A DNA stretch of 40,735 nt. Origin: Campylobacterales bacterium. GTDB taxonomy: Bacteria; Campylobacterota; Campylobacteria; Campylobacterales; Sulfurimonadaceae. Position 1 is the first letter of the stretch. Each line of letters opens with the position of its first letter. Under the pieces are notes generated by a model, which was not told the origin of the DNA, did no database searches, and was given only the letters and a program-made list of their open reading frames with translations. Shown here one piece after another: positions 1 through 40,735 of the stretch. The stretch lies in NCBI GenBank assembly GCA_024280035.1, contig JAJRQV010000047.1, forward strand, positions 1 to 40,735. The letters are read 5' to 3'. A program made the translations under genes and the position numbers.

Positions 1-269
1 CACCTTTTTTAAGCATACGCCTCCCATCAAATATCTTGATAGAAAACTCTAACAGAATTAATCTGTTTCTTTAAGCTTTCGGTTGTAAAAACTACTTATC
101 AAGCAGCTTTCATACTGCCCATTTTAACTCCGCGTCTGACAATCAGGGACACATAACTTTATACATAACCTAATTTTAGCATAGTTTCTATTTTATAAGT
201 ATTTTTAATAATTTATTTTTGATTTTTTGTTACTGAAGATTTTCTATAAGCTCTAAGAGTCCCTAAATA
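1..269. other. Intergenic stretch at left edge, no gene recognised
   Basis: I find no convincing gene here. A small inverted repeat lies at about 51-67 (AACAGA, 5-base loop, TCTGTT) and is followed on the plus strand by TCTTT, so it could be a weak terminator for a plus-strand gene ending just inside or before the window. The part at 180-240 is very AT-rich. Nothing further can be supported. Confidence 0.4.
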
Positions 270-354
270 TGGTGCGTCTGGGGAGATTTGAACTCCCACA
301 CCCGTAAGGCACTACCCCCTCAAGGTAGCGTGTCTACCGTTCCACCACAGACGC
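270..354 (-). tRNA. tRNA-Leu(GAG), CCA encoded
   Basis: Read on the minus strand this folds as a class II tRNA. The acceptor stem GCGTCTG pairs with CAGACGC, followed by discriminator A and a genomically encoded CCA. The anticodon stem CTACC/GGTAG encloses the loop TTGAGGG, giving anticodon GAG (leucine codons CUC and CUU). A long variable arm follows, and the T arm is GGGAG-TTCAAAT-CTCCC. Length is 85 bases. All parts look intact, so it should be functional. A partial copy of its 5' half lies 60 bases upstream in its own reading direction. Confidence 0.95.
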
Positions 355-376
355 ATATTTTAACAATTTCACAATT

Positions 377-414
377 CCCTCAAGGTAGCGTGTCTACCGT
401 TCCACCACGTGCGC
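377..414 (-). pseudogene. Truncated tRNA-Leu 5' half
   Basis: The 32 bases at 377-408 are identical to 317-348 inside the intact tRNA-Leu, covering the D arm, the 5' anticodon stem and the anticodon loop. The match stops inside the anticodon loop. The outermost acceptor bases differ (GCGCACG here against GCGTCTG in the intact gene), so this may be the surviving half of a second, distinct tRNA-Leu rather than a simple copy. No 3' half, T arm or CCA follows, so it cannot make a tRNA. The spacing between the direct repeats is 60 bases. Confidence 0.8.
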
Positions 415-481
415 ATCTGTAAAGTTAAAAGTAGTACTTCAGTAAAAGATATATTGAGGGCTTAAACTGAGTAAGTAATAA

Positions 482-496
482 GTGTGCTAAGCACAC
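482..496 (-). terminator. Possible terminator after atpE
   Basis: A 6-bp stem GTGTGC/GCACAC with a 3-base loop lies 19 bases past the atpE stop codon. On the minus strand it is followed by the moderately T-rich run TTATTACTTA. The stem is short and the T-run imperfect, so the call is tentative. Confidence 0.4.
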
Positions 497-514
497 CTAT
501 TAAGTGTCTTTAGA

Positions 515-829
515 CTATCCTAGGTAAGGGTTAGCGTAAAGAGCGATAAGAGCAATTACTAGAGTATAGATAACTTGCGCTTCGATCATTGTAAGAGCGA
601 TGAACATTGTAGTCATTAGTTTACCACCAAGACCTGGGTTACGTGCAGTACCAGCGATAGTTGCAGCAGCAGTATGACCCATACCGATTGCACCACCAAG
701 AGCAGCAAGACCAAGACCAACACCAGCAGCGATCATTGAATAAGCTTTAAGTGTTTGGTTAGCAACATCACCATCATTTGCGAATGCAACAGCAGCAAGT
801 GCTAGCATTAAAAGTACGATTTTTTTCAT
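515..829 (-). CDS. atpE: F0F1 ATP synthase subunit c
   Basis: Subunit c forms the proton-carrying rotor ring of the F0 motor in the inner membrane. The 104-residue product has a signal-like N terminus (about 1-17, ending in ALAAVAFA), a Gly/Ala-rich first helix (about 30-60), the polar loop RNPGLG (63-68) that contacts subunits gamma and epsilon, and a second helix with the ion-binding carboxylate Glu83 in MIEAQVIY. Campylobacterota subunit c proteins are known for this N-terminal extension. I chose the ATG at 829 because GGAGA lies 7 bases upstream; an in-frame start 24 bases earlier has no such site. The gene stands alone, apart from the other atp genes, with its own promoter, consistent with the high copy number of the subunit. 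Confidence 0.96.
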   Translation of the reverse strand: MKKIVLLMLALAAVAFANDGDVANQTLKAYSMIAAGVGLGLAALGGAIGMGHTAAATIAGTARNPGLGGKLMTTMFIALTMIEAQVIYTLVIALIALYANPYLG

Positions 830-947
830 TATGTTTCTCCGTTTTAATATCAAAATCCGTTCGGCTAGCGTAACCTATCTGACGATAAGCCAGAGCCACA
901 TAAATGCGAGCCCTGTCCCTACTTGAGATTTTGTCTGCGGAATTATA
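830..947 (-). promoter_or_regulatory. atpE promoter and leader
   Basis: A perfect TATAAT lies at 942-947 on the minus strand, predicting a start near 935 and a leader of about 105 bases before the atpE ATG. No good -35 box is visible, as is usual for sigma-70 promoters in Campylobacterota. The leader is more GC-rich than its surroundings and can form at least one hairpin (AGGGCT with GGCTCT, using G-U pairs, at about 889-911), so it may stabilise the message or control translation. The stretch 950-1110 beyond it holds no gene that I can see. Confidence 0.55.
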
Positions 948-1110
948 CTGTGTGGGTACTTAAAAGTTGCTTTTTTTATGGAGTTATGGAGTAGGATGTC
1001 ACAGTTAAACTTAAACTGTTCTTACTGTTTCATTCTCTTGCACTTCCTCATTCCATCTTCATGAGCAAAGCGAATGCCACTTTACCTCTTTCCCGTAAGG
1101 CTATGCCTTA

Positions 1111-3291
1111 TTAAGGTCGTCCAAGACTGATTTTATTACCTTTAAATTCAATGATTTCAACTTCAATTTCTTCATCAATACTCAGTACATCAGCTACATT
1201 AGAGACTCTCTCTTTAGAGATTTTAGAGATGTGTAAAAGCCCATCAATGCCACCTGGAAGTTCAATAAACGCACCAAAATCAACAATACGTTTTACCTTA
1301 CCCATAGCTACATCACCTACGTGGTATTCAGGTGCTTTCTCTTTTGGCGTAGACAGTAGCGTCTCAATATGAGCACGTGCGCCTGCAACACCTTTTTTAT
1401 TTGAACCAGTAACTTTTACGCTTCCCTTGTTTTTATCAATATCAATAGCCACACCAAAGGTCTCAATAATCTCACGAATCACCTTACCTGCTTGACCAAT
1501 AACATCACCTACACGAGAAGGATCAATTGAGAAAATATCCATACCCGGCAGTTTTCCCTCATTAATTTCAATATTATCTTCAGCTTCTTTCATAATATCT
1601 AAGATATGAGCACGACCCTCTTTAGCTTGGTAGAGTGCCTCTTTAAGAAGTTCTTTTGAGATACCACCCAATTTAATATCCATTTGCATAGCTGTAATAC
1701 CATCATACGAACCTGCCACTTTAAAGTCCATATCTCCATCATGGTCTTCTAATCCCATAATATCTGAAAGAACAGCATGTTTATCACCCTCAGTAACAAG
1801 ACCCATAGCAATCCCTGCAATGGCTTCACTCATCTCAATCTCACCCGCACGAAGTGCCATATAACCACCACATACTGTTGCCATTGAAGACGAACCATTA
1901 GACTCTAATATTTCTGAAACTAAACGTATGGTTCTACCTTCTGAATTAAGTGCTGCTTCTAAGGCACGTTTTCCTAGGTTTCCATGTCCCAATTCTCTAC
2001 GTTTTGGAGCACCTACAGGATTCGCTTCTCCAACTGAAAAACCGGGGAAATTGTAATGTAACATAAAGGTTTCATTTTGTGTACCTGGAGTTGTAAGACT
2101 TTCAAACATCTGAGCATCTTTATGCCCACCCAGTGTCATGACAACAAGTGCCTGTATTTGCCCCCGTGTAAACAGACAAGAAGAGTGAGCATTTGGAAGA
2201 ATATTGGTCTCAATCGTAATCGGACGCACCTCTGTTAAAGTACGTCCATCCGCACGTTTACCCTCATTAATAATCTGCTCACGAACTTTTTTTCTTTTGT
2301 AATTAACTACAGAAGATTTTACTTGGTTGTAATGCCAGTCATTTTCTACTGCAATATCAAGTTTTGCAATCTCTTTTGCAATATGTTTAAGCGCAAAATT
2401 TCTCTCAGATTTTGCCATTTGATTAATAGCATCAAGAATTTGTGCATGATAATTTGTTTCAACAAAGGCGTAAATTTCAGAGTTTTCAATTTTCTCTATC
2501 AAGCTCACTTCAACCGCTTCTTTAGCCAAAGGAATCATCACTTCTTCAAACTGACTGTTAGCTATTTCTAAAGCTTCTTGTGCAATTTCAATGACCTCAA
2601 CAAGTTCATCTTCATTCATTGCATTTGAAATAGTACTTGTAATAGTTTCTGAGGCTAATGAAGGGTCTATCATAGGATCAATCATAGGTGCCGGAATCAC
2701 TTCTGTTTCAATCCCACCCAAAGAACGCATCTCAATCATAAGTAGGTCTTCTTTAGAGCCTGCTATAAAAAGGTCAAGGCTTGAATCAAGCATCTGAGAA
2801 TTGCTTGGATTAATCTCTATTTTTCCATCAATTTTTCCTAAACGGACACCTGTTACTGAGTTTTTAAAAGGAAGATCTGATTGAAGTAAAGCAGCAGAAG
2901 CAGCATTTAAAGCAAGACGCTGAAGATCAGCTTCTTTATCTGCACTAAAAACCATAATAGTAATTTGAGTAGGATGTCCATAACCCTTAGGAAACACAGG
3001 ACGTAAAGAGCGGTCAACAAGGCGTGATGTTAAGGTTTCAAAATCACTCGGTTTTATTTCACGTTTAAAAAAACCACCAGGGATTTTTCCTGCTGCATAT
3101 GTTTTTTCAAGATACTGAACCGTTAAAGGAAGAAAATCTCCTTCAATAGCTTCTTCTCTATCTACAGTAATTGTTGCTAAAATGACAGTATCACCAACCT
3201 TTAACCAAGCCGCTCCATTTGCCTGTCTTGCTACCTTATCAAACTCATATTCTTCTATATGGTTATTTACTTCAAAAATTGATTTGCTCAT
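1111..3291 (-). CDS. pnp: Polyribonucleotide nucleotidyltransferase (PNPase)
   Basis: PNPase degrades RNA from the 3' end using phosphate and acts as a trimer in RNA turnover. The 726-residue product has the full layout: two RNase PH-like domains (about 10-225 and 330-550) joined by an all-alpha linker, then a KH domain (about 586-645, with GDVIGQAGKVI) and a C-terminal S1 domain (about 656-722, with GKVKRIVDFGAFIELPGGIDG cut short here as GAFIELPGGIDGLLHIS). Length is normal for the family. It is the last gene of the purD operon, 50 bases after the phosphoribosyltransferase-like gene. A 6-bp hairpin at 1096-1110 follows the stop but has no T-run, so transcription may end elsewhere. Confidence 0.98.
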   Translation of the reverse strand: MSKSIFEVNNHIEEYEFDKVARQANGAAWLKVGDTVILATITVDREEAIEGDFLPLTVQYLEKTYAAGKIPGGFFKREIKPSDFETLTSRLVDRSLRPVFPKGYGHPTQITIMVFSADKEADLQRLALNAASAALLQSDLPFKNSVTGVRLGKIDGKIEINPSNSQMLDSSLDLFIAGSKEDLLMIEMRSLGGIETEVIPAPMIDPMIDPSLASETITSTISNAMNEDELVEVIEIAQEALEIANSQFEEVMIPLAKEAVEVSLIEKIENSEIYAFVETNYHAQILDAINQMAKSERNFALKHIAKEIAKLDIAVENDWHYNQVKSSVVNYKRKKVREQIINEGKRADGRTLTEVRPITIETNILPNAHSSCLFTRGQIQALVVMTLGGHKDAQMFESLTTPGTQNETFMLHYNFPGFSVGEANPVGAPKRRELGHGNLGKRALEAALNSEGRTIRLVSEILESNGSSSMATVCGGYMALRAGEIEMSEAIAGIAMGLVTEGDKHAVLSDIMGLEDHDGDMDFKVAGSYDGITAMQMDIKLGGISKELLKEALYQAKEGRAHILDIMKEAEDNIEINEGKLPGMDIFSIDPSRVGDVIGQAGKVIREIIETFGVAIDIDKNKGSVKVTGSNKKGVAGARAHIETLLSTPKEKAPEYHVGDVAMGKVKRIVDFGAFIELPGGIDGLLHISKISKERVSNVADVLSIDEEIEVEIIEFKGNKISLGRP

Positions 3292-3341
3292 GTTAATGTA
3301 TATCCTTAGTTTAGTTTATTTTACTCAATATTGGATCTGAC

Positions 3342-4007
3342 TTACTCATTTTCATCTAAGCCATCTTTTTTATTTAATATCTTTTCTATTTTTTTATCGC
3401 TTATAGGTGTAAAGTCTTTATAATAACAGTAAGTTTTAACATAATCACTTACCTCATGTACTACATATTCTTCATCTACAATCTGACTTAGTGCTTCAGA
3501 AACGGATTTTGGTGCAACGGGAATAGCTACAAAAACAGCCTTTGCATCCATCGTCATGGCAGACTTAATTCCTGTCATTAACTTCATTCCACTCTCACAT
3601 CCTTCATCAATTAAAAGAACATGTTCATCTTTTAAATTAGGAAAAGGACGCCCCTGTCTAAACTGATAAATAGATGCAAGAATCTTCTCTTCATGTTTAC
3701 GATGGGCTTCACCATAAATATAATCATACTGAACATCAAAAGCATTCACGAGCTCTTCATGCACAACAATCTCTTCAGTTTCACTAATACGCCCCAGTTC
3801 ACAATCCGAATTTAAAGGGGCATAAATGGCTTCTGAAAAGAGCATTTCAGCATATAAGCCCGCTTTTTTAGCAATCTTATCTGCAATCTTTAATCCCCCT
3901 GAAGAGACGGCTATGATTTTCCACTCTTCTTGACGAATACGTTCAATGGGTAATGCCTCAATTAGCTGTTGTGCGGCATCATTTCGATCTTCATAATACT
4001 GATTCAT
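3342..4007 (-). CDS. Phosphoribosyltransferase-like protein
   Basis: The 221-residue product resembles type I phosphoribosyltransferase folds: an early Ser/Gly loop (VSSGGLKIADKIA, about 34-46) and a strand-loop segment at about 130-143, VLLIDEGCESGMK, where such enzymes bind PRPP. That loop is unusual: the normal pattern is two acidic residues followed by a Thr-Gly pair, and here it reads DEGCESGM, so activity on PRPP is uncertain. A charged C-terminal tail follows. The start has GAGGAT upstream. The gene sits 18 bases after lptD and ahead of pnp. No substrate can be named; it may be a regulator or a nucleobase enzyme. Confidence 0.75.
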   Translation of the reverse strand: MNQYYEDRNDAAQQLIEALPIERIRQEEWKIIAVSSGGLKIADKIAKKAGLYAEMLFSEAIYAPLNSDCELGRISETEEIVVHEELVNAFDVQYDYIYGEAHRKHEEKILASIYQFRQGRPFPNLKDEHVLLIDEGCESGMKLMTGIKSAMTMDAKAVFVAIPVAPKSVSEALSQIVDEEYVVHEVSDYVKTYCYYKDFTPISDKKIEKILNKKDGLDENE

Positions 4008-4025
4008 CTACGCCATCCTCTTATA

Positions 4026-6236
4026 TTAATTCGTTTCTGATTTTTTATAATCAAGCTCCATACCACCTAATGGACGTAAATTCAATGTCAAATAAAGTAC
4101 CTTGTCTTTAATTGATGAACTTTCCGTCACTCCATTAATTGTTGTTAGTGTTGGTCGAATATTTTCAACATAACGTAATTCAAGACTCCAACAACGTTTA
4201 GCAAAAGCAAACCCTAGGTGACGATTTTTTGTCTCTCTAAGCTCAATATCATAAGCATAACCTGCATAATATTGCCAACGTTCAGAGTGGTTATAACGAA
4301 AACTTGTCGTTAAATAACTCGACTTTTCTCTGTTTTCTCCACCTAAAGGGTCTTCTGTAAACTTATCTGTATACAGATGAGAGATATTAAAGAGATAGGT
4401 TCGGTCATTATAGCTAATTGTATTTTGTAATTTCGATAAGGTGTTATGCTGGTAATTATAAAAGGTGTTATTATAATAAGAGAAGTCACCACTAAAACTG
4501 TAACGAAGCTCATTTTCTAAATCACCATATTTTTCATAACCTGAGTCATAAATAAAAGGTTGACGAAGGCGATGATACAGTTTTTCTTTTCCATTTGCTA
4601 AAAAGACAAACTGCGTAAACTCTACATAAGACTGTTCTAATACAGAAGCAGCAAGAGTATCATATTCACAAGGTCCAGCAACACAGGTTTGATTTTTAAG
4701 GGTAATATCATTAAAGGCTTCAGCATTTTCTTCATAAAAACCACTTCTTTTATCATTACCAGGATGGATATAACCAAGCGTAAAAGCGATACTATGTGAA
4801 AATGTATCAAATGCTTTAATTAAGTTGGTATTTAATTCAGCAGTTTGAAAATCTTGTGCATAATATCCAGGGGAGTACCCATTTGCATATTGTGGGTCAC
4901 TAGGAAGTTTAATAGGATCCGTATAATTATTGTCAGAGCCATAAAAAGCAATATGTGAACCATATATATTTTCACTAAGAGTTAGGGTCAGGTATTCATC
5001 CAAAAGAGGAAACTGTAAACTGATAGGGATTTCAATTTCATTTTGAACAGCATTTTTACGGGTCTCTCTATAAAAATTAGTACCACGATAATCAAATGAG
5101 TACATTAGATGATCATCAAAAAAGGTATCTAAATAACTGTGATACTGAATAATAGGAAGATACTGTTGGGTATCAGAATTACTATTTTTGTTTAAATCTA
5201 TAAAGTATTTTCCATACATTCCAAAATAATTTTCTTTTTGATTTAAAAAAACATTTATTTTTGAAGTCACCTGTGAGTCAGCCGTATAATCTAAAGAATC
5301 TGTTTGTTGAAGATTCATATATTCAATATCATTCAAGTAGGTAATATCTGCAAAAATACCAGACTCCCCACTCGGCTTCCATCCAAACCAAGTATCTAAA
5401 AAACCTCTGTGTTCATAATCAAATTCAAAACCATAGTGCTGATTATTTTTTAATTGAAACTCTTCTTGATATGAAGCTTTTTCTTTAAAACCACCAATAG
5501 TTAAGGCACCTTTTGATTTTTTTGAATCTGCAAAACGTAAAGTAGTATATAAGCCTTCTCCGCGACTGGTACGAACCTGAGGTGAGATTTCCAAATCCCA
5601 ATACGGGCTTTGTGCAATATAAATGGGTTGAAGGTACATAAAACCTTCATCATTAGAAAGCCCAAAGGTAGGTCGCAATAGACCTGTTCTACGAGTAGTA
5701 TCTGTTGAGTATGCAAAATAAGGAAAATAAAACACAGGTAATTCACCCGCATAAAGTCTTGCATTATACAGTTGCATCCATTGGTCTTGTTTATCATAAT
5801 AACCTGAGCTAAAACGAATTGTCCAATCTGGATCTTGAGGGTTACATGAGGAGACGATACCCGTATGAATCTCATAATCTTGAGCCTTAGACTTAGCCGA
5901 TTGTGCGCTTATCCAAAATTCATCAGAGTGTTCTTGAAAAAAGAAAGGACGAAACTGTCTAATATTTTCTTTGGTATTAACCATAAGGTAATCACCCATT
6001 GCATAATACTCAGCACCTTGTAGCGCATTAACACTTCCATATAATTCTAAGATACCCGTCTCACGATTAAAGCTTGCAGATTCAGCACTTACATACATGC
6101 CATCAAATAAAACAACAACATCCCCATCTGCTTGCATAATGCCATTACGAGTAGTCACATTTGCAGCAAAAACTTCAACCTTTTTATCTGCATATAAAGA
6201 GAGTGTTAAAAGAAGCAGTAAAAGAAGTCTAAACAT
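4026..6236 (-). CDS. lptD: LPS-assembly protein LptD
   Basis: LptD is the outer-membrane beta-barrel that, with LptE, inserts lipopolysaccharide into the outer leaflet. The 736-residue product starts with a hydrophobic signal peptide (MFRLLLLLLLTLSLYA), then an OstA/LptA-like periplasmic domain (about 20-110, VEVFAANVTTRNG onward), then a long barrel domain rich in alternating aromatic and polar residues. The segment SSCNPQDPDW near 135 is typical of LptD. Cysteines at SSCNP, NQTCVAGPCEY and AKRCW could form disulfides. I chose the ATG at 6236, which overlaps the end of the upstream RDD gene by 8 bases; a longer frame would put a charged stretch before the signal peptide. Confidence 0.93.
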   Translation of the reverse strand: MFRLLLLLLLTLSLYADKKVEVFAANVTTRNGIMQADGDVVVLFDGMYVSAESASFNRETGILELYGSVNALQGAEYYAMGDYLMVNTKENIRQFRPFFFQEHSDEFWISAQSAKSKAQDYEIHTGIVSSCNPQDPDWTIRFSSGYYDKQDQWMQLYNARLYAGELPVFYFPYFAYSTDTTRRTGLLRPTFGLSNDEGFMYLQPIYIAQSPYWDLEISPQVRTSRGEGLYTTLRFADSKKSKGALTIGGFKEKASYQEEFQLKNNQHYGFEFDYEHRGFLDTWFGWKPSGESGIFADITYLNDIEYMNLQQTDSLDYTADSQVTSKINVFLNQKENYFGMYGKYFIDLNKNSNSDTQQYLPIIQYHSYLDTFFDDHLMYSFDYRGTNFYRETRKNAVQNEIEIPISLQFPLLDEYLTLTLSENIYGSHIAFYGSDNNYTDPIKLPSDPQYANGYSPGYYAQDFQTAELNTNLIKAFDTFSHSIAFTLGYIHPGNDKRSGFYEENAEAFNDITLKNQTCVAGPCEYDTLAASVLEQSYVEFTQFVFLANGKEKLYHRLRQPFIYDSGYEKYGDLENELRYSFSGDFSYYNNTFYNYQHNTLSKLQNTISYNDRTYLFNISHLYTDKFTEDPLGGENREKSSYLTTSFRYNHSERWQYYAGYAYDIELRETKNRHLGFAFAKRCWSLELRYVENIRPTLTTINGVTESSSIKDKVLYLTLNLRPLGGMELDYKKSETN

Positions 6237-6678
6237 CAACCACAACCGTTCGTGCTGTTTTGTCATGCCAAGTTTGACGTGCAGGGTCTAATAATCCCCA
6301 AACAAAACCCATATATAACATCGCTTCGCTTAATATTCTAAAAGAAGCCCGATTCAGTGCACAAAAGAAAGACGGTGTTGAAAGAGTAGAGAGTTCAAGT
6401 ACACGAATTTTCATAAATATTTTGCCGGGGCTTGCTGCATATTGCATCACAAAAAAGGTGTGATAAATCACTTTTAAAAGCATGAATTCTAAGACATATG
6501 AGTTAATTAAAAGTACTTTTTCTTCAATACTATCTAAACCTGTAAAAGCATCCCAAATAATCGTAAGCCAGATTACAGATAAGATAAGTTCATCAATCAA
6601 ATACGCAGAAACCCTCTTCTGTTTTGATGAAAGAAATAGTTGTTCTCTATCTAAGAGTCGATATATCTCTTCGTTCAT
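6229..6678 (-). CDS. RDD family inner-membrane protein
   Basis: A 149-residue protein with three predicted membrane segments (about 28-48, 62-82 and 118-133). It carries the conserved features of RDD proteins: Arg-Asp near the start (KRVSAYLIDELI), the middle motif SPGKIFMKIRV after the second helix, and the closing RQTWHDKTARTVVV. RDD proteins are poorly defined; some have been linked to sodium/proton exchange. Its start overlaps the purD stop by one base (TAATG) and its end overlaps lptD by 8 bases, so it is translated within the purD-lptD operon. Confidence 0.88.
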   Translation of the reverse strand: MNEEIYRLLDREQLFLSSKQKRVSAYLIDELILSVIWLTIIWDAFTGLDSIEEKVLLINSYVLEFMLLKVIYHTFFVMQYAASPGKIFMKIRVLELSTLSTPSFFCALNRASFRILSEAMLYMGFVWGLLDPARQTWHDKTARTVVVDV

Positions 6679-7955
6679 TATGCACGCAATGCTTGGTATG
6701 CTATATCAGTACGAAGTTTTTTACCTGCAAAATGAACCTGCCCACATAAGGCATAGGCTCTGTCTCTGGCTTCTTGAATACTGTAACCCAAACCAACACA
6801 CACAAGAACACGTCCGCCTGAGGCGAAAAGAACACCCTCTTCTTTTTTTACACCAGCATAAGAGATATGGGTATTATTTTTTATCTCTTCATGATGAATC
6901 TCATCTACAACAATCTCAGCTGGCGTTGATGAAGAGTAAGGATAATCACGTGAAGCCATCACCACACCTACACCATATTTATCATAAAACTCAACATTAA
7001 GTTCATTGAGTTTTCCTGTTGCTGCCTTGTGAAAAAGGTCAAATACCGAAGATTTCATTAATGGCATTAAAATCTCACATTCAGGATCACCAAAACGCAC
7101 ATTAAACTCTAGGGTAATAGGTTCACCATTCACCACCATAATCCCAATAAAAAGAACACCTTCAAAAGGAGCACCCTCTTTTTTCATTCCATCTAAGGTT
7201 GGACGAATAACACGGTCTTTTACTTTTTGGTAGAGTTCATCATCTACAAGAGGTGTTGGAGCATACGCACCCATTCCTCCAGTGTTTGGTCCTTCATCAC
7301 CATCTAAAAGACGTTTATGGTCTTGTGCTGCTTGAAGAAGAACATAATCTTCACCATCACAAATAGCAAACATTGAAAGCTCATACCCATCAAGAAACTC
7401 TTCAATAATTACTTTAAGCCCCGCATCACCAAAAGATTTACCGCTTAACATTTCAGAAGCCGCTTTTTTAGCCTCATCATGACTAGACGCAATAATTACA
7501 CCCTTACCCGCACAAAGCCCATCCGCTTTTACAACAATAGGTACTTCTAAGGTATCAATAAATTTAAACACTTCTTCAATACTGTCAGACTCAATGTAAC
7601 GCGCGGTAGGAATATTATATTTTGCTAAAAAGTTTTTCATATAAACTTTTGAACCCTCAAGCTGCGCCGCTTCTTTAGAGGGACCAAAAATCGTTAAACC
7701 TTCTGCCTTAAAGATATCAACAACACCATCAACAAGAGGTGCTTCTGGACCTACAATAGTAAACTCAATATTATTATCTTTAGCATACTGAGCCAATTCA
7801 TGATAATCTTTAATATCTACGTTTTGACCTAAGTTTTCAGTCGCCCCATTACCTGGGCAGAAGTAGAGTTTATCAACATTTTCATCATCTTTCATAGCAC
7901 GGCCAATAGAGTACTCTCTACCACCACTTCCCATTATCATTACGTTCACATTCAT
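6678..7955 (-). CDS. purD: Phosphoribosylamine-glycine ligase (GAR synthetase)
   Basis: PurD joins glycine to 5-phosphoribosylamine with ATP, the second step of purine synthesis. The 425-residue product shows the N domain (VNVMIMGSGGREYSIGRAM), the ATP-grasp fold with VVKADGLCAGKGV (about 140-153), the strongly conserved GDEGPNTGGMGAYAPTP, and the metal-binding EFNVRFGDPE. Length matches the family. The ATG is preceded by AAGGAAT. The gene opens an operon with the RDD protein, lptD, the phosphoribosyltransferase-like gene and pnp, and is preceded by a structured leader (7956-8046) that can hide this ribosome binding site. Confidence 0.98.
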   Translation of the reverse strand: MNVNVMIMGSGGREYSIGRAMKDDENVDKLYFCPGNGATENLGQNVDIKDYHELAQYAKDNNIEFTIVGPEAPLVDGVVDIFKAEGLTIFGPSKEAAQLEGSKVYMKNFLAKYNIPTARYIESDSIEEVFKFIDTLEVPIVVKADGLCAGKGVIIASSHDEAKKAASEMLSGKSFGDAGLKVIIEEFLDGYELSMFAICDGEDYVLLQAAQDHKRLLDGDEGPNTGGMGAYAPTPLVDDELYQKVKDRVIRPTLDGMKKEGAPFEGVLFIGIMVVNGEPITLEFNVRFGDPECEILMPLMKSSVFDLFHKAATGKLNELNVEFYDKYGVGVVMASRDYPYSSSTPAEIVVDEIHHEEIKNNTHISYAGVKKEEGVLFASGGRVLVCVGLGYSIQEARDRAYALCGQVHFAGKKLRTDIAYQALRA

Positions 7956-8046
7956 TCCTTACAGGAAATGAGCAAAAGCTCATCTTCCTTACGATAACTC
8001 TACGTTTCCTTCAGCAGGAAACTCACGTACAGTTAACCGTACTTTC
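7956..8046 (-). promoter_or_regulatory. Structured purD leader (purD RNA motif candidate)
   Basis: Three elements lie in a row on the minus strand. First is a compound stem at 7990-8038: an outer stem joins TACGG/TTAACT to AGTTA/TCGTA, an inner stem follows with a GTGA bulge, and a terminal hairpin GTTTCC/GGAAAC lies at 8004-8022. Second is a perfect hairpin ATGAGC-TTTT-GCTCAT at 7968-7983. Third is a hairpin at about 7953-7970 that pairs the purD ribosome binding site AAGGAAT with CATTTC. The element's AGGAAA arm is also complementary to TTTCCT at 7963-7968, so freeing the RBS by alternative pairing is possible. A motif called purD RNA has been reported at this place in Epsilonproteobacteria, as I recall. 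The same 49-base element recurs before ribH. Confidence 0.75.
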
Positions 8047-8080
8047 TTTTAATTTTTATATATTATTTAATTCAATGCTT

Positions 8081-8241
8081 AATTTAAGTTTAGGGAAAAA
8101 GCTGTCCAGTAGTGATAATGCTTGTGTCTAGAGGATTCACAAAAGTTTTGAGTCGTCCTATTTGTACGGCGATGAACTTTTGTGAGTTCTATAGGCGCAA
8201 TGATTATTGCTAATGTATATCTTTTTTTCTAAACTTAAATT
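8081..8241. ncRNA. Long hairpin, possible structured RNA
   Basis: A 161-base stretch can fold into one rod. The outer arms AATTTAAGTTTAG (8081-8093) and CTAAACTTAAATT (8229-8241) are perfectly complementary over 13 bp. The inner arms CACAAAAGTT (8138-8147) and AACTTTTGTG (8175-8184) are perfect over 10 bp, and the bases between are partly paired. No protein frame fits. On the plus strand TATATT at 8059-8064 could be a -10 box about 15 bases before the first arm. On the minus strand it would be part of the transcript running from 8434 towards purD. Strand and function are unresolved; it could be a second small RNA or a processing/termination element. Confidence 0.45.
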
Positions 8242-8243
8242 TA

Positions 8244-8434
8244 TGTCCGGGTGGGCGTTTCGCGTGTAGCGATGGTTCTCAAAGCCTAAAATGGTCAAAC
8301 GAAAGAGTCATCATAGGTAGCAGATTCTAAGGTTTGCACCCTCAAACAAAAATACTTCACACAAACTCTCTACGGCGTCAACCCAATGTATATGTAGAAC
8401 CCCCTGATATGCGATTAGTCGCTTCACCCAGGCT
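8244..8434 (-). ncRNA. Structured RNA, 6S-like candidate
   Basis: Four nested stems give a rod of about 190 bases on the minus strand: GCCTGGGTG with CACCCGGAC (8425-8433 with 8245-8253, 8 of 9 paired), GGTTCT with AGAACC (8396-8401 with 8274-8279), AGAGAGT with ACTCTTT (8365-8371 with 8302-8308) and GTTTG with CAAAC (8343-8347 with 8332-8336). A closing stem, a large central internal loop of over 20 bases per side and a terminal stem match the general plan and size of 6S RNA, which binds the RNA polymerase holoenzyme. It has its own strong promoter and is clearly richer in G+C than its flanks. I cannot match it to 6S, tmRNA, SRP or RNase P RNA by sequence, so the identity is inference from shape. 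Confidence 0.5.
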
Positions 8435-8440
8435 TCTTAA

Positions 8441-8449
8441 ATTATATCA
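8441..8449 (-). promoter_or_regulatory. Extended -10 promoter for the structured RNA
   Basis: On the minus strand the bases read TGATATAAT, an extended -10 box (TGN followed by a consensus TATAAT at 8441-8446). It predicts a start at about 8434, one base before the closing stem of the structured RNA. It lies between the hemD stop and that RNA, so the RNA need not depend on hemD transcription. Confidence 0.65.
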
Positions 8450-8472
8450 AATAAAAGTTTAAAAGTGGGTTA

Positions 8473-9108
8473 TTATAAAAGAGAAATTGCACGTTCTATG
8501 GTGCTCAGAACAGAAGTCTTTTCAGAGATGACGTAATTAAGGTCTTTTGGCAGTGCTGAAGCTGTTGTTTCACCTATACAAACAATTTTGAAATCTGGCA
8601 TAAAACGGTACTGTTCTTCAAAGCATTTAACCGAAGAGGGTGACGTAAAAATACAAATAGCATCTAAAGGAAGGTCAATTTTAGGCGCTTGTGAACAGGA
8701 GGTCTCATACACAATAAAAGAGTCAATTGAGATATTTAAAGCCTTTAAAGCCGAGTGCAAGTCAAAGGCTATAGTCTTTGCATGTGGATGTAAAGCTCTT
8801 AAGTGTGCATACTTCTTCTCAACAATAGCTACAATACTTTTACCATAACCTCCGGCGATATCTAAAATCTTTCCCCCCTGTTTTTTAACATACTCAGCGG
8901 TTGAGTCGGAAATGGATAAGACCGGTAAGTGACGCCACTCACCAATCTTATCTAATGCTGTAAGTACCTCTTTAGAGGTTGCAATAATATAATCATAATC
9001 AGTAAAGTCAATAGTGGGTTGAAGATAAGTAGGAACTAAAATAGGGATATGCCTAACATTAGGATAGGATGTTTTTGAGAAGAGAAAAATTTTATCAGAT
9101 TTATTCAT
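8473..9108 (-). CDS. hemD: Uroporphyrinogen-III synthase
   Basis: HemD closes hydroxymethylbilane into uroporphyrinogen III in haem synthesis. The family diverges strongly in sequence. The 211-residue product shows the expected two-domain pattern: an early strand block with DYDYIIATSKEVLTAL (about 37-52), and the second-domain signatures AICIFTSPSSVKCF (about 150-163) and KIVCIGETTASAL (about 174-186). Length is slightly below the common 240-260. It follows guaA by about 130 bases that hold a long inverted repeat, so it may be transcribed partly by read-through from guaA. Confidence 0.88.
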   Translation of the reverse strand: MNKSDKIFLFSKTSYPNVRHIPILVPTYLQPTIDFTDYDYIIATSKEVLTALDKIGEWRHLPVLSISDSTAEYVKKQGGKILDIAGGYGKSIVAIVEKKYAHLRALHPHAKTIAFDLHSALKALNISIDSFIVYETSCSQAPKIDLPLDAICIFTSPSSVKCFEEQYRFMPDFKIVCIGETTASALPKDLNYVISEKTSVLSTIERAISLL

Positions 9109-9139
9109 AAAGTATTTTATCCAAGTAAAACAAAATTAT

Positions 9140-9233
9140 GAAGAGTTTAGTTCAGATTGAGACTTTTTGAGTTTAAAAGCGTAGTAGTCTACGCTGATGC
9201 CTCAAAAGGTTTCAATCTGTGCTGAAATCTTCT
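9140..9233. repeat. Long imperfect inverted repeat between guaA and hemD
   Basis: A 94-base inverted repeat fills most of the gap. The core is a perfect GCGTAG-TAGT-CTACGC hairpin at 9180-9195. Outside it lie the arms CAGATTG (9153-9159) with CAATCTG (9213-9219), flanked by further partial pairing (TTTTTGAG with CTCAAAAG, GAAGAG with TCTTC). On the minus strand it begins a few bases after the guaA stop and could act as terminator or attenuator ahead of hemD. No good T-run follows, and its length is more like a MITE or REP-type repeat. Confidence 0.6.
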
Positions 9234-9240
9234 TAATTTT

Positions 9241-10779
9241 TTATTCCCACTCGATTGTTGCTGGTGGCTTTGAACTGATATCATAAACAACTCTGTTGAT
9301 GCCATCAACTTCATTAATAATACGACGAGAAATTCTTTCAAGAAGATCATGAGGAAGATGAGCAAAGGTAGCAGTCATCCCATCAACAGCTTCTACAACA
9401 CGTACACAAACCGTATTATCATAGGTTCTATTATCCCCCATAACACCAACAGATTTAACATTTAAAAGTACCGCGAAGGCTTGCCATGTTTTTGCGTAAT
9501 ATCCACTTGCTTTTAACTCTTCTAAAAGAATCACATCAGCCTCACGAAGAAGGGTTAAATCAGGAACATTAACATCTCCCATAATACGAATGGCTAGACC
9601 CGGTCCAGGGAATGGATGACGGTTAATCATACCTTCGGGAAGACCCAGTTCTAAACCAATTTTACGTACCTCATCTTTAAATAATTCACGAAGAGGTTCA
9701 ATCAGTTCAAAATCCATCCAATCAGGAAGACCACCCACATTATGGTGTGATTTAATAACTTCAGAAGGTCCATTTACAGAAATAGATTCAATAACATCAG
9801 GGTAAAGCGTTCCTTGTGCTAAGAACTTAATTCCATCATGTTTTTTTGCCTCTTTTTCAAACTCTTCAATGAAAGTGTGACCAATGATTTTACGTTTCTC
9901 TTCAGGATCAGAGATACCTTCAAGTTTTCCTAAAAAGTTATCTACCGCGTCAACTGTGATAAGAGGTGTTTTAAGATTAATCTTGAAAACCTCTTCCACC
10001 TGTTCACGTTCACCCTTACGAAGAAGCCCATTATCCACAAATACTGGAATTAACTGATCCCCAATGGCTTCATAAAGCATTGCGGCAACAACAGAAGAAT
10101 CAACACCACCTGAAAGCCCACAAAGTACTTTTCCATCACCAACAGTTTCACGGATTTTAGTAATTTGCTCTTTTAAGAAGTGTTCCATCTTCCATTTTTC
10201 AGTTACACCACAAATTTTTCTTGCAAAATTACGAAGCATTAAATAACCCTCTTCAGAGTGGTTTACTTCAGGGTGAAACTGCATTGCATAAACTCGTTTT
10301 TCTTCATTTGCAATGGCAGCATAAGGAGAGTTTGCTGATGTTGCAATAGGGGTAAAACCTTTAGGAAGGGTATCTACCTTATCTGAGTGAGACATCCATA
10401 CAATACCATTATCATCAATATCATCAAAAAGAGCAGACTTAGATTCTAGCTTAAGTTCAGCCTTACCATATTCATGATGATCAGAGCGTACTACAGAACC
10501 ACCAAAGTCTACGGCAATTCTCTGCATACCGTAACAGATACCTAAAACAGGAATGCCAAGTTCATAAACACCTTGGTCTACCTCATAAGCGTCTTTATTA
10601 TAAACAGATGAAGGACCACCAGAAAGGATAATACCTTGAGGATTTTTAGCTTTGATATCTTCAATACTAGAGTGATAAGGAATAATCTCACAATAAATTT
10701 TATCTTCACGCATACGACGTGCAATTAATTGCGTATATTGTGAACTAAAATCAAGAACAACAATGCTTACATTTTTCAT
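9241..10779 (-). CDS. guaA: GMP synthase (glutamine-hydrolysing)
   Basis: GuaA turns XMP into GMP using ATP and glutamine ammonia. The 512-residue product has the class I amidotransferase domain (about 5-190) with nucleophile Cys82 in LGICYGMQ and the His169/Glu171 pair in FHPEVNHSE. The ATP pyrophosphatase domain follows with the PP-loop LSGGVDSS (222-229). The C-terminal dimerisation domain ends with KPPATIEWE, as in most GuaA proteins. All catalytic residues are present and the length is standard. It lies downstream of nadB and nhaD on the same strand, separated from nhaD by about 100 bases with a possible weak terminator. Confidence 0.98.
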
Positions 10780-10817
10780 TAAAGAAGCCTTTTAAATATA
10801 AAATAAAGAGAAGAAAA

Positions 10818-10830
10818 GAGAGATCCTCTC
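10818..10830 (-). terminator. Possible weak terminator after nhaD
   Basis: On the minus strand GAGAG-GAT-CTCTC is followed at once by TTTTCTTCTCTTT. The stem is only 5 bp, so this is a candidate. If real it separates nhaD from guaA. Confidence 0.35.
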
Positions 10831-10881
10831 ACAAGAATATGAAAGGATACACTAAAGCAGTTTAAGAGAGGGTAAGAGAAA

Positions 10882-12255
10882 TTAATAAAGTCCCATAACT
10901 TGAAATTGAACATACCATACTGAGACAGAAACGATATAACCTACAAGAATCGTCCACGAGTGTTTCATATGTGCACCAAAGGTGTAAATTCCATGTAATC
11001 TACCCATTACACCAACCCCTGCAGCTGAGCCAAAAGAGATTAATGAACCCCCCACACCTGCGGTTAAAGTAACTAATAACCACTGGTCAAGCCCCATCAC
11101 TGGTGAAGATTTTAAAATAGCTGACATGACGGGTACATTATCAACAATGGCAGAGATAAATCCAACCCCTACGTTAGCTGCAGTTGGTCCTACTAAATCA
11201 TACAGACTGTGAATGTAATGTAAGAAACCTAAAAAGTGTAAGGCACCTACCGCCGATAAAATACCAAAGAAGAAAAGCAGGGTATCATTTTCAACTTTTT
11301 GCATATTAATATAGATATTAAAACTGTCTTGTCCTGTTTTTGTTAAAGTGATAGAGTAAAGTTTAAGTACCGCTAAACCAAACATCATACCCCACATTGC
11401 TGGAAAGTGAAAAAATTGGTGACCTAAGACAGCCATAACAATCGTTAATACACCAAGATATACAACACCCATTCCCCCATCACGTACTTTAGGTTTACTC
11501 TCTTTACTTGCATCAAAATCTGGTTCACCCTCAGGTACAGACTTACTTAATAAAAAGGCGGTTACACCCCACCCTAAAATAGAGGCTGGGAAAAGATATA
11601 AGAAGTCAATAAATTGACCCTTTCCTGCCGTCCATGCCATAAGTGTTGTAATATCTCCAAAAGGAGACCAAGCACCACCAGCATTAGCAGCAACAACAAT
11701 GTTAATTGCACCAGGAACTAAAAAAGCAATATTTTTCTTATCAATAGTAAATAAAACTGTTGAAAGAATCAATGCCGTCGTAAGATTATCTGCAACAGGT
11801 GAAATAAAGAAGGCTAAAAGCCCTGTTAACCAGAACAGTTTTTTATAAGTGTAACCCTTTGAAACAAGCTTATATTTCATTAAGTCAAACACACCTCTTT
11901 CAATTAAGGTCTCAATATAGGTCATTGCAACAAGCAAGAAAAAGAAAATCTCTGCAATTTCAAGAATGAGAAGTTCTAGTTCATCATGTAAAGGGTCTGG
12001 ATTAAGCCCATTAATCGCATAATAAATCCCAATCAGCATAAACATAAAAGTACCAGCAAAAAGGGCAGGCTTTGCCTTGTTTACCTCATACTTTTCTTCT
12101 GTTGCTATAAAATAATAGGCAATCACAAATACCGCTAAACTTAACCAACCTACCCATGTTACAGCAAGATTGACTTCCTCTCCTGTGGCAACAGGCATCC
12201 CTGATGCAAATAGCGATATTGCAAAAGCAAATAATAATACAATTATTTTTTTCAT
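10882..12255 (-). CDS. nhaD: Na+/H+ antiporter, NhaD family
   Basis: This is a polytopic inner-membrane protein of 457 residues with about a dozen hydrophobic segments. It fits NhaD antiporters of the ion transporter superfamily, which export Na+ or Li+ for protons at alkaline pH. Visible hallmarks are the paired helix-break motifs around SPVADNLTTALILSTVLF (about 151-168), AANAGGAWSPFGDITTLMAW (about 189-208), IVDNVPVMSAIL (about 365-376) and the final GGSLISFGSAAGVGVMG. The first 17 residues look like a signal sequence, as in other NhaD proteins. The gene starts one base after the nadB stop, which implies coupled translation. The pairing with nadB has no obvious metabolic logic. Confidence 0.9.
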   Translation of the reverse strand: MKKIIVLLFAFAISLFASGMPVATGEEVNLAVTWVGWLSLAVFVIAYYFIATEEKYEVNKAKPALFAGTFMFMLIGIYYAINGLNPDPLHDELELLILEIAEIFFFLLVAMTYIETLIERGVFDLMKYKLVSKGYTYKKLFWLTGLLAFFISPVADNLTTALILSTVLFTIDKKNIAFLVPGAINIVVAANAGGAWSPFGDITTLMAWTAGKGQFIDFLYLFPASILGWGVTAFLLSKSVPEGEPDFDASKESKPKVRDGGMGVVYLGVLTIVMAVLGHQFFHFPAMWGMMFGLAVLKLYSITLTKTGQDSFNIYINMQKVENDTLLFFFGILSAVGALHFLGFLHYIHSLYDLVGPTAANVGVGFISAIVDNVPVMSAILKSSPVMGLDQWLLVTLTAGVGGSLISFGSAAGVGVMGRLHGIYTFGAHMKHSWTILVGYIVSVSVWYVQFQVMGLY

Positions 12256-12256
12256 T

Positions 12257-13702
12257 TTAACTTTCCCTTTTTATATAGTGTACACCCACAGATGTTTTTC
12301 TTTTTAGTGCTGATATAACAATCTCTTTTGCTGTTAAAAGACGTAATTTAAGCAAGCGCCCAATCTCTTTTTCTAAGCTTGATTCGATGAACACCAATGC
12401 CTCTTCAAGCCCTTTTTGTGTTCGTACTATCCCTACATCATTCCACATTATAGACCGAAGTTCGTCTTTATAGCTTTTATCATTAGCACAACGTAAAGAA
12501 TCTGTACTCATAACAAACTCTTTTGGAAAATAAGTAACACTTTGTTCTAAAATGTTTTTAACAGCTCTATCAGCAAAAACCAGCCCCTCTAATAAAGAGT
12601 TACTTGCTAAACGGTTTGCCCCATGTACCTGAGTAGAAGCAACTTCACCAATAGCATACAGGTTTTTAACTGAAGAAATTTCACCATTTAAATTAGTTTT
12701 AATTCCCCCAATAGCATAATGAAAAGCAGGTGAAATTGGAACTCTCTGCTTAGGTAGGTTAAAACCAAGGTCTTTTAAAGAAGAGTAGATATTTGGAAAA
12801 CGTTTTTGAAAATAGTCAACATCAAAATTTTCAAAAGAGAGATAAACCTCCCCCTTTGTGACCTGTTTTCTATCAAAAATAGCACGACTTACAATATCTC
12901 GTGGAGCAAGTTCTTCTCTTGAATCATACTCTTTCATAAAGGCATACCCATTTTCATCGACTAACTTAGCACCCTCCCCGCGTAAGGCTTCTGTTAATAA
13001 CTGCTTTTGCGCAAAGGCTGAACTTACATATACCGTTGGGTGAAACTGTAACATTTCCATGCGCTCTAACTCAATACCCTTTTCAAGACAAATTCCTTGA
13101 AGGTCTCCACTAATTGTATGTGCATTGGTATGATAAGCGAAAAGTGAGCCTAAACCACCTGAAGCAATAATTAGATTTTTACAAAAGATATGTTTTAAAC
13201 TATTTTCATAATGGACACAGACCCCATAACATCTTCCCTCATCAATTAAAAGGTCCGTCACTTGAGCACCTTCTAGCATTGGATGAGGGTTTTGTTCTAA
13301 TAAAAACTTATGAAGATAACGACCTGTAGCGTCTCCCCCTGCATGTAATATTCGTGAAGCAGAATGCGCGGCTTCTTTGGTATAAAGAAGTTTTCCCAAA
13401 CTGTCCTTATCAAACTCAAAACCTCTTTGAATTAAGTCGCCAACAACTTCTCGACTATGTTCACTTAACACACGTACTGCGTCCGCATTACAAAGCCCTG
13501 CTCCCGCTTCCATCGTATCTTTTACATGTAAAATCTCATCTGCATCATCTACGGCAGTAACTACACCACCTTGGGCATAAAAAGTATTACACTCCCAAGG
13601 ATGATTTTTATTTATAATAAGAACTTTTTGATTTGTTGGTAGCTTCATTGCTGCATATAAACCCGCAACACCTGCTCCAATAATTACTACATCATATACC
13701 AT
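12257..13702 (-). CDS. nadB: L-aspartate oxidase
   Basis: NadB oxidises L-aspartate to iminoaspartate, the first step of de novo NAD synthesis, with FAD. The 481-residue product starts with the Rossmann motif VVIIGAGVAGLYAAM and shows the family signatures NTFYAQGGVVTAV (about 40-52), HSASRILHAGGDATGR, LQFHPTV, EALRGEGAKLVDENG, HYAIGGI and HGANRLASNSLLEG. It is some 55 residues shorter than E. coli NadB, at the C terminus. HGANRLASNSLLEG and the absence of fumarate reductase partner subunits favour NadB over FrdA/SdhA. A 15-base palindrome at 13720-13734 lies 18 bases before the start. Confidence 0.93.
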   Translation of the reverse strand: MVYDVVIIGAGVAGLYAAMKLPTNQKVLIINKNHPWECNTFYAQGGVVTAVDDADEILHVKDTMEAGAGLCNADAVRVLSEHSREVVGDLIQRGFEFDKDSLGKLLYTKEAAHSASRILHAGGDATGRYLHKFLLEQNPHPMLEGAQVTDLLIDEGRCYGVCVHYENSLKHIFCKNLIIASGGLGSLFAYHTNAHTISGDLQGICLEKGIELERMEMLQFHPTVYVSSAFAQKQLLTEALRGEGAKLVDENGYAFMKEYDSREELAPRDIVSRAIFDRKQVTKGEVYLSFENFDVDYFQKRFPNIYSSLKDLGFNLPKQRVPISPAFHYAIGGIKTNLNGEISSVKNLYAIGEVASTQVHGANRLASNSLLEGLVFADRAVKNILEQSVTYFPKEFVMSTDSLRCANDKSYKDELRSIMWNDVGIVRTQKGLEEALVFIESSLEKEIGRLLKLRLLTAKEIVISALKRKTSVGVHYIKRES

Positions 13703-13719
13703 TAACTACTTTCTAGATT

Positions 13720-13734
13720 ATTGTGTAACACAAT
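13720..13734. promoter_or_regulatory. Palindrome upstream of nadB, candidate operator
   Basis: ATTGTGTAACACAAT has perfect 7-base arms around a central base and lies 18-32 bases before the nadB start. The position suits an operator for a NAD-responsive or other dimeric repressor. It could also be the stem of a small hairpin. I do not match it with confidence to a known regulator site. Confidence 0.4.
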
Positions 13735-13847
13735 AAAGAAGCAAAAGCTTTTTTATTTATCTTAACACTACGTTTAATAAATACTAACACCTAATATTTT
13801 CACCTTTTTTTGGGAAAACACCATGCATCAATCTCTATACATTAATC

Positions 13848-13973
13848 CTATTGTCCACTTTTTATGTTTTCATCAGGATAGTAGGGAGGACCTTTATATC
13901 CACATCCACTTAAACTTAACATCAAAACTGTTATAATAGTGATATGAAAAATTCTAAACAACTTGTTTCTCAT
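13848..13973 (-). CDS. Small LptM-like lipoprotein
   Basis: A 41-residue product: a basic N terminus, one hydrophobic stretch (ITIITVLMLSLSG) and the lipobox LSGC, followed by GYKGPPYYPDE. The CGxKGPxxxP pattern right after the lipidated cysteine is the signature of LptM (YifL), a tiny lipoprotein that helps LptD reach its native disulfide form. LptD is encoded 7.6 kb away. I chose the ATG at 13973, giving a normal signal peptide with GAG upstream; a longer frame to 14087 adds an implausible charged leader. Its first 30 bases overlap the start of the plus-strand gene at 13944, a head-to-head overlap. Confidence 0.7.
   Translation of the reverse strand: MRNKLFRIFHITIITVLMLSLSGCGYKGPPYYPDENIKSGQ
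13926..13943 (+). promoter_or_regulatory. Promoter for the DciA-like gene and uvrC, leaderless start
   Basis: An extended -10 box TGTTATAAT (TATAAT at 13932-13937) ends 6 bases before the ATG at 13944. The predicted transcription start falls on or next to the start codon, so the message would be leaderless if this ATG is used. If translation begins instead at the in-frame ATG at 14007, the leader would be about 60 bases. Confidence 0.55.
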
Positions 13974-14372
13974 CTTCGCTCTCAATCGGCTTTTGCACAT
14001 CTCAGTATGCAACCTTGTATTGACGCAGTGAAGGAACTTCTTCCCCCTCGTCTGCATAGATTTATTTTGTTTGGATATATAAAACACAACATCCTATTTT
14101 TTGCGCTTAATCATCCTGGCGCAAAACAAGAGTTTGATAATATTATAAATTCTATAAAAACACCTTTAAAGCAGATGCCACCTTTAAAATGTAAGAACTT
14201 TGAATTATTTGATGTCAGAGCCTTTGTCTCACATAAAAAGCCTCTTACTTTTTCTGTACATCAAGACCTTATTTATAAGGAACGTGCCCAAGGTAGCTTT
14301 CAAAATGATATTAAAGATGATAAACTTCATGCTATGTTTGAAGAGATAAGAGATATCATACACAAAACATGA
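13944..14372 (+). CDS. DUF721/DciA-like protein
   Basis: A 142-residue protein. Its middle (about 27-75) has the pattern of DUF721 proteins: a short helix, then a hydrophobic strand pair (HRFILFGYIKHNILFFAL) and an HPGAKQEFDNIINSIKTPL helix in place of the usual Trp-x-x-Glu-Leu segment. DciA, the best-known member, helps load the replicative helicase DnaB. The match is remote and the C-terminal 60 residues are not recognised. It overlaps uvrC by 4 bases (ATGA), so the two are co-translated, which fits a DNA-related role. The start may be the ATG at 13944 (leaderless) or the one at 14007. Confidence 0.6.
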   Translation: MKNSKQLVSHLRSQSAFAHLSMQPCIDAVKELLPPRLHRFILFGYIKHNILFFALNHPGAKQEFDNIINSIKTPLKQMPPLKCKNFELFDVRAFVSHKKPLTFSVHQDLIYKERAQGSFQNDIKDDKLHAMFEEIRDIIHKT

Positions 14373-16189
14373 GACTTAATTACACACTTTTAAAACAGGT
14401 AAAGAATTTACCAAAAAACTCTGGCGTTTACCATTATTTTGATAAAAAAGGAAAACTACTTTATATAGGTAAGGCAAAAGACCTCAGTGCACGAGTTAAA
14501 AGCTATTTTCGTTTTTCTCCCCACTTTATACCTAACCCTCATCTTAATCTCCGTCTTTTAAAGATGCTAAACGAATTGCATAGTATGCACTATATTATTG
14601 TTGAGACTGAGCATGACGCTCTTATTTTAGAAAATTCTCTTATTAAACAGCTTCGTCCCAAATATAATATTTTACTTAGAGATGATAAAACCTATCCCTA
14701 TATTTATATTAATAAAAACGAGGATTTTGCACGATTTGAGATAACACGAGAGGTACTAAAAGAGAAGAATATTCTTTATTTTGGACCTTTTTCTATTGGT
14801 GCTAGAGATATTTTAAATTCATTGTATGAGCTCCTTCCTCTAGTTCAAAAAAGTTCTTGTTTAAAAGGAGGTAAGGCATGTTTGTATTATCAAATCAAAA
14901 AATGTTTTGCTCCTTGTGAAGGAAAAATAAGCCCTCAAGAGTATCAAGTTTATATCAATAAGGGTATTCATTATATAAATAATAAAAAAGAGCTTTGTAA
15001 AGACTTAGAAAAAAAGATGCTTTTACTGGCAGAGGATTTACGTTTTGAAGAGGCTAAAGAAATTCGTGACAGCATAGATAAAATCTCTAAAAGTAACACA
15101 CTTTCTGCTATGGACAGTGCAAAGCATGAAGATTTAGATCTTTTTTGTGTTAATGCTAAAGATAAGCGTGCTGTTATTTTACGTCTTTTTATGCGTAATG
15201 GCAAAATAATCTCTAGTTCACATAATTTCATCTATCTTAATCATGGTTATGATGCAGATGAGATTTATAAGCGTGCACTCTTAGATTTTTATCAGTTATC
15301 ACCATTGACTTCATCTCAAATCCTTGTTGCAAATAACTTTGAGGAGATGAATGATGTGAAAGAGTATCTGCAAGAAAACTTTGAAAAGAGTATTAAACTT
15401 TATTCTCCTGAACGTGGGTCAAAAGCTAAATTATGTGAACTGGCTCTTAAAAATAGTGAAGAGTTACTTAAAAATTATACTTATGAAAATAATTCAGATT
15501 ATGAAAGTTTAGAAGAAAAACTCCAAGACTTATGTCTTTTAGAAAAACTTCCCCAACACATAGAAATTTTTGACAATTCACATATGCAAGGTTCTGCCCC
15601 CGTCGGTGCTATGGTCTGTTTTGAAAATGGAAAGTTTAATAAGGCAGCGTATAGACAGTATCATTTAAAATCTTTAGATGAGTATGCGCAGATGAAAGAG
15701 ACATTAACACGTCGTATACAAGGATTTGATAAAAATCCTGTTCCTGATTTATGGATTATTGATGGGGGCACTACTCTCTTAAAACTTGCCTTTGAACTTT
15801 TAGAGTCACATGCCGTCAACCTCAATGTAATTGCCATTTCTAAGGAGAAAATTGATGCGAAGTCACACCGAGCAAAAGGGAAAGCAAAAGATATTTTACA
15901 TTCAGTAGAACAGAGTTTTAATTTAAGCGTCAGTGATAAACGTCTTCAATGGGTTCAACGTATGAGAGATGAAGCCCATCGTTATGCCATAAGCTTTCAT
16001 AAAAAAACTAAATTAAAATCTGACCAAGCCTCATTACTCTTGCAAACAAAAGGGATTGGACCCGCCAAGGTTAAAAAACTTCTTAATCATTTTGGTTCTT
16101 TTGAAGCTTTAAGAGAAGCAACTGAAGTAGATTTATGCCTTGTAGTGGGAAAAAATGATGCAATAGCTATAAAGAAAGTATATAAATAA
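14369..16189 (+). CDS. uvrC: UvrABC excinuclease subunit C
   Basis: UvrC makes both cuts in nucleotide excision repair. The 606-residue product has the N-terminal GIY-YIG nuclease (about 14-95; SGVYHYFDKKGKLLYIGKAK), a Cys-rich patch (SSCLKGGKACLYYQIKKCFAPCEG cut short here as CLYYQIKKCFAPCEG, about 171-185) that in other UvrC proteins binds an iron-sulfur cluster, the UVR domain (LAEDLRFEEAKEIRDSI, about 214-230), the RNase H-like nuclease (about 380-530; IEIFDNSHMQGSAPVGAMV, PDLWIIDGG) and tandem helix-hairpin-helix motifs (TKGIGPAKVKKLLNHFGS). Length is normal. The ATG overlaps the preceding stop. Confidence 0.98.
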   Translation: MRLNYTLLKQVKNLPKNSGVYHYFDKKGKLLYIGKAKDLSARVKSYFRFSPHFIPNPHLNLRLLKMLNELHSMHYIIVETEHDALILENSLIKQLRPKYNILLRDDKTYPYIYINKNEDFARFEITREVLKEKNILYFGPFSIGARDILNSLYELLPLVQKSSCLKGGKACLYYQIKKCFAPCEGKISPQEYQVYINKGIHYINNKKELCKDLEKKMLLLAEDLRFEEAKEIRDSIDKISKSNTLSAMDSAKHEDLDLFCVNAKDKRAVILRLFMRNGKIISSSHNFIYLNHGYDADEIYKRALLDFYQLSPLTSSQILVANNFEEMNDVKEYLQENFEKSIKLYSPERGSKAKLCELALKNSEELLKNYTYENNSDYESLEEKLQDLCLLEKLPQHIEIFDNSHMQGSAPVGAMVCFENGKFNKAAYRQYHLKSLDEYAQMKETLTRRIQGFDKNPVPDLWIIDGGTTLLKLAFELLESHAVNLNVIAISKEKIDAKSHRAKGKAKDILHSVEQSFNLSVSDKRLQWVQRMRDEAHRYAISFHKKTKLKSDQASLLLQTKGIGPAKVKKLLNHFGSFEALREATEVDLCLVVGKNDAIAIKKVYK

Positions 16190-16272
16190 GTTATATTTTG
16201 AAGATTTTATGATATATTATTCAATCCGCTATGCTTAAATGTAGATATTAGCTGTAGATTTAAAGGTTTTAT

Positions 16273-16686
16273 ATGGGACAAGTTGAAGCACTCGATGAAG
16301 AGTACATCTTTCAAGGACGTGTTATTGTTAGTGAAACAGACCTCAAGGGAAACATAACTTATGCTAACAGAAAGTTTTGTGAAATTTCAGGTTATTCAAA
16401 AGAAGAATTAATAGGGAAACCTCATAATATTATTAGACATCCAGATATGCCAAAAGAAGCTTTTGCTAAGATGTGGAGCACTATACAAAGTGGTCAAATA
16501 TGGCATGGGCTTGTCAAAAATTTACGAAAAGATGGTAAGTTTTACTGGGTAGAAACAGAAGTTTTACCTTCTAAAGATGAAAATGGAAATATTACAGGTT
16601 ATGTCGCTGCACGTAAACCTGCTGTACGTCAAGATATTCAAGAGATATCTGAAGTGTATAAAAAAATGAAAGACTCAGAAGTATAA
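16273..16686 (+). CDS. Single PAS-domain protein (Aer/CetB-like)
   Basis: A 137-residue protein that is almost entirely one PAS domain: VSETDLKGNITYANRKFCEISGYSKEELIGKPHNIIRHPDMP (quoted in part: YANRKFCEISGYSKEELIG, then IIRHPDMPKEAFAKMW) and GLVKNLRKDGKFYWVETEV. This subtype, with the N-I-I-R-H-P-D-M-P signature, is the FAD-binding PAS of Aer-type energy sensors, and in Campylobacter the stand-alone CetB protein works this way. A short helical tail follows and no output domain is present. It lies 12 bases before the Hpt protein, so it probably feeds that phosphorelay. An AT-rich region with TATATTATT at about 16212-16222 precedes it. Confidence 0.85.
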   Translation: MGQVEALDEEYIFQGRVIVSETDLKGNITYANRKFCEISGYSKEELIGKPHNIIRHPDMPKEAFAKMWSTIQSGQIWHGLVKNLRKDGKFYWVETEVLPSKDENGNITGYVAARKPAVRQDIQEISEVYKKMKDSEV

Positions 16687-16698
16687 AAAGGAGAGATA

Positions 16699-18618
16699 TT
16701 GTTATTATATAACCAAAGAAAAGAGTTTGTTGGTATTGATGCAGATGACTTAAGTAGTTTAGGTTTTTCAAATATCAATGAACTGCTAAGCGAATCTAAT
16801 GATTTTGCTGATCTTTTTGTAAAAAAACCTGGCTACATTCATAATTTTAAAAATTTTTCATGGATTGATTTTATCTTACACAGTGAAACAGGTGAATCAA
16901 AAGCTATTATACATGCCAAGGGAAAAAATTACAGTTGTCTTCTTCATGTTGCCAATTTTCATTTTGTTTCTGAAGAGGGTGGTTTTGGCATTGTTATCAA
17001 AAAACTACGTAAGCTTTCAGGAGCAGAAGATGCTCAAGCAAGTAAGAGTGTAGAAGAGAGTGGTGGAATTCAGCCTTCAGCTGTAACAACTCCAGTTACT
17101 ACTCCTGCAGCTTCAACAATTACACCACCAAGCTTTGAGCAAGAGAGTCCATCTCTTGGCGAAGAGACATCAAGTTTTGAAAAACCTTCCTTAGATATTT
17201 CACTTGCTGACATGCAACTTGATGAACCTTATGATCATAACTTTACTCCTGAAGATGAGTCTGAACTTCCAAATTTTGGAGAAGATTTAGAATTAAGTGA
17301 ACCAGATTTATTAGATATACCAGAAGTTCAAGATATTGACCTTGGTCTTGAAACTCTAGAAGATGAGAATTATGACCTCTCTATGGAGAATGAATTTGGA
17401 GCACCTGTTGATTTAGATCAGCCACTAAATAAAGAAGATTTTTCGACTGACTTTGATGAGCAGGCCTTAAATGACGAGTATCCACTTCCTGTTGAAGAGC
17501 CTGTACAAGAAGAAGCTCCAATGCTGGGTGATTACGTAACTTCAGGTAGCTCAGCTGCAAATGGTAATCATTTAAGTGAACTTGTAAGTTCAGGAACTTA
17601 CCAATACAACCCACAGGTTGCCGCTGATGAACTTGGGCTTCCTGTTGATTTAATTGAAGAGTTTATTGGTGATTTTATTGACCAATCCCATGAGTTCCAT
17701 TATGATCTCTTTGCTTCTGTTAATGGAAGTGATTTTGATAATGTACAGATTCTTTCGCATAAACTTAAGGGTGTTGCCGCAAATTTACGAGTTGAAGATG
17801 CTTTTGACACCTTAAGTGTAGTCAATACCTCGAAAGACACTGAAGAAGTTCTTGCTAACTTAAATCAATTCTACAAAATTATTGCAAAACTTGAAGGTAA
17901 AGAGATTGAAGAGCCTGTTGCTGTAACCGCTCCACAAACACCAACAAGTAATATTAGTGAAGATGAAGTTATAGGTATTGAGACAGACGTTAAAACAGAA
18001 ATTGCTATTGGATTAAAACAACCAGATGAAGGTCCCCTTTTAATTGACGAAGAGATTAGTCCAATTGAAGATGATGACTTTTATGATGACCTTTTAGCAG
18101 ATCAAGAAACTATAAGTAAGACAGAAACTAAAGCTCCAAACCTCTCTATTGAAGATGATGACTTATATGATGACCTTCTTGCGACACCAGAGCCAACTCT
18201 TGTACAAGAGACTCCTGCTGCAAGCATTGAAGATGATGATGATCTTTATGATGACCTTTTAGGTGCTCCTGAAGATAGTTTTGCTGAGCCTGAAGTGGCA
18301 GCAAGTGTTGACGTTGGCACAATAAACTTTGATGCTGCTCGTGCAGCTAATGAATTAGGTATTCCAGAAGATATTGTAAATGAGTTTGTTCAAGACTTTA
18401 AAGAGCAGGTAAATTCACATAAAATTGACTTTAATAATGCCATTACAGCAGATGATATTCAAGGAGTTAAGAAAACAGCTACTCTTCTTAAAGGAATGAG
18501 TGATAACCTTCGCCTTAATGAAATATCTGAGGTTTTAAAAGATTTACAACAGTCACAAGACACAAACAATACAGCACACGAGCTTGCAAAATTGCAAGCA
18601 TATGCTGATCAACTATAA
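16699..18618 (+). CDS. Acidic double-Hpt scaffold protein, TTG start
   Basis: A 639-residue, strongly acidic protein. It begins with TTG, chosen because AAAAGGAGAG lies 3-12 bases upstream. Residues 1-105 form an unrecognised globular domain (GYIHNFKNFSWIDFIL at 45-60), possibly PAS-like. A long Pro/Thr/Glu-rich linker leads to a first Hpt-like domain (about 305-398) with phospho-acceptor candidate His354 in SHKLKGVAANL. A second Hpt-like domain (about 543-635) has the same fold pattern (LLKGMSDNLRL), but Thr595 stands where the histidine should be. Between them the motif IEDDDxYDDLL occurs three times (456-466, 484-494, 510-521). It sits between the PAS protein and the hybrid kinase, so it probably relays or titrates phosphate from that kinase. 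Confidence 0.75.
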   Translation: MLLYNQRKEFVGIDADDLSSLGFSNINELLSESNDFADLFVKKPGYIHNFKNFSWIDFILHSETGESKAIIHAKGKNYSCLLHVANFHFVSEEGGFGIVIKKLRKLSGAEDAQASKSVEESGGIQPSAVTTPVTTPAASTITPPSFEQESPSLGEETSSFEKPSLDISLADMQLDEPYDHNFTPEDESELPNFGEDLELSEPDLLDIPEVQDIDLGLETLEDENYDLSMENEFGAPVDLDQPLNKEDFSTDFDEQALNDEYPLPVEEPVQEEAPMLGDYVTSGSSAANGNHLSELVSSGTYQYNPQVAADELGLPVDLIEEFIGDFIDQSHEFHYDLFASVNGSDFDNVQILSHKLKGVAANLRVEDAFDTLSVVNTSKDTEEVLANLNQFYKIIAKLEGKEIEEPVAVTAPQTPTSNISEDEVIGIETDVKTEIAIGLKQPDEGPLLIDEEISPIEDDDFYDDLLADQETISKTETKAPNLSIEDDDLYDDLLATPEPTLVQETPAASIEDDDDLYDDLLGAPEDSFAEPEVAASVDVGTINFDAARAANELGIPEDIVNEFVQDFKEQVNSHKIDFNNAITADDIQGVKKTATLLKGMSDNLRLNEISEVLKDLQQSQDTNNTAHELAKLQAYADQL

Positions 18619-18636
18619 AAATAGAGGGGTATAAAA

Positions 18637-21600
18637 ATGCAAATAGGTTTACGAACCAGACTAAGACTAATCAGTCTTCTCCCAATATTCATGCTTATTG
18701 GGGTTGCGAGTTACTACGTTTATGAATCATACGTAGGATATGATTCCGCTATTAAACTACAGACTAAACTTAATGAGAATAAAATTCTTAATGAGTTAAT
18801 TGGGGATATCTCTCGCGAACGTGGTATGACTGTAATGTATATGTGGAACTCATCTGAAGCAACAGCTGAGTCGCTTAAATCTCAACGTAAGATTGTGGAT
18901 AAAAAAGTAAGAGATTATATTAACCACCTCAAAACAACAGAATCTTTACATGATCACTCAGGTGAGACACCTTGTTTAGCCTGTAAGAGTATTAAAAGCG
19001 TTGAAGCGAACTACAGTACTATTGTTGAAGTTCGTCCCTTAGTTGATAATCAAAACATCGAATTCCAAGAAATTTTTTATGATATTTATGGAAATGCTCA
19101 AAAACTCATTATTAAAGAGCTAGAAGAGATTCGTAAATACAGACTAGATGAAAAAATTACTTCTATTGCAACCTCATACCTTATTCTTGCAAAAGCAAAA
19201 GAATATACAGGTTCTGAACGTGATTTTATTACCTATGCACTCGCACGTTCAACAAAATTTGATTCAGAAGAGTTAAATGTTTGGTTAACACTTATTGGTA
19301 AGGCTGATGCAATTAACTATAATGCATTATCAGATCCTAAATTAAAAGATCAGTTAGATAAACTTTTCCATGATGAGGATAATGCTGAACTTTTTGAAGA
19401 TATTACACTCGAGCGTGCTGAAATTATGCAGGCTGTAAATGATGGTCTATATGCAACAGAGGCAGGAATCTGGTTTACTATGCTTTCTGAAAAAACAAAC
19501 CTTATTGATGAAGCAGAACAGATTTTATTAAACGCAATGGATACTGAGTCTGAGGTTTTTAAACAAGAGCAGTTACAAATTCTTATTATCTCTATTGGTA
19601 TTTGGTTATTTGCTATTCTTGGAGCAATTTTTGGTATTTTACTTTCATCCGATATTGCAAGAAATATCAAAAACCTTGAAACAGTACTTCAACGTGTTGC
19701 GACAGATACCCATGAGGGTGAGGATATGTCTTCATCTGAAATTGCCTCACATATTAATCTTGATACGGCTAAGGGTACGGCGCAGGCATACCAACTTCTT
19801 GAAACTATTATTGATCAAACACGTAAGGATAAAGACTTTGCGATGGAGGCTTCTGAAGCGAAATCAATGTTCCTTGCCAATATGTCACATGAAATTCGTA
19901 CACCTCTAAATGGTATTGTTGGGTTTACAGAACTTCTTAAAGATACAGCCCTTCATGATGAGCAGCGTGAGTTCGTTGATATTATTGAAAAATCATCTGA
20001 AAACCTTCTAGAAATCATCAATAATATTCTTGACCTTTCTAAAATTGAATCAAATAAGCTTGAAATTGAAGAGATTGTCTTTAATGCTAATGAAGAGTTT
20101 GAATCAGCCGTTGAAGTCTACGCTGTACGTGCTTCTGAAAAACACATTGATCTGGGTTGTTTCATTGATCCTGAACTTGAACGTCCACTTAAAGGTGATC
20201 CCACTAAGATTAAAGAAGTTGTTATTAATCTTCTTTCAAATGCCGTTAAGTTTACGAATTCAGGAGGTCAAATCACTGTTGACATTCGTAAACTTCCTTG
20301 TGATGAACCAGGGCGTGCAAAGGTTCACTTTAGTGTTAAGGATTCTGGTATTGGTGTTACCCAAGAACAGAAAGAAAAAATCTTTGATGCCTTCTCTCAA
20401 GCAGATTCTTCTATTACACGTAAGTACGGTGGTACAGGGCTTGGTCTTACCATTTCTTCGTCTTTCATTGAACTTATGGGTGGGAAACTTGATCTTACGA
20501 GTGAATCAGGTCAAGGAACAACATTCTTCTTTACTCTTGAGTTTGAAGAGATTGAAACACTTAATGAATCAACACGTAATCAACACTCAAATGTTAATGC
20601 AGTGATTCTTGAATCTGACTCTAAGAAAAAAGTACAAGATACAAATCTACGTGAGTATCTTGATTTTTATGGTGTCTCTTACCAAACATTTAAAAGTATG
20701 AATGAACTTAATAAACTTGAGCAAAAAATCTCTTATGACCTACTCTTTATAGATTATGAGTACTCTGCAGAAGAGTTATTAGCTGAGTATGCTAAACACC
20801 CTGAGCATATGGTTTTAATTACTAAATCATATTACATGAAGAAAATTGATCAGATGAATTTAAATATTTTTAAAGTGCTTTATGAGCCTTTAAATGCAAC
20901 TAAAATTCGTAATATTTTAGATTCTCATGATGTAGAAGACTTTAATCAACCTAAGGTTAAAACGATTCAAAAACGTAAATATGATGAGAAAACATCTAAG
21001 TTTGATGCTAAAGCACTTGTAGCTGAAGACAACTTGATTAATCAGAAACTTATTAAACGTACACTTGAAGATATTGGTCTGACTGTTCAGTTAGCCAATA
21101 ATGGTCTTGAAGCCTTTGAAAAACGTAAAAACAATCAATTTGATGTTATCTTTATGGATATTCAGATGCCTGTTCTTGATGGAGTTGAAGCAACACAAGA
21201 AATTCTTGAATATGAAGAAGATTATAATGTTGAGCATACACCAATTATTGCCCTTACTGCAAATGCACTAAAAGGGGATAGAGAACGTTTCATGGGTGCA
21301 GGTATGGATGAGTACACAACTAAACCACTGGTGCGCTCTGAAATCATCTCTTTACTTAACCACTTTGTTGGGCATAAAATTGTAGATGCTAATGCGATCA
21401 GTAATGAACCACTAGAAGAGATTGTACCAGAGGTACAAGCAGTTAAAACAGTAAGTCAAGACTTAGAACTTGATATTCATGAAGAGCTTAGTTTAGATGA
21501 AGCACCAACAAACTTAGCTAAAGATATCTCAAAACTTGCATTAGATGATGCAGACTTTTCTCTTGATACAAGTTTAGATAATATGAAGCTTGATGAAGAG

Positions 21601-22053
21601 GTACTTGCAGAAGAAGAGCCTGTCAACACCACTCCTGAGCCTGTCTTAGGAATTATAGAAGAAGATATATATGCTGATGATACAGCTGATATTCCTGAAA
21701 CAGCTTCTTATGTTGCTGATATTTTATTGGCTAAAAAGAGTTCTTTTGAAAACCGACTATTTAAATCCATTTTAGATGACTTAGGCTACAGCAGTGAAGT
21801 TGTTAATGGTGTAAGTGAAATGAAAGAGGCATTAAACAGTAAAAACTATAAACTTGTACTCTTTGATAAAGAAACAGATCACCTTGATATCCAACATACA
21901 TCTGAAATAACTAAACAAAATGATACGGCATTAGTTATGATGATAGACCCAGCATTAGAAGCTGATGAGACAGATGCAAATTATGTACATGAAATTATCA
22001 AAAATATTGTAAATAAAGACTTATTACGTCTTGTTTTTGAAAAATTCATTTAA
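18637..22053 (+). CDS. Hybrid sensor histidine kinase with NIT-type sensor
   Basis: A 1138-residue membrane kinase. Order: TM1 (about 11-29); a long periplasmic helical sensor (30-310) that opens like a NIT domain (GDISRERGMTVMYMW, 57-70) and contains Cys113-x-x-Cys116; TM2 (about 313-337); a HisKA domain with His418 in MSHEIRTPLNG; a HATPase domain with N531, DSGIG (569-573) and GGTGLGL (598-604); a degenerate receiver (about 652-762); a complete receiver (791-912) with Asp841, Thr874 and Lys896; an acidic linker; and a final degenerate receiver (about 1018-1138). NIT domains are reported to sense nitrate/nitrite, but the ligand here is unknown. It follows the Hpt gene by 18 bases, with GAGG before the start. 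Confidence 0.9.
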   Translation: MQIGLRTRLRLISLLPIFMLIGVASYYVYESYVGYDSAIKLQTKLNENKILNELIGDISRERGMTVMYMWNSSEATAESLKSQRKIVDKKVRDYINHLKTTESLHDHSGETPCLACKSIKSVEANYSTIVEVRPLVDNQNIEFQEIFYDIYGNAQKLIIKELEEIRKYRLDEKITSIATSYLILAKAKEYTGSERDFITYALARSTKFDSEELNVWLTLIGKADAINYNALSDPKLKDQLDKLFHDEDNAELFEDITLERAEIMQAVNDGLYATEAGIWFTMLSEKTNLIDEAEQILLNAMDTESEVFKQEQLQILIISIGIWLFAILGAIFGILLSSDIARNIKNLETVLQRVATDTHEGEDMSSSEIASHINLDTAKGTAQAYQLLETIIDQTRKDKDFAMEASEAKSMFLANMSHEIRTPLNGIVGFTELLKDTALHDEQREFVDIIEKSSENLLEIINNILDLSKIESNKLEIEEIVFNANEEFESAVEVYAVRASEKHIDLGCFIDPELERPLKGDPTKIKEVVINLLSNAVKFTNSGGQITVDIRKLPCDEPGRAKVHFSVKDSGIGVTQEQKEKIFDAFSQADSSITRKYGGTGLGLTISSSFIELMGGKLDLTSESGQGTTFFFTLEFEEIETLNESTRNQHSNVNAVILESDSKKKVQDTNLREYLDFYGVSYQTFKSMNELNKLEQKISYDLLFIDYEYSAEELLAEYAKHPEHMVLITKSYYMKKIDQMNLNIFKVLYEPLNATKIRNILDSHDVEDFNQPKVKTIQKRKYDEKTSKFDAKALVAEDNLINQKLIKRTLEDIGLTVQLANNGLEAFEKRKNNQFDVIFMDIQMPVLDGVEATQEILEYEEDYNVEHTPIIALTANALKGDRERFMGAGMDEYTTKPLVRSEIISLLNHFVGHKIVDANAISNEPLEEIVPEVQAVKTVSQDLELDIHEELSLDEAPTNLAKDISKLALDDADFSLDTSLDNMKLDEEVLAEEEPVNTTPEPVLGIIEEDIYADDTADIPETASYVADILLAKKSSFENRLFKSILDDLGYSSEVVNGVSEMKEALNSKNYKLVLFDKETDHLDIQHTSEITKQNDTALVMMIDPALEADETDANYVHEIIKNIVNKDLLRLVFEKFI

Positions 22054-22066
22054 AAACAACTCAAAT

Positions 22067-22091
22067 AAAAAGTGAGTCATCTCACTTTTTT
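22067..22091 (+). terminator. Terminator after the hybrid kinase
   Basis: AAAAAGTGAG, loop TCAT, CTCACTTTTTT: a perfect stem merging into a T-run, 14 bases after the kinase stop. It suggests that the following receiver gene is transcribed separately or by partial read-through. Confidence 0.8.
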
Positions 22092-22118
22092 AGATAAATA
22101 AATTAAAAAAGGAACCAT

Positions 22119-22493
22119 ATGAGCGCAATTAAAGTATTAGCAGTTGATGATGATATAATAAATCTTAAATTACTAAAATCAATGCTTTTAAAGACGAATT
22201 TCGTTAGTGAAGTTGTAGAAGCAAAAAATGGGGCTGATGCTATAGAAATTTTAAAGACCCAAAGTGATATTGGTCTTATTCTTTTAGATATTATCATGCC
22301 CATTATGAATGGTATTGAAGTTTTGAAAATTGTTCGTGCAGATGGGCATTTTAAAAATATTCCGATTATTGTTTTAACAACAGATGAGACAAAAAAAGCA
22401 GAAGCACTAGAGTCTGGGGCTAATGATTTCATTATGAAACCTGTAAGAATTGACCAAGTGTCAGAAAAAATCCAACGCCTTATTAATCTTTAA
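22119..22493 (+). CDS. Single-domain response regulator (CheY-like)
   Basis: A 124-residue stand-alone receiver. The acidic triad VDDD (9-12), phospho-acceptor Asp57 in LILLDIIMP, Thr87/Thr88 and Lys107 in MKPV are all present, so it should accept phosphate. No output domain is present. GGAACC precedes the start by few bases. It lies just after the hybrid kinase and its terminator, which suggests a terminal or competing phosphate acceptor for the phosphorelay encoded upstream. It could also serve chemotaxis, but no other chemotaxis gene is nearby. Confidence 0.92.
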   Translation: MSAIKVLAVDDDIINLKLLKSMLLKTNFVSEVVEAKNGADAIEILKTQSDIGLILLDIIMPIMNGIEVLKIVRADGHFKNIPIIVLTTDETKKAEALESGANDFIMKPVRIDQVSEKIQRLINL

Positions 22494-22502
22494 TATCTAA
22501 AA

Positions 22503-22523
22503 CTTAGAGTTTTTAACTCTAAG
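22503..22523. terminator. Bidirectional terminator between receiver gene and lon
   Basis: CTTAGAGTT-TTT-AACTCTAAG, a perfect 9-bp stem in the 33-base gap between two converging genes. It can serve both strands, although T-runs are poor on either side. Confidence 0.65.
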
Positions 22524-22526
22524 GTC

Positions 22527-24947
22527 TTAGTCTACAAGTACAATTTTAAGTACTTCTTCAATACGAGTAACCCCTCTAATTTCCAAACTATCTCGAACTT
22601 CTTTAGGAATATCCTCTAAATCACGTTCATAATTCTTTTCAGGAATAAGTGCCAGTTTCATATCTGCTCTATGTGCTGCAATTAGTTTCTCTCTTAAACC
22701 GCCAATAGGAAGAACATCACCTGTTAATGAAATTTCACCTGTCATAGCAACATCAGAACGTATCTTTTTAGAGCTTAAAATAGAGGTCATAACTGTTGCC
22801 ATGGCGATACCTGCAGATGGTCCATCTTTAGGTGTTGCCCCATCAGGAACATGGATATGCAAATCATATCGTTTATACACCTCTGAGATAGGAACCTCAA
22901 TGTCTTCTTCTTTCTCTTTAGTCGTTAAAGGAAGGTTGTCCTTATCTATCTCTACAGCACCAGTATCTATTAAGGTCTTAACAACACTCATAGCAATACG
23001 TGAAGACTCTTTCATAACATCACCAAGGCTGCCAGTTACTTGCATAAGCCCCTTGCCTTTAATACGAATAGCTTCAATCTTAAGAACATCTCCCCCCACT
23101 GAGGTCCATGCTAAACCATTAACCACACCCACATGGGGAATAGCATCTGTTTTATCAATTTCAAAAACTGTTTTTTCTAAAAAGTCTTTAAGATTTTTAA
23201 CCGATACATTCACCTTATTAATAGAAGGATCTTCTAAAATTCTTTTTGCTGATTTACGTACAAGGTCTGCCATACGACGACGTAAATTACGTACACCAGC
23301 TTCACGTGTATATTTGTGAATAATCTCTTGCATGGCTACCTTTGAGATAGAAAACTCAGAAGTTTTTAATCCATGTTTTTTTAACTCTTGTGGAAGTAGA
23401 TAACGTTTAGCAATTTCAAACTTCTCTTGAGGCGTGTATGAACTCACAAAAATAAATTCCATTCTATCTCGAAGAGGCGCAGGAATACGTCCTACATCAT
23501 TAGCTGTTGCAATAAAAATTGCCTGAGAAAGGTCAAGATTAAAGTTCAGATAATAATCTCTAAAACTTGAATTTTGTTCAGGGTCTAAAATTTCTAAAAG
23601 TGCTGATGTAGGATCACCTCTACCCGAACGCCCTACCTTATCAATTTCATCTAAAACAACAATAGGATTCATTTTTTTAGCATCAATAATACCTTGAACA
23701 ATACGTCCTGGCATAGCACCCACATAAGTACGTCTGTGCCCACGAAGTTCATTTACATCTTCTAACCAACCCAAGGCAATACGAACAAGAGGACGTTTTA
23801 AGGCTTGTGCAATTGAGTTAGCTAAAGAGGTCTTTCCTACACCTGGAGGACCTGCAAAACATAAGATAGCCCCACGCCCTTCACTGTCTTTAATCCCACG
23901 AAGCTCAAGTAACTCTTTAACAGAAAAATATTCTACAATACGCTCTTTAGGTTTTTCTAAAGAGAAGTGGTCTTTATCTAACTGTTTTTCTACATCCTGA
24001 ATTTTCAAAGGCTTCTTAGCTAACTCACCAAAAGGAATCTCAAGTACCCACTCTATATAAGTCTGTAACATTCCGGCATCAGAAGAGTCAGGGTGCATAC
24101 GAGCAAAACGTTCTAACTGTTTATTTACCTCTTTATAGGTGTCTTCACCCATCGCTTTTTTCTTTTTTTCTAGCTTTAGACGATACTCTTCAATCTCTTC
24201 TTCACGCTGAGAATCTGTACCTAACTCTTTTTGAATCTGCTTAAGTTGTTCTTTTAAAAAGTACTCTTTATTAACCTTTTCAATTCGGTTATGTACTTTT
24301 GAACGAATCTCTTTCTGAAGTCTATTGGCTTCAATTTCTTCACTTAAAACATCAATTAGCTTAAGGTATCGTTTTTCCAAATTTTCTTCAACAAAAAGCT
24401 CAGAAGCCAACTCTTTTTTAAGTTTGATAGAGGAACAAATCAGGTCAGCAATACGACCATGTTCATGATTTTCTTCTATGGTGCGAAGCAGGTCTGGTGG
24501 AAAATATGAACTCACTTGTGAAAGGGTACGAACCTTTTCTCTAACAATTTCTAAAACGGCATCCATCTTTAATTCATTTTCTGTTGTACTCTCAATAATA
24601 TCAACATTACCCACCATCGGGTTTATGCCAACTTCCTTAAGAACTTTACCCCGAGCAAGACCTTGAAAAAGAACCTTAATACGCCCATCAGGCAAAGAGA
24701 CCTTACGCATAATTGAACCAACTACACCTGCCTTATAGATACCCTCAAAATCACGAGCACCTTCTTCATCAGGTAAGGTTGGACAGACTAATACTAAAGA
24801 GTTATTCTCAATCGCTAAGGCTGCTGCAGCAATATTTTTATCATCACTTAAAAATAGTGGTGAAATCATAAAAGGGTATAAAAAAAGCTCATCTTCTACT
24901 ATGATAGGGATATCTGAAGGGAAAGAGCTGTAGTGACTAAGTTGCAT
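22527..24947 (-). CDS. lon: ATP-dependent protease La
   Basis: Lon degrades misfolded and regulatory proteins in the cytoplasm as a hexamer. The 806-residue product has the N-terminal substrate domain (about 10-200), a coiled-coil linker (about 200-300), the AAA+ module with Walker [10 protein letters not shown] (366-374) and Walker B VVLDEIDK, and a C-terminal protease domain. There Ser711 in KDGPSAG and Lys754 in LREKLI form the catalytic dyad, 43 residues apart as in E. coli. All motifs are intact. It is 40 bases downstream of bamD on the same strand. Confidence 0.98.
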
Positions 24948-24987
24948 AAAATTCCTTAATTATCGAGTTCTATTTAAAATTTATATT

Positions 24988-25755
24988 TTATAATTTAGAT
25001 TCTGGTGTTTGTGTTTTATCTTCAAGAAGCTCTTCTTTATCATTACCATCAGCATCTTGCGCCATTACACTTCGAGTATCTGGTAATAAAAAAGCATACC
25101 AAGAAGCTGTTCCATCACCCTCATACATCTCTCTATACCAGGCTGTATCAGGGGGGTTAACCTCATCCCAATTTATCCATGTTGCAGGTTCTTTTTGTTC
25201 ATAATAAGCTTCTGCTTTAGGCTTATCAATACGCCCATACAGCCCCGCTATCGTTTTATTGAGATTTGCACGTGCTAAATAGAGTTTAACCAACATTGTA
25301 TCAATAGCAGGTAAATAATATGAGTCAGGATATTTTGTTCTAAAAGCCTCACCTTCAATTAAAGCATCATTAATCAAAGTTTGGTCACGTCGTGGATTAG
25401 GCAGTGCCATAAACTTTGCACGTACCTTTAAATATTTAGAAAATTCTCTCTCATTTTTATTTGCAAAACGACGAATATCCTCATCTAGAAAGTGTTCTGC
25501 AAGCATATACTCCCCCACTTGCATATGTGCCTGAGCCATAATCATTGTTGCTTGTTTTAATAAGGGTGAACCAATATGCTCACTCTGCAAAGAAGAATAA
25601 AAACCATCTGCTTTTTCTAAAGAAGCATCTGCAACCGCATTATTCATCTTTTCATACCAAAATACAGCTGGCTTGTTATATTCAGCCACCTCTTTACCAC
25701 AAGCACTAAATATTACCATTAATACTAAAGGCAATAAAAATATTTTATAATTCAT
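24988..25755 (-). CDS. bamD: Outer-membrane assembly lipoprotein BamD
   Basis: BamD is the essential lipoprotein partner of BamA in inserting beta-barrel proteins. The 255-residue product has a signal peptide with lipobox FSAC (Cys at about 19), then TPR-like helical repeats from about 35 to 190 (QATMIMAQAHMQVGEYMLAEHFLDED; shorter marker HMQVGEYMLAEHFLDE) and a family-typical KYPDSYYLPAID. The acidic, Glu-rich C-terminal tail is lineage-specific. I chose the ATG at 25755, preceded by AGGA with 6-base spacing, over a TTG two codons upstream. It is transcribed away from fliW and towards lon. Confidence 0.9.
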   Translation of the reverse strand: MNYKIFLLPLVLMVIFSACGKEVAEYNKPAVFWYEKMNNAVADASLEKADGFYSSLQSEHIGSPLLKQATMIMAQAHMQVGEYMLAEHFLDEDIRRFANKNEREFSKYLKVRAKFMALPNPRRDQTLINDALIEGEAFRTKYPDSYYLPAIDTMLVKLYLARANLNKTIAGLYGRIDKPKAEAYYEQKEPATWINWDEVNPPDTAWYREMYEGDGTASWYAFLLPDTRSVMAQDADGNDKEELLEDKTQTPESKL

Positions 25756-25833
25756 AAACAATCCTAATTTCTTATAAGAAAAAAGATTTTAGCTAAGTCG
25801 ATGTTAGGAAGAGATTAAAATATATTTTAAACC

Positions 25834-25862
25834 TTGCCTTTTAAATATTGTAGTGCTACAAT
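25834..25862 (+). promoter_or_regulatory. fliW promoter overlapped by a palindrome
   Basis: TTGCCT (25834-25839) and TACAAT (25857-25862) are spaced 17 bases apart, a good sigma-70 promoter, with a predicted start near 25869 and a leader of about 20 bases. A 16-base palindrome ATTGTAG-TG-CTACAAT (25847-25862) covers the spacer and the whole -10 box, an ideal repressor site. No flagellar sigma-28 or sigma-54 pattern is visible. Confidence 0.6.
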
Positions 25863-25889
25863 AAGGGACTTTAAATACTAGGCTTATAT

Positions 25890-26285
25890 ATGCAATTTGA
25901 GTTAAAAATTCCATTTTTTGGATTTGAATCACTAAAAAGTATGAAATTAACAAAGATTGATGATGTTTTTATGCAGTTAGATAATGCAGATGAAGAGAAA
26001 CCTTCTTTTACCCTAATTAACCCTTTTGTCCTTAAAAATTATGAAATCGAAATTCCTACTGCTGTAAAAAACCTTTTAGAAATTAATGAAAACTCAAATA
26101 TTTTAATTTATAACATCGTTGTTATTCAAAAACCTCTGGACCAATCCGCAATTAATTTTGCCGCACCTCTCATTTTTAACACAGACAATCAAACAATGGC
26201 ACAGGTAATTCTAGAAGGAAAATTTGCGAAAGACCATGGCATAGCAGAACGTATTTGTGATTTTATGAACAAAAATAAAAACTAA
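25890..26285 (+). CDS. fliW: Flagellar assembly factor FliW
   Basis: FliW binds flagellin and the translational regulator CsrA, coupling flagellin supply to its synthesis. The 131-residue product matches the family in length and motifs: IPFFGFESLKSMKLTKID near the start, FTLINPFVLKNYEIEIP (about 50-66), and INFAAPLIFNTDNQTMAQVIL (shorter marker NFAAPLIFNTDNQ, about 91-103). No other flagellar gene is in the window, which is usual for Campylobacterota with scattered flagellar genes. It stands alone between bamD and the surface-protein cluster. The start is preceded by AGG. Confidence 0.92.
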   Translation: MQFELKIPFFGFESLKSMKLTKIDDVFMQLDNADEEKPSFTLINPFVLKNYEIEIPTAVKNLLEINENSNILIYNIVVIQKPLDQSAINFAAPLIFNTDNQTMAQVILEGKFAKDHGIAERICDFMNKNKN

Positions 26286-26420
26286 AAAGCAGACCTTATA
26301 TTTCTTCATTTGTAAACAGATGGTAAACCCATAGTAAACTGCCTGTTAACCAGTACTTAAAGATAAAAAAATCTAATATTTATATCACCTTTTTAACATT
26401 CCCTGAAGTAAGTTTGTGTT

Positions 26421-26473
26421 TATAATTAGACAACACAATTCTCACACATTGTTCTGAGCCCGAATTATGTGTG
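26421..26473 (+). promoter_or_regulatory. Promoter and leader hairpin of the surface-protein cluster
   Basis: TATAAT at 26421-26426 predicts a start near 26433. The leader then forms a 7-bp stem CACACAT/ATGTGTG (26443-26473) ending 8 bases before the ribosome binding site AAAAGGATAG. The rest of the gap 26286-26491 holds nothing that I recognise. Confidence 0.5.
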
Positions 26474-26491
26474 CAGTAAAAAGGATAGTTT

Positions 26492-27673
26492 ATGAACATA
26501 CTATTGTTAAATAAAACTGGCACATACTTCCAAAAACCAAGGTTTTATCAAGGCTTGATTTTTATTCTGTTTTTTATATTTTTAAATACATCATTATATG
26601 CGACTGTTAGCCAATATACTTCAGGAGGAACGGCACAAGAATTAGCAGACAAAATTGCAGGACCAGGTCTAACTATTAGTAATCCTATTATAAGACGTGG
26701 GAACACCTCTCAAACTGCACGTTTTGATAATGGGACAGCAGATGCTAATCTTGCTGTTGATTCAGGAATACTTTTAACCACAATGAGTGCTGACGAAGCA
26801 TTTTCAAGCAATGATAGTGGTAGTTTCACTATTAACAACACTGATATAACTCCTGATTCTGATTTAACAGCCATTGACAATCGAGCTCTTTATGATACTG
26901 TTGTTTTTGAATTTGATGTTGTCCTCGATGATAACACCCGTCTACTTTTAGTTAATTATCAATTTGCCTCTGAAGAGTATAATGAGTATGTTGGTTCAAT
27001 ATTTAATGATGCCTTTGGATTTTTTATCTCTGGAGGAGATTTAAATGGTACTACCTACAATATTGCAAGAGTACGAAACCCCAACGCATTTGTAACAATT
27101 AATAATCTTACAAACTTTCCCCCAGTAACTGTAAATAATGTTAATAATGGTTCACCCGGTGCAAACAGTACAAATGAACCATCTGATTATACAAACGCTA
27201 TATATTTCATCGATAACGAAGGTAAAACTGATCCAGATGTTGAGTTTGATGGTTTAACTGTGGGATTAAATGCAACACTTGACAACCTTACTCCTGGTAT
27301 CACTTACCATTTCAAAATGGCTCTTGCAGATGTAGGGGATAGTGCCCTAGATACAGGTGTATTTATTAACACTATCCGTGGGATTAGAGTTCCAAAAATC
27401 TGTTATGATTATTCTTACAAACAAAATGACCGTTTCTTCTCAGAAGACTATAACAAAACATTAGGGCCTGTTCTTTCTGGTACCGTAGTACCTGGAGATC
27501 CTATTGAAATAAGTGTTGCTATACAAAGTATTGAAGAGTCTGATATTAGTGCCAGTAATGTTAAGTTTAATGTCTTAAATATGGACATCTCTCAAATTAC
27601 TTATTGGGATGACACCGTATATGTTGCTGATCCTGGTGTTGTTTCTCGACGTTTTATTGCTGATAACACCTAA
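26492..27673 (+). CDS. N-terminal part: choice-of-anchor-L-type domain
   Basis: A 393-residue frame. A basic N terminus and a hydrophobic segment ending in FLNTSLYA (about 20-37) form a signal peptide. The segment from about 40 to 300 fits the choice-of-anchor-L pattern of secreted proteins: AQELADKIAGPGLTISNP, a GILLTT turn, VFEFDVVLDDNTRLLLVNYQ, FASEEYNEYVGSIFNDAFGF and a final YHFKMALADVGDSALDTGVF. These proteins are thought to be displayed on the cell surface, each with its own anchor. If translation stops at 27671, a secreted protein of this domain plus about 90 residues would still be made. No anchor is visible in it. Confidence 0.75.
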   Translation: MNILLLNKTGTYFQKPRFYQGLIFILFFIFLNTSLYATVSQYTSGGTAQELADKIAGPGLTISNPIIRRGNTSQTARFDNGTADANLAVDSGILLTTMSADEAFSSNDSGSFTINNTDITPDSDLTAIDNRALYDTVVFEFDVVLDDNTRLLLVNYQFASEEYNEYVGSIFNDAFGFFISGGDLNGTTYNIARVRNPNAFVTINNLTNFPPVTVNNVNNGSPGANSTNEPSDYTNAIYFIDNEGKTDPDVEFDGLTVGLNATLDNLTPGITYHFKMALADVGDSALDTGVFINTIRGIRVPKICYDYSYKQNDRFFSEDYNKTLGPVLSGTVVPGDPIEISVAIQSIEESDISASNVKFNVLNMDISQITYWDDTVYVADPGVVSRRFIADNT

Positions 27674-27676
27674 GGC

Positions 27677-28057
27677 ATGACCAACACTTCTTCAAGTATC
27701 AGTGATATTCCTATTGCAGATTTTCAAAACAAAGAATTCTTTTATACCTATTATTCAGTAAACCCATCCGTAGATAAACTCGATACACCATTAGATTTAA
27801 ATGTAACCTACACCATGACAATTCCTTTATCACCAACACAAAGCTTTGATATCAACGTAACCTCAGTCATTGATATTGACACACCCATATGTTCATCTGG
27901 TGGGATTAGTTACCGACCTGAATGGGGTATATTTAATATTGTTGACCGAGCCTTATATGATTCAAATAATCCAAAGTATAATCTTTTTTCTCAAGTAACA
28001 AACAGACCTTTTGATGTTGATTTAATTGCAACTGATGTCAATAACACAACCATTTAA
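27677..28057 (+). CDS. Middle fragment of the interrupted surface protein
   Basis: A 126-residue frame continuing in phase from the first part, one codon after its stop. It holds a beta-rich stretch (VTYTMTIPLSPTQSFDINVT) and the start of a Cys-containing region (TPICSSGGISYRPEWG) like those that open large tip or adhesin proteins in other pilus clusters. AAGG lies one base before the ATG, too close to be a good binding site, so reinitiation is doubtful. It probably exists as a protein only if the TAA at 27671 is read through. Confidence 0.45.
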   Translation: MTNTSSSISDIPIADFQNKEFFYTYYSVNPSVDKLDTPLDLNVTYTMTIPLSPTQSFDINVTSVIDIDTPICSSGGISYRPEWGIFNIVDRALYDSNNPKYNLFSQVTNRPFDVDLIATDVNNTTI

Positions 28058-28087
28058 CAAGCTGTTCAAACCGTTGTTGGTGTTCAA

Positions 28088-30184
28088 ATGCTTGATGTTG
28101 GTGGGTATCAAGATATTAACTCATCTTGTTGGGATCCAACACGTGGTATTACTTCTATACAAGTACAACCTATTGGTGATGCGACAAATAGTGCTAGTCG
28201 TGTAACACTATCCGTAACAGATCCTGACTTTTATAATGTTTCAAGAGAAAACACTGCCTTTCGTATCTGGTATCTAACAGGCGGTGCAGACCATGGGCTC
28301 TTTGAATTCACTACACAAGGCGAGCTTGAAACAGAATTGGCATCAATGGTAAACCAAGCTGGGATTACCTGTATTCAAACTGTTGGTGGTCCATCCGGAG
28401 CCCCTTGTGCAGCTAATCCATCTGATCCTATTACGGCATCTTGTTTTGAGTGTTTACGTGCAATTTATGGAGTGGCTATCTGTTCACGTGACAACTTTAG
28501 TATTCGACCTGAAACCTTTAATATTCAGATAAATGACTCTACTGCAGCAGGTTTAATTCCTGTTCCGACTCAAGCAAACTTATCTGCTGGATATGAATAT
28601 AGTTTCGATATAAATGCAACAACCCATATCGATGATAAAGCTGCTCCAGGGTACTCACAATACTTCTTTGAAGAACCAGAAACAAGTTTACAATTTCTTT
28701 GGGAGCCTACTGCTACAACAATTGTAAGCGGATGTAATGATACCAATGACTCATTTGTACCAGCTAACCTTGCGGCAGGTACTGTTGTAAATATGCGACG
28801 CTTACATAATAATGTTGGTCGTTATCGTTTGCATATGGTTGATACAACATGGACAGATGCTGATAAGCTTCCCGAACATCACGCATTAACTCCTAATTAT
28901 TTTATTGATGGGGATGGAAATGGAAATGATTGTGTACAATCAAGTAATGATGTACCTCTATATATTCCTGGTGATTACCTCACAAGTATGGTAGGTTGTA
29001 ATATTGAGTCAAAACACTTTAATAATAGTACAGGAAAACAATATAATGACCATAACCTAACATTTAGACCTCACCACTTTGGAGTGAGTACTATTCAGTA
29101 TGGAGTAGGAACAGACTTTCTACCTCTACCTATACCAGCAGCATCACTAATAGATTTATATACAAATGATGTTGATAGAAATCAAAGTATGGGAATTCGA
29201 TTTTTTGGTCAGATTCGTGCAGAAGGTGAAAATAATGTTACACTAAACAACTTTGTTAATAATTGTTATGCATCTAATGTGAATATAGATCTAAACCAAA
29301 CAATTAATTCTCCATTAGCAGCACTGCCGATATTTAAATATCATCTAGAAGAACATGACGTAAATAATGTAGCTATAATAACTAATGAAGTTAATGGTAG
29401 TGTAATTAATAATACTACTGGAATAAATATTAATGCACTCACATTAAACGAATCACGTTTTATTCCTAATGCAATGGGTGCCTTAGATATGAACTTAACC
29501 TTTAATTATAACCACGTAGTTAATGCACCATCCAACCCAATTAATATGATATTAAATGGTCTTCAAGTACTTTGTCAAACAGGTACGGATTGTGATTCTA
29601 TTGCTGATAATAATTTTCTGCATCAACCTGATAATGAGGTTATGGTCAATTCAAGCATTACCTCTTATTATTCACGTGTGCATATCCCTCGTTACCGTAT
29701 AAATGGAGATGGTGCAGGAGTCAGTGGTAATGTTACTATGTATTATGAGGTATATTGTGACCAAGACCCAGCCCTTGTAAATACCTGTAATCCAGCCTTA
29801 TACCCTACTCTGATGCCTGGGCAACTTTTAAGTCCAGATTCTGTTCGATGGTTTCAAAGTGAAAATCATACTGCTGAAGATGGTAAAGTCTATTCATTTA
29901 ATATAAGAAATCCAGCCCTAGCAAATAACTTTTTAGATGCTAGTGTAGTTAATTTAACAACGGCACACTTTCAATATGATGGTTTACAAGGTTATCCATT
30001 TAAAACTACGATAATAATTAATCCGAGTCCATGGTTAATCTATCATAGATTTGATATTGGAGCAACCTTCAACCTTTTTGAACTTGAATTTACATCAACT
30101 GGTGCTTGGGCAGGAAAAGACAACAGTTTAAAAGAGATAGACTCAAATATTGCTCCAGTTACAAATAGGCGAATCCAATGGTAA
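28088..30184 (+). CDS. C-terminal part of the interrupted surface protein
   Basis: A 698-residue frame in phase with the two parts before it; the open frame itself begins at 28058. It is Asn/Thr-rich with several Cys residues (CIQTVGGPSGAPC, CFECLRAIYGVAIC, CDQDPALVNTC) and ends in a block (NPSPWLIYHRFDIGATFNLFE, then WAGKDNSLKEID) that I associate with secreted proteins encoded beside pilin-like genes in Campylobacterota, comparable in place to MshQ or PilY1. No signal peptide, no membrane segment and no ribosome binding site precede the ATG, so on its own it would be neither translated well nor exported. Its stop overlaps the next gene start (ATGGTAA). Confidence 0.6.
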   Translation: MLDVGGYQDINSSCWDPTRGITSIQVQPIGDATNSASRVTLSVTDPDFYNVSRENTAFRIWYLTGGADHGLFEFTTQGELETELASMVNQAGITCIQTVGGPSGAPCAANPSDPITASCFECLRAIYGVAICSRDNFSIRPETFNIQINDSTAAGLIPVPTQANLSAGYEYSFDINATTHIDDKAAPGYSQYFFEEPETSLQFLWEPTATTIVSGCNDTNDSFVPANLAAGTVVNMRRLHNNVGRYRLHMVDTTWTDADKLPEHHALTPNYFIDGDGNGNDCVQSSNDVPLYIPGDYLTSMVGCNIESKHFNNSTGKQYNDHNLTFRPHHFGVSTIQYGVGTDFLPLPIPAASLIDLYTNDVDRNQSMGIRFFGQIRAEGENNVTLNNFVNNCYASNVNIDLNQTINSPLAALPIFKYHLEEHDVNNVAIITNEVNGSVINNTTGININALTLNESRFIPNAMGALDMNLTFNYNHVVNAPSNPINMILNGLQVLCQTGTDCDSIADNNFLHQPDNEVMVNSSITSYYSRVHIPRYRINGDGAGVSGNVTMYYEVYCDQDPALVNTCNPALYPTLMPGQLLSPDSVRWFQSENHTAEDGKVYSFNIRNPALANNFLDASVVNLTTAHFQYDGLQGYPFKTTIIINPSPWLIYHRFDIGATFNLFELEFTSTGAWAGKDNSLKEIDSNIAPVTNRRIQW

Positions 30185-30861
30185 ACTTTACTCAAGGTAA
30201 AAGCAGAAATGCTTTTAGCATGATTGAATTAATTTTTGCAATAGTTATTATTTCAATTACAGTTTTTGCCTTACCTCTTGTTCTTCTACAAAATGCTGAT
30301 TCACAAGAGATGTCACTTAAACAAGAAGGTATTACATTAACTTCTACAAAAATTTCTCAGATACTCACCTTTACTTGGGATCCATTGAGTTCACCTCTAG
30401 GTGCAATAATGTCGACATCAAATGCACTTGATATTGCAGGAGGAGGAACCGCTCCAAGAGTTGCCGGTACTGACTTTCGTGTAGGGCATTTCCAAAATGA
30501 ACTTAGACGTAGAATGACTCCTGCAACTAACCCCAGGTTTGCTGGAGCCATTGTTGGTGGTGGTACAACAGGAAGTGTTAATGACTTTGATGGAACAGCT
30601 GTAACTTTAGGTGCTCCAACTGCTAGAGGATTTAAACGTGATTTTAGACTTACTACAACAGTAAGTTATGTAGCAGAACCTGCCAACTACGCTGCTACAA
30701 CAATTATCAATAACTTTGGAACTGCTTCAGGTACATCAAACATTAAGATGGTTCAAATAAGTACAGATGAACAGATTAATGGAGCATGGACTCCAGCCAT
30801 ACAATTAAGCTCATTTACTTCAAATATTGGTGAAGCTGAATTTTTTAAAAGGAGATACTAA
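30178..30861 (+). CDS. Type IV prepilin-like protein (minor pilin) 1
   Basis: A 227-residue protein with a type III signal: a short basic leader, then Ala before FSMIELIFAIVIISITVFALP, with Glu at +5 of the mature protein. The residue before the cleavage point is Ala instead of the usual Gly, which prepilin peptidases tolerate. The C-terminal domain is Thr/Gly-rich and not recognised. It starts 7 bases inside the end of the surface-protein gene and ends one base into the next pilin-like gene, so all are co-translated. Likely a minor pilin or pseudopilin that carries or presents the large protein. Confidence 0.85.
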   Translation: MVNFTQGKSRNAFSMIELIFAIVIISITVFALPLVLLQNADSQEMSLKQEGITLTSTKISQILTFTWDPLSSPLGAIMSTSNALDIAGGGTAPRVAGTDFRVGHFQNELRRRMTPATNPRFAGAIVGGGTTGSVNDFDGTAVTLGAPTARGFKRDFRLTTTVSYVAEPANYAATTIINNFGTASGTSNIKMVQISTDEQINGAWTPAIQLSSFTSNIGEAEFFKRRY

Positions 30862-31841
30862 TGAGAAAAGGGTTTACTTTTCTTGAGATGATATTTGTCA
30901 TTGTTATTATTGGAGTCTTAGCAAAAGTTGGAACAAATTTACTATTTACTGCATATGAAGCTTCAATCTCAAGTAAAATCAATAATGATCTTCAATCAAA
31001 CAGTTCTATGGCTTTACGTCAAATCTCAAACCGCTTACAATATCGTCTTAAAGATTCAGTAATTGCAAGAACCGCAGCAGGTGTAGCTCCTGTAGCCTTG
31101 ACCTCAGCAGTTGGAAATAATTTTACTGTCTTAGAATGGATTGGTTATGACATAGATGGTCTACTGGGTACAAATCGAGCAGGAATCTTAGGTGAACCTG
31201 CTTTTAATCGACCAACATGGAGTGGTTTCATAGATGTAGATGATCCAGGAGCTATTGCCAGTGCTGCACTCACTGCTGCACCTTTTGCTTATTTGAGTAG
31301 TCCCGGTACAGATACGGGTTTAGTTAATAATGTTATTACTGCATTAAGTGTTAATGGCTCAACTGTGGGAACAAGTGCGATTTTTTTTACAGGAGCAAAC
31401 ACAAATGTAATTAACAATTATGGTTGGAGTGGAGTAGCACAAAACTTCCAAAATAATACAGCAGCACATAGAATTCAAGCTTATGTAGCTCCTTTTGTGT
31501 CAAGATTAGCAGATGCTACATTTATTGCACCTGGAGTAACCTCAAGTTTTACAGGAACAGATATATATGAGAACTACAAACTTGCATGGACTGCTTATGC
31601 TCTAGAACGAAGAGATATAGATGCAGATGGAGATGAAGACTTAGTTCTTTATTATGATTATCAACCATGGTTAGGTGAAAGTTTTTTAGCCAATGGAAGA
31701 CGCGTACTTTTAATGGAAAATGTAGATACCTTTAAATTCACTGCTATTGGGGACACCATCAAACTTCAAGTCTGTGTTAATGAAGAAAATTTCTTATCAG
31801 GGGGGATGTATTCAATATGCAAAGAAACCGCAGTATTTTAA
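30861..31841 (+). CDS. Type IV prepilin-like protein (minor pilin, PilW-like) 2
   Basis: A 326-residue protein with a textbook class III signal: MRKG before FTFLEMIFVIVIIGVLAKVG, with Gly at -1 and Glu at +5. The long soluble part is beta-rich with an Asp-rich segment (RRDIDADGDEDLVLYYDY, about 251-268) that resembles a calcium-binding loop. Its size and place between a small and a PilX-like pilin fit PilW/GspJ-type minor pilins. AAAAGGAG lies a few bases before the ATG, which overlaps the previous stop by one base. Confidence 0.85.
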   Translation: MRKGFTFLEMIFVIVIIGVLAKVGTNLLFTAYEASISSKINNDLQSNSSMALRQISNRLQYRLKDSVIARTAAGVAPVALTSAVGNNFTVLEWIGYDIDGLLGTNRAGILGEPAFNRPTWSGFIDVDDPGAIASAALTAAPFAYLSSPGTDTGLVNNVITALSVNGSTVGTSAIFFTGANTNVINNYGWSGVAQNFQNNTAAHRIQAYVAPFVSRLADATFIAPGVTSSFTGTDIYENYKLAWTAYALERRDIDADGDEDLVLYYDYQPWLGESFLANGRRVLLMENVDTFKFTAIGDTIKLQVCVNEENFLSGGMYSICKETAVF

Positions 31842-32311
31842 AATATACAAATATGAAATCAGGAATGGCTATGATTTTAGCCATTGCTTTTATGGTCGTT
31901 GTTGCTGGAATAATTGCTAGTATGCAGAGCATGACAGCTATTTCTACAAAAAGAACAGAACATATTTTCTTTACTGAGCAAGCTCAACTTTTAGCAAAAA
32001 GTGCTACAGAATTTGCAATACTAGCCATTTCGGGGCATGATAGAACAGGAGAGAGTTGTGTACAAAGAATAAATTCAACCTTCCCCACTGTAGCCACTCC
32101 AATTTTTACTATTGTAACAAATATACGTTATATAGGTTTAAACCCTATTGTTGCGGGAAGTACCTGTGATAACAACTCTTATATTGATATTATTGCAACA
32201 CCGCAATCAGAAGGAAGTGTTTTGATTGATGTAACAGTGAGCAGTATCGATGCTAACTTAAATATTGGTGAAACAATCACATACCACCGTAGAACACTTC
32301 AGAAACCTTAA
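31817..32311 (+). CDS. PilX/GspK-like minor pilin 3
   Basis: A 164-residue protein. KSG is followed by a hydrophobic helix (MAMILAIAFMVVVAGIIASM), a prepilin-like start that lacks Glu at +5, as GspK- and PilX-type tip pilins do. Two Cys pairs are possible (GESC, GSTC). It overlaps the previous gene by 25 bases if the ATG at 31817 is used; an in-frame ATG at 31853 would leave an 11-base gap but has no visible binding site. It closes the cluster before a strong terminator. Confidence 0.75.
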   Translation: MQRNRSILKYTNMKSGMAMILAIAFMVVVAGIIASMQSMTAISTKRTEHIFFTEQAQLLAKSATEFAILAISGHDRTGESCVQRINSTFPTVATPIFTIVTNIRYIGLNPIVAGSTCDNNSYIDIIATPQSEGSVLIDVTVSSIDANLNIGETITYHRRTLQKP

Positions 32312-32323
32312 TCCAAGGTTTCT
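32301..32323 (+). terminator. Terminator of the pilin cluster
   Basis: AGAAACCTT-AATCC-AAGGTTTCT, a perfect 9-bp stem whose first arm overlaps the end of the last pilin-like gene, followed by ATCTTTGTACATTTTTT. Confidence 0.75.
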
Positions 32324-32372
32324 ATCTTTGTACATTTTTTCCACTTACAAGCCTACTTAAGAAATCTCTCGT

Positions 32373-32378
32373 TATAAT
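32373..32378 (+). promoter_or_regulatory. hpf promoter (-10 box)
   Basis: A consensus TATAAT 40 bases before the hpf start, predicting a leader of about 33 bases with AAAGGAT ahead of the ATG. No -35 box is clear. Confidence 0.55.
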
Positions 32379-32417
32379 CATTATCTATCTATTAAACTTT
32401 TTATACAAAGGATATTT

Positions 32418-32963
32418 ATGAATATTAGTATGGTTGGTCGTCATGTTGAACTTACAGACGCGATTAAACAACAAATTGAAGCTTCTATTGACTCTCTTAG
32501 TAAATATAACTTAGACATTATTTCAGTACGTGCCATCGCTTCTGGCGAAGAGTTAAAAGGGCATAAGGGTAAGGGAGTTAGTATTGAATTTACTATTAAC
32601 TTACCGCATAAAAATACAATTGTGATTAAACAGCGTGATGATGATTTATATGCGGCTATTGATGTTGCAGCGAATCGTGCCCAAAAAGCACTTCGTCGTC
32701 ATCATGAAAGAATCCGTGATCATAAAAAAGTAGGCATCAATGAAGCTAAGGCTGCTTCTAAAGACATTAATATGTCTGAAGAGCGTGAAGCTCTTGAAGA
32801 TGAAATTGTTCCCCATGATTTAGAACTTCATAAACCTCAAGAAGTGGCAGATGTTCTTGAAAACCTTAAAGAGACAGATAAACAGTTTGAAATCTTTAAT
32901 GATATAGATGGAAAAACTCGTGTTCTGTACAAACGTAAAGATGGGCGTTTCGGGCTTTATTAA
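32418..32963 (+). CDS. hpf: Ribosome hibernation promoting factor, long form
   Basis: Long HPF binds the 30S decoding site and pairs ribosomes into inactive 100S dimers in stationary phase. The 181-residue product has the S30AE domain (about 1-100; MVGRHVELTDAIKQQIEASI, then DDDLYAAIDVAANRAQKALRRH cut as DLYAAIDVAANRAQKALRRH) and the C-terminal dimerisation domain (about 128-181; FEIFNDIDGKTRVLYKRKDG). The length marks it as the long form, so no separate RMF is needed. It is monocistronic, with its own promoter, followed by a long inverted repeat. Confidence 0.95.
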   Translation: MNISMVGRHVELTDAIKQQIEASIDSLSKYNLDIISVRAIASGEELKGHKGKGVSIEFTINLPHKNTIVIKQRDDDLYAAIDVAANRAQKALRRHHERIRDHKKVGINEAKAASKDINMSEEREALEDEIVPHDLELHKPQEVADVLENLKETDKQFEIFNDIDGKTRVLYKRKDGRFGLY

Positions 32964-32973
32964 GATCTTTTAT

Positions 32974-33030
32974 CCACAGATTAAACGGATTTAATAGATT
33001 ACCAATCTACTTAATCAGTTAAATCTGTGG
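32974..33030. repeat. Long inverted repeat between hpf and recG
   Basis: Two 27-base arms separated by 3 bases are complementary at 23 of 27 positions; the outer 9 (CCACAGATT with AATCTGTGG) are perfect. The repeat overlaps the last four codons of recG and lies between converging genes, so it may act as a bidirectional terminator. The CCACAGATT-type sequence with repeated GATTAA units resembles a REP-like intergenic repeat I associate with many bacterial genomes. Confidence 0.65.
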
Positions 33031-34812
33031 AGTACTCTCTTTTATAAAACTTTGAACTTCAACAATAATTTCTTCATCCTCAGCCATATCTACAAATCTA
33101 AAACTTTGACCACTTTGTTCATTTCCACTTAAAACATCACCACTTTTTCTGTATTGTAAGTCTAATTTAGCAATCTCAAAACCACTCATTGTTTTAGTAA
33201 ATGCCTCCAAGCGTTTTGAGCTTTCAACATTAGTATAAAGATAACAATAACCTTTTAAACCTGTTCGACTCACTCTTCCTCTTAACTGATGCAAGGTAGA
33301 CAGACCTAAACGTTCAGCACCTACAATAACAACAGTCGTTAGCTTAGGCAAAGAGATACCTACTTCTACTACCGTAGTTGCCAGTAAGATATCTCCTTTT
33401 TCTCTAAAGTCATACAAAACCTGCTCTTTTTCCTTATCTTTCCCATGCGTAACATACACATTATCAAAGTTTTTTTCCCAAAATCCTCTCGCCTCTTCTA
33501 TACTTTGATAATTTACAAACTCTGACTCTTCAACTAAGGGATAAACAATAAGAACTTGATGCTCCAGGGCTACCTCAGATTTAATATGCTCAAGTAAATC
33601 AGGAAAGTCTGGTTTATGAATCACAAAACTATCTATATCTTTTTTAAAAGGGGTTTCTTGAATTAAAGAGACCTCTAAAAGATAAGAGTTTATCATCGCC
33701 TGAGTTCTTGGAATCGGTGTGGCAGAAAATTGTAAAAAATGGGGTCGTTTTCTATTTTTTTCTAACATTTTAGAAAGTTTATTTCTTTGAGCGGTTCCAA
33801 ATCGGTGTTGTTCATCAATCATCACAACTGCCATCTCTTTAATATCTCTAAACAGCAAGGCATGCGTTCCAATGATAAAGTCATAATCACTTAAGTCCTC
33901 TTTTTTACTTTTATTTGTAACCAGTGTAATTTTTATCTCTTTGGGTAAGAACTTTTGTGCCTCCTCAAAGAGCTGGTTAGCAAGCACGGTTGTAGGTGCC
34001 ATTAAAATCGAGCCTAACTCTCTTGCCATATAAGCACAAGCAAGAATTACCATAGTTTTTCCTGAGCCTACATCACCCACAACCATTCTTTTGACTGCAA
34101 TCTCCTTTGAAAAGTCTTTTTGTATCTTTTTAATAGCACGTAACTGGTCTTTGGTTAACTCAAAAGGCAAGGTCTTAACCCAAGTGTCATAATCAGCTTT
34201 AAAGCTTTTAAGCGCAGGATAGGACTCTTTTTTAGAGGCAAGTAGAGTTAGATGATTATACAGTTCTGCAAACTTTAGGGCTTCTAAGGCTTCATATACA
34301 GGTAGAGCCGAAGGAAAATGCAAAGCTATTAGACTCCGACATACATCTTCACGCAAGCCATCTGTCATTAAGTTTTCTACACTTACATACTTTTTAACTA
34401 GATTCTGCATTACATCTGCACGAAGCTTACTTTTATATACAGCAACGATGCCACCACTGTTTGTTACAATTTTAGGTTGCAACATCTGTAAATTAGAAAA
34501 GTTCAACTCCATTTTTCCAAAAAGAAAAACTCGTATACCCTTTACAAATTGTCTTGAGTAGTAAGGCTTAGGCTGAAAAATGATTGCATCTATCTCTAAA
34601 TTAAAATTAAAAACAAAAAGACGAAGTTTAATAAACTTAGTAGAATAAGAGAAGTTAAGTACTTCGGCATCTATAAGTTGCTTAGTTCCAATGGAAGGTT
34701 GTGGATAAAGATTTCTATCTTCATAAGAGTGGGGAATTAAAAGAGCAAGTTCAATGAAGTTACGACTTCCTAGTTTAGAAAACTTAGGAAGGTCTTTTTC
34801 TTCAATGTTCAT
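33019..34812 (-). CDS. recG: ATP-dependent DNA helicase RecG
   Basis: RecG remodels stalled replication forks and branch-migrates Holliday junctions. The 597-residue product has a shortened wedge/OB region (about 1-170), then the superfamily 2 motor with Walker A GDVGSGKT (246-253), motif DEQH (333-336) followed by RFG as in RecG, and the late motifs TTVVEVGISLPKLTTVVI and QLRGRVSRTG. It is some 100 residues shorter than E. coli RecG, mostly at the N terminus, as is usual in Campylobacterota. It follows the M16 gene by 4 bases. Confidence 0.96.
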   Translation of the reverse strand: MNIEEKDLPKFSKLGSRNFIELALLIPHSYEDRNLYPQPSIGTKQLIDAEVLNFSYSTKFIKLRLFVFNFNLEIDAIIFQPKPYYSRQFVKGIRVFLFGKMELNFSNLQMLQPKIVTNSGGIVAVYKSKLRADVMQNLVKKYVSVENLMTDGLREDVCRSLIALHFPSALPVYEALEALKFAELYNHLTLLASKKESYPALKSFKADYDTWVKTLPFELTKDQLRAIKKIQKDFSKEIAVKRMVVGDVGSGKTMVILACAYMARELGSILMAPTTVLANQLFEEAQKFLPKEIKITLVTNKSKKEDLSDYDFIIGTHALLFRDIKEMAVVMIDEQHRFGTAQRNKLSKMLEKNRKRPHFLQFSATPIPRTQAMINSYLLEVSLIQETPFKKDIDSFVIHKPDFPDLLEHIKSEVALEHQVLIVYPLVEESEFVNYQSIEEARGFWEKNFDNVYVTHGKDKEKEQVLYDFREKGDILLATTVVEVGISLPKLTTVVIVGAERLGLSTLHQLRGRVSRTGLKGYCYLYTNVESSKRLEAFTKTMSGFEIAKLDLQYRKSGDVLSGNEQSGQSFRFVDMAEDEEIIVEVQSFIKESTPQI

Positions 34813-34816
34813 AACT

Positions 34817-36100
34817 CTATTGCGTTACAATCGCGTAAGATAAATTTTGAATCTCTTTATGTCTTTTAATAAAATCATTTAAATCTTTTAACTCAAGCTT
34901 CTCTATTTTTTCTAATTCAAGAGCAGAATTATTTAGAGGTTTCCCTGTGTAATAGTCCATAAAGGTACGAGAAAGTCTTTGAGAAAGTGTTTCTACGCGT
35001 AGAGGTTCTGAACCTAAAAGAAATTTCTTTGCATGGGCTAACTCTTCTTGTGTAATACCCTTATCAACAAAGGTCTTAATCACTTCATTAACCGATTTTT
35101 GTGCTTCATCTTGTGACTCAAGTTTGGTTTGTAAATAACCCGAGAAATAAGAATTTGAACGATTGACATAAACACGGGCATATGCCGAATATGCCAGACC
35201 TTTTTTCACACGAATCTCTTCCATCAGACGAGAGCCAAAACCTGATGAACCTAAAACAAAGGTTGCTACACGTGCTTTAAAATACTCTTCATCTCCTGAC
35301 TTCATATGATAAGGGCTTCCAAAATAGACATAAGCCTGTTCTGTTTTCTTACGAACAATCTCTTCACGTGGTTTTGGATACACCTCAAAATAAGGAAGTT
35401 TTTTCTTTTTTCCTACTTCTAAAACAGAGACTACCTCAGCAATTGCCGATTCGGCTTCACTGGCATTAAGATCACCTCCTACAACCGTAATTGCTCTACT
35501 TCTCACCATATGTTCATTCATAAAAGATTGAATATCTTGAGCTGTTAAGGCACCTATACTTTCTGTTGTTCCAATACTTGGTTTTGCCATGACTGTATTT
35601 TTAAAAAGCAACTCTTTAAGTGTACGTCCTGCCACATAATCAAAGTCTGTACTTTTTCTTTGAATTTCGCCAAGAGTTGTTGTTTTTATCTGCTCTAAAG
35701 CTTCTTCACTAACATTTGGATTATTTAGCAAAGAAGTTAATGCCTTAACACCTTCAGAAAAATGTTCTTTTAAACATGAAAGCTCAAATACAAAGGTTTC
35801 TGTTCCTGAATTTGCTGAGATATGAATTGCTTTAGCATCAAGTTTTTTTGCAAATGCAATTGAACCTAAGGTTTTTGTACCTTCTCCATACATCTTGGCA
35901 ACACTTCTTGAAAGCCCTGCAATTTTTGTGTTCGAAATCGAACCTGCATTTTCAAATACAACTTGCATCGTTACAATTGGCAATCTATTATCTTGTTCAA
36001 AAACAAGAGGTACTGCCGTACCATTTACATCAACTTTTAAAACTTCACTTCCCATAATAACCTCACATAAAATCAAAAACAGTAGGATTAACTTTTTCAT
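34817..36100 (-). CDS. M16 peptidase family protein lacking the zinc site
   Basis: A 427-residue exported protein: signal peptide 1-18 (LILLFLILCEVIMGS), then two M16-type domains. The place of the zinc motif HxxEH (within GLAHxLEHM in active members) reads GLSRSVAKM at 62-70, so both His and the Glu are replaced by Arg, Lys and Ala. The rest of the fold signatures remain (RAITVVGGDL; SGFGSRLMEEIRVKKGLAYS; LRVETLSQRL). Active M16 enzymes often pair with such an inactive partner, but no active partner is encoded here. It may act as a chaperone-like periplasmic protein. Its start overlaps the mqnC stop by one base. Confidence 0.88.
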   Translation of the reverse strand: MKKLILLFLILCEVIMGSEVLKVDVNGTAVPLVFEQDNRLPIVTMQVVFENAGSISNTKIAGLSRSVAKMYGEGTKTLGSIAFAKKLDAKAIHISANSGTETFVFELSCLKEHFSEGVKALTSLLNNPNVSEEALEQIKTTTLGEIQRKSTDFDYVAGRTLKELLFKNTVMAKPSIGTTESIGALTAQDIQSFMNEHMVRSRAITVVGGDLNASEAESAIAEVVSVLEVGKKKKLPYFEVYPKPREEIVRKKTEQAYVYFGSPYHMKSGDEEYFKARVATFVLGSSGFGSRLMEEIRVKKGLAYSAYARVYVNRSNSYFSGYLQTKLESQDEAQKSVNEVIKTFVDKGITQEELAHAKKFLLGSEPLRVETLSQRLSRTFMDYYTGKPLNNSALELEKIEKLELKDLNDFIKRHKEIQNLSYAIVTQ

Positions 36101-37146
36101 TAAAATATCTCCAATGTTTCATAAGCTGTATTTCGAATACCTGCTGTTTCACCAATATCTTGAATAAGATGAACCATCTCTTCTTTTGCCATTCGGTAAC
36201 CTGCTCCTGCACTTTTAACAACATTTTCTTCCATCATCGTTGAACCTAAGTCATTGGCACCAAATTTTAATGCCATCTGACCGATGTATGGTCCTTGCGT
36301 CACCCATGAACTTTGAATATTGGGAACATTGTCTAAGAACAGACGTGCCACCGCAAGTAGTCGTAAGTAACGGTTTGATGAAGGTTTATCAATATTTGGA
36401 AACTCTTGACCCAGTTCTGTATTGTCTGACTGAAAAGACCACATAATAAAGGCTCTAAAACCACCTGTTTCATCTTGTAGTTTTCTTACTAAATTCCAAT
36501 GTTCAACAATCTCTTCGTCTGTTTCAACGGTTCCAAACATCATCGTAGCTGTTGATTTAATACCTAATTTATGTGCCTGTCTATGCACATCAATCCAAAC
36601 ATAAGAGTCATGTTTTTTAGGTGCAATGATATCACGTACACGATCAGAAAGAATTTCAGCTCCCGCACCAGGGATTGATGAGAGCCCTTGGGCTTTAAGA
36701 CGTGTTAATACCTCAATAATAGAGATTTTAGAAATCTTTGCTATATAATCAAGTTCAATAGCTGAAAAAGCATGAATAGTAATCGTAGGATATTTTGTAT
36801 GAATATGCCCTACTAACTCTTCATAAAACTCAATCTTTAACTTAGGATGAACACCTCCTTGAAAAAGTATCTGTGTTCCACCAATTTCAATCAGTTCATC
36901 AATTTTTTTATCAATTTCTTCATAAGTCAGTACATAAGCATCACCCTCTTTAACATGACGATAAAAAGCACAAAACTTACAATCAACCCAACATACATTT
37001 GTATAATTAATATTCCTATCAACAACAAAGGTAGTTAAACCCTTAGGATGTAACTCTTTTTTTCTTGCTGTTGCCATCTTACCAATCTCTTTTAAATCAG
37101 CTTCTTTAATAAGACGTACGGCTTCTTCAGATGTCATTCTACTCAT
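36100..37146 (-). CDS. mqnC: Cyclic dehypoxanthinyl futalosine synthase
   Basis: MqnC is the radical SAM enzyme that cyclises dehypoxanthine futalosine in the futalosine route to menaquinone. The 348-residue product has the cluster motif Cys52-x3-Cys56-x2-Cys59 (VCWVDCKFCAF) and the family markers GGTQILFQGGVHP, LSSIPGAGAEIL and STATMMFGTVET. SIPGAGAEIL and the length favour MqnC over the related MqnE. Menaquinone is the main respiratory quinone of Campylobacterota. It lies downstream of a multiheme cytochrome gene, with a decayed DUF302 gene between; that gene's stop still overlaps the mqnC start as ATGA. Confidence 0.93.
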   Translation of the reverse strand: MSRMTSEEAVRLIKEADLKEIGKMATARKKELHPKGLTTFVVDRNINYTNVCWVDCKFCAFYRHVKEGDAYVLTYEEIDKKIDELIEIGGTQILFQGGVHPKLKIEFYEELVGHIHTKYPTITIHAFSAIELDYIAKISKISIIEVLTRLKAQGLSSIPGAGAEILSDRVRDIIAPKKHDSYVWIDVHRQAHKLGIKSTATMMFGTVETDEEIVEHWNLVRKLQDETGGFRAFIMWSFQSDNTELGQEFPNIDKPSSNRYLRLLAVARLFLDNVPNIQSSWVTQGPYIGQMALKFGANDLGSTMMEENVVKSAGAGYRMAKEEMVHLIQDIGETAGIRNTAYETLEIF

Positions 37147-37354
37147 TTTCTACGCGCCTTATCTGTAATTTTTTGTATAACTTTATCTACTTTTTTCACT
37201 AAATTATCTTCTTGTAAAAAGTGATGGCTTTAATCCATGAACCGTCTCTATAGGCTAGTTTTGTTTTACCATTTATATCTTTATTCATTAACATTTCAAG
37301 AGGTAAATCTAAGGCTATATTCATATTTTCTTGCATTAAAAGTGTTCCTACCAA
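37143..37354 (-). pseudogene. DUF302 remnant, 5'-truncated and frameshifted
   Basis: Translated on the minus strand from 37354, one frame reads LVGTLLMQENMNIALDLP then LEMLMNKDINGKTKLAYRDG and SWIK, the C-terminal half of a DUF302 domain (its usual LGTxLMxxNxxxxxDLPLKxLVxED-GKxxxxY pattern). At about 37208 the sense shifts by one base to a second frame reading SHHFLQEDNLVKKVDKVIQK and ending ITDKARRK with a TGA that overlaps the mqnC start. Losing one A from an AAAA run would explain the shift. The N-terminal half is missing: the frame is closed upstream inside the end of the cytochrome gene. A 45-residue peptide could start at the ATG in this region, but I think it is debris. Confidence 0.6.
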
Positions 37355-39729
37355 CGATTTTTCCTTTTTCTAAAAAATATTTTATACAGAACAAAGAGTC
37401 CTATAAGAACAGCAATTACTTGAACCCAAGCACCTATATGTAAAAGTTTATTAGTAATTCCATGGTGTTCTTTAGTATCAATATGCATACCCGTCATTTT
37501 AGCCACATGAACCATGGTACTAACCGCTAAATCACCCTTTGGAATATCTTTATGACATGACATACATACGCCACGTCTGTCAAGTTTTGAACGCTGTTGT
37601 TTAGATAAAGGACCAGAGAGTTTCCAATGATGCCCAACTGTCATTAATTGTGTTCCATTTTCATCTATAAACTGCGAATAATCATGCTTAAGATTAGGAA
37701 TTGCCGGTATCTGTTCATCTATTTTATGCGGTAAAATTGTTCTGTTAGGACTCATTAAATCAATAATACTTGTTTTTGATGGATCGGCATTAAGTCTTCC
37801 ACCACCTACGCCAAGCCCCAGAGCTTTGTCACTGGCATGACATGACTCACATGTACGCGCATGCTTTTGAATAGTATGAGGTTGAACAGGTGCCATATCT
37901 ATAGCATTTTGCCCTTCAGCACCAGCACCTTCCACATTAGGAATTTTAAAAATATGGTTTTGAAGCAGGGCTTTTCCATCTTTTCCAATTACAGTAATCG
38001 TTGTCTGACATCCTGGAATTGTTGGGCTGACCCGCCCTTCTCCATTTTGAGAAAGTGCAGGATCTTCCCAACGTAAATACGAACGTGTTTCAGTTACCTT
38101 ACCAGGAACAAGATACTTTTTAAGGTCACGCATTCCACCTGTAGTTCCATGAATATCTTGATCATGGGAGGCTTTTAAGAAGTCAGGATTTTTCTTTCCA
38201 CCTGAATAATCAACCTTAACATGACACCCATAACATTGTGGTGCCCAGGTTGCGTGACATGAATAACACTCCATCTTGTCATTATGAGGTTCAATCACAT
38301 CCATAGCAATTAAACCCTCTTGAGTTAAGGCGTCAGTCTCTTTAAGAAGTTTCAAAGGTTTCATTAAGATATCTTTACCTGAAGCCAAATGAATAAGGAT
38401 TTTATTCCCTTTTTTCACTGCCTTTGGAAGTGGATTTCCACGTGCAGTTAAGATATAACCATCTTCCATATTTTTAGGAACATAACCTTTTTTTAAGTAC
38501 TCCGCTAGAGTCTTCGTTGTACCCCTAGCCTTACCCGTTTTTGCCTTCTCTTCAAACTCATCTGAATAACCAATAGGAAGTTCCCATGGGTATTTTTTAG
38601 TTGTTCCGTGACAATCTTGACACTCAATTTCAACAGCAGCTGCATTTGCCCCACCTAAGAAACCATCTCCATGCAAGTCATTAGAGGTGTGACAATCTTG
38701 ACACAACATTCCTTTTTGATAATGCACATCTTCTTGCATATGTAAATAACGTTTGGTATGAAGTTTAGGTTGCCCGTGTCCCTCAGAATCAAAGGTAGAT
38801 TGATACTCAGTTTCCATCAAACCTTGATAAGAGACGCCAATACGTTTACCCCGATTATGACAGGTTGAACAGGTCTCAACAGGTACACCAGAATAATTAA
38901 TATCATGAACTTGAACCTTCACCTTACGTGAAGATTGAATAGCATGTACTAGCATATGCCCTGGAGTTTTCTTCGTTGTTTTAGGGTCATTTCCTTCGTA
39001 AAAACCTTCATTAGAGTAAGGAACATGACATGAAGAACAGCCTATTCCTCTAAAGTCTCCACGTTTAAAACGCCCTTTTGAACCCATATGACATCGTAAA
39101 CATTCTTGACGTAAATAAGTGTATACGGCTAAAGAAGGGTCTTTATGAATCTCTTCTACGGTAGGTGCATCCGGAATTTCATGCATCTCTTTTGGAAAAC
39201 CTTGAGGCTCCATCGTCGCCAGTTGTTCCATGTATTTTCTATAGGTATCTGTGCCTAAACGTTTACTTTTATCATGTGGATTTTTTGTATCATAGGTTCC
39301 TGCTGTATGCTGATAACCCTCTTTTCCACCAAAACTCCACATTGCCCCTTGAATCTTACCTTGTTCTGTCATCATCAAAGAGTTCATCTGAGCAAATACT
39401 TGTTCTTGATGACACATACCACAGGTGTTTTCATTTATCCAAGTAGAACCCGGTGCTGGATAATACTCTTTTGGACCCTTATGCGTTTTAAAATACTTAA
39501 CTGTCCCCGAATGAGAACGTTTCTTATTTTTTGTTCTTGGGTTTCCTCCATGACAAACAATACAGTCATTCCCCGCATGACCCGCTTTATCTGCCACATT
39601 TAAAATGGCTTTCATCATACCTGAGTCACGCTCGCGGATATCTTCAATACCCTTATGACACTCAACACAAGTATTCCTTGCTATAAGAGAAAGGCTTAAA
39701 AAAAGTAAGAGGAAAAGAAGCTTAAGCAT
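37348..39729 (-). CDS. Membrane-anchored 12-heme cytochrome c
   Basis: A 793-residue protein with a signal peptide (LLFLLLFLSLSLIA) and twelve CxxCH haem-binding motifs starting at residues 21, 56, 103, 210, 231, 287, 343, 370, 488, 499, 627 and 722. A single membrane helix (about 767-786) near the C terminus, followed by RKRKNRW, would anchor it facing the periplasm. Long haem-free stretches (about 375-485 and 505-625) suggest extra domains. I do not recognise the exact family; it is not a plain NrfA, NapC or hydroxylamine oxidoreductase. Its setting between nusB and mqnC suggests electron transfer with the menaquinol pool, but that is inference. It starts 5 bases after the nusB stop. Confidence 0.92.
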   Translation of the reverse strand: MLKLLFLLLFLSLSLIARNTCVECHKGIEDIRERDSGMMKAILNVADKAGHAGNDCIVCHGGNPRTKNKKRSHSGTVKYFKTHKGPKEYYPAPGSTWINENTCGMCHQEQVFAQMNSLMMTEQGKIQGAMWSFGGKEGYQHTAGTYDTKNPHDKSKRLGTDTYRKYMEQLATMEPQGFPKEMHEIPDAPTVEEIHKDPSLAVYTYLRQECLRCHMGSKGRFKRGDFRGIGCSSCHVPYSNEGFYEGNDPKTTKKTPGHMLVHAIQSSRKVKVQVHDINYSGVPVETCSTCHNRGKRIGVSYQGLMETEYQSTFDSEGHGQPKLHTKRYLHMQEDVHYQKGMLCQDCHTSNDLHGDGFLGGANAAAVEIECQDCHGTTKKYPWELPIGYSDEFEEKAKTGKARGTTKTLAEYLKKGYVPKNMEDGYILTARGNPLPKAVKKGNKILIHLASGKDILMKPLKLLKETDALTQEGLIAMDVIEPHNDKMECYSCHATWAPQCYGCHVKVDYSGGKKNPDFLKASHDQDIHGTTGGMRDLKKYLVPGKVTETRSYLRWEDPALSQNGEGRVSPTIPGCQTTITVIGKDGKALLQNHIFKIPNVEGAGAEGQNAIDMAPVQPHTIQKHARTCESCHASDKALGLGVGGGRLNADPSKTSIIDLMSPNRTILPHKIDEQIPAIPNLKHDYSQFIDENGTQLMTVGHHWKLSGPLSKQQRSKLDRRGVCMSCHKDIPKGDLAVSTMVHVAKMTGMHIDTKEHHGITNKLLHIGAWVQVIAVLIGLFVLYKIFFRKRKNRW

Positions 39730-39734
39730 TAAGT

Positions 39735-40133
39735 CTACTTTGATTTGGCTACTGCGTCTAAAACACCATTAATAAACTTTGGAGACTGTTCTGTTCCAAA
39801 AGCCTTAGTAATTTCAATCGCTTCATTAATAATTACAGCTGAATCTAACTCACCAAATAAAATTTCATACGCACCTAAACGAAGTGTTGCTCTCTCAATA
39901 GAACCAAGTCTATCAAAATCCCAGTCTGTTAGGTTTGCCTCTATTTTTTCATCTATTTTTTCGATGTTATCCATTACACCTCTAAAAAGATTCATTGCAA
40001 ATTCACGCTGTTTATTACGGATTTTTTTCTCTTCTAAAATTTCATCTGAAAAATCAGAAATACTTTTGTTTCCTAAATCATGTGCGTACAGAAGGCTTAC
40101 TACAGCCATTCTTGCGTGATGTCTAGTAGCCAT
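39735..40133 (-). CDS. nusB: Transcription antitermination factor NusB
   Basis: NusB with NusE (S10) forms the rRNA antitermination complex on boxA RNA. The 132-residue, all-helical product has the family markers ATRHHARMAVVSLLYA at the start, LGSIERATLRLGAYEIL in the middle (about 75-91) and VIINEAIEITKAFG near 98-111, with the final SPKFINGVLDAVAK. Length is typical. Its ATG overlaps the ribH stop by one base, the usual ribH-nusB arrangement. Confidence 0.97.
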   Translation of the reverse strand: MATRHHARMAVVSLLYAHDLGNKSISDFSDEILEEKKIRNKQREFAMNLFRGVMDNIEKIDEKIEANLTDWDFDRLGSIERATLRLGAYEILFGELDSAVIINEAIEITKAFGTEQSPKFINGVLDAVAKSK

Positions 40134-40603
40134 TAAAGATCAATCTCAGAATAAAGATTAAGCATCTCAATCACGGTTACCATAGCTTCACTACCTTTAT
40201 TTCCTGCCTTAGAACCAGCTCTTTCAATAGCTTGCTCAATAGTATCTACTGTAAGTACACCAAAGGCTACAGGTTTCCCATATTTTAATGCAACTGAAGC
40301 TACACCTTTTGTGGCTTCAGCAGAGATATAATCAAAATGAGGTGTGGCACCACGAATAACTGCACCCACACAACATACCGCGTCATATTTTCCAGAAGCC
40401 AAAGCTTTTTCAAGTGCTAAGGGAATTTCAAATGCACCTGGAACTAAAATCAAATCTAAATTATCTGCATCTCCACCATGACGTGAATAGGCATCTACCG
40501 CACCTTCGACTAAACGATCAGTAATAATGTGATTAAAACGAGAGTTAATAATGGCAACTCTTTTATCTGTTTGAACTTGTAATTTACCTTCTACTATTTT
40601 CAT
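40133..40603 (-). CDS. ribH: 6,7-dimethyl-8-ribityllumazine synthase
   Basis: RibH makes lumazine, the immediate precursor of riboflavin. The 156-residue product has [20 protein letters not shown] (about 17-36), the substrate-loop [15 protein letters not shown] (about 54-68), the phosphate-binding [14 protein letters not shown] (about 81-94, with catalytic His) and [17 protein letters not shown]. All active-site segments are intact. AAGGAAAA lies before the ATG. It is the first gene of the operon visible in the window and has a structured leader of at least 130 bases that shares an element with the purD leader. Confidence 0.97.
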
Positions 40604-40735
40604 TATTTTCCTTAATTTTATTTCATAAAATGAAGAGAACCCTTCATTAATTTAAAACGGCATTGAAGCAAAAACCCCAAGACCTACGTTAACACTAGGT
40701 TCTCTTCAAAAAAGAGCTCACGTGCAGTCAACCAC
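40604..40735 (-). promoter_or_regulatory. Structured ribH leader sharing the purD element
   Basis: On the minus strand positions 40733-40685 align without gaps to the purD leader element (36 of 49 identical). The stem GGTTGAC/GTTAAC closes it. Its inner hairpin CTCTT/AAGAG overlaps the sequence GAAGAGAACC (40698-40707). That same sequence is perfectly complementary, over 10 bases, to GGTTCTCTTC at 40632-40641, which itself lies within a perfect 7-bp hairpin (AATGAAG/CTTCATT, 40629-40648). The two pairings exclude one another. A GGGGTTTTTG run at about 40671-40680 lies between them. The 5' part of the leader is cut by the window edge. Confidence 0.6.

Follow-up and report, generated by a model that had tools for sequence, protein, structure and literature searches.

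What is the element that stands directly upstream of both purD and ribH in one Campylobacterales genome, and does it regulate the two genes in common? The DNA analyzed here (the window) is a stretch of 40,735 nt from a Campylobacterales bacterium (Sulfurimonadaceae), covering positions 1 to 40,735 of contig JAJRQV010000047.1 in assembly GCA_024280035.1. The initial annotation described a 49-base element before purD that recurs before ribH, took the pair as a common cis-regulatory RNA, and suggested that it may be the known purD RNA motif.

Related Elements Upstream of purD and ribH

We compared the two sites directly. The elements at 7990-8038 and 40685-40733, both on the minus strand, were identical at 36 of 49 positions in an ungapped alignment, whereas the runner-up for the 49-base element on that window strand had 25 identities and none exceeded this. 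A covariance model (R3) was then built from 83 copies of other genomes only, with own-genome sequences left out. R3 recovered both the purD site (E 1.7e-13) and the ribH site (40651-40730, E 4e-9). Therefore, these results confirmed that the element before purD recurs before ribH. The conserved unit was approximately 92 bases and extended beyond the earlier 49; it took in the next hairpin and stopped at the purD Shine-Dalgarno sequence. The folding z-score of the purD-leader unit was -5.25. The copies in the window and the adjacent signal are as follows.

7955..8047, minus strand, repeat copy directly upstream of purD (R1 92.4 bits; R3 75.5 bits)
40651..40735, minus strand, repeat copy in the kdsA-ribH spacer, incomplete at the contig end (R1 79.3 bits, truncated; R3 53.4 bits)
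13724..13802, minus strand, probable decayed copy with hairpin 2 mostly lost (R1 32.9 bits, E 3.5e-5; R3 E 0.011)
7956..7961, minus strand, purD Shine-Dalgarno sequence UAAGGA, assigned from sequence

The probable start codon of purD is the GTG at 7949, the residue at which PurD alignments of relatives begin; an ATG at 7955 abuts the Shine-Dalgarno sequence (window 7940-7961). A complete kdsA-ribH copy was found at the end of contig C68, with kdsA upstream (L036 1501-1592; 93.2 bits). Contig ends often fell on repeat copies, as at window position 40735, in contigs C21, C34, C39, and C40 of G003, and in C107 of G025, the likely cause being that short-read assembly breaks down at near-identical or tandem copies.

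Relationship to the Rfam purD Motif

Next, the proposal that the element may be the known purD RNA motif was examined with the Rfam model RF01069, which matched elsewhere.

8245..8373, minus strand, Rfam purD motif RF01069, a separate element and part of 6S RNA (53.6 bits against a gathering score of 41; PMC3847290)

This match lies on the same strand as purD, approximately 200 bases upstream of the repeat copy and without overlap, and in 7930-8080 RF01069 remained without a match even at E 10. In Campylobacter and Helicobacter, 6S RNA has been reported to occupy the region upstream of purD and to include what had earlier been put forward as a riboswitch (PMC3847290). Thus, purD is preceded by 6S RNA and then by a separate repeat copy directly before the Shine-Dalgarno sequence. 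The repeat is not the purD motif; the two RNAs share their position upstream of purD and their strand. The 6S RNA of the window appears to extend towards about 8080.

An Rfam scan of 20 repeat loci gave no match of the repeat at gathering scores. The purD copy weakly matched TD-1 (RF03155; 17.1 bits, E 0.81), which has a similar order of unpaired GUU.A.CU, hairpin, UUA..GUA, and hairpin; however, this score is far under the 64.5-bit cut-off. TD-1 was rejected as the family, since its model failed to find the repeat in six copy-bearing genomes.

Predicted Fold and Covariation

Comparison of the copies predicts a core of ~90 bases in which hairpin 1 leads into a compact H-type pseudoknot, followed by a GUUA-loop mini-hairpin, GYAG, and a second hairpin (hairpin 3). 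In the purD copy, the predicted parts are as follows.

8027..8042, minus strand, hairpin 1 with a variable loop and a GUAC/GUAC stem (97.2% of cells paired in 85 copies; double changes at 6/6 pairs)
8006..8023, minus strand, compact H-type pseudoknot (AGU 8023-8021 with GCU 8015-8013; UCCU 8019-8016 with AGGA 8010-8007)
7993..8000, minus strand, mini-hairpin G-X-GUUA-Z-C (X-Z is here the rare A-U state)
7964..7989, minus strand, hairpin 3, with GYAG on its 5' side in most copies (96% of cells paired; double changes at 10/11 pairs; from the fold)

The initial annotation had looked to covariation of paired positions for support, and this was strong. Across 85 distinct copies, 97.4% of cells paired under this structure and 605 cells carried double changes, compared to 187 in shuffles. 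The covariation score was 0.739 against 0.26 for shuffled data, and it fell to 0.18 or less when partners were slid by one to three columns; most helices had been used in fitting the underlying alignment, whereas the pseudoknot and mini-hairpin had not.

The pseudoknot has a 3-bp stem, a one-base loop, and a 4-bp stem, with no linker and a two-base loop GA. Its stems paired in 98.4% and 99.7% of cells, and its first pair was A-U in 51 and G-C in 34 of the 85 copies, with zero exceptions. We also examined 173 cores collected by a regular expression, which were not chosen on pseudoknot pairing. The first pair was G-C in 91 and A-T in 80 of them, with two exceptions, providing independent evidence for the pseudoknot. 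In the same cores, the X-Z pair of the mini-hairpin was CG in 92, UA in 64, UG in 12, and AU in 2, and its loop was GUUA in 164. GYAG (GTAG or GCAG) stood directly 5' of hairpin 3 in 163, and most had a conserved bulged T near the tip of hairpin 3. In the purD copy, the 3' arm of hairpin 3 (UUUCC) ends 2 bases before the Shine-Dalgarno sequence. Extra hairpins of ~38-50 bases were observed in the hairpin 3 loop or the hairpin-2 region at L017, L043 (8398-8529), L048, and L054.

Copy Number and Distribution

In a plain search of the genome itself, four further copies came up, one before rpsP, one beside accD, and two in antisense, after rplQ and between rplJ and rplL. With a covariance model from six copies, approximately 20 copies were found in this genome and copies were present in 26 of 41 genomes. 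Across the order, a broader model detected the repeat in 103 of 299 genomes and 26 of 82 genera, with 54 and 67 copies in two complete genomes. The core pattern occurred in at least 119 stretches of GTDB genomes; nearly all titles among the matches listed were Campylobacterota, including Sulfurimonas, Sulfuricurvum, Sulfurovum, Sulfurospirillum, Hydrogenimonas, and one Arcobacter MAG. One plasmid match was obtained (Sulfurovum mangrovi). Phage was rejected as the vehicle: annotated phages gave no match, and the sole match to the core pattern in the IMG/VR collection was one copy in an uncultivated viral contig (L271, 5713-5739).

The copies sit in short spacers between unrelated genes in both orientations. 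Some form tandem head-to-tail arrays of identical units, such as three of 86 bp in L174. The period of such arrays equaled the unit length, with some units identical, at L174 (3090-3340), L199, L212, L224, and L010. Copies within genome G000 differed by about 20% with pairing retained. A literature search returned no prior description of this repeat.

Gene Specificity and Orientation

The repeat was absent from all 27 other purD loci and all 29 other ribH loci inspected, each set including five same-genus genomes; among 28 purD and 30 ribH loci, the genome of the window alone carries it. More than 100 copies lay in spacers of unrelated operons. For the 111 copies between co-directional genes, 63 were sense and 48 antisense, which is not different from an even split (p 0.18); the gene calls came from a simple script, and single assignments may be wrong. 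Thus, neither conservation before purD or ribH nor a constant sense orientation, as expected of a cis-regulatory RNA specific to these genes, was found; lack of conservation before the two genes in relatives is an outcome that the initial annotation had named as refuting its reading. The proposal of a common cis-regulatory RNA stands only in part: the element is recurring, structured, covarying, and directly before both genes, but no particular set of genes goes with it, and many copies are antisense. The sequences at purD and ribH are copies of a dispersed repeat and not a dedicated switch for both genes.

We then compared G-U pairs with A-C mismatches on the element strand. The counts were 42 vs. 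6 over the copies and 9 vs. 1 in antisense copies, indicating that it is the element's own strand whose fold is conserved, regardless of the direction in which the operon is transcribed. This is easier to reconcile with a mobile unit, or with a fold under selection on the element, than with a fold maintained in host mRNA alone.

Sense Copies with a Leader Form

A second module, consisting of a GAAGGG-CCCUUC hairpin, an AUUUUAU-GAA-AUAAAAU hairpin, and AAGGA, occurred 19 times (a few being the same locus fetched twice), in every case between a sense copy and a start codon. The copy before ribH has this long-form tail.

40609..40647, minus strand, long-form tail before ribH: AUGAAGGGUUCUCUUCAU hairpin, AUUUUAU-GAA-AUAAAAU hairpin, and Shine-Dalgarno sequence AAGGA (a module seen only downstream of sense copies)

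In a structural search, 21 of 187 cores were followed by a hairpin able to include the Shine-Dalgarno sequence, and almost all of these preceded a start codon; random windows gave 8 of 2576, and the opposite side of the core gave none (0 of 187). Genes with the leader form included dnaK, nifU, rplL, a hypA-like gene, and ribH; the names, except for dnaK, rplL, and ribH, derive from first residues. In the grpE-dnaK spacer of ~26 family genomes, we observed 12 sense copies (two weak) and three antisense matches (all weak); at this site, two congeneric species differed. Sense copies that run into a conserved Shine-Dalgarno leader, ribH among them, suggest domestication. Some sense copies beside start codons (ribH, dnaK, nifU, rplL) may have been kept as part of the 5' leader, whose hairpins and adjacent Shine-Dalgarno sequence might influence how stable the downstream cistron is or how it is translated, in line with reports on ERIC.

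These observations bear on the alternative that the repeat is a class of cis-regulatory RNA, in which the core would act as the sensor of a signal, with the downstream hairpins exposing or hiding the Shine-Dalgarno sequence of genes such as purD, ribH, dnaK, nifU, and rplL. The strong covariation, including the pseudoknot, the Shine-Dalgarno hairpins after sense cores, and the recurrence before dnaK would agree with such a class. However, almost half of the intra-operon copies are antisense, no relative tested has the repeat at purD or ribH, and the targets lack a common pathway. In addition, predicted minimum-energy folds left the Shine-Dalgarno sequence free in most long forms tested; so no switch is claimed, and one that hides the Shine-Dalgarno sequence was set aside and kept only as a possibility. 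We therefore consider a regulatory class of this kind unlikely.

Gain, Loss, and Unit Ends

The dispersed repeat was further examined at orthologous sites. Within the genus of the window genome, the joined flanks of filled sites matched unbroken empty spacers in other species. In genus g37, represented by two complete genomes, the unit measured about 140-150 bp and was bounded by the terminal inverted repeats AGASTTCTTGCA...TGCAAGAACTCT; these outer arms were also present in Sulfurospirillum diekertiae (L218). The terminal inverted repeats were clear in this one genus, and the window copies are without them. Comparison with empty sites of the sister genome revealed target duplications of ATTA at L322, AATA at L328, and TAAT at L349; that is, 3-4 bp were duplicated at three of six aligned empty sites, and the other three were ambiguous or shorter. 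The repeat is thus small, non-coding, multicopy, and dispersed mostly between genes, and it is present or absent at orthologous sites. The inverted-repeat ends, target duplications, and empty orthologous sites together indicate a MITE/ERIC-like repeat.

Several other repeats were also seen. The copies at L209 and L227 were framed by other inverted repeats, AATGCCATTAAG...CTTAATGGCATT, which suggests mosaic units. The palindrome TTTACATGTAAA was frequent in intergenic DNA of g37 genomes (flanks of L322, L335, and L349). The kdsA-ribH spacer of G001 (L095), the counterpart of the repeat-bearing spacer in the window genome, contained a short palindromic repeat of a different kind, GGTCGCGGAGCGATGTTTCAGGCGAAGCCGAATC.

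A REP/RAYT-type element, with hairpin 3 and its 5' GYAG as the REP moved as single-stranded DNA by a Y1 transposase, would account for the GYAG directly 5' of hairpin 3, the conserved bulged T, and the strand-specific fold. However, Y1 transposase genes were absent from the copy-rich genomes G000, G014, and G019, and none of ten Y1 genes had a repeat copy within about 1.5 kb, so that a Y1 transposase flanked by copies was not found. Moreover, the target duplications and terminal inverted repeats of complete units fit a DDE transposase better, and we regard the REP/RAYT origin as very improbable. An independently transcribed small RNA gene family is more doubtful still: the fold and G-U bias do track the element's own strand whatever the neighboring genes, but a shared promoter outside the fold was not noticed in an unsystematic look, most copies have no T run after hairpin 3, and copies are embedded in short operon spacers.

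Interpretation as a Dispersed Repeat

The elements before purD and ribH are, with good confidence, two members of a MITE/ERIC-like family of non-coding repeats dispersed between genes in Campylobacterota. The repeat has many copies in both orientations, gain and loss at orthologous sites, precise duplicating insertion at three sites, and a fold of its own strand. In genus g37, insertion duplicates 3-4 AT-rich bases, and the copies were presumably moved by a transposase acting in trans. Some points count against a mobile repeat. No mobilizing transposase was identified, Y1 being absent from G000 and G014 and ten Y1 loci having no copy nearby. Clear terminal inverted repeats are limited to one genus and are missing from the window copies. 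The divergent yet paired copies of G000 are unusual for decaying inactive MITEs. The sense-only long form also suggests regulation beyond mobility. A further reading, which we consider less likely than not, is that a mobile family with its own pseudoknotted RNA domain serves as a portable 5' leader and Shine-Dalgarno module when it lands in sense before a start codon, thereby rewiring the relative expression of neighbors in operons such as grpE-dnaK, rplJ-rplL, nifS-nifU, and kdsA-ribH across Campylobacterota.

About one in three genomes sampled from the order contain the repeat, some with more than 50 copies, yet the 20 loci scanned gave no Rfam match to it at gathering scores and the literature searches found no description. 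Annotators would otherwise take single copies for gene-specific riboswitches, as in the initial annotation. Tight pseudoknot covariation in a mobile-like repeat, along with the sense leader form before dnaK, nifU, and rplL, offers a testable case of repeats domesticated as translation leaders.

Comparison with Known Bacterial Repeats

Among reviewed bacterial repeats, ERIC, RUP, and CIR are the nearest kinds (PMC2229807). ERIC (IRU, RU-1) of enterobacteria is about 127 bp, with a reported orientation-dependent effect on mRNA stability (PMC2229807). Similarly to our repeat, it is multicopy, intergenic, and strongly base-paired with inverted-repeat ends (PMC2229807), but it differs in sequence and lineage. 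ERIC forms one end-to-end stem, in contrast to the open hairpin chain with a conserved pseudoknot predicted here, and the Campylobacterota repeat additionally has a Shine-Dalgarno leader form that is confined to sense copies. RUP of Streptococcus pneumoniae and the NEMIS/Correia MITEs are likewise small non-autonomous units that have terminal inverted repeats and duplicate their targets (PMC2229807); however, RUP is linked to IS630-Spn1 and TA targets, whereas the duplications observed here are 3-4 bp. The CerM-associated intergenic repeats (CIR) of Caulobacter resemble our repeat in having independent stem-loop arms and a linker rather than end pairing (PMC2229807), but CIR has an exposed GANTC motif and two long arms, and a pseudoknot is not described for it in PMC2229807.
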